Assembly (NCBI RefSeq): GCF_030418315.1
Contig: NZ_JAUHPV010000002.1
Location: forward strand, 1-64,000
DNA length: 64,000 nucleotides
Reading direction: 5' to 3'
Source: Demequina zhanjiangensis
GTDB taxonomy: Bacteria > Actinomycetota > Actinomycetes > Actinomycetales > Demequinaceae
Below, in pieces: positions 1 through 64,000 of this stretch (positions within the stretch are counted from its first letter, which is position 1; every line of letters starts with the position of its first letter). Under the pieces are notes generated by a model. That model did not search any database. It was not told the origin of the DNA and saw nothing but the letters and a program-made list of their open reading frames with translations. Both the position numbers and the translations under genes were made by a program.

Positions 1-2
1 GA

Positions 3-19
3 TGCGATGCCAGGGCGCA
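3..19. repeat. 17-nt repeat unit in the gene-free left edge (1-116)
   Basis: Positions 3-19 read TGCGATGCCAGGGCGCA and are identical to 42539-42555, where the sequence forms one arm of a long inverted repeat. The element may continue to the left of the window. I see no gene or other clear signal in 1-116. Confidence 0.5.
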
Positions 20-116
20 TCTGCGTCCGACCCGGGCGCGGTCGACAGGGACGATCGCCGAACCTCACCGAGATCAGCGACTGGTCGCGTCGGCGGCGCC
101 CGCCGGTCGGTGACCG

Positions 117-851
117 CTACAGCTCGCGGTGCACGACCTGCGCGGACACCTGAGCTCGCGGCATGATCAGCATCGAGTCGATGTTCACGTGCGCCGGCCG
201 CGAGGCGACCCAGGAGATCGCCTCGGCGATGTCCTGGGCGACGAGCGGCGTCATGCCCTCGTAGACCTTGTCCGCTCGATCCTTGTCCCCGTCGAAGCGG
301 ACCATGGAGAACTCCGTCTCGACGAGGCCAGGGTCGATCTCCGAGACGCGGATCGGCTGGCCCTTCATCTCGAGCCGCAGCACGCGGGTGAGCGCCTTCA
401 CGGCGTGCTTCGCCGCGTTGTAGCCGGCGCCGCCCGGGTACGGCTCGAGCGCCGCGATGGAGCCGAGCGTGATGACCTGACCGTCACCGGACGCGACGAG
501 CTTGGGCAGCAGCCCGCGCACGGTACGCAGCGTGCCGAGCACGTTCACGTCGTACATGCGCAGCCATTCTTCGTCGCTCGCGTCAGCCACTGACGTGGTG
601 CCGAAGGCTCCGCCCGCGTTCGCGACCAGCAGGCTCACCTCGGGGACCGCGTCGCAGAAGGCCTCGACCGACTCGGGGTCCGTCACGTCGAGCGCGAGCG
701 CGGTGCCGCCGATCTCCGCGGCGAGCGCCTCGAGCCGATCGAGCCTGCGCGCGCCCAGGACCACGTGCCATCCGTCTGCGGCGAGCTGACGTGCGGCGGC
801 CTCACCGATGCCGCTCGAGGCTCCGGTGACGACGGCGGTGCGCTGGGTCAT
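117..851 (-). CDS. SDR family NAD(P)-dependent oxidoreductase
   Basis: The 244-residue protein is a classical short-chain dehydrogenase/reductase. The N-terminal Rossmann glycine motif TGASSGIG is at residues 9-16, NAG lies near residue 78, and the catalytic YxxxK appears as YNAAK after the serine in LGSIAA. The length and the PGLVETEF segment resemble the YdfG group of NADP-dependent 3-hydroxy acid/serine dehydrogenases, but the substrate cannot be read from sequence. It is predicted to be soluble and cytoplasmic. It appears to be transcribed alone; the next gene on the same strand ends 126 nt upstream of its start. The family call is secure, the substrate is unknown. Confidence 0.88.
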   Translation of the reverse strand: MTQRTAVVTGASSGIGEAAARQLAADGWHVVLGARRLDRLEALAAEIGGTALALDVTDPESVEAFCDAVPEVSLLVANAGGAFGTTSVADASDEEWLRMYDVNVLGTLRTVRGLLPKLVASGDGQVITLGSIAALEPYPGGAGYNAAKHAVKALTRVLRLEMKGQPIRVSEIDPGLVETEFSMVRFDGDKDRADKVYEGMTPLVAQDIAEAISWVASRPAHVNIDSMLIMPRAQVSAQVVHREL

Positions 852-976
852 GAGGCGATCTCCTTGGATATGCGTGCCCGTGGAGGGCGTGCCGGGACTC
901 TCACCACCATGGCCGGGCGTCGACCACGGCGCCAGAGCCAGTTGCTCCCCCGATGGTAGGGGGAGCCGTGTTTCGC

Positions 977-1333
977 CTAGGTATCGGACGCCTGCGCGCG
1001 GACGAGCGCGATGACGGCCTCGACCCCCAGCCCGGCGTCGCGGGCGCGAGCGACGAGCGCCTTGGCGTCCTCCCCCAGGCCGGCGAACGCGGCGGCACGG
1101 TCGGTGAGGACCGCTCCGCGGCCCCTGCGCATCTCCACGAGACCCTCGTCGCGCAGCTCCTGGTACGCGCGGAGCACCGTGTGGAGGTTCACGTCGAGCG
1201 CTTCCGCGACCTCGCGGGCGGACGGCAGCCGCTCGCCCGGGCCGACGCGCCCTGCGGCGGCATCGGCACGGACGGACGCCGCGATCTGGTCGTAGAGCGG
1301 CGCGTCCGACGCGGGATCAGTCCTGATCAGCAT
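977..1333 (-). CDS. GntR family (YtrA-like) transcriptional regulator
   Basis: This 118-residue protein has an N-terminal winged-helix GntR domain ([17 protein letters not shown], then [25 protein letters not shown]) and only a short helical tail, as in the small YtrA subfamily that usually represses a neighbouring membrane-protein or ABC operon. The ATG at 1333 was chosen because it gives the canonical GntR N-terminus; longer readings add an unrelated Arg/Ser-rich stretch. Its first 17 nt overlap the end of the DUF1648 gene, so the two are translationally coupled in one operon. The palindrome upstream of that operon (2337-2355) is the probable autoregulatory operator. Confidence 0.85.
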
Positions 1334-2312
1334 GAGCGGCCTTCTGTGCGGCGGCGGCGAGCACCGATGCGGCGGTCTGGGGGTCGTCGACCGTGATGAC
1401 GAAGCGCCGGCCGCTGCGCCGCGTGACCTGGAGCGCCTGGCCGTTGCGCAGGATGATCCCGGTCGCGCCAGGGGCGAACCTGATTCCCCAGCCGCCGAAC
1501 TCGGCGAGGCCGCTGACGTCGATGACCGAGACGTCGGCGATGTCCTCGACGGGGATGGAGAACCGGGGCCAGCCAAGTGCGGATCGCGCCTCGAGGCCGT
1601 CGAGATCGGTGCGCACCCTGAACACCGTGCTGGCGCTGGTGAGCAGCGCCACGAGCAGGACCACACCGGTGAGGATCCAGGCCGCGACGGAGTCGCCGGC
1701 GAGCCACATCCACACCGCAGCTCCGGCGAGCACGATGCTGACGGCGATCAGGATCGCCATGAGCGTCGCCCCTGCTTCGGCCCTCCCGAGCCACACGACC
1801 TTCTCGCTCGGTGCGACCGGCATCGGCCCCACGGCCTGGCGGCTGGGCTGGGCGAGCTCCTGGCGCGGCTGCACCGCCCATCCGAGCAGACCGATGAGGA
1901 CCGCGACGACGTAGGACGCGACGACCACTCCCCCGATGGATGGCTGGTCGCCATCCTCGAGGCCGCGCTGGACCAGCAGCGACCCGGTGGAGATGGTCGC
2001 GATGAGCGCGGTGAAGCCCACCCCGATGGCAGGCATGAGGCGCAGCATCGGGCTGCGCTCGCCGCGCCTGATCGACGGCAGGGTGAACGCCATCATGAGG
2101 GCCGGCAGTCCGAGGCCGACGGCGAGGGTGAGCACCGGGTAGGTCCAAGCGGGCCCGTATCCGTCGGGACCTTCCGAGCCCCAGTGGGTCACGACCTCCG
2201 CGGGGAGGTCTGCCATGAGCCAGAGCTGAAGCGCCAGGGCGATGGCGACGAGCGCGTCGGGCGCGACGAAGCCCACCATGAAGGCGCGGCGCAAGACGGG
2301 GTCGTGACGCAT
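1317..2312 (-). CDS. DUF1648 family membrane protein
   Basis: A 331-residue polytopic membrane protein. The N-terminal part contains the DUF1648 signature ([19 protein letters not shown] near residues 36-54) between hydrophobic helices. Further hydrophobic segments lie near residues 90-115, 125-145 and 180-225. The C-terminal ~100 residues (from about 230) form a soluble domain rich in beta strands. The family is commonly found beside small GntR regulators, as here, and has been linked to cell-envelope stress, but no biochemical activity is assigned. It is the first gene of a two-gene operon with the GntR regulator, which overlaps its 3' end. Confidence 0.75.
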
Positions 2313-2336
2313 GAGATCTCCTCGAGAACGAACACT

Positions 2337-2355
2337 GTTATAGAAGAACTATAAC
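2337..2355. promoter_or_regulatory. Palindromic operator candidate of the GntR regulator
   Basis: GTTATAG, five bases, CTATAAC is a perfect 7-bp inverted repeat, AT-rich in otherwise GC-rich DNA, 24 nt upstream of the DUF1648 start. Position and symmetry fit an operator overlapping the promoter of the DUF1648-GntR operon. Assignment to this regulator is inference. Confidence 0.6.
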
Positions 2356-2378
2356 ACTCGTCCTCGTGCGCGCCAAGG

Positions 2379-3740
2379 TCAGTCAGCCGAGGCCTGACCC
2401 TTCGCCTCCGACTCCGCGCGCCCAGGGGTGCCGCGATGCACGAGCGACGGATCCACGAGGGTCAGACGGAACACCTGAGGCGCCGACAGGAACAGCACCA
2501 CCATGAGGTACCAGCCGCCCTCGACCAGGATCCGCGACTCCGTCAGCGACTGCAGCAGCATCGCCACCGTCAGCAGCGTCCACGCCAGGGGGATGTAGGT
2601 GTCACCCCGATCAGCGCGCTCCACAAGGCGCCACGACGAGCCGAAGATCAGCACCACGATCGCGACCAGGAGGGCCAGCCCGACCAGCCCCATCTGCAGC
2701 CACGTGTCCAGGAACGCGTTGTGGGCGTGCGTCGCCAGCACTCCTGCGCGCTCCACGATCCCGCTGTACGGCGCCTCCCACACGGGCCAGTAGCCCACGT
2801 AGCCCCAGCCCTCGGGCCGCATCTCGGCGGCTGCGACGACCTGCCGCCAGATCTCGGTGCGGTTCGTGAGATCCGCGCCGCGATCGAACACCCCGAAGAT
2901 GACGTCCCTGTACTTGATGGTGAGCACCGCCGCGACAGCAGTCAGCGTCAGCACGGCGCGCGAGATCACCTTCTTGCCGCCCGGCGGCGCCCTCCGGATC
3001 CAGAACGCGGCGATCGTGATCCCCGCGAGATACAACGCCGCCACCGTCACCGTCGCGGACATGGTCAGCAGGTGAACCGCCCCGGCCGCGAGCAGCGTCA
3101 GCGCGGCATCCGCGCGCCGCACCAGCCCCTCGAGCAGCACGACGACGCCCGTCACCGCGGCGAGCAGCGCGATCATCCCGAACGGATTGCGGTTGCCGAC
3201 CCAGCCCTGGATCGGCCCGCCGTCGAGCAGCAGTCCGTCGGTCCACGTCAGATCGTCGCCCACGACGTTCTTGCCATCCGTGAGCGACGTGAGGTCCGTC
3301 ATGGGCGGATAGATGGGCCCGCGCACCAGGAAGGCCGCCACCAGCTCGAGCAGGATGCCGAGCCCGAGCGAGACCTGGAAGCCGCGATACAGCAGAACCA
3401 TGAAGCGCCGATTGCCGGCCGAGCGCACCGTCACCGCCGCAGCGAACGTCGTGGCGAGCAGCACCACCACCGCAAGCACGGACACCGCCCTGGTCGACGA
3501 CCACAGCACGGTCAGCGTCGCCAGGCTGACGAACGCACCGAGCGGCAGCGGCAGCCTGACCGTCGCGAGCGTCGGACGGAACGCCGCAGCGATCGCGACG
3601 ATGCTGAGCACGCAGACCGCCGCGTAGACGGGGATGCCCAAGAGATAGCGGAACCCCTGGCCCGACGTGAGAAGCACGATGATCCACACCGTGAGTCCGT
3701 CACGCACGGGTCGGCTCGAGAGCCGGTCACGCCAGTTCAC
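2379..3740 (-). CDS. O-antigen ligase/polymerase-like membrane protein
   Basis: The 453-residue protein is very hydrophobic, with about 10-12 predicted membrane helices. A long periplasmic-type loop precedes the signature region THAHNAFLDTWLQMGLVGL, which matches the Wzy_C/O-antigen ligase (WaaL/RfaL) superfamily where an H-x-H-N-x-x-L motif lies in the large external loop. In Gram-positive bacteria such proteins usually polymerise or transfer surface polysaccharide or teichoic-acid-like glycans. No glycosyltransferase genes adjoin it, so its glycan is unknown. 168 nt separate its start from the helicase gene upstream. Family call good, precise role open. Confidence 0.7.
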   Translation of the reverse strand: MNWRDRLSSRPVRDGLTVWIIVLLTSGQGFRYLLGIPVYAAVCVLSIVAIAAAFRPTLATVRLPLPLGAFVSLATLTVLWSSTRAVSVLAVVVLLATTFAAAVTVRSAGNRRFMVLLYRGFQVSLGLGILLELVAAFLVRGPIYPPMTDLTSLTDGKNVVGDDLTWTDGLLLDGGPIQGWVGNRNPFGMIALLAAVTGVVVLLEGLVRRADAALTLLAAGAVHLLTMSATVTVAALYLAGITIAAFWIRRAPPGGKKVISRAVLTLTAVAAVLTIKYRDVIFGVFDRGADLTNRTEIWRQVVAAAEMRPEGWGYVGYWPVWEAPYSGIVERAGVLATHAHNAFLDTWLQMGLVGLALLVAIVVLIFGSSWRLVERADRGDTYIPLAWTLLTVAMLLQSLTESRILVEGGWYLMVVLFLSAPQVFRLTLVDPSLVHRGTPGRAESEAKGQASAD

Positions 3741-3908
3741 GCGATCGTCTCCTGTCTCCGCATGGTCCGCACGATCGCCGGGCGAACGTCATCGGCCGGC
3801 GCCCCTCGTGCTCAGTGTGCCTCAGTGACAACGACCCGCCGCCACAGAGGCTCCCGTCCACGAGGCGTCGCAATCAAACCGTGACACGCGGCGACGCGAC
3901 GACGCCGG

Positions 3909-6239
3909 CTACAGCCCGCGCGCGTCCAGCCACGCGAGGAAGTCCTCGGCGGCGATCACGGGAGTCCCCCACTGCGCCGCCTTCCTCGCCTTTCCCGACT
4001 GGGTACCCCTCTCGGCGACGACGAGCACGTCCGTCCTCGTCTTCGTGACGCTCGGCACGGGCACCAGGCCAGCATCGGCAGCCCATCGCATCATGAGGTC
4101 TCGGTCCACGACGCCCCTCGTCGCCGACACGACGGTGCCCGTGAAGCACACGCGTGCCCCTGGCCCCAGCACCGCCGCAGCCTCCACCGGGCCAGCCGCC
4201 TCGAGATCCGGGGGCAGCACGTCGACCCCGAAGTGGCGCTCCGCGGCGCGCACGCGCGCAAGCACATGCTCGTCGTGCGCGATCACCCGCTGCCACGCCC
4301 CCGCAAGCATCTCCGCCATGACCGCGCTCGGGTCATCCTCCGCGGACAGGTTGCCTCCAACGACGAATCCCTCCGCTCCCAGCACCGCGCCGGGGCCCGA
4401 GACTCGCGCCTGCAGGAAGCCACGCCCACGCGACCACGCCGGGAACGCGGTGCCGGCCTCGAGCTCGCCATACGAGTCGCGCAGCCACCTCTCTCCCGCG
4501 TCCCTCATCGCCCGTGCGCGTTCGAGCGCGGTCCCCGTCTCCAGTGCGTCGCGCTCTGCCGAACGCAACGCTGCCACGGGGAGCTCGGAGCCGAGAGCCA
4601 TAGGCTCCACCACGCCATGACGTTTGAGCTCGAAGTCGATCCACCCCAGCGTGCGGTCGATCCCGACACCCACCGGAACCCTCCCCGCGAGGAGCGGGGA
4701 GAGGCAGGCCCACGCCTCCGTCAGCACAGGCGCCAGCTGCACGTCCCGCACGGTGATCCCGAACTCCTCCTGCGCCCCGTACAGGTCGCTCGTGGGGTTC
4801 ACGACGGTCGTCGCCTCGTCGCCCTCATCCGTCACCACGGCGATCTCCACGGGGCGAGGCCTGTAGCGATCGCCCACCGACCCCACCGTGAGGACGCTCA
4901 CGTAGACCCGGCCAGCGTCGGCGTCGTCCCCGCCGCCACGCCCTGACGAGGCGAGGAAGCGCCGGATGCGCCCATCCGTCTTGAGGTCCCGCGGCAGCAC
5001 GTCGCGACGCAGCACCAGGCCATCGAGAGACGTGCAGCGGCTCAACGCCACATACAGCTGACCGTTCGCGAACGTGCCGCCCGTGAGGTCGACCACCACA
5101 CGATGCAGCGTCTGCCCCTGGCTCTTGTGGATCGTGATCGCCCACGCCAGCTTCATCGGCAGCTGCGTGAACCTGCCGACCACCTCGTGACGCACGGCGC
5201 CGCCGCTCGCCACCGGGCGGGTGATCTCCCACGTGTGAGGCCGCACGTGCACCGTCACGCCCTCGCGCAGCCCCACATGGACCACGGGTCCGTCGCGATC
5301 CTTCGTGAGCTCGAGGATGCGACCCAGGGTGCCGTTCGCCCAGCGATCCAGCGGATCGTTGTTGAGCAGCATCACCTGTGCCCCCACCGCCAGGTCCAGG
5401 CTCGCCTCGGTCGGATGCTCGAAGCCGTCCGTGTCCCCCTCGATCTCGGCCCGATACGAGCGCACGGGCGCCGGAAGGCGGTCGAGCATGTGACGGTTGC
5501 GGGCGCCCACGATGCGGTTCGTCGTCGCGAGGGTGAGCCAGAACTCGTCCTCAGGCGGCTCGAAGTCGGGATCCGTGCGCGCGTTGAGGGCGGCGCGCGC
5601 GTCGTCCAGCAGAGAGCCCTCGCGCACCGCGTTGAGGATGTCCACCAGCCCCGAGTCGCCGATCTGCCGGAACACCGTCGTCAGCTCGACCACCGCGAAC
5701 CTGTCGCGATCGAAATGCCGAGCAGAGAAGAAGTAGGGCGTGCCGAAGCGCTCGTCGAAGAAGGCCACCTCGTCGTCCCTCACCACCGGCGGCAGCTGGT
5801 GGAGGTCCCCCACGAGCACCAGCTGGACACCCCCGAAAGGCTCGCCGTGCTTGGGACCGAACCGCTCCAGCGCAGCCGCGAGCGCATCGAACAGGTCGGC
5901 GCGCACCATCGAGGCCTCGTCCACGATCAGCGTGTCCAGCTCCGCGAGAGTCTGGGCGAAGCGGCCGGGGAAGTAGCGCGGCCCCCGCACGTGCTCCTCC
6001 GTCACCCCCATGGGGAAGGAGAACAGGCGGTGGATCGTGTAGCCGTCCACGTTCAGCGCCGCGATGCCCGTGGGAGCGACGGTGATCGCACGCCGACCGG
6101 TCGTCGCCAGGAAGTGGCGGATCAGGGTCGACTTTCCCGTGCCTGCCCGGCCGGTCAGGAACATGTGCGCGCCCGAGTCCAGGAGGTCGAGCGCGCGCTC
6201 GAAGTCCTCCGTGAAGGTGAGCTCAGGCGTCGTCATCAT
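3909..6239 (-). CDS. PIF1-like superfamily 1 helicase with degenerate exonuclease-like region and C-terminal BRCT
   Basis: A 776-residue protein read from the first of two adjacent ATGs (6239 or 6236). Residues 1-440 form an SF1B PIF1/RecD-like helicase: Walker A GRAGTGKST at 30-38, Walker B VDEAS, and a late motif KLAWAITIHKSQGQTL followed by VALSRC. Residues ~444-560 look like a DnaQ/DEDDh exonuclease fold (EIAVV, later FGITVRDVQLAPVLTE), but the expected DxE and His-Asn...Asp catalytic residues are replaced. Residues ~696-776 are a BRCT domain (VCFTGTVV, then TKTRTDVLVV and SGKARKA). It probably acts on DNA during repair or replication. A longer upstream reading adds Arg-rich translation of a repeat element and was rejected. 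Confidence 0.82.
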   Translation of the reverse strand: MMTTPELTFTEDFERALDLLDSGAHMFLTGRAGTGKSTLIRHFLATTGRRAITVAPTGIAALNVDGYTIHRLFSFPMGVTEEHVRGPRYFPGRFAQTLAELDTLIVDEASMVRADLFDALAAALERFGPKHGEPFGGVQLVLVGDLHQLPPVVRDDEVAFFDERFGTPYFFSARHFDRDRFAVVELTTVFRQIGDSGLVDILNAVREGSLLDDARAALNARTDPDFEPPEDEFWLTLATTNRIVGARNRHMLDRLPAPVRSYRAEIEGDTDGFEHPTEASLDLAVGAQVMLLNNDPLDRWANGTLGRILELTKDRDGPVVHVGLREGVTVHVRPHTWEITRPVASGGAVRHEVVGRFTQLPMKLAWAITIHKSQGQTLHRVVVDLTGGTFANGQLYVALSRCTSLDGLVLRRDVLPRDLKTDGRIRRFLASSGRGGGDDADAGRVYVSVLTVGSVGDRYRPRPVEIAVVTDEGDEATTVVNPTSDLYGAQEEFGITVRDVQLAPVLTEAWACLSPLLAGRVPVGVGIDRTLGWIDFELKRHGVVEPMALGSELPVAALRSAERDALETGTALERARAMRDAGERWLRDSYGELEAGTAFPAWSRGRGFLQARVSGPGAVLGAEGFVVGGNLSAEDDPSAVMAEMLAGAWQRVIAHDEHVLARVRAAERHFGVDVLPPDLEAAGPVEAAAVLGPGARVCFTGTVVSATRGVVDRDLMMRWAADAGLVPVPSVTKTRTDVLVVAERGTQSGKARKAAQWGTPVIAAEDFLAWLDARGL

Positions 6240-6272
6240 CCCCGTTCCGTGGCGCACGCACAGGCGCGCACC

Positions 6273-6370
6273 CGACAGTCTGAACCAATCCGACGGGCGA
6301 CACGCCGTGGAACCGCGCCGACGGCCGGGGCTGGTCGGCGTGTCGCGGCTGAGCGTGGTGCGTACTGTCC
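6273..6370. repeat. Dispersed imperfect palindromic element, copy 1
   Basis: A 98-nt intergenic element between the helicase and TetR genes. The left arm (6274-6306) matches 29 of 33 bases of the left arm of a second element at 61877-61909, including the shared runs TGAACCAATCCGA and GGCGACACGCC. The right arm (6337-6370) is an imperfect reverse complement beginning GGCGTGTCG and ending ACTGTCC. No ORF is supported in it. Confidence 0.65.
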
Positions 6371-6390
6371 GGGAGAGCGCGCAGCGCGCC

Positions 6391-7059
6391 TCACACCCCG
6401 CGGTCGAGCCGCCCCGACGACGGCAGCTCGACCGCCAGCTCCTGGAGCCGGGCCATGTCCTCCACCGGCGAGGCGCCCAGATCGCCCCACCCCTGCGACT
6501 CACGCCTCAAGCCGGCCACCGCGATCCCCAGCTGACGTGCGCTCATCATGGTGCGCGCCGGCTCCGGGAGGACGGTCAGCACCCCGAGCTGAGTCATGAG
6601 CGCGACCAGGTCCACGACCGTCACATCCGAGCGGAGCGTCCCTTCAGACTGGGCGCGCGCCACATGGACCTGCAGCCGCGGCTCGAGCTCCGTGCCCGCC
6701 GTCGAGGCCGGGTCGATCTGCGCCATCCGGCGCGCAGCCGCGGCGAACACCGGGTGAGCGTTGTTGGTGGCGACGGAGCGCTCCAGATAGCCCACCACCC
6801 CGCTCCAGCCGTCCGGCGCGTCCTCGAGCGCGTCGAAGATGGCGATGAAGTGCTCATGCGCGCGAGCATGCAGCGCCCGCACGACGTCATCGTGGGAGGC
6901 GAAGCGGCGATACGTCGTCGCCACGCCGAGACCCGCCTCGTGAGCCAGCTCGTTGAGCGAGAACTCGAGCCCCTGGCGCGCGAACAGTCGCTCCGCAGCG
7001 TCAAGGAGCTGACGGCGGCTGCGCGCGATCTCGGGGCGCGGCGCCCGGGACGTGGTCAT
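6391..7059 (-). CDS. TetR/AcrR family transcriptional regulator
   Basis: The 222-residue protein has an N-terminal TetR helix-turn-helix (SRRQLLDAAERLFARQG, then AGLGVATTYRRFASHDDV) and a C-terminal ligand-binding helical domain typical of actinobacterial TetR regulators (GTELEPRLQVHVARAQSEGT, then TVVDLVALM). The ATG at 7059 was chosen because the longer reading runs into the tRNA terminator. A TAGAGT box about 8 nt before this ATG suggests a leaderless or nearly leaderless transcript. No adjacent efflux or catabolic gene identifies the ligand. The 3' side abuts the palindromic element. Confidence 0.82.
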   Translation of the reverse strand: MTTSRAPRPEIARSRRQLLDAAERLFARQGLEFSLNELAHEAGLGVATTYRRFASHDDVVRALHARAHEHFIAIFDALEDAPDGWSGVVGYLERSVATNNAHPVFAAAARRMAQIDPASTAGTELEPRLQVHVARAQSEGTLRSDVTVVDLVALMTQLGVLTVLPEPARTMMSARQLGIAVAGLRRESQGWGDLGASPVEDMARLQELAVELPSSGRLDRGV

Positions 7060-7133
7060 GGGAACCGACTCTAGCCGCGCACCTCGGCGCCCACCGGGCG
7101 CCCTCCTCCCGATTCCCCCACCACCGCCAGCAC

Positions 7134-7166
7134 GAAAAAGCAGGACCGGGGAGACCCGATCCTGCT
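7134..7166 (-). terminator. Rho-independent terminator of tRNA-Ala
   Basis: On the minus strand a stem AGCAGGA...TCCTGCT with GC-rich extension and a 4-base loop is followed directly by TTTTT. It starts 7 nt after the tRNA 3' end. It is the clearest intrinsic terminator in the window. Confidence 0.85.
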
Positions 7167-7173
7167 TGTGTCG

Positions 7174-7246
7174 TGGAGCTGAGGGGAATCGAACCCCTGA
7201 CCTTCTCATTGCGAACGAGACGCGCTACCAACTGCGCCACAGCCCC
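7174..7246 (-). tRNA. tRNA-Ala (anticodon CGC)
   Basis: Reverse-strand cloverleaf of 73 nt. The acceptor GGGGCTG pairs with CAGCTCC and includes the G3-U70 wobble pair that is the identity element of alanine tRNA. The anticodon loop reads TTCGCAA, so the anticodon is CGC (reads GCG). The T arm has GGTTCGAATCC. CCA is not encoded. Confidence 0.95.
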
Positions 7247-7329
7247 ATCGCCCCTTGCGGAGCGGATAACAGGATAGCACCGCGCGGGAGTGCAAGTCAC
7301 ACCGCGCGGGCCCCGTCACCCCAGGACGC

Positions 7330-7367
7330 GCGAGGGCCCGGAAGGCGGAAGCCTTCCGGGCCCTCGC
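7330..7367. terminator. Strong hairpin downstream of the FKBP gene
   Basis: A perfect 17-bp stem (7330-7346 with 7351-7367) around a GGAA loop, 12 nt past the FKBP stop codon. There is no U tract, so it is a terminator or 3'-end protector by position and stability. Confidence 0.6.
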
Positions 7368-7379
7368 GACCTGGCTGGA

Positions 7380-8339
7380 TCAGACCGCGTCGAGCACGTC
7401 GATCACGAAGACGAGCGTCGAGTTCGCCGGGATCGACGAGGTCTCCGAGTCGCCGTAGCCGAGCTCCGGCGGCACGATCAGGAGGACCTGCGAGCCCACC
7501 TGCACGCCGGCGAGACCCTCGACCCAGCCCTCGATCAGGTTGTCGGTGGACAGCGGGAACGAGATCGGGACGCCGTTCGCCCACGAGGACTCGACCTCGG
7601 TGCCGTCCCACAGCGACAGCGCGTACTGCACCGTGACGGTCTGCCCCTCCTCGACCTCGGGGCCGTCGCCCTGGATCAGCGTCTGCGCCACGAGCTCGGC
7701 GGGCTCGTCACCCGCGGTGCTCATGTCCACGGACGGGGTGCCGTCCTCGCCGAGCGTCACCGTCGGGAGGCCGTCGGCCGGAGCCACCGCGGTGCCCTCG
7801 GCGCGCAGCGGCGTCACCTTGTCCACCGTGACGCCCATGACGATCGGGCTGCCGGTGGTGTCGAACGAGCCGTACACGATCTGCGCACCCACGTGCGCGC
7901 CGACCAGCTGCTCGTAGAGGGTCGGGTCGAGCAGGCCCTCGGTCACGCTCAGGAGCTCGGTGTAGCCGGTGGCGTAGGTCGAGTTGACGAGCGACCCGTC
8001 GATCCCGCTGTAGATGACGTAGGACACCGAGGCGCCCGTGCCGTCAGCGATCTCCTCGCCGTCGCCGTCCTGAAGCGTCATCGCGCCGGTGTCCTCGAAC
8101 AGCAGGCACGACTCGAACGCGAGCTCGGGGGCACCGTCGGCGCCTTCGTTCCACTCGACGCTCTCGAGCGCGGCGGCCGTCTCCAGCGTCTCCGCATCTG
8201 CGCAGGCGTTCGCGTCGACGGTCGCACCAGCGGTGGCCGACGCCGTCGCGTCCGGCTCGTCCGAGCTGGTGCAGGCGCTCAGACCGAGCGCGCCGATGGC
8301 CAGGACTGCCGCGGCTGCGGCAGAGCGTCGTACATTCAC
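7380..8339 (-). CDS. FKBP-type peptidyl-prolyl cis-trans isomerase lipoprotein
   Basis: A 319-residue secreted lipoprotein. A short basic start, hydrophobic segment and lipobox LSAC place the lipidated Cys at about residue 23, so it is anchored outside the membrane. The C-terminal ~100 residues are a canonical FKBP domain (GQTVTVQYALSLWDGTEVES, LIEGWVEGL, LLIVPPELGYG, LVFVIDVL). A more divergent FKBP-like region precedes it (VSYVIYSGIDG, then LVGAHVGAQIV), so it is probably a tandem FKBP. It should assist folding of exported proteins. The GTG at 8339 was chosen because GGAGA lies 7 nt upstream and it gives a proper signal peptide; longer readings do not. Confidence 0.88.
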   Translation of the reverse strand: MNVRRSAAAAAVLAIGALGLSACTSSDEPDATASATAGATVDANACADAETLETAAALESVEWNEGADGAPELAFESCLLFEDTGAMTLQDGDGEEIADGTGASVSYVIYSGIDGSLVNSTYATGYTELLSVTEGLLDPTLYEQLVGAHVGAQIVYGSFDTTGSPIVMGVTVDKVTPLRAEGTAVAPADGLPTVTLGEDGTPSVDMSTAGDEPAELVAQTLIQGDGPEVEEGQTVTVQYALSLWDGTEVESSWANGVPISFPLSTDNLIEGWVEGLAGVQVGSQVLLIVPPELGYGDSETSSIPANSTLVFVIDVLDAV

Positions 8340-8627
8340 GTGGATTCTCCGTGGGTCGGGTGTGGCGGCGGGCCGGTCTCGGCAGCGCACGCGCTCCAGA
8401 ACGTGTTCCAGCGTACGCGTCGCACCAGATGCCCAGGGACACGACCCTGCCATGACAACCTCCGAGAACGCGCAGAGGTTCCCTGCGAGAGGCGTTCGCC
8501 ACACCGGCAGAACCGTTTCATGCCGGACACGGCTCCGAAACACCCCCACAACACATCGGCTTTACCGTTCTTTGAAGACTGGCGGTGGACCCTCCGCCCA
8601 CGGCCCGCCTCGAAGGGAGGTGAGCAG
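8340..8627. other. Divergent intergenic region between FKBP and GH92 operons
   Basis: 288 nt without a supported gene. It must carry both divergent promoters. GTTTC at 8514-8518 and GAAAC at 8536-8540 form a spaced inverted pair ahead of the GH92 operon, and GGGAGGTGA at 8614-8622 is the strong GH92 ribosome-binding site. I could not assign a clear -35/-10 pair. Confidence 0.4.
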
Positions 8628-10844
8628 ATGCTTGAGCACATCGACCCGTTCAACGGGACCGAGGTGACGGATCTGCCCGCGCCCTCGAGGCTCGCGGCGA
8701 CCTGGTGGTGGCCCAAGCCGCAGGTGGGGAACACGCATCCCGGCGCCTCGCATCCGCTGGGCATGGTGTCGGCCTGCGCGTACTCCGGCGCGTACCCGAC
8801 CGGCTACGGCCTGTACGACCTGTCGACTGAAGGCGTGCCCGAGCGGGTCCACGACTCCTACGTCGCTTCCGGCTTCACCCACTTCCAGCAGTCCGGCACC
8901 GGCGCGATCCGCAAGTACTACAACTACTTCCGCGTGACGCCGATGCTCGAGCCGCTCGACGCGCTCGGACGCACCTTCGCCCTCACCGACGAGGAGGCGT
9001 CGCCCGGGTACTACGCCACGACGCTGGACAACGGCGTGCGTGCCGAGATCACCGTCGGCCCCAAGTCCGCCGTGCATCGCTACACGTTCCCCGAGCACAA
9101 GGACGCGCGCATCGTCGTGGACCTGTCCATGGGCGGGCTCACGATCCCGTACTCGGCGACGGTCCCGCTGCGCGCCTACCTCGAGTCGCTCGCGCCCGGC
9201 CAGGCGCAGGGCGAGATCGTCGTCGAAGGCGCCCCGCTGTCCGTCTACCTCGAGTGCGACGCCCTCTCGTGGCGCCAGATGCTCTGGTACGACCGCCGCC
9301 TCATGCCTGCCGGCGCACGGCTCGACCTGGACCACATCCGCCCGACGACGCTGCGCCCCTTCGGCCTCATGTGGGCCGGGCCGTCGCTCGCCGGCCAGAC
9401 GATCGAGCTGCGCATGGGGTTCTCCCTGCGCGGCGTGGACCAGGCCCGCGAGAACCTCCGCAAGGACTGCGGCACCGGCCACGACCGCTTCGACAAGCGG
9501 CTCGCCTCCACCCGCTCCGCATGGACCGACATCGTGGACGGCATCCACATCGAGACCGAGTCCGATGCACGCCGGGAGGTCTTCTACACGGCGCTCTACC
9601 ACTCGCTGATCAAGCCGTCCTTCGCGCGCGACGAGTCGCCGTTCTGGTCCGCGAACGGGCCCTTCGCGTATGACATCTCCACCATGTGGGACATCTACCG
9701 CACGCAGCTTCCCCTCCTCACGGCGCTCCAGCCAGGCAAGGCGATCGAGCTCGCGAACGCGCTGCTCACCATCAGCGAGCAGGAGGGCAACCTCCCCATC
9801 GGCTACCGCATGGCGCGCGGCTCGGACCGCTTCTCCCGCCAGGCATCCGCATTGGCCCACACGTTCCTCGCGGACCTCTGCCAGCTCGACATCCCCGGCA
9901 TCGACTGGGACTGGGCGCTCGTCAACATGCAGGCCGACCTGCGCCGCACCTACGGCGAGGACTACCTGCTCACCGGGCGTGCGCACCCGATCTCCCACAC
10001 GCTCGACCTCGCCTTCGGCTACTGGTGCACCGCCAGAGTCGCCGACAGGGTCGAGGACGCACCTCTCGTGAAGGAGCTCACGTCGCTCGCCGTCCGCTGG
10101 CGCAACGCCTTCGGGGACGACGGGCTGCTGCTCGACTCCAACTTCTACGAGGGCACCAAGTACAACTACTCGTTCCGCCTCCTTCACGACATGGCCGCGC
10201 ACATCGCCGACGCGGGTGGCGACGACGCGTTCGTCGCGATGCTCGACAGGTTCTTCGGCTTCGGCGCCGCGCCGGTCACGCAGCCCGGCGTCGCCCCCTC
10301 GCCGGAGGAGATGGACGCCGGCTACGCGCTCGGCCGCTTCGAGGGGCTCAACAACGAGCCCGACATGGAGGCGCCCTGGGCCTATCACTACGCGGGCCGG
10401 CCCGACCGTACGGCCGAGGTGGTCCACGACGTCGTCCACCAGCAGTTCGGCCGGGGTCGCGGAGGCCTCCCTGGGAACGACGACTCCGGAGGCCTCAGCT
10501 CCTGGTACGTGTGGGCGAGCCTCGGATTGTTCCCCGTCGCCGGCCAGAACGTCTTCCTGCTGCACCCGCCGTCGTTCGCGGGAGCCACGATCCAGATGTC
10601 CCGTGGCCGCCTCACGATCGAGACCGACGGCTTCGTCGAGCCCGTCCCCGGCGGTCCCGTGCAGCACGTCCAGTCCGTCACCTTCGACGGCGAGCCCGTG
10701 CCGTCCTGGATCGACGGCACCCGCCTCCACGCCGGAGGCACCCTGCGCTTCGTACTCGGCGACCAGCCGAGCACGTGGGGCACCGACGAGCGTCCGCCGT
10801 CGATGCCAGACCCCGTCGCGACACCCGTCTCGACATCCCCCTGA
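8628..10844 (+). CDS. GH92 family glycoside hydrolase (alpha-mannosidase-like)
   Basis: The 738-residue protein has the two-domain GH92 pattern: an N-terminal beta-sandwich (VNTHPGASHPLGMVSACAYS-type start) and a C-terminal (alpha/alpha) domain with YHSLIKPSF, STMWDIYRTQLPLL and the family hallmark GNDDSGGLSSWYVWASLGLFPV near residues 620-640. GH92 enzymes are Ca2+-dependent exo-alpha-mannosidases that invert configuration. No signal peptide is present, so it is probably cytoplasmic, unlike many secreted family members. The start is supported by GGGAGGTGA; the frame is open far upstream but that part lies over the FKBP gene and is not coding. A glycosyltransferase follows after 38 nt in the same operon. 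Confidence 0.88.
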   Translation: MLEHIDPFNGTEVTDLPAPSRLAATWWWPKPQVGNTHPGASHPLGMVSACAYSGAYPTGYGLYDLSTEGVPERVHDSYVASGFTHFQQSGTGAIRKYYNYFRVTPMLEPLDALGRTFALTDEEASPGYYATTLDNGVRAEITVGPKSAVHRYTFPEHKDARIVVDLSMGGLTIPYSATVPLRAYLESLAPGQAQGEIVVEGAPLSVYLECDALSWRQMLWYDRRLMPAGARLDLDHIRPTTLRPFGLMWAGPSLAGQTIELRMGFSLRGVDQARENLRKDCGTGHDRFDKRLASTRSAWTDIVDGIHIETESDARREVFYTALYHSLIKPSFARDESPFWSANGPFAYDISTMWDIYRTQLPLLTALQPGKAIELANALLTISEQEGNLPIGYRMARGSDRFSRQASALAHTFLADLCQLDIPGIDWDWALVNMQADLRRTYGEDYLLTGRAHPISHTLDLAFGYWCTARVADRVEDAPLVKELTSLAVRWRNAFGDDGLLLDSNFYEGTKYNYSFRLLHDMAAHIADAGGDDAFVAMLDRFFGFGAAPVTQPGVAPSPEEMDAGYALGRFEGLNNEPDMEAPWAYHYAGRPDRTAEVVHDVVHQQFGRGRGGLPGNDDSGGLSSWYVWASLGLFPVAGQNVFLLHPPSFAGATIQMSRGRLTIETDGFVEPVPGGPVQHVQSVTFDGEPVPSWIDGTRLHAGGTLRFVLGDQPSTWGTDERPPSMPDPVATPVSTSP

Positions 10845-10882
10845 GGCCCACTGCCAGCCCCTCACCTTCCAAGGAGGCAGCC

Positions 10883-12202
10883 ATGAACATCGAGATCAAC
10901 CGACGCCTGGTCATCGTCGTCCGAGCCGATCCGGTGATCTGCGGTCATAGCGGCGAGGCGCGCAACCTCGCCGAGGTCGCCCTCACCCGCGGTTTCGACG
11001 ATGTGCGCATCGTGACGTGGCCGCTGGACCGTCTTGAGGAGACGGGACTGCCGCTCAAGCCTCTGGATACCGTCCTGCCCTACTCCCCCGGGATCACCGT
11101 GGAGAGGCCTGCCCCGGTCGGCGGGTACAAGATCCCCGACGGCCGCTATCTCGCGGGCGTGGTGGGTCGGCTGGTCGAGCTCTTCACCGACGGTGTGCCC
11201 ACCGTGGCGCTGTCGCTGTACCTGCACCCGCACACCACCGCGGTGGCGCAGGCGGTGCGCATCGCGCGAGCGAGCGGCCTGCCGACGAACGTCACCACCA
11301 TCGCCGAGGCGGTCGGCTCGGACATCACGGACGTGGTCCGCTCGGCCGTGGAGCATGGTGAGTTCGGTGCGGCAGCCGCAGTGCTCAGCGACTACCTGAG
11401 CCAGGACCGGTGCGTCGCGGTGTCCGAGTACACCAAGCAGGTCATCGTCGAGTCGGCCGCCGAGCTCGACGCGATGTACGGCACGGCCTTCGCCGCCCAG
11501 TGCGAGGAGCGCGTCACGATCTCCTACCCGGCGATCGACACGTCCGCCTACCTCGCGCTCGACGCCACCGAGACCGATCGCTACCTCGCCGCCCGCGGGC
11601 TCGAGCGCGGTCACTATGTGCTCTACCTCTCGCGCCTGCAGAAGGCCAAGGGCGTCGACGACCTGATCCGCGGGTTCGCAGCCTCCGAGGCGTGCCGCAC
11701 CCAGCAGCTCGTGATCGCCGGCCGCGGACCCGACCTGGACTTCTTCAAGTCGGTGGCCGAGCGTACCTCCGCGAGCGACCGCATCCACTTCCTCGAGGAC
11801 GTGGGCGACGAGGAGAAGCCGCACCTCATGGCCGCCTGCTCGGCATATGCGCTTCCGTCGAAGCCGGCACCCGAGTTCACCGAGACGTTCGGGATCGCGC
11901 TCGTGGAGAAGATGCTCGCCGGTGGCGGCCCCGTCATCACGTGCGACACCGGAGGGATCCTCGAGGCCGTCGGTGACACCGCCGTCGTCGTGCCCTCCGG
12001 GGACGCCTCCGCGCTCACCGTGGCCCTCAACGCCTGCGCCGGAGGACTCGACGCCGCCGACCGCGAATGGTGGCAGAGCCGGGCACGCGAGCACGCCATG
12101 CAGTTCGACCGCGTGAACGTGTTCGATCGCCTCTTCACCGGACTCGTCGGCGACTCACCCGAGCTGCCGCTCACCGCGAACGTGAGCCGCGTGAAGGTCT
12201 GA
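10883..12202 (+). CDS. GT4-family glycosyltransferase
   Basis: A 439-residue GT-B glycosyltransferase. The C-terminal half has the nucleotide-sugar binding features of GT4: YVLYLSRLQKAKGVDDLIRGF, QLVIAGRGPDL, and the E-x7-E motif in ETFGIALVE followed by GPVITCDTGG. The N-terminal acceptor domain is unusual (VICGHSGEARNLAEVALTRG). AAGGAGG lies 6 nt before the ATG at 10883. It follows the GH92 gene by 38 nt and shares its terminator, so both probably work on the same mannose-containing glycan or glycoside; donor and acceptor cannot be inferred. Cytoplasmic, no membrane segments. Confidence 0.82.
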   Translation: MNIEINRRLVIVVRADPVICGHSGEARNLAEVALTRGFDDVRIVTWPLDRLEETGLPLKPLDTVLPYSPGITVERPAPVGGYKIPDGRYLAGVVGRLVELFTDGVPTVALSLYLHPHTTAVAQAVRIARASGLPTNVTTIAEAVGSDITDVVRSAVEHGEFGAAAAVLSDYLSQDRCVAVSEYTKQVIVESAAELDAMYGTAFAAQCEERVTISYPAIDTSAYLALDATETDRYLAARGLERGHYVLYLSRLQKAKGVDDLIRGFAASEACRTQQLVIAGRGPDLDFFKSVAERTSASDRIHFLEDVGDEEKPHLMAACSAYALPSKPAPEFTETFGIALVEKMLAGGGPVITCDTGGILEAVGDTAVVVPSGDASALTVALNACAGGLDAADREWWQSRAREHAMQFDRVNVFDRLFTGLVGDSPELPLTANVSRVKV

Positions 12203-12220
12203 CCCTCCGCCCACATGTGA

Positions 12221-12255
12221 GAAGCGCCGGCGCCCACCAGGGGCGTCGGCGCTTC
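12221..12255. terminator. Convergent terminator hairpin
   Basis: A 15-bp stem with one G-T mismatch (GAAGCGCCGGCGCCC pairing with GGGCGTCGGCGCTTC) and a 5-nt loop lies between the converging GT4 gene and the membrane protein gene. It can serve both strands. Confidence 0.75.
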
Positions 12256-12277
12256 TTGCGTCTGAAGGCAGGTCGCG

Positions 12278-13339
12278 TCAGGCGGACGCGCGGCGACGCG
12301 CCAGGATCTGCTCGAGAGAGCCGGAGGCAGCCGGACGCTCCTCCGCCACGGGCTGCTCCTCAGCCTTCCCGTAGCGCTCGTCCGCCCAGCGCTGCGCGAC
12401 CGCAGCAGCACGCGTGTAGTCGTCCTCGTCGATCGGACGGGCCTGACGCTGACGCACGGTCGGCTTGAGGGTGTAGGCCGGAGCGGGCATCGCCTGCGGG
12501 CTCCAGCCGGCCTCGTCCTCGTCGTCCGCGAAGGCGTCGCCGTCGATGATCGAGCTCGCCTGCGGGATCGAGCCCGTGGTGGCGGCCTCCTGCGCCTCGG
12601 CGCGCGCGGCAGGGCGCTCGACCTTCGGGGAGGGCGCCGTCAGCGGCGCGAGGTTCTCGGTGGTCACCACCTTGATGGCCTGAGTCTCCAGGTCCGACGG
12701 CATGCTCTCCTCACCACGCGACCGGTCACGGCTCACGCGACGCAGCGCCTGAGTGGCGGTCGCGGCAGCCTCGACCTCTCGCGCGACTGCGAGCACGTGC
12801 GAATCAGCCTTGCGCTGCGCGTGCGCGGTGCGCGCGCCGACGACGACGAGCCCCGCGAAACCGGCGGACACGATCGCTGCGACGACGGCGGGGAACGCAG
12901 TCGCCGCGACGACGATCCACGCGACGACGCTCAGGGCTCCGGCGGAGGCGGTCACGCGGGCACGGCGACGCGCCTGAGCCCTACGCTCCGCGAGGATCGC
13001 AGCACGGTCACGACGCATCGACAGACGCTCGCGCTGCGCGAGGGTCGCGGCACGGTCCAGCGGCGTGGCCGGACGTGACACGTGCGAGGCTCCGAGCGCA
13101 GCCACCGAGGCGCGCGCCTCGCCCGTGACGAGAAGCGGAACCTCTCCTGACGTGGATCCCGTGGCCTGACGGGCGGTCTCGACGCGGGCGGCGGTCGCCT
13201 TGACGACCCGCATGTCCGCGGAGAAACGGTCCTCGGTACGGACGAGCGCGTACTCCGCGCGCTCGCGAGCCCGCTGCGGGATCACGTACGCGAGCATCAT
13301 GCCGAGCGCGACGATCGCGAGGAGTCCGACAGGGGTCAT
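12278..13339 (-). CDS. Membrane protein with coiled-coil region, GlpR-like candidate
   Basis: A 353-residue protein with an N-terminal membrane helix (MTPVGLLAIVALGMMLAYVIP), a charged helical segment (residues ~22-150, rich in Arg/Ala/Glu), a two-helix hydrophobic hairpin near 155-200 (LSVVAWIVVAATAFPAVVAAI, then GFAGLVVVG), and a long disordered C-terminus. I recognise no enzyme domain. It lies next to a GNAT gene and a MoeA-like gene. In Corynebacteriales a gephyrin/MoeA-like division protein (Glp) works with a membrane receptor (GlpR); this gene is a candidate counterpart by topology and position only. TACCGT 6 nt before the ATG suggests a leaderless mRNA. Confidence 0.6.
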   Translation of the reverse strand: MTPVGLLAIVALGMMLAYVIPQRARERAEYALVRTEDRFSADMRVVKATAARVETARQATGSTSGEVPLLVTGEARASVAALGASHVSRPATPLDRAATLAQRERLSMRRDRAAILAERRAQARRRARVTASAGALSVVAWIVVAATAFPAVVAAIVSAGFAGLVVVGARTAHAQRKADSHVLAVAREVEAAATATQALRRVSRDRSRGEESMPSDLETQAIKVVTTENLAPLTAPSPKVERPAARAEAQEAATTGSIPQASSIIDGDAFADDEDEAGWSPQAMPAPAYTLKPTVRQRQARPIDEDDYTRAAAVAQRWADERYGKAEEQPVAEERPAASGSLEQILARRRASA

Positions 13340-13391
13340 GTGACGACGGTAGGGCCGCACGCCGCCCGGTGCCGGGACCACCGTCGGCGTG

Positions 13392-13973
13392 TCAGGACTG
13401 GGGGCGTGTCCAGGTGTGCCATGGGCGCGGTTCCTGCGCCGTCAGCGCGAAGACGCGGTGGTCACGCCACGCTCCGTCGATGTACAGGTAGCTGCGCCGC
13501 AGACCCTCGTCACGGAACCCCACCTTGCGCGCGACGCGGATGCTGGGCACGTTGTCGGGACGCATCGCGATCTCGAGCCTGTGCAGCCCTTGCGCGTACG
13601 CGTAGTCGGCGGCCAGGGTGACGGCGCGGGGGGCGATCCCCTCGCCCGCGCGATGCTCGGACACCCAGTAGCCGATCGAGCCTCCGCACTCGGGACCCCA
13701 GGTGATGCCCGTGACGCTCACGCGACCCACGAGGGCGCCCTCGACCTCGATCGCCATCGGGTACGCGGTCGCACGGCGCCACTCGCGGGCCTCACGACGC
13801 ACCATCTCGCCGAACGTGATCGCACGGCTCGTCTGCCCCGGCGGCGCAGTGGCCTCCCACGGTCGCAGCCACTCGCGGTTGCGGTCACGGAGGGCGAGCC
13901 ATTCGCGCTCGTCGCGTCGGCGCAGCCGTCGCAGCACGATCCCGTCGCGGAACAGCCTCAGCTCGGTCGCCAC
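13392..13973 (-). CDS. GNAT family N-acetyltransferase (RimJ/RimL type)
   Basis: A 193-residue RimJ-like acetyltransferase. It starts ATELRLFRDGIVLRRLRRRDE, has the acetyl-CoA pocket around GYWVSEHRAGEGIAPRAVTL and ends with the typical HRLEIAMRPDNVPSIRVARKVGFRDEG segment in pieces. These enzymes acetylate N-terminal or small-molecule amines; the target is unknown. The GTG at 13973 lies one base after the MoeA-like stop codon, with GGGAG 7 nt upstream, so translation is coupled to that gene. A longer start would overlap the MoeA-like gene and was rejected. Confidence 0.85.
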   Translation of the reverse strand: MATELRLFRDGIVLRRLRRRDEREWLALRDRNREWLRPWEATAPPGQTSRAITFGEMVRREAREWRRATAYPMAIEVEGALVGRVSVTGITWGPECGGSIGYWVSEHRAGEGIAPRAVTLAADYAYAQGLHRLEIAMRPDNVPSIRVARKVGFRDEGLRRSYLYIDGAWRDHRVFALTAQEPRPWHTWTRPQS

Positions 13974-13974
13974 G

Positions 13975-15195
13975 TCACCGCTCCCACGGGTGGCATTCCA
14001 CGAACGCCTCGCGCTGCAGGGAGGTCGCGTGCTCGGCGACGAGGAGGAGCGCATCCGACGCTGCGACATCCGCGAGGGTCATCGCGGCAGGATCGCCGAC
14101 CGGCTCCGCCCACGGCACGTCGCCGTGCGGGATCAGCCGGACCGCCACGGCCTGCGCGAGACCGGCGGGCGAGTCGATCGCCTGGGTCAGGCGCGCCCTC
14201 ACCATGCCGACGGAGCGCTCGCGACCGCTCATCGCGAGCAGCGTCTGGCGCACATACGCCTGGAAGGCGACGGCGGCCGCAGGCGGCCGGCCAGGGAGCG
14301 CGATGACGGGCACACGGCGCCCGCCCCCGGCGTCGAGGAAGCCGAAACCATGGTGGCCGCCGGGCCGCAGCGCGAGGTCGACGACCTCGAACTCCCCTCG
14401 CTGCGCGAGCACGTCGGGAAGCGTCTCCTCGCGGCCTCCCGAGAGGCCTCCGCTCGTGAGGATCACGTCAGCGCGCACCAGCTGGTCCTCGAGGGTCGCT
14501 GCGAGCCGCATCCTGTCGTCGGGCACCGGGCCGACCCGGTAGGCGTTCGCGCCGGCGTCGCGCGCCATCGCGGCGAGCATGTGCCCGTTCGACTCGGCGA
14601 CGCCACCGCGGGCGTCACCCGGCTCGAAGAGCTCCGATCCGACGGACACCACGACGACGCGCGGCGTGGGGTGGACGAGCAGGCGGGGCCGACCGAGCGC
14701 GGCCGCCACGGCGAGCTGGCGCGCGCCGATCCGAGTTCCCGCGGGCACCAGCACGCGCCCCGGGGCGAGCTCCGAGCCGGCGGGGCGGACGTTCTCCCCC
14801 ACCGCGACCGGGAAGGTCACCGTGACGCGGGCGACACCCCCGTCGGTCATCGAGACGGGGACCACAGCGTCGGCGCCCTCGGGCAGCGGAGCACCCGAGC
14901 CGAGCCGTGCCGCGGTGCGCGCGATGTGCCTCCGGGGCGCTCTGGCCTCGACGCTCACATCGTGCGAGACCATCAGGGTGACGGGCTCACCCGGCGAGGC
15001 CTGCGCGACGTCGTCTGCTCGGACCGCGTAGCCCTCGCAGCTCGCGACGGCGTGGGCCGGCACCGGAATCTCGGCGACAAGGTCCTCCGCGAGCGTCGCG
15101 CCAGGCGCGTCGGCGATGAGGACGTCCAGGTCGGGGACGGGCTCCAGCGACTCGGCAACGATGCGGCGATGCTCGGCGAGAGTCCTGGAGATCAT
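13975..15195 (-). CDS. Molybdopterin molybdotransferase MoeA-like protein, possibly Glp-type
   Basis: A 406-residue protein of the MoeA/gephyrin E family with the normal domain order: domain I/II (IADAPGATLAEDLVAEIPVPA), the MoCF-binding domain III (PRVVVVSVGSELFEPG, then RVGPVPDD) and C-terminal domain IV. Several active-site motifs deviate: the usual SAMDGYA is ASCEGYA, the usual GGVSVGDYD is GGLSGGREE, and PGNPVS is PGRPPA. No other molybdenum-cofactor gene is nearby. Family knowledge: a MoeA-like paralogue (Glp) binds FtsZ in corynebacteria. The ATG at 15195 follows GACAAT by 6 nt, suggesting a leaderless start. MoeA family certain; catalytic role doubtful. Confidence 0.8.
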   Translation of the reverse strand: MISRTLAEHRRIVAESLEPVPDLDVLIADAPGATLAEDLVAEIPVPAHAVASCEGYAVRADDVAQASPGEPVTLMVSHDVSVEARAPRRHIARTAARLGSGAPLPEGADAVVPVSMTDGGVARVTVTFPVAVGENVRPAGSELAPGRVLVPAGTRIGARQLAVAAALGRPRLLVHPTPRVVVVSVGSELFEPGDARGGVAESNGHMLAAMARDAGANAYRVGPVPDDRMRLAATLEDQLVRADVILTSGGLSGGREETLPDVLAQRGEFEVVDLALRPGGHHGFGFLDAGGGRRVPVIALPGRPPAAAVAFQAYVRQTLLAMSGRERSVGMVRARLTQAIDSPAGLAQAVAVRLIPHGDVPWAEPVGDPAAMTLADVAASDALLLVAEHATSLQREAFVECHPWER

Positions 15196-15304
15196 GGCTG
15201 CATTGTCCCGGGCTGCGGGGAGGCGGCGCAACGCTTGACACCGCGAGTCCGGACCGCGGCCGCGTGTCACAAAGCGGTAACGCGGATATGCCACGATGGT
15301 TCAC

Positions 15305-15934
15305 ATGACGCAGAAGTCCTCGCCTTCGTCGAGCACGCTTGAGCCGGAGGATGCGAAGGCAAGCCTCCGCACGAGCCTCCGGAAGGCACGCACGCATCGC
15401 TCGGAGCGCCGTATCGCCGAGCACGCGGAGTCGCTTCGGGACCTGGTCATGGCCATCCCCACCGTCGGCGGGGCATCGTGCGTATCGGTCTACGCGTCAC
15501 GCCCCCACGAGCCCGGCACCGGGCCGCTGATCCAGGCGCTCCACGAGCACGGGGTGAAGGTGATGATCCCGTTGCTCGGCGACGGGCTCCAGCGAGGGTG
15601 GGCCTGGTACAAGGGCGTCGACGATCTGATCGAGAGGGCCCCTGGCCGGCCCCCCGAGCCCTCGGGCGACTTCCTGCCGTTCGACACGATCGCACGCGCC
15701 GAGGTCGTCGTGGTGCCCGCGCTCGCCGTGGACACCGGGGGCATGCGCCTCGGTCAAGGAGGCGGCTGGTACGACCGGGCGCTCCCGCAGGCCTCACCCG
15801 GGGTCCCCTTCATCGCGCTGGTCTATGACGACGAGCTGTTCGACGCTGACGGGGCGCCGCTGCCCCGCGAGGCGCACGACGTGGGGGTGCAGACCGTCGT
15901 CACCCCGTCGCGAGTGCTTCACCTGCCTGCCTGA
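15305..15934 (+). CDS. 5-formyltetrahydrofolate cyclo-ligase (MTHFS)
   Basis: A 209-residue enzyme converting 5-formyl-THF to 5,10-methenyl-THF with ATP. The family signature is RLGQGGGWYDRAL near the C-terminal third, with the N-terminal KASLRTSLRKAR helix. It is divergent from the MoeA-like gene with ~110 nt between them, an arrangement common in actinobacteria. The ATG at 15305 is preferred to 15296 because a CACGAT box ends 7 nt upstream of it and would overlap the earlier ATG; both are in frame. Cytoplasmic one-carbon metabolism. Confidence 0.88.
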   Translation: MTQKSSPSSSTLEPEDAKASLRTSLRKARTHRSERRIAEHAESLRDLVMAIPTVGGASCVSVYASRPHEPGTGPLIQALHEHGVKVMIPLLGDGLQRGWAWYKGVDDLIERAPGRPPEPSGDFLPFDTIARAEVVVVPALAVDTGGMRLGQGGGWYDRALPQASPGVPFIALVYDDELFDADGAPLPREAHDVGVQTVVTPSRVLHLPA

Positions 15935-15946
15935 GCGACCGCGTAT

Positions 15947-15989
15947 ATACCCCTCCGGGTATCCACCATTCGCGCGGTCGGGCTAATAT
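15947..15989 (+). promoter_or_regulatory. CsoR/CstR-like palindrome and -10 box of fmdB
   Basis: ATACCC-CTCC-GGGTAT (15947-15962) is a perfect 6-bp inverted repeat like operators of the CsoR/RcnR/CstR repressor family. TAATAT at 15984-15989 is a -10 box whose expected start point falls at or next to the ATG at 15997. The palindrome sits at the expected -35 region. No CsoR-family gene is in the window; assignment is inference. Confidence 0.45.
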
Positions 15990-15996
15990 ACGCACC

Positions 15997-16200
15997 ATGC
16001 CCAAGTACAGCTACGCGTGCACCGTGTGCGACCACCGCTTCGACGCGGTGCAGTCCATCCACGCTGCCTCGCTCACCGAGTGCCCCGAGTGCCGGGGAGA
16101 GCTGCGCAAGGTCTTCGGCAACGTCGGCGTGACGTTCAAGGGTTCGGGCTTCTACCGCACCGACTCCCGTGCCGGAGCAACCTCAGGCTCCTCCGACTGA
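15997..16200 (+). CDS. FmdB-family zinc ribbon protein
   Basis: A 67-residue protein starting MPKYSYACTVCDHRFDAVQS with a second CPEC pair, giving the CxxC-x~20-CxxC zinc ribbon of the FmdB/CxxC_CXXC_SSSS family. It ends in a Ser/Gly/Asp tail as usual. It is found near 5-FCL in many actinobacteria; the function is not established, though the name comes from a putative formamidase regulator. It lacks a ribosome-binding site and has TAATAT 7 nt before the ATG, so the message is probably leaderless. Confidence 0.88.
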   Translation: MPKYSYACTVCDHRFDAVQSIHAASLTECPECRGELRKVFGNVGVTFKGSGFYRTDSRAGATSGSSD

Positions 16201-16257
16201 CACGCGCCCGCTGAGCCGCACCGCGCGATGCGCGCCTCGGCTCGGCGGCGCGACGGG

Positions 16258-19200
16258 TCACCAGTGAGGCGGGCGATCCCCACGGATCTCGTCATCACGG
16301 CTCTGCCCTGAACGCGAGCCGCCCCAGCCCTCCTCCTCGTCCTCCCACGCACGCGTGGGGATCAGCGGACGCTCGGCACCCCGCGCAGCACTCGGCTCCG
16401 GGACGCCGGCAGGCTTGGTCGGCTCATCCTTCACGTCCTCCGCCTTCGGGAGCGCCACCGCGAGCTTCGGCACGCCGAAGCCCATCGCGGGAACCGGCTT
16501 CGGCTCGGGAGCGGGCTCCGGCTCAGCCTCGGGCTCAGCGCCAGCCTCCTCGACCTCTTCGGGCTCCTCGGCCGACTCGGCAGAGGGGGCGGAGGGTGCC
16601 GACGCAGCGGACTCGGCCGACTCGGCAGAGGGAGCAGTCTCGGCAGAGGGGGCAGTCTCGGGAGAGGGAGCAGTCTCGGGAGAGAGCGTGGACGGCGCGG
16701 ACAGCGCGAGCTCCGGCTGCACGACCTCTGCGGTCTCCTCTGGCGAGAGAGCCGACGGCGCCGACCCTGCCGACGGCGCCGACTCCTCCTCACGCGCCAC
16801 AGCGTCGTCACCCGGCTCCTCCGCGGAAGCGGCCGAGACAGCGGACTTCGCCGACGCGGCCGACGCCGGCTGCGACACGAGCATGGGCCCGATGCCGAGC
16901 GTGAGCGGAGCCTGCTCCGGCTCCGCCTCGTCGTCGGCATCCACCGGCTCCGGCTCCACGCGCAGCTCCGGCACCGCGCCCGTGACGAGCGGTTCGTCGT
17001 CGGTCAGCTCGTCGGGCTCCGCGAGCGTCACCTGCTCGACGTCGAGATCGAAGACGTCCTGACCGGGGATCTCCTCCGCCCCCTCGTCGGGAGTCTCGGC
17101 GCTCGGCGTCGGCGCGAGCACGGACGGCGCGAGGTGCGGCAGGGAGATCGACGCGGTGACAGCGGGCGCCTCGGTGACGTCGAGCGCGTCACGCACGTAC
17201 TTGGCGGCGGCCTCAGGATCCATGAACACGTCGAGCGTCCACAGCGGCAGCACCGTCCAACCGAGCGCCTCGAGCCGGGTGCGCTGCCAGCGGACCCGGT
17301 CGCGCAGGCTCGCGTTCATGCGCGTCGAGGCCTCGTCCGTGACGACCGCGAGACGGAAGCCCTCGTCGTCGCCGAGGCCGACCACCATCGGGATCGCCTC
17401 GGACCCTGAGCCGTAGCGCAGCCGCACCTGGCAGCCCAGACGACGCAGCCGTGCAGCGATGTCGGCAAGCAGCCAGTCGGTGGGGGCCGGCTCTGGCCGC
17501 TCGGCCGCGACGGCGGCACCCGACGCCGCGACGAGCAGCTCGCGCAGCATGTCGACGCCGTGCCCTGGTGTCGAGCGCTCGGCGATGGGCTCCAGCTGGC
17601 CGGGCGTGAGCGCGCTGAAGACCCAGGTGCGCTCCTTTCCGGCGACGAGCGCCTGGGTGAGCGCGTGGGCGCCACCCTGCTCGCTGAGCACCCCGAGTCG
17701 ACGCGGAACCTCGCCGCGCGCGTCGCGCGCCCAGCCCCAGCTGAGCACGACGTCGTCGGCCGAGTAGCCGGCGGCATCGCCGAGACCCACCACAGGGATG
17801 CGTGCGGCAAGCCGAGGGTCGCGCTCCTCGAGCGCCTCACGGAGCTTGAGCGCATGCAGGTCGTTGCCCGCGACGACCAGCACGGTGCGTCGGGGGATGC
17901 TGTCGGCGGTGCGTGCGAGGTGCTCCACCACGGTGGAGACCTCCGCATGCGTGGTCTCCACCTCGAGCATCCCTGCCACCGGCGTGCCGACGGCGTCGAG
18001 CAGCTGGACCGCGAGCGACTCGGGCTCTCCCGCGGCGGGGAGCCCGGACAGCGAACGCCCGTACACGTGCTCCTGGAGCACGCCCGTCACACGCGGATCG
18101 CGCGGCTGCGGGAGCGCAGGCAGCGTGGCCTGCGGGAGGAGCGAGGCGAGCGTCGCGACCGCGGAGCGTGTGGCCGTGTGCGCGTCGCCGAGCACCACCA
18201 CCTGCTTCGCGCGTGCGATCGCCGGCACGAGCTCCGCGAGCGCGAGCGACTCGGAGGCGACAACGACGAGCACGTCGAGGACGCGCGCGGCGGGCATGAG
18301 ACGCGACACCTGCTCGGCACGCACGAGGCTGACCGGCCGCAGGGCGGAGACGAGCGGTTGGAAGTCCCGCCACAGGTCACGGTACGGGGCGGCAGATCCC
18401 TCGACGAGGAGCGCGAAGAGGTCACGCGCCATCTCGGGGTGACGGGCGATGGCCGCTCTGCGGCGCTCCGCCGCCGCGCGCATGAGGGGCTGCACGCGGG
18501 AGGAGGAGAACTCGCGATCGCGCTTCTCGAAGTCGTGGACGGCGTCGGCGAGCGCGCCGTACTGGGTGAGGCGCGAGTCGGCTTGCACGATCGCGTCGAA
18601 GGCGGCGGCCCACCACGCGAACTCGAGGTCAGTGCGCACCTGGGCCGCGTCGGGCTCGCGCTCCTGGAGGCTCTCGAGGAGCGGGCCGAAGCCTGCCTCC
18701 TCGAGGTCGACGCCGAGCGGTGTCTGGTCGACCTGCTCGATCGCCGCAGTGAGCCCGCCGGCGAGGCGCTCGAGCACCGAGGTCATGCGCTCCCACGACT
18801 GCGAGGGCAGGTCCTGCTCACCGCTGACCTGCGCGACCGCGTCCGCGATGACACCCCACGCCTCGCCCGCCTGGTCGAGCCGGGAACCGTACAGGTCGTA
18901 GTCGTCGGGGACCACAGGCCAGCCACCCGCGGAGCAGTGGGCGCGCCAGCGGACCGAGACGTCGTGCGCGGTCAGCAGCTGCTCGTGGAGCCGCTCCTTG
19001 CCGCGCCCGGGGCGCAGCAGCTCGACGGCTCGCCGCATGAGCGCCTTGCGCTCCCGCCGCGGCAGCTGGACGTGGCGCGGCGACCCGTCGGGGGCGGTCG
19101 CGGCGACGAGGTCGTGGAGGGAACGGTGGAAGACCGCCGGCGAGAACACCTCGAGGGTGTCGCGGATGTCCTCGAACAGCCGCACCTGGTCGGCCCAGGT

Positions 19201-20760
19201 GGTGAGGTCCGGAGCCTCGTCGACTCCGGTCTCGTGGGCTGCGGTCGCTGCCTCGACGCGCATCCTCGGGAGGTGACGGGTGAGGAGCGCCGCGAGGGCG
19301 TCGTCGAAGGTCGCCCCCTGCTCGGCGGAGTCGGTGACGTCACGCCACCAGGCGTCGCGGGGGCTCTCCTGCTCGCGCGCGGCCTCACCGAACGCGTCGG
19401 GGTCGTCAGGCTGCTCTCCGGACACCTGGAGGTGGAGCGCTGCGGCGACGGCCGCGAATCCGCGCTCGGCGACGAGCAGGCCTGCGTCGGGACCCAGTCG
19501 CACCCGGGTGGCGGGCTGCGGCTCGCCGGTCGTGAGGCGCACGAGCGCCTGCACCGCCTCGAAGGCGCTCACGCCCCACGGACGGTGCACGCGGTGCAGG
19601 GCGTCGAAGCGGGCATGCAGCCGGTACCGGGCGGTGAGGAGGTCCTCGCCCTGGCTCCTGAGCACGTCGTCGTCCACCTTCGGCGAGCCGAGAGTGATGG
19701 CCTCGAGGAGCTTCGCACGAGCCTCCGTGTTCCAGGCCTCCACCGCGGCGTCGATGGCGAGCTCGGCGATCCCGAGCTCCTCCATCCGCTGGTGGATGCT
19801 GTGGAGCATGCTCTCCTGGCCGGCGACGACGCCCACGATCCGCCCGGAGGCGGCGCCGTCGGCTGCGATCGCGGCGGCCATCCCGACGCTGTCGGCGCCG
19901 GGCGGGGACTGCAGGAAGACGTGGCGCCCCGTGGCGATGAGGTCGAGCGCCGCGAACTGGGCGTCGTCCAGATCCCCCAGCCCACGCTCGGCGAACGGGT
20001 CCCTGTCCCCGACGGGGAAGGCAGGAAGCGGGAGCGCGAGCGACCCGGTGGCGTCCTGATCGCCCGAGGCCGCGACGAGCACATCGCTGGCGGCGATCAC
20101 GGGGTCCAGCTCGTCGAGGTCGTCGAGGAGCCGCTGCTCAGGGTCGTCGAAGACGCCGAGGACGAGGCGCTCGGGTGCCTCGAGCTCCTCGCCAAACAGG
20201 TCGGTGCGCTCGAGCACGGCCTCCCACAGGGGGCGCGGGTCGAACTCGCTTCCGGAGGAGACCAGCGGGAGGGTGCGGGCGATCGTCTCCTCGTCGCCGC
20301 GTGCACGCATCTCGGCGGCGAACACAGGGTTGACGCGCACGTCGTCCAGGAGGGTGAGGACGATGTCGCCGTCGCGGCCCGGCTCGAGGGTCACGGGCCG
20401 CAGCAGGAGGGGCAGCTCGCGGCGGTGACCCACCTCGTCCCAGGCGACGGTGCCGATGCCGAGCTCGGCGGTCCACGCGCCTGTCGCGGCGTGCACCTTG
20501 AGCGCTTCGGCGAGCATGCGTCGCGCGCGCGTGAGCGCTTCCGTGCGCGCCTCGCCTTCGCGGATGAGCTGGCTCAGCGGGGTGGGTCGGCCAGCGAAGA
20601 GGGGCGCGAGGCCGCCGGGGTGCGCGGAACGCAGGTCGATGAGGGAGCCGGCCACGCCGGAGAGATCTCGAAGTCCGGACTCGGCGTTGTGCTGGCGCAG
20701 CTGCTCGCGCCATTCGCGTAGGGCGTCCGCCACGAGGGCGCGTCCGATGTAGTCCGTCAC
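16258..20760 (-). CDS. Giant degenerate helicase-like protein with C-terminal REase-like domain and repetitive tail
   Basis: A 1500-residue protein. Residues 1-~1200 show the layout of large actinobacterial DUF4011/SF1-helicase-like proteins: an N-terminal domain (REWREQLRQHNAESGLRDLSG), and near 265-300 a Q-motif/P-loop-like segment in which the P-loop reads SPPGADSVGM, lacking the GKT/S needed for ATP binding. Near 1120-1200 a compact segment (RLAVVTDEAS, then RDRVRWQRTRLEALGWTVLPLW) resembles the Vsr/MTES_1575 restriction-endonuclease-like fold. The last ~275 residues are Ala/Ser/Pro/Glu low complexity. The GTG at 20760 was chosen because homologue-like sequence begins MTDYIGRALV; GGGGG precedes it. 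Role unknown, possibly DNA binding or defence. Confidence 0.72.
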   Translation of the reverse strand: MTDYIGRALVADALREWREQLRQHNAESGLRDLSGVAGSLIDLRSAHPGGLAPLFAGRPTPLSQLIREGEARTEALTRARRMLAEALKVHAATGAWTAELGIGTVAWDEVGHRRELPLLLRPVTLEPGRDGDIVLTLLDDVRVNPVFAAEMRARGDEETIARTLPLVSSGSEFDPRPLWEAVLERTDLFGEELEAPERLVLGVFDDPEQRLLDDLDELDPVIAASDVLVAASGDQDATGSLALPLPAFPVGDRDPFAERGLGDLDDAQFAALDLIATGRHVFLQSPPGADSVGMAAAIAADGAASGRIVGVVAGQESMLHSIHQRMEELGIAELAIDAAVEAWNTEARAKLLEAITLGSPKVDDDVLRSQGEDLLTARYRLHARFDALHRVHRPWGVSAFEAVQALVRLTTGEPQPATRVRLGPDAGLLVAERGFAAVAAALHLQVSGEQPDDPDAFGEAAREQESPRDAWWRDVTDSAEQGATFDDALAALLTRHLPRMRVEAATAAHETGVDEAPDLTTWADQVRLFEDIRDTLEVFSPAVFHRSLHDLVAATAPDGSPRHVQLPRRERKALMRRAVELLRPGRGKERLHEQLLTAHDVSVRWRAHCSAGGWPVVPDDYDLYGSRLDQAGEAWGVIADAVAQVSGEQDLPSQSWERMTSVLERLAGGLTAAIEQVDQTPLGVDLEEAGFGPLLESLQEREPDAAQVRTDLEFAWWAAAFDAIVQADSRLTQYGALADAVHDFEKRDREFSSSRVQPLMRAAAERRRAAIARHPEMARDLFALLVEGSAAPYRDLWRDFQPLVSALRPVSLVRAEQVSRLMPAARVLDVLVVVASESLALAELVPAIARAKQVVVLGDAHTATRSAVATLASLLPQATLPALPQPRDPRVTGVLQEHVYGRSLSGLPAAGEPESLAVQLLDAVGTPVAGMLEVETTHAEVSTVVEHLARTADSIPRRTVLVVAGNDLHALKLREALEERDPRLAARIPVVGLGDAAGYSADDVVLSWGWARDARGEVPRRLGVLSEQGGAHALTQALVAGKERTWVFSALTPGQLEPIAERSTPGHGVDMLRELLVAASGAAVAAERPEPAPTDWLLADIAARLRRLGCQVRLRYGSGSEAIPMVVGLGDDEGFRLAVVTDEASTRMNASLRDRVRWQRTRLEALGWTVLPLWTLDVFMDPEAAAKYVRDALDVTEAPAVTASISLPHLAPSVLAPTPSAETPDEGAEEIPGQDVFDLDVEQVTLAEPDELTDDEPLVTGAVPELRVEPEPVDADDEAEPEQAPLTLGIGPMLVSQPASAASAKSAVSAASAEEPGDDAVAREEESAPSAGSAPSALSPEETAEVVQPELALSAPSTLSPETAPSPETAPSAETAPSAESAESAASAPSAPSAESAEEPEEVEEAGAEPEAEPEPAPEPKPVPAMGFGVPKLAVALPKAEDVKDEPTKPAGVPEPSAARGAERPLIPTRAWEDEEEGWGGSRSGQSRDDEIRGDRPPHW
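16567..16700. repeat. Short tandem repeats encoding a Ser-Ala-Glu-rich tail
   Basis: Variants of a 15-18-nt unit (for example GCAGTCTCGGGAGAGGGA) recur inside the helicase-like gene and encode SAES/APSAET/APSPET variants. Such DNA can expand or contract by slippage, so length variation between strains is expected. Confidence 0.7.
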
Positions 20761-21046
20761 GCCCCCAGCGTAGGAACTGTGCGCGCGAGACGCCTCCCGC
20801 CACGCCGCCCGGGAGCCCACGCCTGCCTCAAAGGTGCTGGAACCTGGGACTTTCGGGGGCCACGAGGATTCGGACGATGCGCGCCCACTTGTACAGCCGA
20901 CGCGCACCGTCGAGGTTGATTGTGGCGCTCGGCGATCGGGCCCGTCAATTTCGGTTCTGGAAAGGCGCAGAACGCCCACGGATCGCCGCTCGAGCACCAG
21001 GGCGGATCCCGCGTCGGCCCAGGGCGGGCGCCGGTGGCACAGACAG
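20761..21046. other. Intergenic region upstream of the giant protein
   Basis: About 290 nt without a supported gene. Apart from the promoter candidate at 20919-20948 I see no structure here that I can name. Confidence 0.4.
20919..20948 (-). promoter_or_regulatory. Sigma-70-like promoter candidate
   Basis: On the minus strand TTGACG and CACAAT are separated by 18 bp, about 160 nt upstream of the giant gene's GTG. It is the best -35/-10 match in this gap, and the transcript would have a long leader. Confidence 0.45.
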
Positions 21047-21092
21047 GGGCGCCGGTCGGTCCGCAGGGAGAACAGCGGTCCGACCGGCGCCC
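21047..21092 (-). terminator. Terminator hairpin after the serine protease
   Basis: An 18-bp stem with one mismatch (GGGCGCCGGTCGGTCCGC with 21075-21092) and a 10-nt loop, ending 22 nt past the protease stop. No U tract. Confidence 0.6.
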
Positions 21093-21113
21093 TGCCGGCT
21101 CTGATGCCGTCGA

Positions 21114-21947
21114 TCAGCTCACGAACTGCGCGAGGAACGCGAGATCGTCGGGCTGATCGATGCGGTAGCCGCCGCCTGTGCCGGAGCACGTGGCGTTGAG
21201 GCCGTAGGAGGTGACGGCGGCGATGGTCGTGGTGCCTGCGACGAAGATCGGGCCGCCCGAGTCACCCGAGCAGGTGCCGCCGCCCGACGCGTTGTTGGTG
21301 AAGAGCACGGCGTTGCCCGCCTTCTTCTCACCGAACGCGGCGTCGGCGTTGATGATCTTGACCGACGCGGTCAGGCGGGTGAGCGACGCCTCCGTGAGGC
21401 CCGTCTGGGCCGGAAGCGAGCGCTGCAGGCCGTAGCCGACGGGCGTGAACGTCGTCGTCTTCTTGCCGCCGGGCGCGAGGAGTGCGTCGAACAGGCCCTG
21501 CTCAGGGAGCGTGCCGTACTCGTCGAGGTAGACGGGCTCGTCCAGCACCACGACGCCGAGGTCGTGGAGGTAGAAGGCGGCGTCGTCGTACTCCGGGTGC
21601 GTGTACGGCGAGCCCTCGACGGACAGGTCGGTCCCAGGCTCGAGCACCTCGTCACCGAACGGGTAGCCGTAGGTGGCACGGTCGTTGACGTCCTCGTGGA
21701 ACCAGATCGTCACCGACTCGGCTCCGTAGGTGCAGTGTCCTGCGGTGACATAGACGGTCGGGGACACAAGGGTGCCGGAGCAGCGCCAGGCGGGCCCGTT
21801 CGCGTCGTCGGCGACCATGAGGCCGACGTAGGGGTGAGCGCCGTCGTCGGGCTCCCCGTTCTTGATGGCGGCGGCCGGGACGGCGAGGGCTGCGGTGAGC
21901 ATGACCGCGGCCGAGGCCGACACGAGTGCTTTCAGGGTGCTGCGCAT
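21114..21947 (-). CDS. Secreted trypsin-like serine protease
   Basis: A 277-residue S1-family protease with a Sec signal peptide (MRSTLKALVSASAAVMLTAA, cleavage probably after the AVPAAA segment). The catalytic triad is visible: His71 in TAGHC, Asp129 in HDLGVVVLD and Ser230 in GDSGGP. Cysteines flanking the His and Ser suggest disulfides. The ATG at 21947 is preceded by GGAGGATTC; the longer reading has no signal peptide. It is monocistronic with its own hairpin. Extracellular; substrate unknown. Confidence 0.9.
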   Translation of the reverse strand: MRSTLKALVSASAAVMLTAALAVPAAAIKNGEPDDGAHPYVGLMVADDANGPAWRCSGTLVSPTVYVTAGHCTYGAESVTIWFHEDVNDRATYGYPFGDEVLEPGTDLSVEGSPYTHPEYDDAAFYLHDLGVVVLDEPVYLDEYGTLPEQGLFDALLAPGGKKTTTFTPVGYGLQRSLPAQTGLTEASLTRLTASVKIINADAAFGEKKAGNAVLFTNNASGGGTCSGDSGGPIFVAGTTTIAAVTSYGLNATCSGTGGGYRIDQPDDLAFLAQFVS

Positions 21948-22250
21948 GAATCCTCCATGGGGTCGAGTGGCGACGCAGAACTCTGGAGAAGGCGTGCAGA
22001 TGGCCGGACTCCCCGATGCCCGGCCCTGTGGGACCACGCCCCCCAGCGTGGGCCGGACGCTCCGCGGATCGTGTGTCGATCCTGGTTCCAGACGGTGCTC
22101 CGACTTGCCGCTGACGCTAGCACCGGACATTCGGTATGTCTCGGACTATTCGGGACGGACGCAGGAAAAGTGCACCGTCGTTCCGCATCGCGCTGGTCGT
22201 GGGGCGGCCACGCCGGATTCTTGCGCGGTTGACGGCCGGGCAGACGAGAA
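21948..22250. other. Intergenic region upstream of the protease
   Basis: About 300 nt without a supported gene, holding the protease promoter and the end of the next transcription unit. I could not fix a -35/-10 pair with confidence and see no RNA gene. Confidence 0.4.
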
Positions 22251-22281
22251 CCGGGGCCCGACCATGACGGTCGGGCCCCGG
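22251..22281 (-). terminator. Terminator hairpin of the first ene-reductase gene
   Basis: A perfect 13-bp stem (22251-22263 with 22269-22281) around a 5-nt loop, 80 nt beyond the stop codon of the oxidoreductase. Confidence 0.65.
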
Positions 22282-22360
22282 TGCGGGCGCTGGGGCTGCA
22301 GCGCCCGGTGTGAGCGACGGCGCGCGGCGGGGATCCGATACCCGGCGCGCCGTGCTCAGG

Positions 22361-24286
22361 TCAGAGTGCGAACGCCGCCTCGAAGCCGGCGTTGATCGCG
22401 TCGCCCACCTTGGCGGGCTTCACACAGTCACCGATCGCGACCGCGTTGCCGCGGGCGGTGAGACCCTCCACCAGCGCCGTCGCGGGACGGACGCCGAAGG
22501 CGGACACCACGGTGTCGGCGGCGATCTGGACGGGGCCGTCGGGGCCGTCGACCTTCACGCCCTTGTCGTTGACCTCGACGACCTTGTGGCCTGCGAGGAC
22601 GGTGACGCCCTGGGTGGCGAGGTCGCGCAGCAGCGTGATGCGGTTGATCATCAGCAGGTCGTTCGCGACGCCGTCGGCCATCTCGACGATCGTGACGTCG
22701 TGGCCGGCCTCCTGCATCTCGAGCGCGAAGTCGGCGCCCGACAGGCCACCGCCGCAGACCACGATGCGCTTGCCCAGGTCGGCGCCCAGGTGGGCGTCGA
22801 TGACCTCGACGACGTTGTCGCCGTCAAGGCCGGGAATCGGGGGCGCGAGCGGGGTGGTGCCCACCGCGACGATGATCTCGTCGGCCGCGTCGAGCTCGGG
22901 CGAGTCCGCCGTGATCTCGGTGCCGAGGTGGACGGTGACGGGCAGGTCCTTCAGCTGACGCTCCCACCAGAAGATCATGGAGCGCAGCTCCTTCTTGAAC
23001 TCCGGCGTGGCGGCGGGCCAGAGGACGCCGCCGAGCTGCTCGCTCTTCTCGTACACGTCGACGGTGTGGCCGCGCAGGGCGGCGACGCGTGCGGCCTCGA
23101 GGCCGGCGGGGCCGGCGCCGATGATGGCGACCTTCTTGGAGGTCTCGGCGGGGGTGAGGACGCGCTCGAGCTCCATGCCGACGCGCGGGTTCACGGCGCA
23201 GCCGAGCGCCTTGCCCACGAACGCGTTGCCGACGCACAGCTGGTTGCAGCGGATGCAGGGGCGGATGTCCTCGCGGCGTCCCTCGGCGAGCTTCAGCGCC
23301 CACTCGGGGTCGGCGATGAGCGCGCGACCGATGCCGGCGAAGTCCATCTCGCCGTTCGCGATGGCCTCCTCGGCGCGCTCCGCGGTGAGGTTCCCGCAGC
23401 CGAGGACCGGGATCGACAGCGCCTTCTTGAAGGTGCCGACGTGGGTCATCATGCAGTTGTCGCCCAGGTAGTAGGGCGGGAAGACGTAGTCCATCGCCTC
23501 GTAGGAGCCTTCGTCGACCATGAGCAGGTCGAGCCCGGCCGCCTCGAGCACCTTGGCGATCTCGAGCGACTCCTCGGGGCCGCGGCCGCCCTCGAAGCGG
23601 TGGTCCACGGACAGGCGGAAGCTGACCGGGAGGTCGGGGGCGCCCTCCCTGACGGCGGCGATGATCTCGGCGGCGAAGCGCACGCGGTTCTCCACGGGGC
23701 CGCCGTACTCGTCCTCGCGGCGGTTCCAGACGGGCGAGAGGAACTGGTCGATCAGGTAGCCGGTGTGGCCGTGGATGTCGATGGCGTCGATGCCGGCCTC
23801 GGCGCAGCGCTGGGCCGCCTCCTTGAAGCGCTGGACGATGACCTTGATCTCCGCGGTCTCGAGCGGACGGCAGATGACGCTCGGGTCGAGCCAGTGGGTG
23901 TTGTCCGAGGCGGAGATGGGTGCGTTGTCGGGGTCGACGTTGTTGATGTTGCGGCCGAGGCCTGCCGTGAGCTGCACGGAGACTGCGCCGCCTCGAGCGT
24001 GGAACGCGTCGGCGAGCTTCTTGAGGCCCGGGGTGGCGGCGTCGGTGTCGACGCGGCCGAGGCCCTCGGCGATCATCTCGTAGTCGTTGGTGACGGCGTT
24101 GATGCCGGTGCACACGAGTCCGGCGCCCGCGGCGCGCTCGGCGTAGTAGGCGACCTCACGGTCGGTGAGGTGACCGTCGTGGTCGCCCATCTCGGTGCCC
24201 ATGGGCACCATGACGACGCGGTTGCGGAGCTGGAGCTTCCCGAGCGCGACAGGCTCGAGCACATGGGAGAAGGTGGCGGTGGACAT
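22361..24286 (-). CDS. NADH:flavin oxidoreductase / 2,4-dienoyl-CoA reductase family (ene-reductase 1)
   Basis: A 641-residue enzyme of the FadH/BaiCD/BaiH type. Residues ~1-350 are an Old Yellow Enzyme FMN barrel (LQLRNRVVMVPMGTEMG, then HGHTGYLIDQFLSP and YGGPVENRVRFA). CIRCNQLC with a fourth Cys 11 residues on (CAVNP) binds a 4Fe-4S cluster. The C-terminal half has FAD and NAD(P)H Rossmann folds (VAIIGAGPAGLEAARVAALRG; VVCGGGLSGADFALE). Electrons pass NAD(P)H-FAD-FeS-FMN to an activated C=C bond. Substrate unknown. It is the first of three related genes within 11 kb. AT-rich sequence at ~24325-24360 (TATATC, and TTAGGAACCTAGG) probably holds promoter and operator. Confidence 0.87.
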   Translation of the reverse strand: MSTATFSHVLEPVALGKLQLRNRVVMVPMGTEMGDHDGHLTDREVAYYAERAAGAGLVCTGINAVTNDYEMIAEGLGRVDTDAATPGLKKLADAFHARGGAVSVQLTAGLGRNINNVDPDNAPISASDNTHWLDPSVICRPLETAEIKVIVQRFKEAAQRCAEAGIDAIDIHGHTGYLIDQFLSPVWNRREDEYGGPVENRVRFAAEIIAAVREGAPDLPVSFRLSVDHRFEGGRGPEESLEIAKVLEAAGLDLLMVDEGSYEAMDYVFPPYYLGDNCMMTHVGTFKKALSIPVLGCGNLTAERAEEAIANGEMDFAGIGRALIADPEWALKLAEGRREDIRPCIRCNQLCVGNAFVGKALGCAVNPRVGMELERVLTPAETSKKVAIIGAGPAGLEAARVAALRGHTVDVYEKSEQLGGVLWPAATPEFKKELRSMIFWWERQLKDLPVTVHLGTEITADSPELDAADEIIVAVGTTPLAPPIPGLDGDNVVEVIDAHLGADLGKRIVVCGGGLSGADFALEMQEAGHDVTIVEMADGVANDLLMINRITLLRDLATQGVTVLAGHKVVEVNDKGVKVDGPDGPVQIAADTVVSAFGVRPATALVEGLTARGNAVAIGDCVKPAKVGDAINAGFEAAFAL

Positions 24287-24537
24287 CGTGGGCTCCTGGG
24301 GGTCAGGGGGGGTTTCCGGGCCTTGCCTGATATACACATGGCAATTACTTAGGAACCTAGGCCACGCGGTCGCCACCCGCTCGGGACCACCGTCCCGCTG
24401 TGGCGTAGGCCACGAGGCCCGGAGGATCCTCATCATCGGCCACCCGCAGCCGATCGGAGCGACTCATGGGGGCGCTGGGCGTCCGCATGACCCAGCACCG
24501 CGCCGCGCACCTTGCGCCCCCACCCCCAGGAGTCTCC

Positions 24538-26106
24538 TTGCCTTCCTTCCGCACCCCGGGCGTGGTCGCCCAGCTCAAGGCCGCGACACTCGGCGGCGCC
24601 GCCGTCACCGCCCTCGTCGCCGTGATCGCTGTCGCCGGGATCAACTCGCTGCACGACGTGCGCGACGCTGAGCTCGAGCAGTCCGTCCCGTACGTCTCCG
24701 GACTCCAGTCGATCGCGCTGGCCGCGAAGGCCGCTGCCAACGATGAGCGAGGATTCCTGCTGACGGGCGACCCCGAGTTCTCCGCTGAGGTGCTCGAGAG
24801 GTTCGAGACGATCGATGGCATGCTCGCCGACACGCGCGCCAACGCCGCGGACGAGGCGCAGCTCGCGTCGCTCGACCGGCTGGAGACCGAGCTCGTGGCC
24901 TGGGAGGACGCCCTGGTCGCGGAGTTCGACCAGTACGCGACCGACCCCGAGGGCGCCGAGGCGGTCGCCCTGGAGGACAACCGCGCGCTGCGCAAGGTCT
25001 ACGAGACGACGCTCGCCGAGATGATCACCGACGGAGAGACGCTGATCGAGGAAGGTCAGGGCTTCGCCGCTCAGGTCGCCTGGCTGCGCACCGCGATGAT
25101 CGCGCTCGGCGTGCTCGCCTTCGCGATCGGCGCCGCGGCCGGCTGGTGGCTGTCGCGCCGCGTGAAGCGCGCCGTGACGTCGCAGGTCGAGGGCCTGCGC
25201 GCCTTCGCCGACGGCGACCTCGCGCACCGCGTCCCGGTGACCTCCTCGGACGAGTTCGGCCAGATGGCAACCGCACTCAACACCTCCGGAGAGCGGCTCG
25301 CGGAGGCGCTCGGCGCGGTGGCCCACTCCGCAGGCACCGTGCTTTCCACATCCGAGCAGCTGCGCTCCACCGCGTCCTCGATCGCGGCCGACGCCGCAGA
25401 GTCCGCCCGCCGCACGGCGGGCGCGGCCGGCACGGCCTCGCGCGTGAGCCACGATGTGCAGTCCGTCGCCACGGGCGCTGAGGAGCTCAGCTCCGCGATC
25501 AGCGAGATCGCACGCAACGCGGGGGACGCGACAGATGTCGCCACCCGTGCCCGCGAGGTCACCGGCCGCACCACTGAGCAGATCGCACGCTTGGGCACGT
25601 CGTCCCAGCAGATCGGCTCCGTGGTGCAGATGATCAATCAGATCGCGGAGCAGACGAACCTGCTCGCCCTCAACGCGACGATCGAGTCCGCGCGCGCAGG
25701 CGAGGCAGGAAAGGGGTTCGCGGTCGTCGCCGGCGAGGTGAAGGAGCTCGCGGGCGAGACCGCCCGGGCCACCAAGGACATCGTGGGCCAGGTCGAGGCG
25801 ATTCAGCGGGACACCGAGGCTGCGGTCGCCGCGATCGCGGAGATCTCCGAGGTCGTCGAGCGCATCCAGGACTACCAGGGCACCATCGCCTCCGCGGTCG
25901 AGGAGCAGTCCTCGGTGACCTCGGAGATGACCCGCGGACTGAGCGACGTCTCCACAGGTTCGGGCGAGATCTCGCTCGCGGTCGACGCGGTCGCGCGCGA
26001 CGCAGAGGAGTTCACGAGCGCCGCAGCGAGCACCCTTCAGGGCGTCGAGGAGCTCGACGCCCAGGCGAGCGAGCTGCGCGCCGTGGTGGGCCGCTTCAGA
26101 TTCTGA
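24538..26106 (+). CDS. Methyl-accepting chemotaxis protein
   Basis: A 522-residue MCP: a membrane helix near residues 16-34, an extracytoplasmic four-helix sensor (CHASE3-like, [15 protein letters not shown]), a second membrane helix near 190-210, HAMP ([24 protein letters not shown]) and the methyl-accepting signalling hairpin whose tip reads [20 protein letters not shown]. It signals to CheW/CheA, but no che gene is in this window, so it is an orphan here. TTG at 24538 was preferred because AGGAG is 5 nt upstream; in-frame ATGs at 24466 and 24487 lack one and would add a Pro/His-rich extension. Confidence 0.87.
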
Positions 26107-26130
26107 CGCCCACGCCGCGGGCGCTGCAGG

Positions 26131-27489
26131 TCAGCGCTCGCGGCGTCGCCTGAGCACCTCGCGAAGTGGCGGAACGATGACGCCGGCCTCAGCCATCTCG
26201 AGGCGGGTGCGCCGCCTGTTGCGCAGCACCCCTGAGACGCCCACCAGCCACGGCACGAGCAGCGCCGCGAACGCGATCCTGTACTCGTCGAGCGAGTAGA
26301 CGGAGCTGCCTGCCGGTGAGGCGACCTGGAGCACCAGTCCGACCAGGAGCACCGAGGCGATGGTGGAGACGAAGCCGCCCATGTTCACGAACCCGGTCGC
26401 GGTGCCGAGCTGCGCGCGGGGCGCGAACGTGCGTGCGTAGTCCATTCCGATGAGGGATACCGGACCACCCGCGCCCACTACGCCCATGAAGATCACGAGC
26501 TCCCACATGGGCCGCGGCGTCGACGGCACGAGAAGCACGACCCACGCGATCGCTGTCGCGACGGCAGAGCCGAGCACCATCCAGCTGCGCCTGAGCGGAT
26601 GCCTCGCGGTGTACGACCCCGCGATGGGGCCGGCCACCATCTTCGCGATCGTCAGCACCGTGAGCAGCGCCGACGCCTCGGCGCGCGTGAGCTCCTGCGC
26701 CGTGATGAAGAACGGGACGCCCCACAGAAGCGCGAGGGTGTTCGCGGAGAACAGGCTCGTGAAGTGCGTCCAGAAGCCCAGACGGGTTCCCGCCGGCGAC
26801 ATCGCGAGGCGCACCTGGGAGGCGAACCTCTCGCGTTCGGGGGCGGCGACAGCAGCCTCGGAGCCGGGGCCTTCGGCGACCACCACGTCGTCTTGGCCGA
26901 CAGCGCCGGGCCGAGGCTCGCGTACGCCCACCGCGGCGACGACTGCGATGACGACGCCTGCGATCGCGAGCGCGACGAAGGCCACGGTCCACCCGTAGGC
27001 GGCGAGCAGCCAGGCCACCGGGATCGCGGTCGCGAGCTGGCCGGTCTGGCCGACGAAGCCGGTGACCTGGACCATGAGGGGCGCCCGACGCGGCGGGAAC
27101 CAGTGCGCGACCAGGCGGCATGCGGCGATGAAGATCGGGGCGTCGCCCGCGCCGAGCAGGATGCGCGCGGCGATCGCTGTGGGATAGCTGTCCGCGAGCG
27201 CGAGCATGAGCTGGCCGACTGCCATGACGAGCGAGCCGATCACGATGACCCGCTTCGCCCCGAAACGGTCGAGCAGGGCGCCTGCGGGGAGCTGGAGCGC
27301 CGCGTAGGTGGCGATCTGCGCCACGGAGAGCATCGCAAGCCCGGTGGCCTGGATGTCGAAGCGGTCGAAGGCCTCGACGCCCGCGACGCCGAGCGCGGTG
27401 CGGTGCACCACTGCGAGGAAGTAGGCGCCGATGGCGGCTGCCATCACGAACCAGGCCTGACGGGGGACGCGCTCGACGGCGTCGGTCAT
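26131..27489 (-). CDS. MFS transporter
   Basis: A 452-residue, 12-helix major facilitator. Motif A lies between helices 2 and 3 (GALLDRFGAKRVI), and GAGDAPIFIAACRLVAHWFPPRRA is the helix 4-5 signature seen in anion:cation symporters (ACS) and NarK/ExuT-like organic-anion carriers. It diverges from the second ene-reductase gene across 269 nt that contains two palindromes, so it may import the substrate of that enzyme. The substrate is not predictable. Confidence 0.82.
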   Translation of the reverse strand: MTDAVERVPRQAWFVMAAAIGAYFLAVVHRTALGVAGVEAFDRFDIQATGLAMLSVAQIATYAALQLPAGALLDRFGAKRVIVIGSLVMAVGQLMLALADSYPTAIAARILLGAGDAPIFIAACRLVAHWFPPRRAPLMVQVTGFVGQTGQLATAIPVAWLLAAYGWTVAFVALAIAGVVIAVVAAVGVREPRPGAVGQDDVVVAEGPGSEAAVAAPERERFASQVRLAMSPAGTRLGFWTHFTSLFSANTLALLWGVPFFITAQELTRAEASALLTVLTIAKMVAGPIAGSYTARHPLRRSWMVLGSAVATAIAWVVLLVPSTPRPMWELVIFMGVVGAGGPVSLIGMDYARTFAPRAQLGTATGFVNMGGFVSTIASVLLVGLVLQVASPAGSSVYSLDEYRIAFAALLVPWLVGVSGVLRNRRRTRLEMAEAGVIVPPLREVLRRRRER

Positions 27490-27624
27490 GGCGGTCCTCC
27501 GTCCTGTGAGGAGGTGGGATCCGGGGAGGTCCTGAGGGGCGCGTTCACTGTAACCGACGCCGGATGCCGGTTTCGGCCCTGGAGGTCCCGGGGCCGCGAC
27601 GGTCCGCGCTCGCCGGCGCAGACG

Positions 27625-27638
27625 GTTGACGCGTCAAC
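27625..27638. promoter_or_regulatory. Perfect 14-bp palindrome, operator candidate
   Basis: GTTGACGCGTCAAC, fully symmetric, in the divergent MFS/ene-reductase 2 intergenic region. A LacI-type regulator is encoded right after that reductase and is the most likely ligand of this site; this is inference. Confidence 0.55.
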
Positions 27639-27682
27639 TCATCACCCCTGGCAGACCCCTGGATCAGCGCCGGGACCTTGGT

Positions 27683-27700
27683 CGCTTACTCGTGTAAGCG
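27683..27700. promoter_or_regulatory. Inverted repeat, second operator candidate
   Basis: CGCTTAC-TCGT-GTAAGCG, perfect 7-bp arms, 59 nt before the start of ene-reductase 2. It differs from the 14-bp palindrome, so a second regulator may bind here. Confidence 0.5.
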
Positions 27701-27758
27701 CACAGACGTACCGTGACAGCGTCCACCCCGTCACCGACGATCCGAGGGACCAGACCAC

Positions 27759-29801
27759 ATGACCGCACTCTCCACGCCCCGCGTCCGCGCGGAGCAGCCC
27801 ACCGACGTCCTCTTCGAGCCCTACATGCTCGGGAAGCTCCGCCTCAAGAACCGCTTCGCGATGGCCCCCATGGGCCCGCTCGGGTTCTCCGACGCCGACG
27901 GCGGCTGGAACGCCCGCGGCATCGAGTACTACGTGGCCCGCGCCAAGGGCGGCACCGGCCTCATCATCACCGGCGTCACCTTCTGCGAGAACCCCGCCGA
28001 GGACGTGCCCCGCCCGTCCGTCGCCTCCTCCGTGGTGAACCCCGGCCACTTCATCCGCACCTCCAACGAGATGACCGAGCGCGTCCACGCGTACGACGCG
28101 AAGATCATGCTGCAGATCTCCCCCGGATTCGGTCGCGTGATCATGCCGCAGTTCATCAAGCCCGGGAACCTGCCCGTCGCGCCGTCCGAGATCCCCTACC
28201 GCTGGGGCGAGCAGACCTGCCGCGAGATGACGGTCGAGGAGATCCACACCACCGTCAAGAACGCTGGCAAGGGCGCCTTCAACGCACAGCGCGGCGGCTT
28301 CGACGGCATCCAGATCCACGCGGTCCACGAGGGCTACCTCCTGGACCAGTTCGCGATCTCGATGTTCAACCAGCGCACCGACTCCTACGGCGGCTCGCTC
28401 GAGAACCGCCTGCGCTTCGCGCGCGAGGTGCTCGAGGAGATCAAGACGCGTTGCGGCGACGACTACCCCGTCACCCTGCGCTTCTCCCCCAAGTCCATGA
28501 TCAAGGACTGGCGCGTGGGCGCGATGCCCGGCGAGGAGTTCGAGGAGATGGGCCGCGACATCGAGGAGGGCATCGAGGCCGCTCGCCTGCTCACAGACTG
28601 GGGCTACGACGCGATCGACCTGGACGTCGGCTCCTACGACTCCTGGTACTGGTCGCACCCGCCGATGTACCAGGAGAAGGGCCTCTACATGCCCTACTCC
28701 AAGCAGGTGAAGGACGCCCTGCCCGACGTGCCCGTGATCCTCGCCGGCCGCATGGACGACGGCGACCGCGCCGTCCGCGCCGTCAAGGAGGGCTTCGCCG
28801 ACCTGATCAGCCTCGGCCGCCCGCTGCTCGCCGACCCTGAGTGGGTCAACAAGCTGCGCGCCGGACGCACCGAGACGATCCGCCCCTGCATCTCCTGCCA
28901 GGAAGGCTGCATGGGCCGCATCCAGGCGTACAACTCGCTCAACTGCGCCGTGAACCCCGAGGCGGGCCGCGAGGCCGACCGCAAGGTCCGCCCCGCGCTG
29001 CGCGCCAAGAAGGTCATGATCATCGGCGGCGGCATGTCCGGGCTCGAGGCGGCACGCGTGCTCGCCGAGCGTGGGCACCGCCCCGAGGTGTTCGAGGCCG
29101 GCGACAGGCTCGGAGGCGTGGTCGTCGCGGGCGGCATGCCATCCTTCAAGGAGGACGACCACGACCTCATCGCCTGGTACGCGAGCCAGCTCGAGGAGCT
29201 CCAGGTGCCCGTGCACCTGAACACCCCGGTCACCGAGCAGATGATCGACGAGACCGACGCGGACCACGTGATCCTCGCCACCGGCTCGAGCCCACGCACG
29301 CTCGACCTGGGCGACGCCGTGCCCGTCACCGAGGCCATCGACGCGCTCATGGACCCGGCGCCCCTCGCGGGCAAGCGGGTCGCGATCGTGGGCGGCGGCC
29401 TCACCGGCTGCGAGCTCGCGCTCCACCTCAAGGAGCTCGATGAAACCACGCAGGTCACCATCGTCGAGGCGGGCGCCGACGTGCTGTCCATGTCCGGCCC
29501 GCTCTGCCACGCGAACCACGACATGCTGCACGACCTCGTCACCTACAAGGGCGTGGAGGTCGTCGCGAACGCGTTCGCGCAGCGCACCACCGAGACCGGC
29601 CTTGAGGTCAAGGTCCAGGACGCGACGCTGACGGTGGAGGCCGACGCGGTCGTCACCGCCATCGGCTACAAGTCCTCCGCGACCCTCGCCGACGCGGTCG
29701 CCGCCTCGCGGATCCCGTTCCACGTGCTCGGGGACGCCCGCAAGGTGTCTAACATCATGTACGCGATCTGGGACGCCTTCGAGGTCGCCACAGAGCTCTG
29801 A
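27759..29801 (+). CDS. NADH:flavin oxidoreductase / 2,4-dienoyl-CoA reductase family (ene-reductase 2)
   Basis: A 680-residue FadH/BaiCD-type enzyme: FMN barrel (LRLKNRFAMAPMGPLGFSD; HAVHEGYLLDQF; SYGGSLENRLRFA), 4Fe-4S cysteines in CISCQEGC plus CAVNP, and a C-terminal FAD/NAD(P)H module (IIGGGMSGLEAARVLAERG; VAIVGGGLTGCELALHL). It should reduce an alpha,beta-unsaturated carbonyl compound with NAD(P)H. A LacI-family regulator follows after 19 nt and an MFS transporter diverges upstream, which together form a plausible inducible uptake/reduction unit. Only moderate similarity to the other two copies is visible in the active-site loops. Confidence 0.87.
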   Translation: MTALSTPRVRAEQPTDVLFEPYMLGKLRLKNRFAMAPMGPLGFSDADGGWNARGIEYYVARAKGGTGLIITGVTFCENPAEDVPRPSVASSVVNPGHFIRTSNEMTERVHAYDAKIMLQISPGFGRVIMPQFIKPGNLPVAPSEIPYRWGEQTCREMTVEEIHTTVKNAGKGAFNAQRGGFDGIQIHAVHEGYLLDQFAISMFNQRTDSYGGSLENRLRFAREVLEEIKTRCGDDYPVTLRFSPKSMIKDWRVGAMPGEEFEEMGRDIEEGIEAARLLTDWGYDAIDLDVGSYDSWYWSHPPMYQEKGLYMPYSKQVKDALPDVPVILAGRMDDGDRAVRAVKEGFADLISLGRPLLADPEWVNKLRAGRTETIRPCISCQEGCMGRIQAYNSLNCAVNPEAGREADRKVRPALRAKKVMIIGGGMSGLEAARVLAERGHRPEVFEAGDRLGGVVVAGGMPSFKEDDHDLIAWYASQLEELQVPVHLNTPVTEQMIDETDADHVILATGSSPRTLDLGDAVPVTEAIDALMDPAPLAGKRVAIVGGGLTGCELALHLKELDETTQVTIVEAGADVLSMSGPLCHANHDMLHDLVTYKGVEVVANAFAQRTTETGLEVKVQDATLTVEADAVVTAIGYKSSATLADAVAASRIPFHVLGDARKVSNIMYAIWDAFEVATEL

Positions 29802-29820
29802 TGAAGGGAAGGTGAGCCCG

Positions 29821-30864
29821 GTGCCAGACGAACGCACGGCACCGGGCTCACCTGCGCCTGCAGGCGAGGGCGCACGCCGGCGCCCCACGAGCGCGGACGT
29901 CGCCCGGCGCGCCGGAGTCTCCCGCGCGACCGTCAGCTTCGTCCTCAACGACAATCCGACGCAACGCATCTCCCCCGCCACTCGGGAGGCGGTGCTGGCA
30001 GCGGCCGCCGAGCTCGGCTACCTGCCTTCGCCGCACGCGGCAGCGCTCCGCTCCGGCCGTTCGAAGCTCGTGCTCATGCTCGTCCCCCACTGGGCGTCGA
30101 GCGAGACCGTCATGCGCTACCTCGAGCTCGCGGGAAGTCACCTCGCGGAGCACGGACTCTTGAGCGTCACTCACATCGAGCGCTCGGCTCCGCTGCGCGA
30201 GCTGCTGACCGCCGTCCACCCGGCCGCCGTGCTGAGCCTCGTGCCGCTCTCCGACGAGGAGTCGGCGCTGCTGGCCCAGGCGGGAGTCGTCGAGGTCCAC
30301 GGCTACATCGCCGACTTCCCCGACCGCACCCGGACCGTCACGCTCAACCAGGAGCACATGGGGCACGCGCAGGCGACGCACCTGGTCGACCGCGGCTACG
30401 ACCGGCTCGTGTACGTCGCGGGACCCGAGATCGGGCATCCCATCCGCCCGGCCGGTCGCCTCGCCGGCGCTCGCGCAGCCGCGGACGAGCATGGCGTGCC
30501 GCTTGAGCACCGCACGTACCGGACGGAGGACGAGCTCGCGGCGCTGGTCGACGCGTGGCACTCCTCGGAAGGACGGCTCGGCGTCTGCGCCTTCGACGAC
30601 GTGACGGCGCTCGAGGTGCTCGCCAGCCTTCGCACTCACGGCGTCGACGTGCCGGGCCACGTGGGGATCGTCGGGATGGACGACATCCCGGCGGCGCGCT
30701 TCAGCGAGCCCCCGCTGACGACGGTGCGACCCCAGCTGGGCCCTCAGGCTCTCGCCGTCGCGCACGCCACCCTGGAGGCACTGGACGTGCCGTTCGACGA
30801 CACGGAGAAGGTCGCCAGCGGCGAGATGCCGGTCGCCGCGGTCGTGCAGCGCTCAAGCACCTGA
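29821..30864 (+). CDS. LacI family transcriptional regulator
   Basis: A 347-residue repressor: N-terminal LacI HTH (TSADVARRAGVSRATVSFVLN) and hinge helix (PHAAALRSGRS), then a periplasmic-binding-protein-like sensor domain (GYDRLVYVAGPE; VGIVGMDDIPAARFSEPPLTTV). The GTG at 29821 is preferred because AAGGTGA lies 6 nt upstream; an in-frame GTG at 29812 adds three residues. It follows ene-reductase 2 by 19 nt and probably controls it, likely through the palindromes at 27625 and 27683. LacI ligands are usually sugars, but this sensor could differ. Confidence 0.87.
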   Translation: MPDERTAPGSPAPAGEGARRRPTSADVARRAGVSRATVSFVLNDNPTQRISPATREAVLAAAAELGYLPSPHAAALRSGRSKLVLMLVPHWASSETVMRYLELAGSHLAEHGLLSVTHIERSAPLRELLTAVHPAAVLSLVPLSDEESALLAQAGVVEVHGYIADFPDRTRTVTLNQEHMGHAQATHLVDRGYDRLVYVAGPEIGHPIRPAGRLAGARAAADEHGVPLEHRTYRTEDELAALVDAWHSSEGRLGVCAFDDVTALEVLASLRTHGVDVPGHVGIVGMDDIPAARFSEPPLTTVRPQLGPQALAVAHATLEALDVPFDDTEKVASGEMPVAAVVQRSST

Positions 30865-30875
30865 CGCACGGTCAG

Positions 30876-31259
30876 TCAGACGGCCCTGTCACCGGAGACT
30901 CGCGCACGGAACCAGTCCTGCGACTCCTCACGGAGCGCCACCTCGACGTGCGCGTTGCCGGACCGCACGGCGAGGACCACGTGCTGCGAGCCGAGATGAG
31001 ACCTGTCATTCGCGTCGGGCGCGCGCTCGCCCGGGTCCACCGAGTCGATCGTCAGCACGGTGTCGCCCGCGGCGATCCGCCCCGCGTCGACCAGCCACTC
31101 CTCGCGACGCCAGTCGGATCCAAGACCTGGAACCGCGCCGTCCACGACGCGTACCCACGCGAGCGCGACGCCACGCGACTCGCGTGCCCTGCGGCCGTCG
31201 TCGCTCTCCGGGAACCGTCCGAAGACGAAGTCGACGACGCTCGAGAGATAGCCCCCCAT
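30876..31259 (-). CDS. Hypothetical protein
   Basis: A 127-residue soluble protein (MGGYLSSVVDFVFGRFPESDD start, acidic C-terminal half) that I do not recognise. The middle section (ALAWVRVVDG, then EEWLVDAGRIAAGDTVLTID) suggests a small beta-rich fold. It converges on the LacI gene with 11 nt between stop codons. The ATG at 31259 has GGGG about 6 nt upstream; an ATG at 31286 is also in frame. Codon use looks normal for the region. Confidence 0.55.
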   Translation of the reverse strand: MGGYLSSVVDFVFGRFPESDDGRRARESRGVALAWVRVVDGAVPGLGSDWRREEWLVDAGRIAAGDTVLTIDSVDPGERAPDANDRSHLGSQHVVLAVRSGNAHVEVALREESQDWFRARVSGDRAV

Positions 31260-31341
31260 GAATGCCCCCTTGCTCAGTAGGACCACTATGCCGCGACCGC
31301 GCGGTCGACGCGAGGCGGTCCCGCCATGAGGTGGAGAAGGT

Positions 31342-31373
31342 GGGGCTCCGGCGTCTCTCGACGCCGGAGCCCC
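31342..31373 (-). terminator. Terminator hairpin of ene-reductase 3
   Basis: A perfect 14-bp stem (31342-31355 with 31360-31373) with a TCTC loop, 19 nt past the stop codon. No U tract. Confidence 0.7.
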
Positions 31374-31391
31374 TCCCCGGTCTGCAGGTCG

Positions 31392-33368
31392 TCAGTCGGT
31401 CGCGACAGGAGCCTGAGCGGCGAGATCTGCGGCGGTCAGGAGCGGCAGCTCGGTGCCGAGCGTGCGCGCGAGCTGGAACCCGCCATGGACGGCGGACAGG
31501 ATGCTGTCCGCCTCGACCGCGTCACCGATCACGGAGACGTCGACCTTGCCCTCGAGCGCCATGCGCAGCTCGTCGTTCGGCGTGTAGCCGGCGGCGATGA
31601 CGACCGTGTCGGCGTCGATCGTGGTCTCGGCGCCGCCCTTGCTGTAGGTGAGGCCGTCGTCGGCGATCTGGGTGACCCTCGCGTCGGTCACGAAGTCGAT
31701 CTCGGAGTCCTCCAAGAGCTGGGCGAGTGCGAGCTCGTTGTTGCGGCAGTGCGTGACGGTCGCGAGGATCTTGTCCTCCATCTCGACCACGGTGACCGAG
31801 TCGGCGGTCTGGGCGATCATCGCGGCGGCCTCGCAACCGACGAGACCCGCGCCGATGACGACCACCTTCTTGCCGTGCGAGGCACGCCCGGTCAGCAGGT
31901 CGTTGGCCTTCACCACGGACGCGCTCTCGATACCGGGGATCGGTGGCATCGTGTGGCGGGCGCCGGTGGCGAGCACCACCTTGTCCCAGCCGCCCTCGAG
32001 GATCTCCTCGACCGTGGCGTCCTTCATCGTCTTGACGACGACGTCCGACGCGAGGGTGCGGTTCACCATCACGTCGGCATAGTCCTTGACGTCCGACTTG
32101 AACGACGGGCCGCCGGCCGCGTAGAGGGTGCCGCCCAGGCGGGGGCCCTTCTCCCACAGCTCGACCTCGATGCCGCGCTTCGCCGCGGTGAGCGCGAACT
32201 CCATGCCGCCGGGGCCACCGCCGAGCACGAGCGCGCGCTTCGGCTCGGTGACGGGCTCGATCGGGTTCATGTCCTCGGCGTAGCAGGTCGGGTTCACAGC
32301 GCACACGTAGTGCCCGCCGCTGAAGCCGGAGAAGAGGCACTCGTTGCAGCCGATGCACGGCGTGACGTCATAGGCCTTGTTCGCGGCGACCTTGTTGACC
32401 CAGTTCGGCTCCGCGAGCGCGCCGTGGCCGAGACCGATGAAGTCGCCCTTGCCGTCGGCGAGGACCTTCTCCGCGACGCCGGGGTCGTTGAGCTTGCCGG
32501 TGGTGAGCACGGGAACGGTCGCGATCTTCTTGACCTCCGCGGCGAGCCACGACTGCAGGGCCTGCGGCTGGTAGACCGTCGGGATCGCCTTGTACCAGGC
32601 CTCATAGCAGCCCATGTCAACGTGGAGGGCATCGACACCGGCCTCCTGGAGGAGACGGCTCTGCTCGAGACCCTCCTCGAGCTCGCGGCCGCCCGGGACG
32701 CCGTGGTACGGCGTGTACTTGTAGAGCACGGGGAAGTCGGGACCGACGGCCTCGCGCACGGACGCGACGATGTCGAGCCCGAACTTCATCCGGCCCTTGA
32801 GGTCGCCGCCGTACTCGTCCTCGCGCTTGTTCCACAGCGCGGACGAGAACTGGTCGATCAGGTAGCCGCCGTAGCCGTGGATCTCGACGGCGTCGGCACC
32901 GGCGGCCTTGGCGAAGGCCGCACCCTCGCCCATCTTGGCGACGAGGTGCTGGATCTGCTCCACGCTGAGCGGCTCGCACATGAGGCCGGGGAACCAGTAG
33001 GACTCGACGGCGCTCGCCGCGAGGGGTGCGACCTCGGCGGCGTACGGGAGCTGCATGCGGCCCAGGCCGGGGGTGATCTGGATGCAGAGCTTCGCGCCGG
33101 CCGCGTGGATGCGGCTCACGAGCTCCTTCATCTGCTCCATCGACCGGTCGGTGCCGATGATGTTGCAGGCCTTCTGCTCGAACTCGGTGGACACCTGGTT
33201 GGCGCCGGTGATGATGAGCCCGAAGCCGCCTCTGGCCCGCTCCTCGTAGTAGCGGATCGACCGCTCGTGGAACGAGCCGTCCGGTTCTGTGGTGGTTCCC
33301 ATGGGGGCCATGAAGACGCGGTTCTTGAGCTCCATGGTGCCGATGCGGCCTGATTCGAGCAGCTTCAT
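31392..33368 (-). CDS. NADH:flavin oxidoreductase / 2,4-dienoyl-CoA reductase family (ene-reductase 3)
   Basis: A 658-residue FadH/BaiCD-type enzyme: FMN barrel (MELKNRVFMAPMGTTTEPDG; HGYGGYLIDQF; EYGGDLKGRMKF) and C-terminal FAD/NAD(P)H domains (ALVLGGGPGGMEFALTAAKRG; VVVIGAGLVGCEAAAMI). The cluster cysteines read CIGCNEC...CAVNP, that is CxxCxxC instead of the CxxCxxxC of the other two copies. GGAAG lies 5-8 nt before the ATG at 33368. It has its own hairpin terminator and no adjacent dedicated regulator. Substrate unknown. Confidence 0.86.
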   Translation of the reverse strand: MKLLESGRIGTMELKNRVFMAPMGTTTEPDGSFHERSIRYYEERARGGFGLIITGANQVSTEFEQKACNIIGTDRSMEQMKELVSRIHAAGAKLCIQITPGLGRMQLPYAAEVAPLAASAVESYWFPGLMCEPLSVEQIQHLVAKMGEGAAFAKAAGADAVEIHGYGGYLIDQFSSALWNKREDEYGGDLKGRMKFGLDIVASVREAVGPDFPVLYKYTPYHGVPGGRELEEGLEQSRLLQEAGVDALHVDMGCYEAWYKAIPTVYQPQALQSWLAAEVKKIATVPVLTTGKLNDPGVAEKVLADGKGDFIGLGHGALAEPNWVNKVAANKAYDVTPCIGCNECLFSGFSGGHYVCAVNPTCYAEDMNPIEPVTEPKRALVLGGGPGGMEFALTAAKRGIEVELWEKGPRLGGTLYAAGGPSFKSDVKDYADVMVNRTLASDVVVKTMKDATVEEILEGGWDKVVLATGARHTMPPIPGIESASVVKANDLLTGRASHGKKVVVIGAGLVGCEAAAMIAQTADSVTVVEMEDKILATVTHCRNNELALAQLLEDSEIDFVTDARVTQIADDGLTYSKGGAETTIDADTVVIAAGYTPNDELRMALEGKVDVSVIGDAVEADSILSAVHGGFQLARTLGTELPLLTAADLAAQAPVATD

Positions 33369-33532
33369 CGATGCTTCCTTCTTCCGGGCGCTCAGGGCGC
33401 GCCGGGGCAACCGCCGGGGAACAGATGCTCGCGGCCGTCCTTGGACGCAGGTGATCGTGTCCTCACAGGATTACTCGACATGCGTCAAATTGCGCGGGAC
33501 GGAAGTCCCGAACGGAGGCCCCCGAACGCAGG

Positions 33533-33581
33533 ACGGCCCCGCCATCCCGAGCCTCTCGGCTTGAGGATGGCAGGGCCCGCA
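33533..33581 (-). terminator. Imperfect terminator hairpin of the DHA2 transporter
   Basis: Imperfect inverted repeat: GCCATCC near 33540 pairs with GGATGGC near 33566, extended by GGCCCC/GGGCCC and an inner AGCC/GGCT, ~26 nt beyond the transporter stop. Lower confidence because of several mismatches. Confidence 0.45.
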
Positions 33582-33606
33582 CTGCCGAAGGGGAGGGTGG
33601 GATCGG

Positions 33607-35918
<2,312 letters not shown>

Positions 35919-35928
35919 GTCTCCATAG

Positions 35929-35977
35929 TTGCACTCACTGCAATATTTCGTCAAGCGCATTTTTGCAGTGAGTGCAA
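35929..35977. promoter_or_regulatory. Paired TetR operators
   Basis: TTGCACTCACTGCAA (35929-35943) and TTGCAGTGAGTGCAA (35963-35977) are exact reverse complements, and each is a quasi-palindrome TTGCA-N5-TGCAA. Their centres are 34 bp apart, just over three helical turns. They lie between the divergent-facing TetR start and the end of the esterase gene, so they regulate tetR and the efflux pump. Confidence 0.8.
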
Positions 35978-35997
35978 AACTTCACGTCGCTGTGCGT

Positions 35998-37068
35998 TCA
36001 GCGCACGGGGAAGAACATCTGCAGACCGCTGTACACGTAGTCGTAGCCCCACGGATAGTCATGCAGATGCCCCTCGACCACCCAGTACATGAAGTTGCCC
36101 TCCGAGAAGCCACGATCCGTGTACGCGAACACATCGGAGCCCTCCCGCACCTCCGCAGCCATCGCGTCCATGTTCGGCACCGCCATGTCCTCCGAGCCCG
36201 TCGCGGAGAACACGAACACCTCCCGCGGACCGTAGCCCGATTCGCGCACGCCCTCCTCCAGCTGAGCCACCGTCGCCTCAGTCGCCGACAGGCCGCCCAT
36301 CATCCCCTGATTCCAGCTGTCGCCGCTCATCGGGAGGTAGTGCGCGAAGACCTCCGTCGCGTTCTCGAGCATGTGCCACGTCGTCACACCACCCATCGAG
36401 AAGCCGCCGAACGCGCGATGCTCCCGCGACGCCTCCAGCCCGTCGGCATCGACCGACTCCGCGAAGGTGCGGAAGCGCTCCTCCACGACGGGGATCAGGT
36501 CCTCGACCAGCTCGTCCGTGAACGCCTCGACGTTGCGCTGGAAGGTGGCACCTCCTGAGCCGTACCCCGTGTCATAGGTCGGCGCGACCACGATCATCGG
36601 TCGCACCAGGCCGTCGGCGATCATGTGGTCGAAGATCGAGGGCAGCGCCGTGGGCCGCGACGGGTCGCCCATCCACGACCTGATGCCGCCACCGCCGCCG
36701 TGCATCAGGTACAGCACGTCGTATCGGGCCGACGCGTCGGCCTCGCCGTAGCCCGGGGGCAGGTACACGAGCGCCTCCTTCGCGACCTCCGACGCCCCCT
36801 CAGGGTCGTGGCGGCTCGCATACTGGACGACCTCGAGCGTTCCGGCAGCCTCAGCTGGCGCACGGTAGGCGTCAGGCACGAGCGCGGGCACCGGATCGAG
36901 CCCGGCATCCGAGCCTCCCCCGCCGGACGGCTGCGCCTCCGTCGACGGCACCGCGCCACGAGAGGCGCCATCCGGCTCCACGTCCACGGAGGAGCAGCCC
37001 GCGACGAAGGCGGCCACTGTCGCGGCCACCGCCCCTGCGGCGCCCGAACGTCGGGAATGACGGGTCAT
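35998..37068 (-). CDS. CE1-like esterase lipoprotein
   Basis: A 356-residue lipoprotein (lipobox VAGC, Cys25) with an alpha/beta-hydrolase fold of the feruloyl/acetylxylan esterase D type. The oxyanion loop is MHGGGGG (residues 122-128), the nucleophile Ser224 lies in GFSMG, and the catalytic His is in EGHLHDYPWG near the C-terminus. A Ser/Gly-rich linker separates the lipid anchor from the enzyme. It should cleave ester groups from plant polymers or act as a mycolyl-type esterase at the cell surface. A GTG directly before the chosen ATG is in frame. No xylanase is nearby. Confidence 0.83.
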   Translation of the reverse strand: MTRHSRRSGAAGAVAATVAAFVAGCSSVDVEPDGASRGAVPSTEAQPSGGGGSDAGLDPVPALVPDAYRAPAEAAGTLEVVQYASRHDPEGASEVAKEALVYLPPGYGEADASARYDVLYLMHGGGGGIRSWMGDPSRPTALPSIFDHMIADGLVRPMIVVAPTYDTGYGSGGATFQRNVEAFTDELVEDLIPVVEERFRTFAESVDADGLEASREHRAFGGFSMGGVTTWHMLENATEVFAHYLPMSGDSWNQGMMGGLSATEATVAQLEEGVRESGYGPREVFVFSATGSEDMAVPNMDAMAAEVREGSDVFAYTDRGFSEGNFMYWVVEGHLHDYPWGYDYVYSGLQMFFPVR

Positions 37069-37091
37069 CACGGTGTCCTCTCAGGGTGGGG

Positions 37092-37559
37092 TCAGGGCTG
37101 CGACGGCAGAGCGGAACGACGAGCCGACGCGACGACGGCGACGCCGAAGGCCGCGCCGGCAGCGTTCGCCACCAGGTCGCGCGGATCCGAGATGCGGTCA
37201 GGCATGGGGATCTGCAGCACCTCGATCGCGAAGGTCAGCGCGACAGAGGCGGCGAACCCGCGAACCACGCCGAAGCGAGCGGCAAGCAGGCCCACGGGCA
37301 CGAACAGCATGACGTTGAGCATGAACTCACGCGGAGAGCCGCTGGTCCACGTCACCGGATCGGCCCACATCTCCGGATCGAGGATTCCCCGATGCGGCTG
37401 CGCGCCCTGGGTCGCCCACGGCGTCGGCGCGAGCGTCGCGAAGGCGACGAAGCCGAGATACAGGACCACACCGACGCCCCACGCCACGTCACCGCCGGTC
37501 AGCGGACGACGTCGGGGAGGGGCGGCGTCGACCGCGGGAGCAGGACCAGGCTCAGGCAT
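37092..37559 (-). CDS. VanZ family membrane protein
   Basis: A 155-residue membrane protein with four hydrophobic helices and the VanZ-like pattern FMLNVMLFVPVGLLAA, then ALTFAIEVLQ and DLVANAAGAAFG. VanZ-like proteins have been associated with glycopeptide/lipoglycopeptide tolerance, but most have no proven role. It lies 23 nt upstream of the esterase gene on the same strand, so the two may be co-transcribed. TAGCCT 6 nt before the ATG indicates a leaderless start. Confidence 0.82.
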   Translation of the reverse strand: MPEPGPAPAVDAAPPRRRPLTGGDVAWGVGVVLYLGFVAFATLAPTPWATQGAQPHRGILDPEMWADPVTWTSGSPREFMLNVMLFVPVGLLAARFGVVRGFAASVALTFAIEVLQIPMPDRISDPRDLVANAAGAAFGVAVVASARRSALPSQP

Positions 37560-37700
37560 GCGGGCAGGCTACGCAGGGTTTCCGTCAAGGAAAGAGGCTG
37601 TGAAAGAACCCCTTTCGTCGGGAACTCCCCTCCGACACGCCCGGCACGGTTCGGTGGGGGCATTGGCGGGCGCTCCGCCCGCCCCGAAGAAGGAGCACCC

Positions 37701-38618
37701 ATGTATCAGGTACCCGACCAGACCGGCAGGGTCACTGTCATCACAGGCGCGAACAGCGGCCTGGGCAAGGAGACGACGCGCAGGCTCGTCGAGGCGGGCG
37801 GAGCGGTGATCATGGGCGTCCGCGACCTCGCGAAGGGCGAGGCCGCGCGTCAGGAGATCCTCGCCCAGCACCCGGAGGCGGATCTCACGCTCGCGCTGGT
37901 CGACATGGCGGACCTGAGCTCCATCGCGCGCTTCGCGGACGCGGTTCTCGCGGACGGCGCCCGCATCGACACGCTCATCAACAACGCGGGCCTCATGGCC
38001 GCACCCACGCGGATGACCACGGTCGACGGCTTCGAGCTGCACATGGGCACCAACTTCTTCGGCGCCTTCGCACTCACGATGCGACTCCTGCCACGACTCC
38101 TCGAGTCCCCCGCGCCGCGAGTCGTGATGCTGAGCAGCAACCTTGCCCGCCAGGGACGGATCGTCCTGGACGACCTCCAGCGCGAGCGTCGACGCTACAG
38201 CCGATTCGGCGCGTACGGCGACTCCAAGCTCGCCGACCACATGATGGGCCTGCACCTCGCCAAGGTCGCCGCCGAGCGGAACTGGCCGCTCATCTCCGCG
38301 ATCGCCCACCCCGGCTACACGAACACGAACCTGCAGACCGCCGGCGCGAGCATCGGCTCGTCGAAGGTGCGCTCCTCCACCGGCTTCTCCCAGAAGATCA
38401 TGCCCACCCAGGGCGTCGAGGAGGGCGCGGTCGCGGTCCTTGTCGCGGCCACCGACCCCAAGGTCAACGGCGGCGACTACTACGGTCCGACCGGCCGGAT
38501 GAACATGATCGGCCCGGTCGCGCTCACCGAACCCGCCAAGCAGGCGCTCGACGAGGACACCGCGGCGAAGCTGTGGGTGGAGGCCGAGCGCCTCACCGAC
38601 ACCTCGCTACCCTCCTGA
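37701..38618 (+). CDS. SDR family oxidoreductase (retinol dehydrogenase/protochlorophyllide reductase-like)
   Basis: A 305-residue SDR: ITGANSGLGKETTRRL at residues 14-29, INNAGLMA, and the catalytic GAYGDSKLADH (YxxxK as YGDSK). The length and the HPGYTNTNLQ segment match the long SDR group often annotated as retinol dehydrogenase-like or light-dependent-reductase-like. AAGGAG is 7 nt before the ATG. It converges on an aldo/keto reductase with a shared terminator. Substrate unknown. Confidence 0.87.
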   Translation: MYQVPDQTGRVTVITGANSGLGKETTRRLVEAGGAVIMGVRDLAKGEAARQEILAQHPEADLTLALVDMADLSSIARFADAVLADGARIDTLINNAGLMAAPTRMTTVDGFELHMGTNFFGAFALTMRLLPRLLESPAPRVVMLSSNLARQGRIVLDDLQRERRRYSRFGAYGDSKLADHMMGLHLAKVAAERNWPLISAIAHPGYTNTNLQTAGASIGSSKVRSSTGFSQKIMPTQGVEEGAVAVLVAATDPKVNGGDYYGPTGRMNMIGPVALTEPAKQALDEDTAAKLWVEAERLTDTSLPS

Positions 38619-38630
38619 CCGGACGGGGAT

Positions 38631-38684
38631 CCGCAAGAGCTGTGCGTGGGACCCGGGGGCGAGGCCCGCGCACAGCCCTTGCGG
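38631..38684. terminator. Bidirectional terminator between SDR and AKR genes
   Basis: CCGCAAGAGCTGTGCG pairs with CGCACAGCCCTTGCGG (one mismatch) around a ~20-nt loop that can extend the stem. It lies between two convergent stop codons. Confidence 0.65.
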
Positions 38685-38687
38685 AGG

Positions 38688-39560
38688 TCAGGGGAGCTGA
38701 CGCGCGCGGAACCGCGGGAACATGGCGCGCTGGAGCCAGCGTGGCATGCGGCGGTTCGGACGCCCGGTATCGAGGCCCGCGACACGCGCCATGTCCTCGT
38801 CGTCGAGGGCGAAGTCGTGAACGTCCAGGTTCGCGGCGATATGCGCGGGGTTGGTCGACTTCGGGATGACGATGAAGCCCTGCTGAAGATGCCAGCGCAG
38901 GAGCACCTGGTGCACGGTGCGGCCATGCTTCGCCGCCAACTCCGCGAGGACGGGCTCAGAGAGCAGCTGCTGGCGCCCGTGCCCCAGCGGCGCCCACGAC
39001 TCGATCGCGATGCCCTTGTCCCGCAGATGGGCGACGAGCTCGGGCCGCTGGTAGAAGGGGTGCATCTCGATCTGGTTCACGACCGGCGCGATGCGGGCGA
39101 CGGCGAGCAGGGCGTCGATGTCCGCGATCTCGAAGTTGCTGACCCCGACCGAGCGGATCTTGCCCGCATCCACCGCCTCCTCCATGGCGCGCCACGCGCC
39201 GGACCAGTCCGGGTACGGCTGGTGCAGCAGCATGAGGTCCACGTAGTCGAGGCCGAGCCGCTCGAGCGAGGCGTCGATCGACGCGACCGCAGCCTCGTAG
39301 CCGTAGTCGCTCAGCCACATCTTGGTGGTCACGAAGATGTCGCCGCGGGGCACCCCGGACGCGGCGATCCCCCGACCGACCGGCCGCTCGTTGCCGTACA
39401 CGACGGCCGTGTCGATCAGGCGGTAGCCGGACGCGAGCGCCGACTCGACGCTGCGCTGGCACACGTCTCCGTCGGTGATCGTGTAGACGCCGAGGCCGAT
39501 GCTCGGCATGGTCAGGCCGTCGCTCAGGTCGACGGTCTCGGGAAGCGCGTAGGAGGTCAT
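38688..39560 (-). CDS. Aldo/keto reductase (2,5-diketo-D-gluconate reductase type)
   Basis: A 290-residue NADPH-dependent AKR barrel. The tetrad is visible: Asp in LIDTAVVYGNE with Tyr in the same motif, Lys in TTKMWL and His in LLHQPYPDW. The C-terminal IPKSTNPAHIAANLD segment binds the NADPH phosphate. The length and the DLMLLHQPYPDWSGAWRAME pattern match the AKR5 group. TAGCGT 7 nt before the ATG at 39560 suggests a leaderless mRNA; a longer reading enters the ATPase gene in a shadow frame. Broad aldehyde reduction is likely. Confidence 0.9.
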   Translation of the reverse strand: MTSYALPETVDLSDGLTMPSIGLGVYTITDGDVCQRSVESALASGYRLIDTAVVYGNERPVGRGIAASGVPRGDIFVTTKMWLSDYGYEAAVASIDASLERLGLDYVDLMLLHQPYPDWSGAWRAMEEAVDAGKIRSVGVSNFEIADIDALLAVARIAPVVNQIEMHPFYQRPELVAHLRDKGIAIESWAPLGHGRQQLLSEPVLAELAAKHGRTVHQVLLRWHLQQGFIVIPKSTNPAHIAANLDVHDFALDDEDMARVAGLDTGRPNRRMPRWLQRAMFPRFRARQLP

Positions 39561-39645
39561 AGAGCCGACGCTAGGGCCTGCCGACGCCGTGATGGGGGTT
39601 CCGACACGACCCCCCTTTCGTCCGGCGCCCGTCGGCAGCACGTGC

Positions 39646-41937
39646 CTAGCCATGCGCCGGCAGCAGGCTGAACGCGTCCTCGTCCTCCTGCGCGTTGTGC
39701 AGGCGCAGGACCCCGTAGAGCGCGTACAGCATGCGCCGCAGCTCCACGATGTCGTCGGGCTCCGCATCACCGTCGATGCTGTCGAGGAGCCGACGCAGCC
39801 GCCCCACCTGGTGCTCGATCTCAGCGTGGGTGCGGCTGAGCGCCATGACCGCCTCGTCGGTGCCGCGCGCCCTCGCGACGAGCGGCACCAGCCGCTCCTC
39901 GTCGGCGCGCTCATGCGGAAGCAGGTCCGTCTCGAGAGCGTCGACGAGCGCGATCGCCTCCGAGACGTCGGGGTCGTGCGCGTCAAGCGCGTCCGCCACG
40001 GACGCCACCCTCTCCACCAGGGGCGACACGCTGTCGTGCTCCTCCCGCAGCGCGGCGAGCGTCTCCTTGTCCTCCTCGCTCAGCGCGACCGAGTGGAGCC
40101 GTCCCGGCAGCACCGCCCTGAGCGCGATCCCGATCGCGAGCAGGTCGATCACCTCCTGCAGGGCCGCACCGACGGTGGGGGCCAGGTAGCCCAAGGCCGC
40201 AGCCACCATCGCGACGAGCGACAGCCCCATGCCCACCGCGACGGCCTGGAAGGCGATCCTGCGCGAGCGCGCCGCGACGGCCATGGCGTCCGCGAGCGCG
40301 TCGATCCTGTCCACGGTGAGCACCACGTCGGCGGCTTCCGAGGAGGCGGTGGCGCCGCGGGCGGCGAGGGCGACCCCCACGTCGGCGGCGGCGAGCGCCG
40401 GGGCGTCGTTGATGCCGTCACCCACCATGATCGTGGCGCCGTGGCCCCGCTCGCGGCCGAGCGCCTCGAGCTTGTCCTCAGGCGTGCAGTCCGCGAGCAC
40501 CTGATCCACCCCGACGATCCGGCCGACAGCGGCGCCCACGTCGGCCCGGTCCCCCGTCGCGAGGACGACGCGGGTGACGCCCGCGCGGCGCAGGGCACGG
40601 ACCATGCGGGGCGCGTCCGGGCGGATGGGGTCGCGCAGCAGGAGAGCCGCGACCACCTCGCCGTCGACCTCGACGAGCGAGCTCGCGGAGCCGTCCAGGT
40701 CGGCGCGCTTGCGCACCCGCCTGATCCAGCGCGGCGGGGTGTGGCCGGCGATCCAGGTCATGCGGCCCACGCGCACCCGATGCCCGCCGACCATGCCTTC
40801 GACGCCCTGCCCGTGCACCTCCTGCACGTCCGTCGGCATGACGACGTCGAGGCCCCGCTCCCTCGCGGCCTCGACGATCGGCCCGGCGAGCACGTGCGCG
40901 GAGAGCTGATCCACGGAGGCCGCGAGCCTCAACGCCTCCTCGCCATCGCCGTCGGGCGCGGTGATGACGTCGGCCAGCTCGGGGCGCCCGCGGGTGAGCG
41001 TGCCCGTCTTGTCCACGAGCACCACGCGACCTTGGGCGAGCTGCTCGAGCGCGCCTCCGCCCTTGACGACGACCCCGAGGCGCGCGGCGCGCGAGAGGCC
41101 CGAGACGATCGCGATGGGCGCGGCCAGCAGCAGCGGGCACGGCGTCGCGACGACCAGCACCGCGACAGCGCGCACCGGGTCGCCCGACACAGCCCACGCG
41201 GCGCCCGCGAGCACGAGCGTGAGCGGCACGAACGCGACCGCCCATCTGTCCGCGCTGCGCACGAACGGCGCCGAGATCCCCTGCGCCTCCTCCACGAGCC
41301 GCACGAGCGCCGCATAGGTGGAGCTCTCGGAGGTGGTGGTCGTGAGGATCTCCACCGGGCCGCCGACGTTGACCACGCCGGAGCGCACGTCCTCGCCCGC
41401 GGGCCTCCCGACCGGAAGCGGTTCCCCGGTGAGGGCGGACTCGTCGAAGGTCGCGTCGTCGGACAACCGACCGTCGACCGGTACCACCTCACCGGGGCGG
41501 ACGAGCAGCCGGTCGCCGATCCGCACGTCGGCGACGGGGATCTCCTCGAGCCCGTCGGCCACGATGCGACGCGCCGTCCTGGGCGCCCTGGCCGTGAGGA
41601 GGCTGAGCTCGCGACGCGCACGGGCGTCGGCCATGGCCTCGAGCACCTGCCCGGTGGCCAGCATGAGGGTGATGATCGCTCCGGCGAGGGGCTCGTCGAC
41701 GGCGAGCGAGCCCGCGAGCGCGAGCACCGCGATGATGTCCACCGTGGGCCGCTTCTGCGCTGCGGCCTGCACCGTGGCGGCGAGCGCGAACACGAGACCG
41801 AGGACCGTGCAGGCGATCCACATCCACCGCGCGGCCACGTCGGCGTCGACCCACCACGCGACGGCTCCGCCCGCGAGCAGGAGCCCGGACACGACGAGGA
41901 CGATCATCTCAAGGTTGCGGCCCAGCCATGCCTTCAT
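39646..41937 (-). CDS. P1B-5-type metal-transporting ATPase with C-terminal hemerythrin domain
   Basis: A 763-residue P-type ATPase without an N-terminal heavy-metal domain. Key residues: TGE in the actuator domain near 170, TPC (265-267) in the transport helix, phosphorylation site DKTGT (309-313), and GDGINDAPALAAADVG in the P domain. TPC is the P1B-5 signature. Residues ~617-763 are a hemerythrin HHE helical bundle with His634, His675, Glu676, His704, His709, His747 and Glu751 as likely di-iron ligands. P1B-5 proteins with this tail export Ni or Fe. TACCGT 6 nt before the ATG indicates a leaderless start, and a DtxR-box palindrome lies 54 nt upstream. Confidence 0.87.
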   Translation of the reverse strand: MKAWLGRNLEMIVLVVSGLLLAGGAVAWWVDADVAARWMWIACTVLGLVFALAATVQAAAQKRPTVDIIAVLALAGSLAVDEPLAGAIITLMLATGQVLEAMADARARRELSLLTARAPRTARRIVADGLEEIPVADVRIGDRLLVRPGEVVPVDGRLSDDATFDESALTGEPLPVGRPAGEDVRSGVVNVGGPVEILTTTTSESSTYAALVRLVEEAQGISAPFVRSADRWAVAFVPLTLVLAGAAWAVSGDPVRAVAVLVVATPCPLLLAAPIAIVSGLSRAARLGVVVKGGGALEQLAQGRVVLVDKTGTLTRGRPELADVITAPDGDGEEALRLAASVDQLSAHVLAGPIVEAARERGLDVVMPTDVQEVHGQGVEGMVGGHRVRVGRMTWIAGHTPPRWIRRVRKRADLDGSASSLVEVDGEVVAALLLRDPIRPDAPRMVRALRRAGVTRVVLATGDRADVGAAVGRIVGVDQVLADCTPEDKLEALGRERGHGATIMVGDGINDAPALAAADVGVALAARGATASSEAADVVLTVDRIDALADAMAVAARSRRIAFQAVAVGMGLSLVAMVAAALGYLAPTVGAALQEVIDLLAIGIALRAVLPGRLHSVALSEEDKETLAALREEHDSVSPLVERVASVADALDAHDPDVSEAIALVDALETDLLPHERADEERLVPLVARARGTDEAVMALSRTHAEIEHQVGRLRRLLDSIDGDAEPDDIVELRRMLYALYGVLRLHNAQEDEDAFSLLPAHG

Positions 41938-41990
41938 ACGCTCACGGTACGCCCGTCTCCGTTGCCACGCTTAGCAGGGACGATGCGGTG

Positions 41991-42005
41991 AGGTGAGCCT
42001 CACCT
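41991..42005. promoter_or_regulatory. DtxR/IdeR-box-like palindrome upstream of the metal ATPase
   Basis: AGGTGAGCCTCACCT is a perfect 15-bp palindrome and differs from the iron-box core AGGTTAGCCTAACCT at two symmetric positions. Its centre is ~61 bp upstream of the ATPase start codon, which is also the inferred transcription start. A DtxR-family repressor is encoded at 53002-53679. Confidence 0.65.
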
Positions 42006-42055
42006 GCGCACGCGACCTCCGACCGGCTGCCGGCAGGCCGCGATGCTGGGCTCCT

Positions 42056-42424
42056 CTAGACCGCAGACGACACCGACGGACGGGCCGCCAGGTGGAGCGT
42101 CTCCCCCTTCGCGAGCGCCTCGACGATTTCATGCAGCCCGGCCGCCCTGGTCTCCTGCCGCCCGTGGATCGGCACGGATGCCGGGTCGTCGGAGCGGAAG
42201 GCGTGCTTCACGTCAGGGTCGGAGAAGAACACCTCGACGTACCTGTCGTTCGCGAGGAAGGGAGCGACGCCGCGCATCCCGTGGGCGGTGTACCAGAACA
42301 CGACCAGGTCGTCGGCCTCGACCTTCTCGAGCACCTGCTCCGCGTACCAATGCCACGACAGGATGTCGACCTCCGCCATCTGAAGTCCGCCGATGGTGGT
42401 CCTGACCCGCTCCGTTGCGTCCAT
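42056..42424 (-). CDS. Hypothetical protein
   Basis: A 122-residue protein that I do not recognise (ILSWHWYAEQVLEKVEADDL, then FWYTAHGMRGVAPF). It has several aromatic residues near the N-terminus and no membrane segment. The ATG at 42424 is taken, although no good ribosome-binding site precedes it; ATG 42379 is an alternative. It lies between the metal ATPase and the V-ATPase operon, on the opposite strand to the latter. The reading frame is clean and codon use normal, so it is probably real. Confidence 0.55.
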   Translation of the reverse strand: MDATERVRTTIGGLQMAEVDILSWHWYAEQVLEKVEADDLVVFWYTAHGMRGVAPFLANDRYVEVFFSDPDVKHAFRSDDPASVPIHGRQETRAAGLHEIVEALAKGETLHLAARPSVSSAV

Positions 42425-42493
42425 ACCGTCATTGTGCGCGCGCGTATGGGGGCGGCGCGCGTCGACAACTGCGCCCACGCGCCTTCACGCGCG

Positions 42494-42549
42494 CTGGCAT
42501 CGCATGAGTGCCGAGATTCGGGTCAGGACCGGCACTCGTGCGATGCCAG
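42494..42549. repeat. 20-bp inverted repeat upstream of the V-ATPase operon
   Basis: Arms 42494-42513 and 42530-42549 are reverse complements with one mismatch, separated by 16 nt. The outer part TGCGATGCCAG continues into a 17-mer also found at window positions 3-19. It lies ~160 nt before the first V-ATPase gene and could be a REP-like element or a structured leader/regulatory site. Confidence 0.6.
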
Positions 42550-42711
42550 GGCGCAGGAGCGCCCGGCGAGCCTTTCAGCGGCCAGCCACTCCCTCACCAT
42601 CCAGGCACGACGACGCGACGACGTACCCTGCGGCGCACCGCTCCCGAGAGTAGATTCGAAGGAGATCGGGCGGCACGCCCACCCGAGTCCCCGCAGGCTC
42701 GAGGAAGAGAG

Positions 42712-43143
42712 ATGCGCTGGCAGCAGATCGTCGACCGATTCCGCCCGGTGTCCGCACCAGGAGGAGCGGCCGAGTCTGCCGAGCACGTCGCCGACCGCAC
42801 TGGCCCCGCCCTCGAGCTCGCACCGGTCTTCGCGTTGCTGGACCCCGACCTCGAAGCAGCCCGCCACACCCTGGACACCGCTGACATGCGCGCTGCCGCA
42901 CAGCTCGACGACGCCAGGCAGCGCGCCGCCTCCCTGCTCGCCCAGGCGCGCCGCGAGGCGCCCGCACGTGAGGCCGAGGCCGCCGCACACGTGCTCACCG
43001 AGGCGGCGAAACGCGACGCCGCACTGGTCGACGACGCTCGCCGCCGCTCCCGGGACGAGCTGCACGCGCGCTCTCCCCAGATCGACGCGGCCGCGAGGGC
43101 CGTGGTCGACAGGCTCGTCGACACCCTCAAGGCGCTGCCATGA
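42712..43143 (+). CDS. V/A-type ATPase peripheral stalk subunit (H/G-like)
   Basis: The 143-residue protein is mostly a charged Ala/Arg-rich helix (MRAAAQLDDARQRAASLLAQ, then EAAAHVLTEAAKRDAA), as in the peripheral stalk H (G) subunit that pairs with E. It is the first gene of the operon; GAGGAAGAGAG precedes the ATG. The assignment rests on position, length and coiled coil, not on a diagnostic motif. The next gene starts within its last codons (ATGA overlap). Confidence 0.6.
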   Translation: MRWQQIVDRFRPVSAPGGAAESAEHVADRTGPALELAPVFALLDPDLEAARHTLDTADMRAAAQLDDARQRAASLLAQARREAPAREAEAAAHVLTEAAKRDAALVDDARRRSRDELHARSPQIDAAARAVVDRLVDTLKALP

Positions 43144-44063
43144 GCATCTCGTGGGTCGCCGCCACCGTCCGCGTCAGAGCCCTTGCCGCGGGGCGCGCCG
43201 GTCGCGCCGGAGCGGCGCGCCTCGCACAGTCGGACTCGCTGGACGACGCCGCAGATCTCCTCTCCCGGTGGAGCTATGGCGCCCGGCTCGGCCCCGAGAC
43301 GACCGCCACGGCGCTCCAGCGCTCGGTGCGCGAGACGCTCCTGTGGCAGTTGAGGGTGCTCGCAGGCTGGGCGCCGGCGAACGGCACGGGGATCCTGCGC
43401 GGCGCCGCGGCCGAGTTCGAGCGGGACAACATCCTCATGCGCATGCGCGAGCTCCAAGGTGGGCCCGCGGAGCGGCCGTTCGAGCTCGGAGCGCTTGAGA
43501 CGTCCTGGTCCACGCTCCGCCATGCGTCGAACGCCGACTCGCTCCTCGCGCTGCTCGCGAGGACTCCGTGGGGCGAGGTCCCCGCCGACGAGCAGGACCA
43601 GCTTGCTGACATCCTCACCGCGACCTGGCTGGGACGCTACGCCGCCGCCGCTCCCGGTGCGCAGGCGTGGGCCGCACGGCGCGCGGCGATCCTCACCGCC
43701 CGAGCGAGGTTCGTCGACGGGCTGGACCTGGCTCCGACGCTGCGACGGCGTCTTCGCCCTCTGCTCGGGACCGCCTGGGAGTCCACGACCGATCTCCCCG
43801 CCTTCGCCGCGTCGCTTCCGAGCCGCGTCCGCGCGGCCCTGGCGGGTACGGACGACGCCTCGGGCCTGTGGTCGGCGGAGTCCCACCTCTACGCCCTCAT
43901 GGACGACGAGGCGTCGTCGCTCCTGCGCACCGGCACCCCGCGCCCAGAGTCGCTCGTCGCGGGGCTCGCACTCCTCACGGTCGACGCCTGGCGGATCCAG
44001 GCGGCGATCGCCGCCGTCGAGTCGGGGCAGGGCGCGAAGGAGGTGCTCGATGCCGCATCGTGA
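43140..44063 (+). CDS. V/A-type ATPase subunit C
   Basis: A 307-residue all-helical protein corresponding to the V/A-ATPase subunit C (yeast d), the central cap that connects the rotor stalk D/F to the membrane ring. Conserved features are FERDNILMRMRELQGG-type text and a C-terminal YALMDDEASSLL/LLTVDAWRIQAAI helix. It overlaps the H-like gene by 4 nt. Sequence divergence is high, but gene order supports it. Confidence 0.72.
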   Translation: MSISWVAATVRVRALAAGRAGRAGAARLAQSDSLDDAADLLSRWSYGARLGPETTATALQRSVRETLLWQLRVLAGWAPANGTGILRGAAAEFERDNILMRMRELQGGPAERPFELGALETSWSTLRHASNADSLLALLARTPWGEVPADEQDQLADILTATWLGRYAAAAPGAQAWAARRAAILTARARFVDGLDLAPTLRRRLRPLLGTAWESTTDLPAFAASLPSRVRAALAGTDDASGLWSAESHLYALMDDEASSLLRTGTPRPESLVAGLALLTVDAWRIQAAIAAVESGQGAKEVLDAAS

Positions 44064-44082
44064 GCATGGAGGCCCCGTCAGC

Positions 44083-45405
44083 ATGGAGCGGGTCGCGATC
44101 GTCGTGCTCGACGAGGACCGTGAGCGCGCGCTTGAAGCGGTGGCGCGGGCAGGCGTCGTCGAGCTGGATCTCCACGCCGCCGGCAGCGGCGAGAGCGACG
44201 AGTTCAGGCGTGCCGTCGCCGCGGGCGTGCGCCACGACCGGCTCGTCGGCTGGGTGGGCTGGATGCCGCGACCCGCGCACGGGCCGCTCGCGGAGACGTT
44301 GGCGGAGCTCGGCGGGGCGCTCGTGCCTCTCAAGACGCCGCTCGGCGAGCAGCCGCCGACCCTGATCGCGCACGGCGCGTCCGGGACCTCGCGCACTCTG
44401 GTGGACACCTACGGCGTCGTCCCCTATGCGGATGTGGACCCCGCGAAGATGGCGGCGGCCGCCTACATCGTCATGTTCGGGATGATGTTCGGCGACGTGG
44501 GACACGGCGCCCTCCTCGCGCTGATCGGGCTCTCGATGCGCTGGGGCTGGATCAAGGGACTCGCCCGGTTCCGCAGGACATGGCTGTTCGTCACCCTCGC
44601 AGGCGTGGCCGCCATGGCGTTCGGAGCGCTGTACGGCGAGGCGTTCGGCCCGACGGGGCTCGTGCCGGTGCTGTGGCTCAACCCGATGGAGGACCCGGTC
44701 CCGCTGCTGCTCGCGGCGATCGCGTTCGGTGCGGTGCTGCTCGCCGGCTCGTACGCGACAGGCACCGTGAACAGAGTGCGGGAGGGCGGCTGGGCGTATG
44801 CGCTGTACTCGCGTGCGGGCCTCGCAGGGTCGGGGCTGTTCCTTGCGCTCGGGCTGCTCGCGTGGGGCCTGATCTCGAGCGTCCTCGCGCTGGTGGTGGT
44901 CGGCTCGGTGCTCGCGCTCACCTCCGTCGTGCTCATCTTCGTGGGGATCGTGTCCTCCGAAGGGGGCGGCGCGACCGCGTTCCTGCAGGCAGGGATCGAG
45001 TCCGTCGACAGCGTCAGCCGGCTGGGCTCCAACATCATCTCGTTCGCCCGGCTCGCCGCGTTCGGGCTCACCCACGCCGCGCTGCTCGCCGTCATCTGGG
45101 AGGGCACCACCTCGCTCTGGGCGCCGGGCTGGGGCGCGGCCGCCGCGGTGCTCATCTTCTTGGTCGGCAACGTCATCACCTTCGGACTCGAGGCGCTCGT
45201 GGCCGGGATCCAGGCACTGCGCCTCGAGTACTACGAGCTCTTCTCCCGCGTGTTCGTGGGAGAGGGCCGTGCCTTCCAGCCGTGGCAGCCGCCCCTGCCG
45301 CCGGAGCGGGACGTCGACGCGGACGGCCGCGCCGACGATGCCCCGTCACCCACACCGCCCCTCGTCCCCGCACCTGCCCCGTCCGCGCCGCACCGAAAGG
45401 ACTGA
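44083..45405 (+). CDS. V/A-type ATPase subunit I (a), short form
   Basis: A 440-residue membrane stator subunit. The C-terminal part has the I-subunit signatures AYIVMFGMMFGDVGHGA, FGALYGEAFG and the functional ARLAAFGLTHAALL and EALVAGIQALRLEYYELFSRVF segments, with about seven membrane helices. The N-terminal cytoplasmic arm is only ~110 residues, compared with roughly 300 in typical I subunits of ~650 residues. GGAGG lies 10 nt before ATG 44083; ATG 44050 is also in frame but overlaps the C gene. It carries the half-channels for the ion. Confidence 0.87.
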   Translation: MERVAIVVLDEDRERALEAVARAGVVELDLHAAGSGESDEFRRAVAAGVRHDRLVGWVGWMPRPAHGPLAETLAELGGALVPLKTPLGEQPPTLIAHGASGTSRTLVDTYGVVPYADVDPAKMAAAAYIVMFGMMFGDVGHGALLALIGLSMRWGWIKGLARFRRTWLFVTLAGVAAMAFGALYGEAFGPTGLVPVLWLNPMEDPVPLLLAAIAFGAVLLAGSYATGTVNRVREGGWAYALYSRAGLAGSGLFLALGLLAWGLISSVLALVVVGSVLALTSVVLIFVGIVSSEGGGATAFLQAGIESVDSVSRLGSNIISFARLAAFGLTHAALLAVIWEGTTSLWAPGWGAAAAVLIFLVGNVITFGLEALVAGIQALRLEYYELFSRVFVGEGRAFQPWQPPLPPERDVDADGRADDAPSPTPPLVPAPAPSAPHRKD

Positions 45406-46066
<661 letters not shown>

Positions 46067-46070
<4 letters not shown>

Positions 46071-46591
46071 GGTCGCTGCCGTCCGGCTCCAGTGCTGCCG
46101 CCGCTCCCCTGCGGGCAGCGATCCACGACCGTGCGGCGGCGGCAGCGCGAGCCACCGCAGGCGAGGCGGAGCGTCGGGCCGCCGAGATGATCGCCGACGC
46201 GGAGCGCCAGGCATCCGCGATCGCGGACCGGGCCGTGGAGGCGGGGAGGACGGCGGCGCAGGCGGATGCGGCACAGCGGTCCGCGCGGGAGAGGCGGCGC
46301 GCGCACGAGCTGCAGCTCGCGGCGCGGGAGTCGCTGCGCAGGGACCTTGAGGCACGCGTGCTCGCGCTGGCGGTGGAGCTGCGGACCGGGCAGGAGTACC
46401 CCCGTCTCATGGACGCGCTGCGCGGCGAGGTAGGCACCCTGCTCGGCCCGGAGGCGACGATCGAGGAGCATCCCGACGGGGGCGTCGTCGCGTCCCTCGG
46501 CGCGAGGCGCGTCGATCTGTCCCTGCCGAGCCTCGCGAGGGCGACCCTCGAGTCGATGAGCGGGGAGGTGGCCGAGCTGTGGACGACATGA
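46067..46591 (+). CDS. V/A-type ATPase subunit E
   Basis: A 174-residue protein: an Ala/Arg/Glu coiled coil (residues ~15-100) and a C-terminal globular domain (VLALAVELRTGQEYPRLMDALR, then VDLSLPSLARATLESM). This is the E-subunit pattern of the peripheral stalk, which pairs with the H/G subunit. It overlaps both neighbours by 4 nt. Confidence 0.78.
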
Positions 46592-48333
46592 CGGACGCCA
46601 CCGCATCCGGGCAGGCCAGGACCGTGCGCGTGACGGGCCCGCTGCTCGAGGCCGACGGCGTGCCCGACGTGGCGATGGGAGAGATCCTCCACGTGGGACC
46701 CGACAGGATCAGCGCGGAGGTCGTCGCCGTCCAGGGAGGGCGCGCCACCCTGCAGGCGTACGAGTACACGGGCGGGATCCGCGCGGGCGAGCACGCTGCC
46801 CCCAGTGGTCGGCCGTTGACCGGACTGTTCGGCCCCGGCCTGCTGGGCAGCGCCTTCGACGGCCTCATGCGCCCGCTGACCTCGGCACCCGTGTGGCTGA
46901 GCCCCGACCGCCCGCTCCACACCGCGGAGGGCGCTGACGCTCGTCGATGGCACTTCGAGCCGAGAGTGGTCACGGGGGACGAGGTGTCCGAGGGTGACGT
47001 GCTCGGCGTCGTCCCCGACTCCGGCGCGGTCGAGCATCGGGTCATGGTGCCTGCCGGCACGCACGGACGTGTCGAGTGGATCGCCGAGGCGGGCGAGACG
47101 GGCGCGCTCGACAGGGTGGCCACCGTCGCCGGCACGGACGTGCATCTGTCCGACCACTGGCCCATCCGTCGTCCCCGGCCCTTCCGGGAGCGCCTGTCCG
47201 ATCCGGTGCCGCTCCACACCGGCCAGCGGGTGCTGGATCTCTTCTTCCCTGTGGCGCGAGGCGCGGCCGCGGCCGTCTCGGGAGGCTTCGGGACAGGCAA
47301 GACGATGCTGCTGCAGCAGATCGCCAAGTGGTGCGACGCGGACGTGATCGTGTACGTCGGCTGCGGCGAGCGCGGCAACGAGATGGCCGACGTGCTCGAC
47401 GACTTCGCGCAGCTCGCCGACGAGCGCACGGGCGGGCGGCTCGTGGACCGGACCGTCGTGGTCGCCAACACGTCGAACATGCCGATGATGGCGCGCGAGC
47501 TGAGCATCTACACGGGGATCAGCATCGCCGAGTTCTACAGGGACATGGGGCACGACGCGGTGGTCATCGCCGACTCGACGTCACGATGGGCGGAGGCGCT
47601 GCGCGAGTTCGCGAACCGCCGGGGCGACCTGCCGGCGGAGGAAGGCTTCCCCGCCGACCTCTCGTCCCAGCTGGCGGCCTTCTACGAGCGCGCGGGACGC
47701 GTCACGACGCTCGGGGGCCAGGACGCGTCAGTCACCGTGATCGGCGCCGTCTCCCCTCCGGGGGGCGACATGTCCGAGCCGGTCACGACCATCACCCAGC
47801 GGTTCGTCCGAGCCATGTGGATGCTCGACCGCGACCTCGCCTACGCGCGCCACTATCCGGCCGTGCAGTGGTCAGGATCCTTCGCGCGCGACACCGCGGG
47901 CCTCGCCCGCTGGCAGACGGTCCGCGGGGACCCGGAATGGTCGGTCAGGCGAGCCACCGCCCTCGAAGTGCTCGCGGAGGCGGACAGGCTCGCCTCGCTC
48001 GCCGAGGTGATCGGCGTCAACTCCCTCCCGAGCCGCGAGCGCATGGTGGTGCTCGGAGGACGGCTGCTGCGCGAGGCGGTGCTCGCCCAGAACGCGCTCC
48101 ACCCGCACGACGCCACCTGCTCCGACGAGAAGGGGGCGGCGCTGCTGGACACGGTGCTCGAGGTGATCGACGCATGCCACGCCGCCATCGACCGCGGCGC
48201 GACGGCCACCGCGGTCGAACGCCTCGACTTCGGGCCCGTCATCCGCGCCGCTCAGGCGGCCGGCAGGGACGACTCGGCGACGATCGCGACGATCCGCGAG
48301 CAGGCGCTGGACGAGCTCGGGAGGCTCCCATGA
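46588..48333 (+). CDS. V/A-type ATPase catalytic subunit A
   Basis: A 581-residue catalytic ATPase. Walker A GGFGTGKT (about 232-239) and the A-type non-homologous region in the N-terminal half; DSTSRWAEALREF and SPPGGDMSEPVT are A-subunit hallmarks. ATG 46588 gives a 4-nt ATGA overlap with E, as at most junctions in this operon; an in-frame GTG at 46579 is the alternative. It hydrolyses or makes ATP in the A3B3 head. Confidence 0.95.
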   Translation: MTDATASGQARTVRVTGPLLEADGVPDVAMGEILHVGPDRISAEVVAVQGGRATLQAYEYTGGIRAGEHAAPSGRPLTGLFGPGLLGSAFDGLMRPLTSAPVWLSPDRPLHTAEGADARRWHFEPRVVTGDEVSEGDVLGVVPDSGAVEHRVMVPAGTHGRVEWIAEAGETGALDRVATVAGTDVHLSDHWPIRRPRPFRERLSDPVPLHTGQRVLDLFFPVARGAAAAVSGGFGTGKTMLLQQIAKWCDADVIVYVGCGERGNEMADVLDDFAQLADERTGGRLVDRTVVVANTSNMPMMARELSIYTGISIAEFYRDMGHDAVVIADSTSRWAEALREFANRRGDLPAEEGFPADLSSQLAAFYERAGRVTTLGGQDASVTVIGAVSPPGGDMSEPVTTITQRFVRAMWMLDRDLAYARHYPAVQWSGSFARDTAGLARWQTVRGDPEWSVRRATALEVLAEADRLASLAEVIGVNSLPSRERMVVLGGRLLREAVLAQNALHPHDATCSDEKGAALLDTVLEVIDACHAAIDRGATATAVERLDFGPVIRAAQAAGRDDSATIATIREQALDELGRLP

Positions 48334-49763
48334 GCGAGCTGCGCGACCGCGAGCCGCACGCGAGCGCCCTTCCCGGCGCCCGAGTCTCGCATCGGGACAT
48401 CCGCGCCATCCGAGGCCCGCTCCTGACCGTCGGTGGCGTCGAGGGCGTCGGGTGGGACGAGTCCGTGGAGGTGGAGACCCCGGACGGGCTGCGGCACGGG
48501 CTGGTGCTCGATGTCGACTCCGACCAGGCGACGGTGCAGGTGTTCGAAGGCACCGAGGGGCTCACCTCGGGGGCGATCGACGTCAGGTTCGACGGGCGGC
48601 CGCTGCACATCGAGGTGGGCACGGGCTGGCTCGGCAGAGTCTGCAACGGGCGCGGCGCCCCGCTGGACGGCGGCCCTCCGATCACCGGCGACAGGCTGGC
48701 CCCGGTCGCAGGCTGGCCGCTCAACCCCGTCGAACGCGAGCCCCCCCACGAGCCCGTCCTCACCGGCGTCTCGGTGATCGACGCCCTCACCACGCTCGTG
48801 CGCGGGCAGAAGCTGCCGATCTTCTCGGTGGCGGGGCTCCCCCACCTGGCGCTCGCCACCCAGATCGCGGCGCAGGCGACGAGCGCAGGATCGAGCTTCA
48901 TGGTCGTGTTCGCGGCCATGGGCCTGCCGCACGCGGACATCGCCTACGTGCGCGACCGGCTCGAGGCCCGCACCGCCTCAGGCGAGCTCGTCCTCCTGCT
49001 CAACGCCGCCGACGACCCCGCCATCGAGCGCATCCTCACGCCCCGGCTCGCCCTCACCGTCGCCGAGCACCTCGCCTTCGAGCAGGGAGCCGACGTGCTG
49101 GTGATCATGTCCGACATGACCAGCTACGCGGAGGCCGTCCGAGAGGTCTCCGCCGCGCGCCGCGAGATCCCCGCCCGACGCGGCTACCCCGGCTACCTCT
49201 ACAGCGACCTCGCAGGCCTCTACGAGCGTTGCGGACGCGTACGTGGCCGCGACGGCTCCGTCACCGTCGTCCCGGTGCTCACCATGCCGGCGGGCGACAT
49301 CACCCATCCCGTGCCCGACCTCACCGGGTACATCACCGAAGGCCAGGTGGTCCTCTCCCCGGAGATCGCCTCGCGCGGCGTCTACCCGCCCGTGGACACG
49401 CTCAGCTCCTTGTCGCGCCTCATGCGGCTCGGCGCCGGGAAGGACCACACGAGGGACGACCACCTGGACGTCTCCGCGCAGGTGCTCGCCGCGCTCGCGC
49501 ACGCCCGCCAGTCGGCGGCTCTCGCCGAGCTCGTCGGCGCCTCGGCCCTGGGAGAGACCGACCGCGCCTACCTCACGTATCGGGACACCGTCGAGCAGCG
49601 GCTCCTCCATCAGGGACAGGGTGAGACGCGAACCCTCGACGACACGCTGGACCGGGCGTGGGCGGCGCTCGGCGTGCTGCCGCGTCAGGAGCTGACCATG
49701 GTCTCGCCCGAGATGATCGCGAGGCGGCTCCCTGGCGAGGACGCGGGGGTGCGCGATGGCTGA
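48330..49763 (+). CDS. V/A-type ATPase regulatory subunit B
   Basis: The 477-residue non-catalytic nucleotide-binding subunit. A degenerate P-loop region (IFSVAGLPHLALATQIAAQA), MGLPHADIAYVRDRLE, and the conserved GYPGYLYSDLAGLYERCGR and GDITHPVPDLTGYITEGQ segments identify it. It alternates with A in the head. A 4-nt overlap with A and an 8-nt overlap with D. Confidence 0.94.
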   Translation: MSELRDREPHASALPGARVSHRDIRAIRGPLLTVGGVEGVGWDESVEVETPDGLRHGLVLDVDSDQATVQVFEGTEGLTSGAIDVRFDGRPLHIEVGTGWLGRVCNGRGAPLDGGPPITGDRLAPVAGWPLNPVEREPPHEPVLTGVSVIDALTTLVRGQKLPIFSVAGLPHLALATQIAAQATSAGSSFMVVFAAMGLPHADIAYVRDRLEARTASGELVLLLNAADDPAIERILTPRLALTVAEHLAFEQGADVLVIMSDMTSYAEAVREVSAARREIPARRGYPGYLYSDLAGLYERCGRVRGRDGSVTVVPVLTMPAGDITHPVPDLTGYITEGQVVLSPEIASRGVYPPVDTLSSLSRLMRLGAGKDHTRDDHLDVSAQVLAALAHARQSAALAELVGASALGETDRAYLTYRDTVEQRLLHQGQGETRTLDDTLDRAWAALGVLPRQELTMVSPEMIARRLPGEDAGVRDG

Positions 49764-50382
49764 TGTCGGACGCGCCGCGCGCCTGCGAGTGCAGCGCCAG
49801 CTGTCCACCGCGCGGCACGGCGTGGAGCTGCTGGAACGCAAGCAGCGCATCATCGCGACCGAGCATGAGCGGCTGCTGCTGCGCCAGGACGAGCGAACGG
49901 ACCCATGGGAGCGCGCGGCCACCGAGGCGCATGCGTGGGCTGATCGTGCGGCAGCGGCCGACGGCTGGCCGACCATCGCGGCCACGTCGCCGCCCACGCC
50001 CGCCAAGGTCCGGGTCGGCGTGGACAGCGTCATGGGCGTGCAGTTCCCAGGCGAGGCGACCGTGGACCTCCCGCGCGCGCGACGCGCGGGAGGGAGCTCG
50101 TCGCTCTCCTACGCTGTCGCCGCCGTCGGCGCCGCCGTGGAGGCCGCCGCCGCCTACGCCACCGTCCGGCGGGCGGCCGCGACCATCGCGGCCGAGCTCG
50201 CGGCGACCCGTACGCGGCGCCGCGCGATCGAGCATCGGTGGATCCCGCAGCTCGAGGACCGGCTCACCACGATCGAGCGCGCGCTGGACGAGCTGGAACG
50301 CGAGGAGAACCTTCGCGTGAGATGGGCGGTCGACGCGCAACGTCCGCGGCCTGTGCGGGGCAGGGAGGGAGCGCCGAGATGA
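49756..50382 (+). CDS. V/A-type ATPase subunit D
   Basis: A 208-residue protein whose N- and C-terminal helices form the central-shaft coiled coil (RLRVQRQLSTARHGVELLER and TRRRAIEHRWIPQLEDRL), the D-subunit (gamma-like) pattern. The C-terminal RW segment and the Arg-rich tail are typical. It overlaps B and the universal stress protein. Confidence 0.87.
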   Translation: MADVGRAARLRVQRQLSTARHGVELLERKQRIIATEHERLLLRQDERTDPWERAATEAHAWADRAAAADGWPTIAATSPPTPAKVRVGVDSVMGVQFPGEATVDLPRARRAGGSSSLSYAVAAVGAAVEAAAAYATVRRAAATIAAELAATRTRRRAIEHRWIPQLEDRLTTIERALDELEREENLRVRWAVDAQRPRPVRGREGAPR

Positions 50383-50825
50383 ATGGACCTGTGCTGGTCG
50401 CCGTCAACGATTCCGACGCCTCGCTGCGCGCGGCCGACGTCGCGGCGGACCTGGCCGCGCGGGCGGGGTCCGCGCTGCGAGCGGTCGCGGTGGTGGAGCC
50501 CGACGGGGCGGGCCCGGACCCGGACGTGGAGGAGGCGCTGCTGCGCGGACGCGAGCAGGCCTGCTCCGCGGCGCTCACCCATGTGCTCCGCCTGGGTGCC
50601 TCGCACGAGGTCGAGGCGTCCGTGGTGCTGAGGCGCGGCCGGATCGCCGCGGAGATCCTGGCCGAGGCGACCGATTGCGGTGCCGACATGATCGTGGTGG
50701 GCCGCATGGAGCGGCCAGGGCACGTCATCCCCGCGATCGGGTCGCACACGCTCCACGTGCTCGAGTTCGCGCGGACACCTGTGCTGGTCGTGCCCCAGGA
50801 CACGCGACCACCAGGAGGTCCGTAG
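50379..50825 (+). CDS. Universal stress protein
   Basis: A 148-residue UspA-fold protein: VLVAVNDSDASLRAADVAADLAARAG at the start, then GADMIVVGRMERPG and HTLHVLEFARTPVLVVP. The usual ATP-binding G-x2-G-x9-G-S/T loop is altered, so ATP binding is uncertain. Its ATG overlaps the stop codon of subunit D (ATGA), so it belongs to the V-ATPase operon and may tune it under stress. No strong terminator follows it before the tRNA. Confidence 0.85.
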   Translation: MNGPVLVAVNDSDASLRAADVAADLAARAGSALRAVAVVEPDGAGPDPDVEEALLRGREQACSAALTHVLRLGASHEVEASVVLRRGRIAAEILAEATDCGADMIVVGRMERPGHVIPAIGSHTLHVLEFARTPVLVVPQDTRPPGGP

Positions 50826-50899
50826 GCGCGGCGGCGGCCTGGTCTCGAATCAGCGCCGACGGTGGAGACAGCTCCGCATCCGCGATGCGCAGCGACTCG

Positions 50900-50975
50900 T
50901 GGTGCGCCTGGACAGATTCGAACTGTCGACACCCGCTTTAGGAGAGCGGTGCTCTATCCCCTGAGCTACAGGCGC
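50900..50975 (-). tRNA. tRNA-Arg (anticodon CCT)
   Basis: Minus-strand cloverleaf. Acceptor GCGCCTG pairs with CAGGCGC, the discriminator is A and CCA is encoded (50900-50902). Anticodon stem CCGCT/AGCGG encloses CTCCTAA, so the anticodon is CCT, reading AGG. The T arm contains AGTTCGAATCT. Confidence 0.94.
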
Positions 50976-51017
50976 GGGGTAGATGACAAGGGTACCGAAC
51001 GCGCGGCGCCGCCCACG

Positions 51018-52004
51018 TCACCAGCGCGAGTGGACGTGCTCCCTGATGTCCTCGTTGTAGATCTTCGCGAGTGCCGCCATCGTCTCGTCGGGGATCGTCG
51101 GCAGGTCCCCGACCGCCGCGTTCTGACGCGCCTGCTCGGGCGTGCGCGCTCCGGGGATGACCGTGGTGGAGCCCATCTGCTCCACCCAGCGCAGCGCGAG
51201 CTGCGCCGTGGTCCAGCCCTCGGGCGTGAGCTCTGCGACCTTGCGGGCTGCCTCGACCCCGATCGGGAAGGGCACACCCGCGAACGTCTCGCCCACGTCG
51301 AAGGCGGAGCCGTCGCGGTTGTAGTTCCTGTGGTCGTTCGCCGCGAAGGTGGTGTGCTCGTCGTACTTGCCTGAGAGGAGGCCCGACGCGAGCGGCACAC
51401 GCGAGATGACGGCGACGCCCTTCTCTGTCGCCTCCCGCAGGAAGTGCTCGGCGGGCTTGCGGCGGAAGATGTTGAAGATGATCTGCACCGAGGCGAGGTC
51501 GTCCTCACCGATCACGTGAAGCGCGTCCTCCACGAGCTCGACGGAGACGCCGAAGTCGGCGATGCGCCCCTCCTGCTTGAGGGTGCGCAGGTCCTCGAAG
51601 GTCTGCGGGTCGTGGAAGACGGCGGAGGGCGGGCAGTGGAGCTGCACGAGGTCGAGGGTGTCGACGCCGAGGTTCTCGCGTGAGCGGTCGGTCCACCGGC
51701 GATAGTTGTCGAGGTTGTAGCCCTCCGGCGTCTGCTCAGGAAGGCGGCGCCCCATCTTCGTGGCGACGAAGAAGCTGTCAGAGTCGTCCCGGTCCTTGAG
51801 GAACTGTCCGATCGACTGCTCGGAACGGCCGTCGCCGTATCCGTCCGCGGTGTCGAAGAAGGTCGTACCCGCGTCGGCCGCCGCGTGGAGGATGTCCTGG
51901 GAGCGCTGCTCGTCCGTGTCCCCCCAGTCCCCGCCCAGCTGCCAGCAGCCGAGGCCGATCGCGGAGATGTGCCTGCCGATTCGTTGCGCCATCGCAGTTC
52001 TCAT
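51018..52004 (-). CDS. Aldo/keto reductase
   Basis: A 328-residue AKR of the YajO/Gcy-like long group: barrel start ISAIGLGCWQLGGDWGD, Asp and Tyr in FFDTADGYGDGRSE, Lys in VATKMGRR, His in LVQLHCPPS, and the NADPH site TVIPGARTPEQARQN. TACGGT 6 nt before the ATG at 52004 supports this start (leaderless) over MAQR at 51992. It is monocistronic between tRNA-Arg and the NlpC gene. Confidence 0.88.
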   Translation of the reverse strand: MRTAMAQRIGRHISAIGLGCWQLGGDWGDTDEQRSQDILHAAADAGTTFFDTADGYGDGRSEQSIGQFLKDRDDSDSFFVATKMGRRLPEQTPEGYNLDNYRRWTDRSRENLGVDTLDLVQLHCPPSAVFHDPQTFEDLRTLKQEGRIADFGVSVELVEDALHVIGEDDLASVQIIFNIFRRKPAEHFLREATEKGVAVISRVPLASGLLSGKYDEHTTFAANDHRNYNRDGSAFDVGETFAGVPFPIGVEAARKVAELTPEGWTTAQLALRWVEQMGSTTVIPGARTPEQARQNAAVGDLPTIPDETMAALAKIYNEDIREHVHSRW

Positions 52005-52074
52005 ATCGCCACCGTATCAACGCTGAGAGCGTGACACCTGTCGTGCTCGCCGCACCGTCGCAGACCCGGGAACG

Positions 52075-52109
52075 ACGAAGGCCGCTCCCCGTCGGGGAGC
52101 GGCCTTCGT
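52075..52109 (-). terminator. Terminator hairpin of the NlpC/P60 gene
   Basis: A perfect 16-bp stem (52075-52090 with 52094-52109) and a 3-nt loop, 16 nt past the stop codon of the peptidase gene. No U tract. Confidence 0.75.
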
Positions 52110-52124
52110 GAAGCGTTGCGGAGC

Positions 52125-52841
52125 TCAGCCGGTGACGCGGACGTACACCGGGTTGCTCTGCCAGATCGAGCGGAACTGGATCGTCTTGCCCGGGCGGGGC
52201 GCGTCGATCTGCAGGTTCGGTCCGGCGTAGATGCCCAGGTGTCCGGGGCTGACGATGATGTCGCCCGGCTGCGGGCTGGAGACCCGGGTGCCGACGTTGT
52301 AGTAGGCGCCCGAGGTGCGCGGCAGCGAGACGCCGAGCTTGCCGTAGACGTAGGAGACGAAGCCCGAGCAGTCGAAGCCGGAGGGCGACGATCCGCCGGA
52401 GACGTAGGGCACGCCCACGTACTTCGATGCCTCGGCGATGACGGCGGATCCGGAGATCGCTGCCTTGACCGCGCTCGACTGGGCGACCTTGGTCGCAGAG
52501 CCCGAGCTCGAACCCGAGCTGGACGTGCCGGTGTTCGTCGACGTCGTGCGGCGAGGCGCGACCACGACGGGCTCCGGGTCCTCGGAGACCTCGATCTCCG
52601 GCTCGGCGAAGTCGAACTCCGCGTCATCCGCAGCCACGACCACGTTCGAAGCGTCAGCGATGTCCTGTGCAAGGTTGGCGTTGACCTCGGCGACGACGGA
52701 AGCGTCGGGGGTTGCCGGGGCGTCCTCCTCAGGCGTCACGAGTGCCATCGCGGCTACACCCGTGAGGGGAGCGACCACAAGCGCACCACCCGCGGAGATC
52801 GCGATGGCACGCGTGCGAGCACGCTGGTATCCGTACCTCAA
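52125..52841 (-). CDS. Secreted NlpC/P60 family cell-wall endopeptidase
   Basis: A 238-residue exported protein. A signal-anchor/peptide (MRYGYQRARTRAIAISAGGA to ~residue 35) is followed by an acidic region, a Ser/Thr/Gly-rich linker (TSTNTGTSSSGSSSGSATK) and the NlpC/P60 domain from ~130. The catalytic Cys is in FDCSGFVSYVYG and the His in PGHLGIYAG; a polar third residue follows. It should cut peptidoglycan stem peptides. Translation appears to start at TTG 52841 with a GGAAGGAA-type ribosome site. A ~140-nt leader precedes it; I did not recognise the c-di-AMP riboswitch common upstream of such genes. Confidence 0.86.
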   Translation of the reverse strand: MRYGYQRARTRAIAISAGGALVVAPLTGVAAMALVTPEEDAPATPDASVVAEVNANLAQDIADASNVVVAADDAEFDFAEPEIEVSEDPEPVVVAPRRTTSTNTGTSSSGSSSGSATKVAQSSAVKAAISGSAVIAEASKYVGVPYVSGGSSPSGFDCSGFVSYVYGKLGVSLPRTSGAYYNVGTRVSSPQPGDIIVSPGHLGIYAGPNLQIDAPRPGKTIQFRSIWQSNPVYVRVTG

Positions 52842-53001
52842 ATTCTTGATTCCTTCCGCACCATGCGGCGCGTCGGCGACACGACCCCAACGTCCGACCG
52901 ATGCCGTGCGTTCCCTCTTGGTGGGGGTCTCTCACATCCACGATGCGATTCATTAACTGAGTCCACAGTAACTGCCCGCACGCGGATTTGCACGTTCCAG
53001 G

Positions 53002-53679
53002 TCACGAAATGGTCACGAAGACGTGCCGCGCCACAACGTTCGAGAGGTGGACCTCGCCCGCCTCGCCGACCAGCACGACGTCCTCACCCTCACGCCTCAC
53101 TCCGAGCGAAGCCCCTGCTATGACCCCAGCCTCGAGCATCGGCTCGAGCACGTCCGGGTGCGCCTGGGGGTTCTCGCCGATGCGGATCACTGTGACTCGG
53201 GACACATTCTGAGCAGCCGCATCGAGAAGTGAGATACCCCCCGGCGTGTCGGCGCCCGACACGCCGAGCTCCTCGAGCCCGGGCACCGGGTTGCCGTACG
53301 GCGACATCCGTGCGTCCTCCACGAGCGCGAGCACCCGCTTCTCCACGCGCTCGCTCATCACGTGCTCCCACCTGCAGGCCTCATCATGCGCATGCGCCAG
53401 ATCCAGCCCGAGCACATCCGTGAGGAGCCGCTCGGCTAGTCGGTGCTTGCGCATCACGCGCATCGCGATCTGCTCACCCTCAGGCGTCAGCTCGAGGTGG
53501 CGGTCGTCCGAGACGACGACGAGTCCGTCACGCTCCATCCTCGCGACCGTCTGCGACACGGTGGGGCCCGAGTGCCCGAGCTGCTCGACGATCCGCGCAC
53601 GCATGGGGACGACGCCGTCCTCCACGAGCTCGTAGATCGTCCGGAGATACATCTCCGTCGTGTCGATCAGGTCGCTCAC
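53002..53679 (-). CDS. DtxR/IdeR-family iron-dependent repressor
   Basis: A 225-residue repressor. The HTH is QLGHSGPTVSQTVARMERDGL, the start LIDTTEMYLRTIYELVEDG holds the metal-ligand Met10 region, and CRWEHVMS gives the Cys-Glu-His ligands of the primary site. Residues ~140-225 are the C-terminal SH3-like domain. This is the DtxR/IdeR subgroup (Fe2+) rather than MntR. GTG 53679 overlaps the ugd stop codon (GTGA), so it is co-translated with ugd. A 25-nt palindrome inside the gene (53242-53266) shares arms with the intergenic elements. Confidence 0.9.
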   Translation of the reverse strand: MSDLIDTTEMYLRTIYELVEDGVVPMRARIVEQLGHSGPTVSQTVARMERDGLVVVSDDRHLELTPEGEQIAMRVMRKHRLAERLLTDVLGLDLAHAHDEACRWEHVMSERVEKRVLALVEDARMSPYGNPVPGLEELGVSGADTPGGISLLDAAAQNVSRVTVIRIGENPQAHPDVLEPMLEAGVIAGASLGVRREGEDVVLVGEAGEVHLSNVVARHVFVTIS

Positions 53680-55007
53680 GCGAACCGCCCCATGCCGTGG
53701 TACTCCCAGCCGGCGTCGATCCATCGCTGCGGATCGAGGCAGTTGCGCCCGTCGATCACCTTGCGTGCCGCGACCATGCCTGCCACGACCTCAGGATCCA
53801 TCTGCTTGAACTCGTTCCACTCGGTCGCGACGAGGATCACCTCCGCGCCGGCGCACGCCTCCTCCAAGGAGGAGGAGTAGGTCAGCTTCGGCGACACCGC
53901 ACGGGCGTTGTCCGCAGCCTCCGGGTCGTACACCCGCACGTCCGCGCCCGCGAGATAGAGCTTGCCCGCGGCGTCGAGCGCCGGGGAGTCGCGCACGTCG
54001 TCGCTGTTGGGCTTGAAGGCAGCCCCGAGCACGGCGACCTTCGCACCGTGCAGGACACCCCCCACGCACTTGGCAGCAAGGCCCACGACGTGCTCGCGAC
54101 GACGCAGGTTCACCTCGTCCACCTCGCGGAGGAAGTTGAGCGAGTGACCCACGCCCAGCTCGCCTGCACGCGCCTGGAACGCCCTGATGTCCTTCGGGAG
54201 GCAGCCTCCGCCGAATCCCAGGCCCGCGCCCAGGAACTTGCGGCCGATGCGCTCGTCGTAGCCGATCGCGTCCGCGAGCTCCTTCACATCCGCGCCCGTC
54301 ACCTCGCAGATCTCCGCGATCGCGTTGATGAACGAGATCTTGGTCGCAAGGAACGCGTTGGCCGAGACCTTCACCAGCTCCGCGGTCGCAAGATCCGTCA
54401 CCAGGAACGGCGTTCCGCGGTCGAGCACCTGCGCGTAGACCTCGCGTGCCATCGCCTCGGCGCGTCCAGCCGAGGCCTTGTCGACGCCCAGCACGAGCCT
54501 GTCGGGGCGGAGCGTGTCCTCCACCGCGAAGCCCTCACGAAGGAACTCGGGGTTCCACGCGAGCTCGGCGTCGGCGCCGACGGGCGCGAGCTCGCGGACG
54601 CGCGCCGCGAGGCGCGCAGCGGTGCCGACAGGCACCGTGGACTTGCCCAGGATCACGGACGGCCGCGTCAGCTGCGGCGCGAGCGTCTCGATCACCGCGT
54701 CGACGAATCGCATGTCCGCCGCGTTCTCGCCCTTGCGCTGGGGCGTGCCCACACCGATGAAGTGGACGTCGGCCTCCGCCGCAGCGACCGACGCGTCGGT
54801 CGTGAACCGGAGGCGGCCGGAGTCCACATGCTTGCGGATCAGCTCGGGCAGGCCCGGCTCGAAGAACGGCACCTCACCCCGCGACAGGCGCGCGATCTTC
54901 GCCTCGTCGACGTCGATGCCGATGACCGTGTGGCCCAGCTCGGCCATCCCTGCGGCGTGCGTCGCACCGAGATAGCCGGTGCCGAAGACAGAAACCGTGA
55001 GCGACAT
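53676..55007 (-). CDS. ugd: UDP-glucose 6-dehydrogenase
   Basis: A 443-residue enzyme oxidising UDP-glucose to UDP-glucuronate with two NAD+. Rossmann start VSVFGTGYLGATHAAGMAE, conserved IGVGTPQ, GKSTVPVGT, and the catalytic Cys in GFGGGCLPKD; the C-terminal FKPNSDDVRDSPALD domain is intact. TACGCT 6 nt before the ATG at 55007 indicates a leaderless mRNA. The longer open frame upstream is an antisense-like shadow of manA and was rejected. Product feeds surface polysaccharide. Confidence 0.93.
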   Translation of the reverse strand: MSLTVSVFGTGYLGATHAAGMAELGHTVIGIDVDEAKIARLSRGEVPFFEPGLPELIRKHVDSGRLRFTTDASVAAAEADVHFIGVGTPQRKGENAADMRFVDAVIETLAPQLTRPSVILGKSTVPVGTAARLAARVRELAPVGADAELAWNPEFLREGFAVEDTLRPDRLVLGVDKASAGRAEAMAREVYAQVLDRGTPFLVTDLATAELVKVSANAFLATKISFINAIAEICEVTGADVKELADAIGYDERIGRKFLGAGLGFGGGCLPKDIRAFQARAGELGVGHSLNFLREVDEVNLRRREHVVGLAAKCVGGVLHGAKVAVLGAAFKPNSDDVRDSPALDAAGKLYLAGADVRVYDPEAADNARAVSPKLTYSSSLEEACAGAEVILVATEWNEFKQMDPEVVAGMVAARKVIDGRNCLDPQRWIDAGWEYHGMGRFA

Positions 55008-55072
55008 ACGGCCAGCGTAGTGGGTGTCATCCCGCCATGGGGAGGCCCTCGGTGCCGGTTCTCGGGAGGCGT

Positions 55073-56233
55073 TCAGCCGCGCGGAATGGTCGCGATCGCC
55101 GCCAGTCCCGCGGTCTCCACGGCTGCGGGACCCTCCGAGTAGCCGATGAACACGGACTCGCCTGCCGCGAGGATCGCCACCCTGCCGCCCGCGACGACGG
55201 TGGTCGTCCCTTCGAGCGCGAGGACGATCCGCGGGCCCGGCTGGGACGCGAACGCCCCTCGGCGCAGCAGCGCCAGCGCGAACTCGTCCGCCGCCGTCGT
55301 GAACTTGGTGACGGGGCCGTCGACCTCGATGGTGGGCACCTGCGGCGCGGTGGGACGGGTCTGCGCGAGGAACAGGAGCTGGCCCAGATCGATGTGCTTG
55401 GGCGTCAGGCCCGCGCGCACGACGTTGTCCGAGTTCGCCATGATCTCGAGCGCGACGCCGCTCTGATAGGAGTGCACGATGCCGTCGCCGGTGAACGACG
55501 CCTCGCCGGGCTCGAGCCTCACGACGTTCATCGCGAGCGCCACGAGCACGCCGGGATCGCCAGGGTGCGCATCCAGCGCGTCCGCGGCGGTGTGCATCGC
55601 GTCCGAGCCCCGCCCGGCCGCGACGGCCGCCTTGAGCGAGACGAGGACGGGCATCGGCTGGATGCCGCGCAGGCATGCGTCGACATACTCGGAGATCGCG
55701 TCCTCATCGTCATCCGCGTCGTCGAGCACACCCTCCAGCACCCGTGCACCATCGGCGTCCAGGAGCGCGAGATCAGCCCGCAGATCCTCGACGGGCCGGA
55801 ACCCGGTGAGCACGACGGTGGGCGTGAGCGCCACCACCATCTCGGGCTTGTGGTTGTCGTCGCGGAACGTGCGCTGCGGGTCCATCACGGGGATGCCGAG
55901 CCCGTTCTCGCGCTCGTAGCCGGCGACGGCGTGCTCACGGCTCGGGTGGACCTGGAGCGACAGCGGCTTCTTGATCGCAAGGATCTTCAAGAGGTACGGG
56001 AGGCAGTGCCCGTGCTTCTCGGCGATCTCGGGGCCGAGCGCCCCCATCGGGTCGTCTGCGATCAGTGCGTCGAGGCCCTGCTCTCCCCCGTCGATCGTCG
56101 CTGGGTAGACGGGGTGCGCACCCCACCAGGCCTCCGCGACGGGCGCAGTGGAGGAGGGCATGCCGAGCATCGACGGGATGGTGTGAGCGTCGCCCCAGTC
56201 GTAGGGCTGAAGCACAGGGGTCAGGGCGTGCAC
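55073..56233 (-). CDS. manA: Mannose-6-phosphate isomerase, class I
   Basis: A 386-residue class I PMI interconverting fructose-6-P and mannose-6-P. Zinc ligands are visible: Gln and His in PLSLQVHPSREHA, Glu in NHKPEMVVAL, and His in GDGIVHSYQSG. It starts with GTG at 56233. It lies upstream of ugd on the same strand but 65 nt apart, with a separate leaderless-type promoter for ugd. Supplies mannose donors and may relate to the GH92/GT4 pair. Confidence 0.92.
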   Translation of the reverse strand: MHALTPVLQPYDWGDAHTIPSMLGMPSSTAPVAEAWWGAHPVYPATIDGGEQGLDALIADDPMGALGPEIAEKHGHCLPYLLKILAIKKPLSLQVHPSREHAVAGYERENGLGIPVMDPQRTFRDDNHKPEMVVALTPTVVLTGFRPVEDLRADLALLDADGARVLEGVLDDADDDEDAISEYVDACLRGIQPMPVLVSLKAAVAAGRGSDAMHTAADALDAHPGDPGVLVALAMNVVRLEPGEASFTGDGIVHSYQSGVALEIMANSDNVVRAGLTPKHIDLGQLLFLAQTRPTAPQVPTIEVDGPVTKFTTAADEFALALLRRGAFASQPGPRIVLALEGTTTVVAGGRVAILAAGESVFIGYSEGPAAVETAGLAAIATIPRG

Positions 56234-56297
56234 CGCCCCATCTTGTCATGACCGGAGGCCAGTCCTGGAAGGCCCCCGCGAGCACTAGGCTGTCGGC

Positions 56298-57422
56298 ATG
56301 TCCGACTCGCTGACGATCCCCTCAGACCTGCTGCCCCGCGACGGGCGCTTCGGCTCCGGCCCCTCGAAGGTCTCGGGCTTCCAGATCGAGGCGCTCAAGG
56401 CCGCAGAGTCCATGCTTCTCGGCACCTCGCACCGCCAGGCGCCGGTCAAGAACCTTGTGGGCGACATCCGCCAGATGCTCGCCTCCTTCTTCTCCCTCCC
56501 CGACGGATACGAGGTGGTCCTCGGCAACGGCGGCTCCACGCTGCTGTGGGACGCCGCCGCCTACGCGCTCGTGCAGCGCCGCGCCCAGCACAGCGTCCAC
56601 GGCGAGTTCGGCTCCAAGTTCGCAGCCGCGACGCTCGGCGCGCCTCACCTCGACGCCTCGAGCATCCTGCAGGCCGACGCCGGCTCGATCGCCACCCCGG
56701 AGCTCGAGGAGGGCATCGACGTCTACGCGTGGCCGCACAACGAGACCTCCACCGGCGCGATCGCCCCGGTCACGCGCCTCCGCGGCGCGGACGGCGCGCT
56801 CATGGTCGTCGACGGCACCTCGGCAGCCGGCGGCACGGAGCTGGACGTGAGCCAGACCGACGTCTACTACTTCGCCCCCCAGAAGAACTTCGCGTCCGAC
56901 GGGGGCCTGTGGTTCGCGCTCATGTCGCCCGCAGCGATCGAGCGGGTGGAGCGGATCGCCGCGTCCGACCGGTACATCCCCTCGATCCTGTCGCTCCAGG
57001 ACGCGGTGGCGAACTCGCGCCAGAACCAGACGCTCAACACGCCCGCGATCGCCACGCTCGTGATGATGCGCGCGCAGCTCGAGTGGCTCATGTCGAACGG
57101 CGGCATGGCGTTCGCGGCATCGCGGACGGCCGACTCGGCCTCGCGCCTCTACACGTGGGCGGAGCGCTCAGAGCTCGCACGGCCCTTCGTCGGCTCCGCC
57201 CCGCACCGCTCTCCCGTCGTCGGGACCATCGATCTGGACGCCTCCGTCGACTCGGCTCAGCTGCGCGCGGTGCTGCGCGCCAACGGCGTCGTGGACGTGG
57301 ACCCGTACCGCAAGCTCGGTCGCAACCAGATCCGTGTGGGCATGTTCCCTGCGGTGGATCCCGAGGATGTGTCGCGCCTGACCGCGTCCATCGACTGGGT
57401 GCTGGAGCGGCTCGTCGACTGA
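56298..57422 (+). CDS. serC: Phosphoserine aminotransferase
   Basis: A 374-residue PLP enzyme of serine biosynthesis (3-phosphohydroxypyruvate to phosphoserine). It has RDGRFGSGPSKVSGFQIEAL at the start, the PLP lysine in YYFAPQKNFASDGGLW and a C-terminal RKLGRNQIRVGMFPAVDPED; this is the actinobacterial SerC group. TAGGCT 6 nt before the ATG points to a leaderless mRNA. It diverges from manA by 64 nt. A CRP site follows its stop by 50 nt, serving the next gene. Confidence 0.93.
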   Translation: MSDSLTIPSDLLPRDGRFGSGPSKVSGFQIEALKAAESMLLGTSHRQAPVKNLVGDIRQMLASFFSLPDGYEVVLGNGGSTLLWDAAAYALVQRRAQHSVHGEFGSKFAAATLGAPHLDASSILQADAGSIATPELEEGIDVYAWPHNETSTGAIAPVTRLRGADGALMVVDGTSAAGGTELDVSQTDVYYFAPQKNFASDGGLWFALMSPAAIERVERIAASDRYIPSILSLQDAVANSRQNQTLNTPAIATLVMMRAQLEWLMSNGGMAFAASRTADSASRLYTWAERSELARPFVGSAPHRSPVVGTIDLDASVDSAQLRAVLRANGVVDVDPYRKLGRNQIRVGMFPAVDPEDVSRLTASIDWVLERLVD

Positions 57423-57471
57423 CCCACGGCGGCATCCGCGCCTGAATCGGCGTTCACACCACCGCTGGCGG

Positions 57472-57487
57472 TGTGACATACGTCACA
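57472..57487. promoter_or_regulatory. CRP/GlxR-type binding site
   Basis: TGTGACATACGTCACA is a perfect match to the actinobacterial CRP/GlxR consensus TGTGA-NNTANN-TCACA. It is embedded in an 8-bp perfect inverted repeat (GGTGTGAC/GTCACACC, 57470-57489). It lies 50 nt after the serC stop and ~200 nt before the CAP-domain gene start; TTCCAA and TAGCAT with an 18-bp spacer lie between. Confidence 0.75.
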
Positions 57488-57683
57488 CCTGGTACATGAA
57501 CCCTGCTCGGCACGAGCTATGCCCGGTTTCACCCCTCTGAGACCTTTTTCACAAGTCCTTCCAAGGCCCCTCCACGCATTCCTAGCATCGCTGTTGTAAG
57601 TGATGCGAAGAGCCGTCGACGCCCCGTCCGACGGCCCGGCCCAGCCCTCGCATCCCGACAGGCTCATGGCGTGCGAGGAGATC

Positions 57684-58469
57684 ATGGAACAGTCAGAGGT
57701 GAAGGTCCGGCGCGAACCGCGCCGCCGCTGGTACTGGGCGGCGCTGGCAGGCATCCTGCCGCTCGCGATCGTCGGCACCTCCGTCAGCGCCGCCGCGGCC
57801 TGGCTGCCCGAGGACTCCACCGCCGCGACGGTGCAGAACGAGGCGACGCCCACCACCGTCGCGACCTCCGAGGTCAAGGCCGACGGATCCGTCGAGGACG
57901 CTGACATCGCGGCCTCCGTGCCGAAGGTCGAGATCAGCAAGTCGCCCGAGCCCGAGCCCGTGGTCCCCGTCTACTCGTCAAGCGGTCGCTCGACGACCTC
58001 CTCCGGCACCTCGCGGTCGACTGGCTCCTCGTCCGGTTCGTCGGGCTCGTCCAAGTCCTCGACCCCCTCCGTGTCGTACACCCAGTACTGCGCGAACCCG
58101 TCCTCGCCCTACTCGGCCGGATCGAGCGCGAAGTCGCTCCTCACCGCCGCGAACAAGGAGCGCGCCCGCCTTGGCCTGCGCTCGCTCGGCTGGTCAGGCT
58201 CGCTCTCCTCGGCCGCCCAGAGCTGGTCCGAGAACATGGCCAAGACGGGGAACCTCGCGCACTCCGGCCGCGGCCAGGAGAACGTGGGCTACACGTACAA
58301 CAGCGGCGGCATCAGCGTCGGATCCGGCCTCACCATCATCCACAAGGCCTGGATGCGCTCGTACGGCCACTGCACCAACATCATGTACCCCGGCTACTCC
58401 GTGATGGGCGCCGGCGTCGCGAAGACCGCCGACGGCACCGCCGTGTACTCCACCGAGAACTTCGGCTGA
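57684..58469 (+). CDS. Secreted CAP/SCP domain protein
   Basis: A 261-residue exported protein with an Arg-rich start and signal anchor (RRRWYWAALAGILPLAIVGTS), a Ser/Thr/Gly-rich linker (residues ~95-130), and a CAP domain: NKERARLGL, LAHSGRGQENVGYTY and the C-terminal GHCTNIMYPGYSVMGAGVAK, with conserved His and Glu. CAP proteins bind sterols/lipids or act at the wall; the bacterial role is unclear. ATG 57684 with GAGGAG just upstream is preferred; ATG 57666 and ATG 57603 are in frame. A CRP site upstream suggests cAMP control, as for other wall-active secreted proteins. Confidence 0.83.
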   Translation: MEQSEVKVRREPRRRWYWAALAGILPLAIVGTSVSAAAAWLPEDSTAATVQNEATPTTVATSEVKADGSVEDADIAASVPKVEISKSPEPEPVVPVYSSSGRSTTSSGTSRSTGSSSGSSGSSKSSTPSVSYTQYCANPSSPYSAGSSAKSLLTAANKERARLGLRSLGWSGSLSSAAQSWSENMAKTGNLAHSGRGQENVGYTYNSGGISVGSGLTIIHKAWMRSYGHCTNIMYPGYSVMGAGVAKTADGTAVYSTENFG

Positions 58470-58482
58470 CACTCCGCTTTCC

Positions 58483-58514
58483 ACGAGGGCCCGGGCAACC
58501 GCTCGGGCCCTCGT
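58483..58514 (+). terminator. Terminator hairpin of the CAP-domain gene
   Basis: ACGAGGGCCCG and CGGGCCCTCGT form a perfect 11-bp stem, 13 nt past the stop codon; it may also serve the convergent MFS gene. Confidence 0.7.
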
Positions 58515-58555
58515 CGCGTGTGCGGACGGATGTGAGCCGCCGGGCGAGGCTTCGA

Positions 58556-59785
58556 TCAGGCCGACGGGCCGGCGGCGGGCGTCTCCCGTAGCCTCCACGG
58601 CGGGATCCACCGCATCATCGCGCCCGCGGTGGCCACACCGACGACGCCCGCGGCACCGAATCCCAGCGGGAACGCGATCGCCGTGCCCACCGACAGCAGC
58701 ACCGGCCCGAGCAGCCCGCCCGCATCCTGCAACGCCATCCACAGCCCGATGAACATCGCCCGCCCGCGCGCCGGAGCCACATCTCCCGCGAGCGTCATCA
58801 GCACTCCGGAACCCCACCCGTTCCCGAGGCCCAGCACCATTCCCGCGATCGCCAGGCCGAGCGCGTCGGAGGTGCCCAGCAGCATCACGGTGCCGGCAGC
58901 GAGCAGCAGCGAGGACGGCACCGCCGTCCACTTCCTCCCCCACCTGTCCATCACATAGCCGGCAGGCACGAACAGCACCATGTCCACGGCCGCGGAGATG
59001 CTGAAGATGACGGAGATCGTGTGATCGTCCAACCCGAGGTGGGCTCCCCACAGCGGGATCACGACGTTGCGGAGCTGCCTCAGTGCGCCGGTCAGGACGA
59101 CGGCGATGCCCAAGGTGCGCAGCGTCGGCGCGGTATGGCGCACCACCTCCGCGAGACCCACCCGATGCTCGGGAGCGTGACGGTAGTGGCGGCGCCTCCA
59201 CGCAGGTGCGAGCCGGAGCGCCACCATCCCGGCAGCGATGAACCCGGCCGACATCACATACGTCCACGACAGCCCGACCGCCACGATCACCGCCGCACCG
59301 AGCAGCGGTCCCACGAAGTTGGCGACGCGCCACAGCCCCGCCAAGGTCGTGAGCGCACGCGCACGCTGATGGTCGGCCACAAGGTCGTCCACCTGCGCCT
59401 GGCGGGACACGTGCACCGCCGCGTGGCCCGCGCCGAACACGACGGCGCCCGCCAGGAACGGCAGGACGCCCGGAGCGGCCGCGCACGCGAGCGCGCCGAC
59501 ACCGAGCAGACCGAGCGCCGCCATCGACGCGCGGGTCGAGCCGAGCCGCTCCACGAGCGCACCCACGAAGGGGGAGGCGATCAGGCGGCCGAGAGAGTAC
59601 AGACCGACGCCCAGCGAGGCGACGGTCGCAGGGCTCCCGAAGTCGAGGAGCGAGAGGGTCAGCAGCGGAAGGATCGCTCCGACGCCGATCTCCGCGAGGA
59701 ACGTCGGGAGGTAGGTGGATGCGACGAGCGCCCGGACGAGCGTCGCGCGCGCTGAGGGTTCTGGGGAGACGCCGGCGCTAGCCAG
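58556..59785 (-). CDS. MFS transporter, probable CTG start
   Basis: A 409-residue 12-helix MFS carrier if read from CTG 59785. Frame reading from the first canonical start (GTG 59566) gives only 336 residues and removes helices 1-2 and half of motif A (GRLIASPFVGALVERLGSTR). The upstream sequence in this frame is uninterrupted and encodes two good helices (TYLPTFLAEIGVGAILPLLT; ASLGVGLYSLGRLIASPF), but contains no ATG, GTG or TTG. GAGGAG ends 7 nt before the CTG, which lies 8 nt inside the end of the DUF3027 gene. Substrate unknown. Confidence 0.75.
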   Translation of the reverse strand: MASAGVSPEPSARATLVRALVASTYLPTFLAEIGVGAILPLLTLSLLDFGSPATVASLGVGLYSLGRLIASPFVGALVERLGSTRASMAALGLLGVGALACAAAPGVLPFLAGAVVFGAGHAAVHVSRQAQVDDLVADHQRARALTTLAGLWRVANFVGPLLGAAVIVAVGLSWTYVMSAGFIAAGMVALRLAPAWRRRHYRHAPEHRVGLAEVVRHTAPTLRTLGIAVVLTGALRQLRNVVIPLWGAHLGLDDHTISVIFSISAAVDMVLFVPAGYVMDRWGRKWTAVPSSLLLAAGTVMLLGTSDALGLAIAGMVLGLGNGWGSGVLMTLAGDVAPARGRAMFIGLWMALQDAGGLLGPVLLSVGTAIAFPLGFGAAGVVGVATAGAMMRWIPPWRLRETPAAGPSA

Positions 59786-60941
59786 CGGCGTTCTCCTCGT
59801 CGGCAGGTCGCTCCGGTACGGGCTCGACCTCGTCGGCAGGCCCTGCAGGATCGGCGGGCTCCGCCGTCACCCGGTCCGGCTCCTCCGCCGCGTCAACCGC
59901 GTTGTCGGCCTCAGCAGCGTCAGCTGCGGGGGCCTCGGCATCGGTCGAGTCCTCCGGGGTTTCTTCGGTCGGCTCGTCGGACGCGGGCACGGCTTCCGAG
60001 ACAGGCTCAGCGTCGACCGCAGGCTCAGCGTCAACCGCAGGCTCAGCGTCAGCCGCAGGCTCTGCCGCGGGCTCGGGCTCGGCGTCAGCCGCAGGCTCAC
60101 CCTCGGACGTGGCTGCAGGCTCAGCGTCAACCACTGGCTCAGTCTCAGCCACGGGCTCAGCCGCGGGCTCGGGCTCCGGCTCCGGCTCGGGCTCAGGCGT
60201 CACCAGATCGAACGGCTCGTGCGAGTTGTCCACGTACACCGGGTCGTTGGCGGGCCACTGCGTGCCCTGGCGCTCGACATCGGTCTGCGAGTGGGCGCCG
60301 CAGCCGTGGTCGACCGCGACGACCGAGCCGTCCGACGGGGACCACTCGTTCGCACATGCGCCGAAAGCCGTGCGCAGGGAGCCCGTGAGCGGGATGAAGA
60401 AGGCGCAGGTGGAGCACGGCGCAGTGGAGGCGACAGCGGAAGGCGCGGTCGGTCCGTGCGATCCGCGAGACCAACGCTCCGCGGCGTCGCTCCGACCGCG
60501 GGGCGCGAGCACGCGCTCCCGGCCGAGTCCGAACTCCCAGATCGCCAGCTCGTCGGCGTCGGCATCGCCGGTCTCCTCGTACCCGTGCATGAGCCGCGAG
60601 TCCTCGTCGATGCGCGGCAGCACCATCGACGGCTCGAGGTCTCCGGGCTGGACCCTGTCCGCCCACGGGATCCACGACGGCGCGAGGAGCGCGTCGTCCG
60701 CGGGCACCAGATGGGCTTCGCAGATGTTCGCAGTCTTGAGCCGCGGAGTGCGCGACAGGGTCACCGACCACACCCAGCCCCGGTATCCGGGCAGGGTGCA
60801 GGAGAACAGGTGGGTGACGAGCTTGTCGCCCTCGTCGTTCGCGGAGAGGTGCTCGCCGACGGCGGCGGCATCCTGGGCCGCCTCGATGGCGGCCTCGCGA
60901 GCGAGGTCGACGGCTGCGGCCAGGACTGCGTCGACAGCCAT
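59778..60941 (-). CDS. DUF3027 family protein with acidic repeat tail
   Basis: A 387-residue protein. Residues ~1-220 match the actinobacterial DUF3027 family that typically sits next to a cold-shock gene (HLFSCTLPGYRGWVWSVTLS; ICEAHLVPADDALLAP), and Cys pairs (CSTCAFF, CGAH) may bind metal. The last ~150 residues are an Ala/Glu/Pro/Asp low-complexity tail. The ATG shares one base with the cold-shock stop codon (TGATG), so the two are translationally coupled. Function not established. Confidence 0.8.
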   Translation of the reverse strand: MAVDAVLAAAVDLAREAAIEAAQDAAAVGEHLSANDEGDKLVTHLFSCTLPGYRGWVWSVTLSRTPRLKTANICEAHLVPADDALLAPSWIPWADRVQPGDLEPSMVLPRIDEDSRLMHGYEETGDADADELAIWEFGLGRERVLAPRGRSDAAERWSRGSHGPTAPSAVASTAPCSTCAFFIPLTGSLRTAFGACANEWSPSDGSVVAVDHGCGAHSQTDVERQGTQWPANDPVYVDNSHEPFDLVTPEPEPEPEPEPAAEPVAETEPVVDAEPAATSEGEPAADAEPEPAAEPAADAEPAVDAEPAVDAEPVSEAVPASDEPTEETPEDSTDAEAPAADAAEADNAVDAAEEPDRVTAEPADPAGPADEVEPVPERPADEENAAG

Positions 60942-61324
60942 CAGGCGTCCAGCTGCTCCGCGACGGCACGCAGCACGGCAGCCACCTGGGCGCCCTTGGC
61001 GCCCTCCGGGTAGCGGCCTCGGCGCAGCGAGTTGGAGACGCCGTCGAGCATCTTGATGAGGTCCTCGACGATCACCGTCATCTCCTCGGGCTTCTTGCGC
61101 ATGTTCTGCGCCACCGAGCCGACGGGCTCCTGGATGGTCACGGCGAGGGCCGAGGGGCCGCGTCGGCCGTCGGCGATCGAGAACTCGACCTTGGTGCCCG
61201 GCTTCGGGCTGGTCGTGCCCGCAGGGAGGGCGGACGCGTGCAGGAACACCTCGCTGCCGTCCTCGCTCGCGATGAAGCCGAACCCCTTGTCGGAGTCGAA
61301 CCACTTCACTTTCCCGGTGGGCAC
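60941..61324 (-). CDS. Cold-shock domain protein
   Basis: A 127-residue protein. Residues 1-68 are a cold-shock nucleic-acid-binding domain with RNP1 KGFGFIASED and RNP2 VFLHASAL; residues ~70-127 are a helical extension (EDLIKMLDGVSNSL) found in actinobacterial long Csp proteins. It starts at GTG 61324 with GAGG 5 nt before. TAGACT at 61373-61378 on the minus strand may be its -10. First gene of the Csp-DUF3027-MFS string. Confidence 0.9.
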   Translation of the reverse strand: MPTGKVKWFDSDKGFGFIASEDGSEVFLHASALPAGTTSPKPGTKVEFSIADGRRGPSALAVTIQEPVGSVAQNMRKKPEEMTVIVEDLIKMLDGVSNSLRRGRYPEGAKGAQVAAVLRAVAEQLDA

Positions 61325-61430
61325 ATCTACCTCGCTGATCTCATGGACGCCGCGGTCGCGACGCGGGCACCAGTCTAACGGCCTCCAGCAGTGAACCCGC
61401 AGGTGACCGCGGTGCGCCTACTCTCGAGGC

Positions 61431-61706
61431 ATGGCCGTGCTCATCGATCCACCGCTGTGGCCCAACCACGGCACAGTGTGGGGCCACCTTGTCTCGGACT
61501 CGTCACTGGACGAGCTGCATGACTTCGCGCGCCGCGCAGGCATCCCGGAGCGAGGCTTCGACCTCGACCACTACGACTACCCGATCGCCCGGCAGCAGCA
61601 GCTCCTGGACCTTGGGGCGACGCTCGTGTCCACGCGCGACCTGGTCCTGCGGCTGCGCGCGTCTGGCCTGCGCGTCACGAACGCCGAGCGCTTCGGCCGC
61701 GACTGA
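61431..61706 (+). CDS. DUF4031 domain-containing protein
   Basis: A 91-residue protein matching the DUF4031 family in full: MAVLIDPPLWPNHGTVWGHL, then LDELHDFARRAGIPERGFD and HYDYP. No function is assigned to the family. It diverges from the cold-shock gene by 106 nt; TACTCT ends 6-7 nt before the ATG, suggesting a leaderless message. Confidence 0.85.
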   Translation: MAVLIDPPLWPNHGTVWGHLVSDSSLDELHDFARRAGIPERGFDLDHYDYPIARQQQLLDLGATLVSTRDLVLRLRASGLRVTNAERFGRD

Positions 61707-61806
61707 CGCGTCGTCCCCGCGCCGGCTCCATCCAGAACCCCAGCCGTCCGCCGGCCCGAGCCGTCCCGGCAGCCGCATGCCGTCGGCGCACCTCCTCACC
61801 TCCATA

Positions 61807-61844
61807 CCCCCTCGCCGCACCCCCTCGCCGCACCCCCTCGCCAC
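61807..61844. repeat. 13-nt tandem repeat
   Basis: Three copies (last partial) of CTCGCCGCACCCC with period 13, in the 373-nt gap between DUF4031 and groEL. Confidence 0.7.
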
Positions 61845-61876
61845 GGCCAGACGCGTTCCGACACCAAGCGGGTTCG

Positions 61877-61973
61877 GACACTGTGAACCAATCCGAGCGG
61901 CGACACGCCAGCGTGTCGGGCTGCGATGCGGCGCGTCGCCCGGCGTGTCGGCTCCACATTGGTTCGGAGTGTC
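61877..61973. repeat. Dispersed imperfect palindromic element, copy 2
   Basis: A 97-nt element. Left arm 61877-61909 matches 29/33 bases of the copy at 6274-6306. The right arm (61942-61973) repeats GAACCAAT and CGACACGCC in inverted orientation, so GAACCAAT occurs at both ends. The remainder of the 61707-62079 gap holds only the tandem repeat and the groEL terminator. Confidence 0.65.
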
Positions 61974-62019
61974 GGGCGGCCACGGAGGTGGTGAGCACCT
62001 CCGCGCCCTCCGAGCACGA

Positions 62020-62051
62020 CGAAGGCCCCCGGGTCTCCCCAGGGGCCTTCG
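62020..62051 (-). terminator. groEL terminator hairpin
   Basis: CGAAGGCCCCCGGG and CCCCAGGGGCCTTCG form a long stem with a short loop, 29 nt past the groEL stop codon. Confidence 0.75.
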
Positions 62052-62079
62052 CGTGAGCTGTCGCGATGCGACGCTGGGC

Positions 62080-63783
<1,704 letters not shown>

Positions 63784-63824
63784 TCACTGCGAGGGTCGCG
63801 CCTCGACCGGAAGCCGAGGTCTAG

Positions 63825-63851
63825 TTAGCACTCAGCAGGTGCGAGTGCTAA
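63825..63851 (-). promoter_or_regulatory. CIRCE element
   Basis: TTAGCACTC-N9-GAGTGCTAA, a perfect match to the HrcA operator consensus, 117 nt upstream of the groEL start codon. Confidence 0.95.
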
Positions 63852-63856
63852 CGCCG

Positions 63857-63885
63857 ATTCTGGCACTCTCCCCCTGCGAGTGCAA
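63857..63885 (-). promoter_or_regulatory. groEL promoter
   Basis: On the minus strand TTGCAC and CAGAAT are separated by 17 bp. It overlaps the upstream degenerate CIRCE and lies directly ahead of the perfect one, so HrcA bound at either site would block it. Confidence 0.65.
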
Positions 63886-63886
63886 A
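63860..63886 (-). promoter_or_regulatory. Degenerate second CIRCE
   Basis: CTGGCACTC-N9-GAGTGCAAA keeps the 9-nt spacer and the GCACTC/GAGTGC cores of CIRCE but loses the outer bases. It overlaps the promoter. Confidence 0.7.
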
Positions 63887-63935
63887 TGGCGCGACGGTGA
63901 ACGTGCCGCGGGGGCGCGCGGGGCGCGACGGGTGG

Positions 63936-64000
63936 CTACGCGGCCGGGTCGGACGCGAGCAGGACCTCGATCTGGTTCCCGCCCGGGGGACGCTGCTCGA
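63936..64000 (-). CDS. Partial CDS, possible VOC-family protein C-terminus
   Basis: The minus strand is open from the window edge to a TAG at 63936-63938 and encodes [17 protein letters not shown]. The GGNQIEVL segment resembles the C-terminal metal-site strand of glyoxalase/VOC proteins (DPDGNxIEL). Too short for certainty; most of the gene lies outside. Confidence 0.4.

Follow-up and report, generated by a model that had tools for sequence, protein, structure and literature searches.

A Glp/GlpR (SepX)-type locus in Demequina zhanjiangensis

Introduction

In Demequina zhanjiangensis a gene for a MoeA-like protein stands beside a gene for a membrane protein on the same strand. The genes lie in a window of 64,000 nucleotides, the whole stretch of DNA that was analysed. 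The original prediction, made from the sequence alone, took the locus for the counterpart of Glp and GlpR outside Corynebacteriales. Such counterparts have already been reported for Actinomycetes (PMC10522489), and SepX is the Streptomyces form of GlpR (PMC8748795). The identity of the locus is an expected one. New here are details: a tyrosine-less loop in the Glp of Demequinaceae, Glp in genomes without MoaA and MoaC, GlpR loci that lack Glp, and a motif in the tail of GlpR. A literature search by title and abstract found nothing on cell division in Demequina.

Organization of the locus

The gene order on the minus strand is glp, a GNAT acetyltransferase gene and glpR; order and strand of the three genes agree with the original description. 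The glp gene (13975..15195, stop included) encodes a MoeA/gephyrin-like protein of 406 aa, assigned by Pfam, NCBIfam and PDB matches, a tree and an AlphaFold2 model. As read from the ORF sequence, the GTG start of the GNAT gene (13392..13973, minus strand) follows immediately 3' of the glp stop. Its product is RimJ-like (Pfam Acetyltransf_3, 3.1e-18); the nearest NCBIfam model is the RimJ-type PRK10809 (2.1e-17, under the model cut-off). The glpR gene (12278..13339, stop included, minus strand) encodes a protein of 353 aa of the SepX/GlpR family, assigned by NCBIfam, a profile of relatives, hydropathy and AlphaFold2. A divergent gene for 5-formyltetrahydrofolate cyclo-ligase (MTHFS; 15296..15934, plus strand; Pfam 5.5e-30) is a conserved neighbour, regarded as lying outside the division module. 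The pairing of the MoeA-like gene with a same-strand membrane protein gene exceeds chance: Glp and GlpR matches occur on one contig and strand, 603–699 bases apart, in 41 of the 43 Demequinaceae genomes. Orthologous MoeA-like and three-TM proteins are found at the same type of locus in Corynebacterium glutamicum, as Glp (Cgl0883) and GlpR (Cgl0885) (PMC10522489).

Glp and catalytic MoeA

Demequina Glp matches the Pfam families MoeA_N (3.7e-31), MoCF_biosynth (6.3e-23) and MoeA_C (1.3e-5). The best-scoring NCBIfam model is Glp_gephyrin (NF045515), with 345 bits at a cut-off of 475; MoeA_actino reaches 300 bits at a cut-off of 560. The best PDB match is 8bve (6e-49). A single branch (99/96), present in 97% of 200 bootstrap trees, splits 38 Glp rows, the window's included, from 37 MoeA rows, and the phylogeny that had been proposed as a check thus groups the window protein with Glp, apart from MoeA. 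Compared with the first tree, this final one has nine additional rows and is without L198 and four Glp of Demequinaceae; L193, L201 and L203 are labelled Glp as the best Glp matches of their own genomes, with GlpR downstream.

The AlphaFold2 model of Glp has the MoeA fold (mean pLDDT 95.1). With this monomer Foldseek placed 8bvf/8bve first by E-value, whereas by TM-score plant Cnx1E was higher, up to 0.81 against 0.72–0.76 for 8bvf/8bve; the predicted monomer is not decisive between an open and a closed arrangement.

In the alignment, positions 59, 100 and 142 of E. coli MoeA are D, T and D in all 29 MoeA rows, and position 259 is D in 22 of these and E in seven. Demequina Glp has E, S, E and E at these four positions, which bears out the altered active-site motifs noted at the outset, and it retains E188, D228, P298 and P301 (E. 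coli MoeA numbering). Hinge 2 of the window protein reads HPTPRV. The pattern P-x-P-R occurs there in 15/15 Demequinaceae rows, 65/66 other named loci and 7/7 mycobacterial-type rows (a working label for f21 rows similar to 8bve), and in four of the 29 MoeA rows. For hinge 1 (EPVPDL), a cut of at least two prolines does not discriminate, being passed by 12 of the 15 Demequinaceae rows but also by 21 of the 29 MoeA rows. A proline-rich hinge 2 and a changed molybdenum site are likewise features of C. glutamicum Glp (PMC10522489). The reuse of a MoeA fold as a membrane-receptor scaffold recalls gephyrin and GlyR by way of analogy; gephyrin retains its enzyme activity, and Glp probably does not (PMC11733289).

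Molybdenum cofactor genes

The absence of other molybdenum genes, as originally described, holds for the window in searches for PF00994, MoaA and MoaC, whose other matches are on other contigs, but not for the genome. A Moco cluster on contig C12 encodes a ThiF-family protein, MoeA, MoaC, MoaA and a MogA/MoaB-like protein; by eye, it also contains a modABC-like set and MoaE. The search for a second, canonical MoeA therefore succeeded, at L004:7450-8622 within this cluster and on a contig other than that of glp. Clustering with catalytic MoeA, together with being the sole MoeA of its genome, had been named in advance as speaking against the original prediction; neither is the case for the window protein.

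Among the 43 Demequinaceae genomes, six without MoaA above the cut-off are also without MoaC. The MoaA cut-off is strict, and only 7 of 14 well-known control genomes reached it; the MoaA scores are 21–57 bits in the six genomes versus at least 363 bits in the other 37. In five of the six Glp is the sole PF00994 match, and GlpR is present in all six. Moco-less Demequina are thus natural strains in which Glp cannot serve the usual molybdenum pathway.

GlpR and its tail motif

SepX_GlpR_2 (NF050099) is the best-scoring NCBIfam model for Demequina GlpR (2.2e-4), which at 21 bits is far under the cut-off of 150. A profile of relatives, which contains the window row, finds the protein at 3.7e-89. 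Searches with the single sequence reach Actinotalea (L128, 1.1e-24; L070, 4.8e-19), and the GlpR of L070 matches NF050099 at 1.2e-21. NF045515 and NF050099 alone would not name the Demequina pair (345/475 and 21/150 bits).

Hydropathy places TM1 near residues 1–24 and a TM2–TM3 block near 127–172. Of 77 named GlpR, 76 have one segment at the N-terminus and another hydrophobic block further on, and the exception is a short frame; two named GlpR show an additional hydrophobic segment. SepX of Streptomyces venezuelae similarly has three TM segments, along with two regions in the cytoplasm (PMC8748795). The AlphaFold2 model (mean pLDDT 70.9, pTM 0.45) contains a long charged helical hairpin through the membrane (residues 93–207; 12719..13063, minus strand), with a pLDDT of about 90 and helices at 93–147 and 151–207. 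The cytoplasmic ends are strongly basic (pI 12.0 for 93–127 and 11.3 for 172–207), in agreement with the charged helical region first noticed in the membrane protein. In C. glutamicum GlpR, IDR1 has a pI of 4.05 and IDR2 of 10.87 (PMC10522489); in contrast, loop 1 of the Demequina protein is basic rather than acidic (pI 11.6), and its tail has a pI of 5.1.

Column conservation reveals a motif in the tail, WSPQAMPAPAY (residues 279–289; 12473..12505, minus strand). Within the pattern W-x-P-x3-P-x-P-x-Y, P287 and Y289 are invariant over 40 rows, and W279, P281 and P285 are conserved in at least 90%. The strict motif occurs in 59 of 78 GlpR and in none of 200 shuffles, and it is intact in all 15 GlpR of Demequinaceae, the window's and 14 named ones. 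It was absent from the mycobacterial-type GlpR examined and from the GlpR of f4, and it differs from the VLEIDDEDPxFxHL-type stretch of the mycobacterial type. No published GlpR/SepX tail motif was found in the literature listings and open-access text passages searched. A C-terminal LEQILARRRASA element (LxxILxRRR; residues 342–353; 12281..12316, minus strand), recognised by eye, has by the same reading a similar form in many GlpR.

The FtsZ-binding loop and division partners

The domain IV hairpin of Demequina Glp (residues 347–365; 14101..14157, minus strand) corresponds, by alignments and secondary structure, to the loop with which C. glutamicum Glp binds FtsZ. Compared with that loop, it is shorter and has no tyrosine (PMC10522489). 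The tyrosine is missing from the aligned loop in all 15 Demequinaceae proteins (window and 14 named); a Tyr occurs somewhere in the stretch at 60 of the 66 other named loci, and the stricter Gly-Tyr at 53. In Embleya (L134) the Tyr sits at a different position, and among unnamed Demequinaceae rows one of 20 (L040) has a Tyr in the stretch, also at a different position. The published signature M361...Y369, drawn on Corynebacteriales, is not seen in the window protein, in which Ile replaces Met361 and Tyr is absent. From the alignment, Trp362 may substitute for the loop Tyr; MAFFT aligns this Trp one column later.

FtsZ, SepF and a DivIVA-family protein are encoded close together on contig C16. 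FtsZ ends in VDELDVPDFLR and retains the published contact residues, L-x-V-P-x-F, as in C. glutamicum (PMC10522489). Since the FtsZ C-terminus keeps these residues while the loop Tyr has been lost, contact between Glp and FtsZ is the weakest step in Demequinaceae. The sequences support orthology by descent, and FtsZ binding by Demequina Glp is not claimed because the Tyr that marks the loop is absent.

Distribution of Glp and GlpR

Eighty named loci were found through Glp; MTHFS is present in 79, GNAT in 74 and GlpR in 77, 48 of these by single-sequence search. GlpR was not found at L079, where the contig ends, or at L127 and L135. Within Demequinaceae a profile search finds GlpR in 43/43 genomes, two of which (G176 and G177) lack Glp at the locus. 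In G177 the Tyr of the tail motif is replaced by His and in G176 it is kept, so there is no pattern between loss of Glp and the motif Tyr.

At the level of the order, 107 of 125 genomes have a GlpR match at E ≤ 3.4e-10 (18 weaker ones were left out, and each genome contributes one GlpR row). Among the matches listed, at most the best 12 Glp candidates per genome, 41 of the 107 have no Glp-like match in the 9 kb upstream of GlpR on the same strand; contig breaks may account for some, as in G087. In 31 of these 41 loci the stretches around GlpR were examined, and no Glp was found there. The distance between GNAT and GlpR is no more than about 0.6 kb in 29 of the 31 and 4.5 kb in a 30th; 29 loci carry both GNAT and MTHFS, and 24 retain the complete tail motif. 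For eleven of these 31 genomes (five f4, five f19 and G145) the matches listed include none to the Glp query, G145 and G148 being placed with the no-match genomes by subtraction from the list. In seven further genomes (f9 g9 and f12), nine of 12 MoeA-like matches were placed in the tree, all with MoeA. G140, G112 and G062 have Glp-like matches on other contigs, and Glp has possibly moved there rather than been lost.

Because G176, G177 and many genomes outside the family keep GlpR with no Glp at the locus, Glp is not obligatory for GlpR. These loci run against the published statement of glp/glpr co-occurrence. The tail motif was also considered as a binding site for Glp, an idea weakened by its intact state in 24 of the 31 Glp-less loci; for the same reason the motif is probably directed at a different partner.

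Function of the locus

The Demequina locus is likely orthologous to the Glp/GlpR (SepX) divisome module of other actinobacteria. The 99/96 branch, the best matches to Glp_gephyrin and to 8bve/8bvf and the conserved locus all support the proposed counterpart outside Corynebacteriales; the failure of both proteins to attain the curated NCBIfam cut-offs counts against it. The glpR product would be a three-TM protein that offers a docking platform at the septum by means of flexible tails and a helical stalk in the cytoplasm, and the glp product a former molybdotransferase retained for its dimeric scaffold. Glp would dock on GlpR through domain IV and link it to the Z-ring. The septal location and the contacts Glp–GlpR, Glp–FtsZ and GlpR–DivIVA are proposed by analogy with the work on C. 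glutamicum. That the MoeA-like protein is instead a second molybdotransferase, still catalytic or substrate-shifted, is very improbable. E188, D228, P298 and P301 persist, D has become E at three of the four altered positions, with E259 also in seven of 29 MoeA rows, and the MoeA fold is predicted with high confidence, but the tree, the locus and retention of the gene in five genomes that have neither MoaA nor MoaC contradict this reading, and identity with catalytic MoeA is rejected. It is likewise very improbable that adjacency reflects inherited gene order only and that the pair plays no part in division in Demequinaceae: the order is old and common to the folate gene, and the FtsZ-loop Tyr is lost, but GlpR is present in all 43 genomes of the family, its tail motif is intact in 15/15 proteins, and two distant lineages have SepX or GlpR at the septum (PMC8748795, PMC10522489).

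A nearly even chance is given to the reading that GlpR (SepX) with GNAT is the working core in the order, Glp being an optional adaptor that is drifting from FtsZ in Demequinaceae, and that another conserved partner holds GlpR by the tail motif. The 41 of 107 genomes with no Glp-like match upstream among those listed, the 29 of 31 examined loci that keep GNAT and MTHFS, the 24 motifs intact there, the 11 genomes with no listed Glp-query match, the nine placed matches that are MoeA and the missing loop Tyr all favour it. Against it, Glp is kept in 41/43 Demequinaceae, five without Moco included, and therefore still does something. Moreover, Glp may have moved in G140, G112 and G062, leftover MoeA-like matches of f6 and f11 stand outside the tree, and the mycobacterial-type and f4 GlpR lack the motif. 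GlpR/SepX may thus, with a little under even probability, be the conserved heart of the locus, bound by a non-Glp partner through W-x-P-x3-P-x-P-x-Y and perhaps also LxxILxRRR, with Glp repeatedly lost and its FtsZ signature gone in Demequinaceae.

The distribution suggests that the receptor GlpR outlives its gephyrin-like partner Glp and therefore points to a further SepX/GlpR partner, which could be sought with a defined motif of 11 residues. The study of SepX in S. venezuelae places its emphasis on DynB, and its main text has neither "moeA" nor "gephyrin" (PMC8748795). The GlpR of Embleya (L134), a member of Streptomycetaceae, has the tail motif and scores 203 bits with SepX_GlpR_2, above the cut-off of 150.

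Identity of the Demequina locus

The MoeA-like gene (glp, 15195-13975, minus strand) is the first in transcription order, followed on the same strand by a GNAT acetyltransferase gene (13973-13392) and the gene of the membrane protein (glpR, 13339-12278). The gene for 5-formyltetrahydrofolate cyclo-ligase (MTHFS, 15296-15934) runs in the opposite direction. The original prediction had read these three genes as a Glp/GlpR-type division module and had proposed, as checks, a phylogeny and a search for a second, canonical MoeA. In a tree of 75 rows a single branch with 99/96 support separates 38 Glp rows from 37 MoeA rows, and the window protein lies on the Glp side. Its best NCBIfam match was Glp_gephyrin, at 345 bits compared to 300 for MoeA_actino, both below cut-off, and the closest solved structure is C. 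glutamicum Glp (8bve). The canonical MoeA of this genome, which scores higher with MoeA_actino than with Glp_gephyrin, is encoded on another contig (C12), clustered with genes for a ThiF-family protein, MoaC, MoaA and a MogA/MoaB-like protein. On sequence grounds, orthology to the known Glp and GlpR is established. The identification was right; the locus is, however, a module of an already known type, and what makes it of interest is how it departs from the known form and that GlpR seems not to depend on Glp. Among 80 comparison loci found through their Glp (the named loci), 14 have a Glp at least 50% identical to that of the window, all from Demequinaceae (13 Demequina, one MAG).

Active site and FtsZ-binding loop of Glp

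Eight E. coli MoeA positions were compared in 29 MoeA rows, which are uniform (29/29) at seven of them and have D (22/29) or E (7/29) at position 259. The window Glp departs from MoeA at 59, 100, 142 and 259, bearing out the altered active-site motifs first noticed; three of these four changes are D to E. T100 is replaced by S in all 15 Demequinaceae rows (the window and 14 named loci) and in 54 of the 66 other named rows. The second Pro-rich hinge, present in the window protein, is found in 15/15 Demequinaceae rows compared to 4/29 MoeA. One family-level group (f37, with genomes of 1.2-1.4 Mb in most cases) has short frames, largely of 304-345 aa, whose match to Glp begins only at about residue 140, as if they were MoeA or Glp without the N-terminal part.

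In the published account, favoured as the likeliest, Glp would be a dead-enzyme scaffold, with GlpR as its membrane platform and both alongside FtsZ and DivIVA at the septum. As in C. glutamicum, Glp would contact GlpR and FtsZ, and GlpR would contact DivIVA, in Demequina also; the FtsZ, DivIVA and SepF genes lie together on contig C16. The FtsZ-binding loop of C. glutamicum Glp extends from Met361 to Tyr369 (PMC10522489). Tyr occurs anywhere in this stretch in 60 of the 66 other named loci, 53 of which have Gly-Tyr, but in none of the 15 Demequinaceae rows. A further 20 Demequinaceae rows, from genomes partly the same, include one with a loop Tyr, differently placed. A Trp stands in the loop of the window protein and of three close relatives; it can be aligned to the Tyr provided that the hairpin, which is shorter here, is anchored from its first strand. 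The FtsZ C-terminus of this genome, VDELDVPDFLR, retains the published contact residues. Since the peptide is retained and the loop Tyr absent, the reader of the peptide, Glp, has changed rather than the peptide, and the Glp-FtsZ contact in Demequinaceae is doubtful.

MoaA exceeded the cut-off in 37 of 43 Demequinaceae genomes, all with at least 363 bits, and reached at most 57 bits in six (G071, G099, G155, G176, G179, G180); this cut-off is strict, being reached by only 7/14 control genomes. MoaC is missing from these six genomes as well (found in 11/14 controls). Glp is the sole PF00994 match in five of the six, and GlpR is retained in all; the G155 Glp is divergent, with 40% identity to the window protein.

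Architecture of GlpR

Hydropathy places a hydrophobic segment at the N terminus of the window GlpR and a second block further on. AlphaFold2 gave long helices at 93-147 and 151-207 with pLDDT of about 90 (mean 70.9, much of the remainder being of low confidence), a predicted membrane-crossing hairpin with basic ends. The charged helical region originally described corresponds to this hairpin (93-207). The first cytoplasmic loop has a pI above 9 in 74 of 76 named GlpR, compared to 4.05-4.9 in five of six mycobacterial-type GlpR (from group f21, whose rows resemble 8bve; the sixth was wrongly cut); thus the charge of this loop is reversed between the two lineages. The published first-loop pI of C. 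glutamicum GlpR agrees with the low values (PMC10522489). Tail pI is mixed: of the 76, 45 are below 7 and 17 above 9, and three of the five mycobacterial-type GlpR also exceed 9.

GlpR without Glp

In published work glp and glpr, when present, are said to occur together (PMC10522489). According to the same paper, GlpR searches were supplemented by conserved contexts with MoeA on account of the strong divergence of GlpR; such a search could therefore overlook a GlpR lacking a MoeA neighbour. In two Demequinaceae genomes (G176, G177) the locus is present but glp is missing from it; G177 has a galU-like nucleotidyltransferase gene (L227:1057-1974) at the position expected for glp. At the order level, GlpR was matched in 125 of 149 genomes, with E ≤ 3.4e-10 in 107. 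Among the matches listed, 41 of these 107 had no Glp-like gene within 9 kb upstream of GlpR, and Glp was not found in the stretches of the 31 such loci read. These loci (L232-L242, L252-L271) belong to groups f4, f6, f9, f11, f12, f14, f16 and f19, all within the same order.

GNAT lies within about 0.6 kb of GlpR at 29 of the 31, and both flanking genes, GNAT and MTHFS, occur at 29; in L241 GNAT is 4.5 kb away and the stretch lacks MTHFS, and L261 lacks both. The equivalent of the window GNAT (13392-13973) thus remains beside GlpR where Glp does not. The Glp query had no match among those listed in 11 of the 31 genomes. In seven, 9 of 12 MoeA-like matches were placed in the tree, all on the MoeA side. 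Three genomes (G140, G112, G062) have Glp-like matches elsewhere and may have relocated glp rather than lost it.

The GlpR tail carries the motif W-x-P-x3-P-x-P-x-Y (12473-12505, minus strand, in the window), present in 59 of the 78 GlpR compared, from the window and from 77 named loci, and never obtained in 200 rounds of shuffling over all 78. Of the 31 GlpR read from loci that lack Glp, 24 retain it unaltered; the other seven are five from f4, one truncated by a contig end, and two from f19, one likewise truncated and one with a changed motif. Since the motif is retained after loss of Glp, its conservation for Glp alone is unlikely. In the G177 GlpR its Tyr is replaced by His. The mycobacterial-type GlpR read lack the motif and have another conserved stretch instead. 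It is common to GlpR from Demequina through to one from Streptomycetaceae (L134).

Flanking genes

Adjoining the locus, positions 7383-12202 encode an FKBP-type isomerase, a GH92 family glycosidase and a GT1-type glycosyltransferase. On the other side, a very long frame (16258-21189, minus strand) has a REase_MTES_1575 domain, a DUF4011 match under the model cut-off and a Ser/Ala/Glu-rich tail, and matches the PADLOC candidate model PDC-S37 along part of its length.
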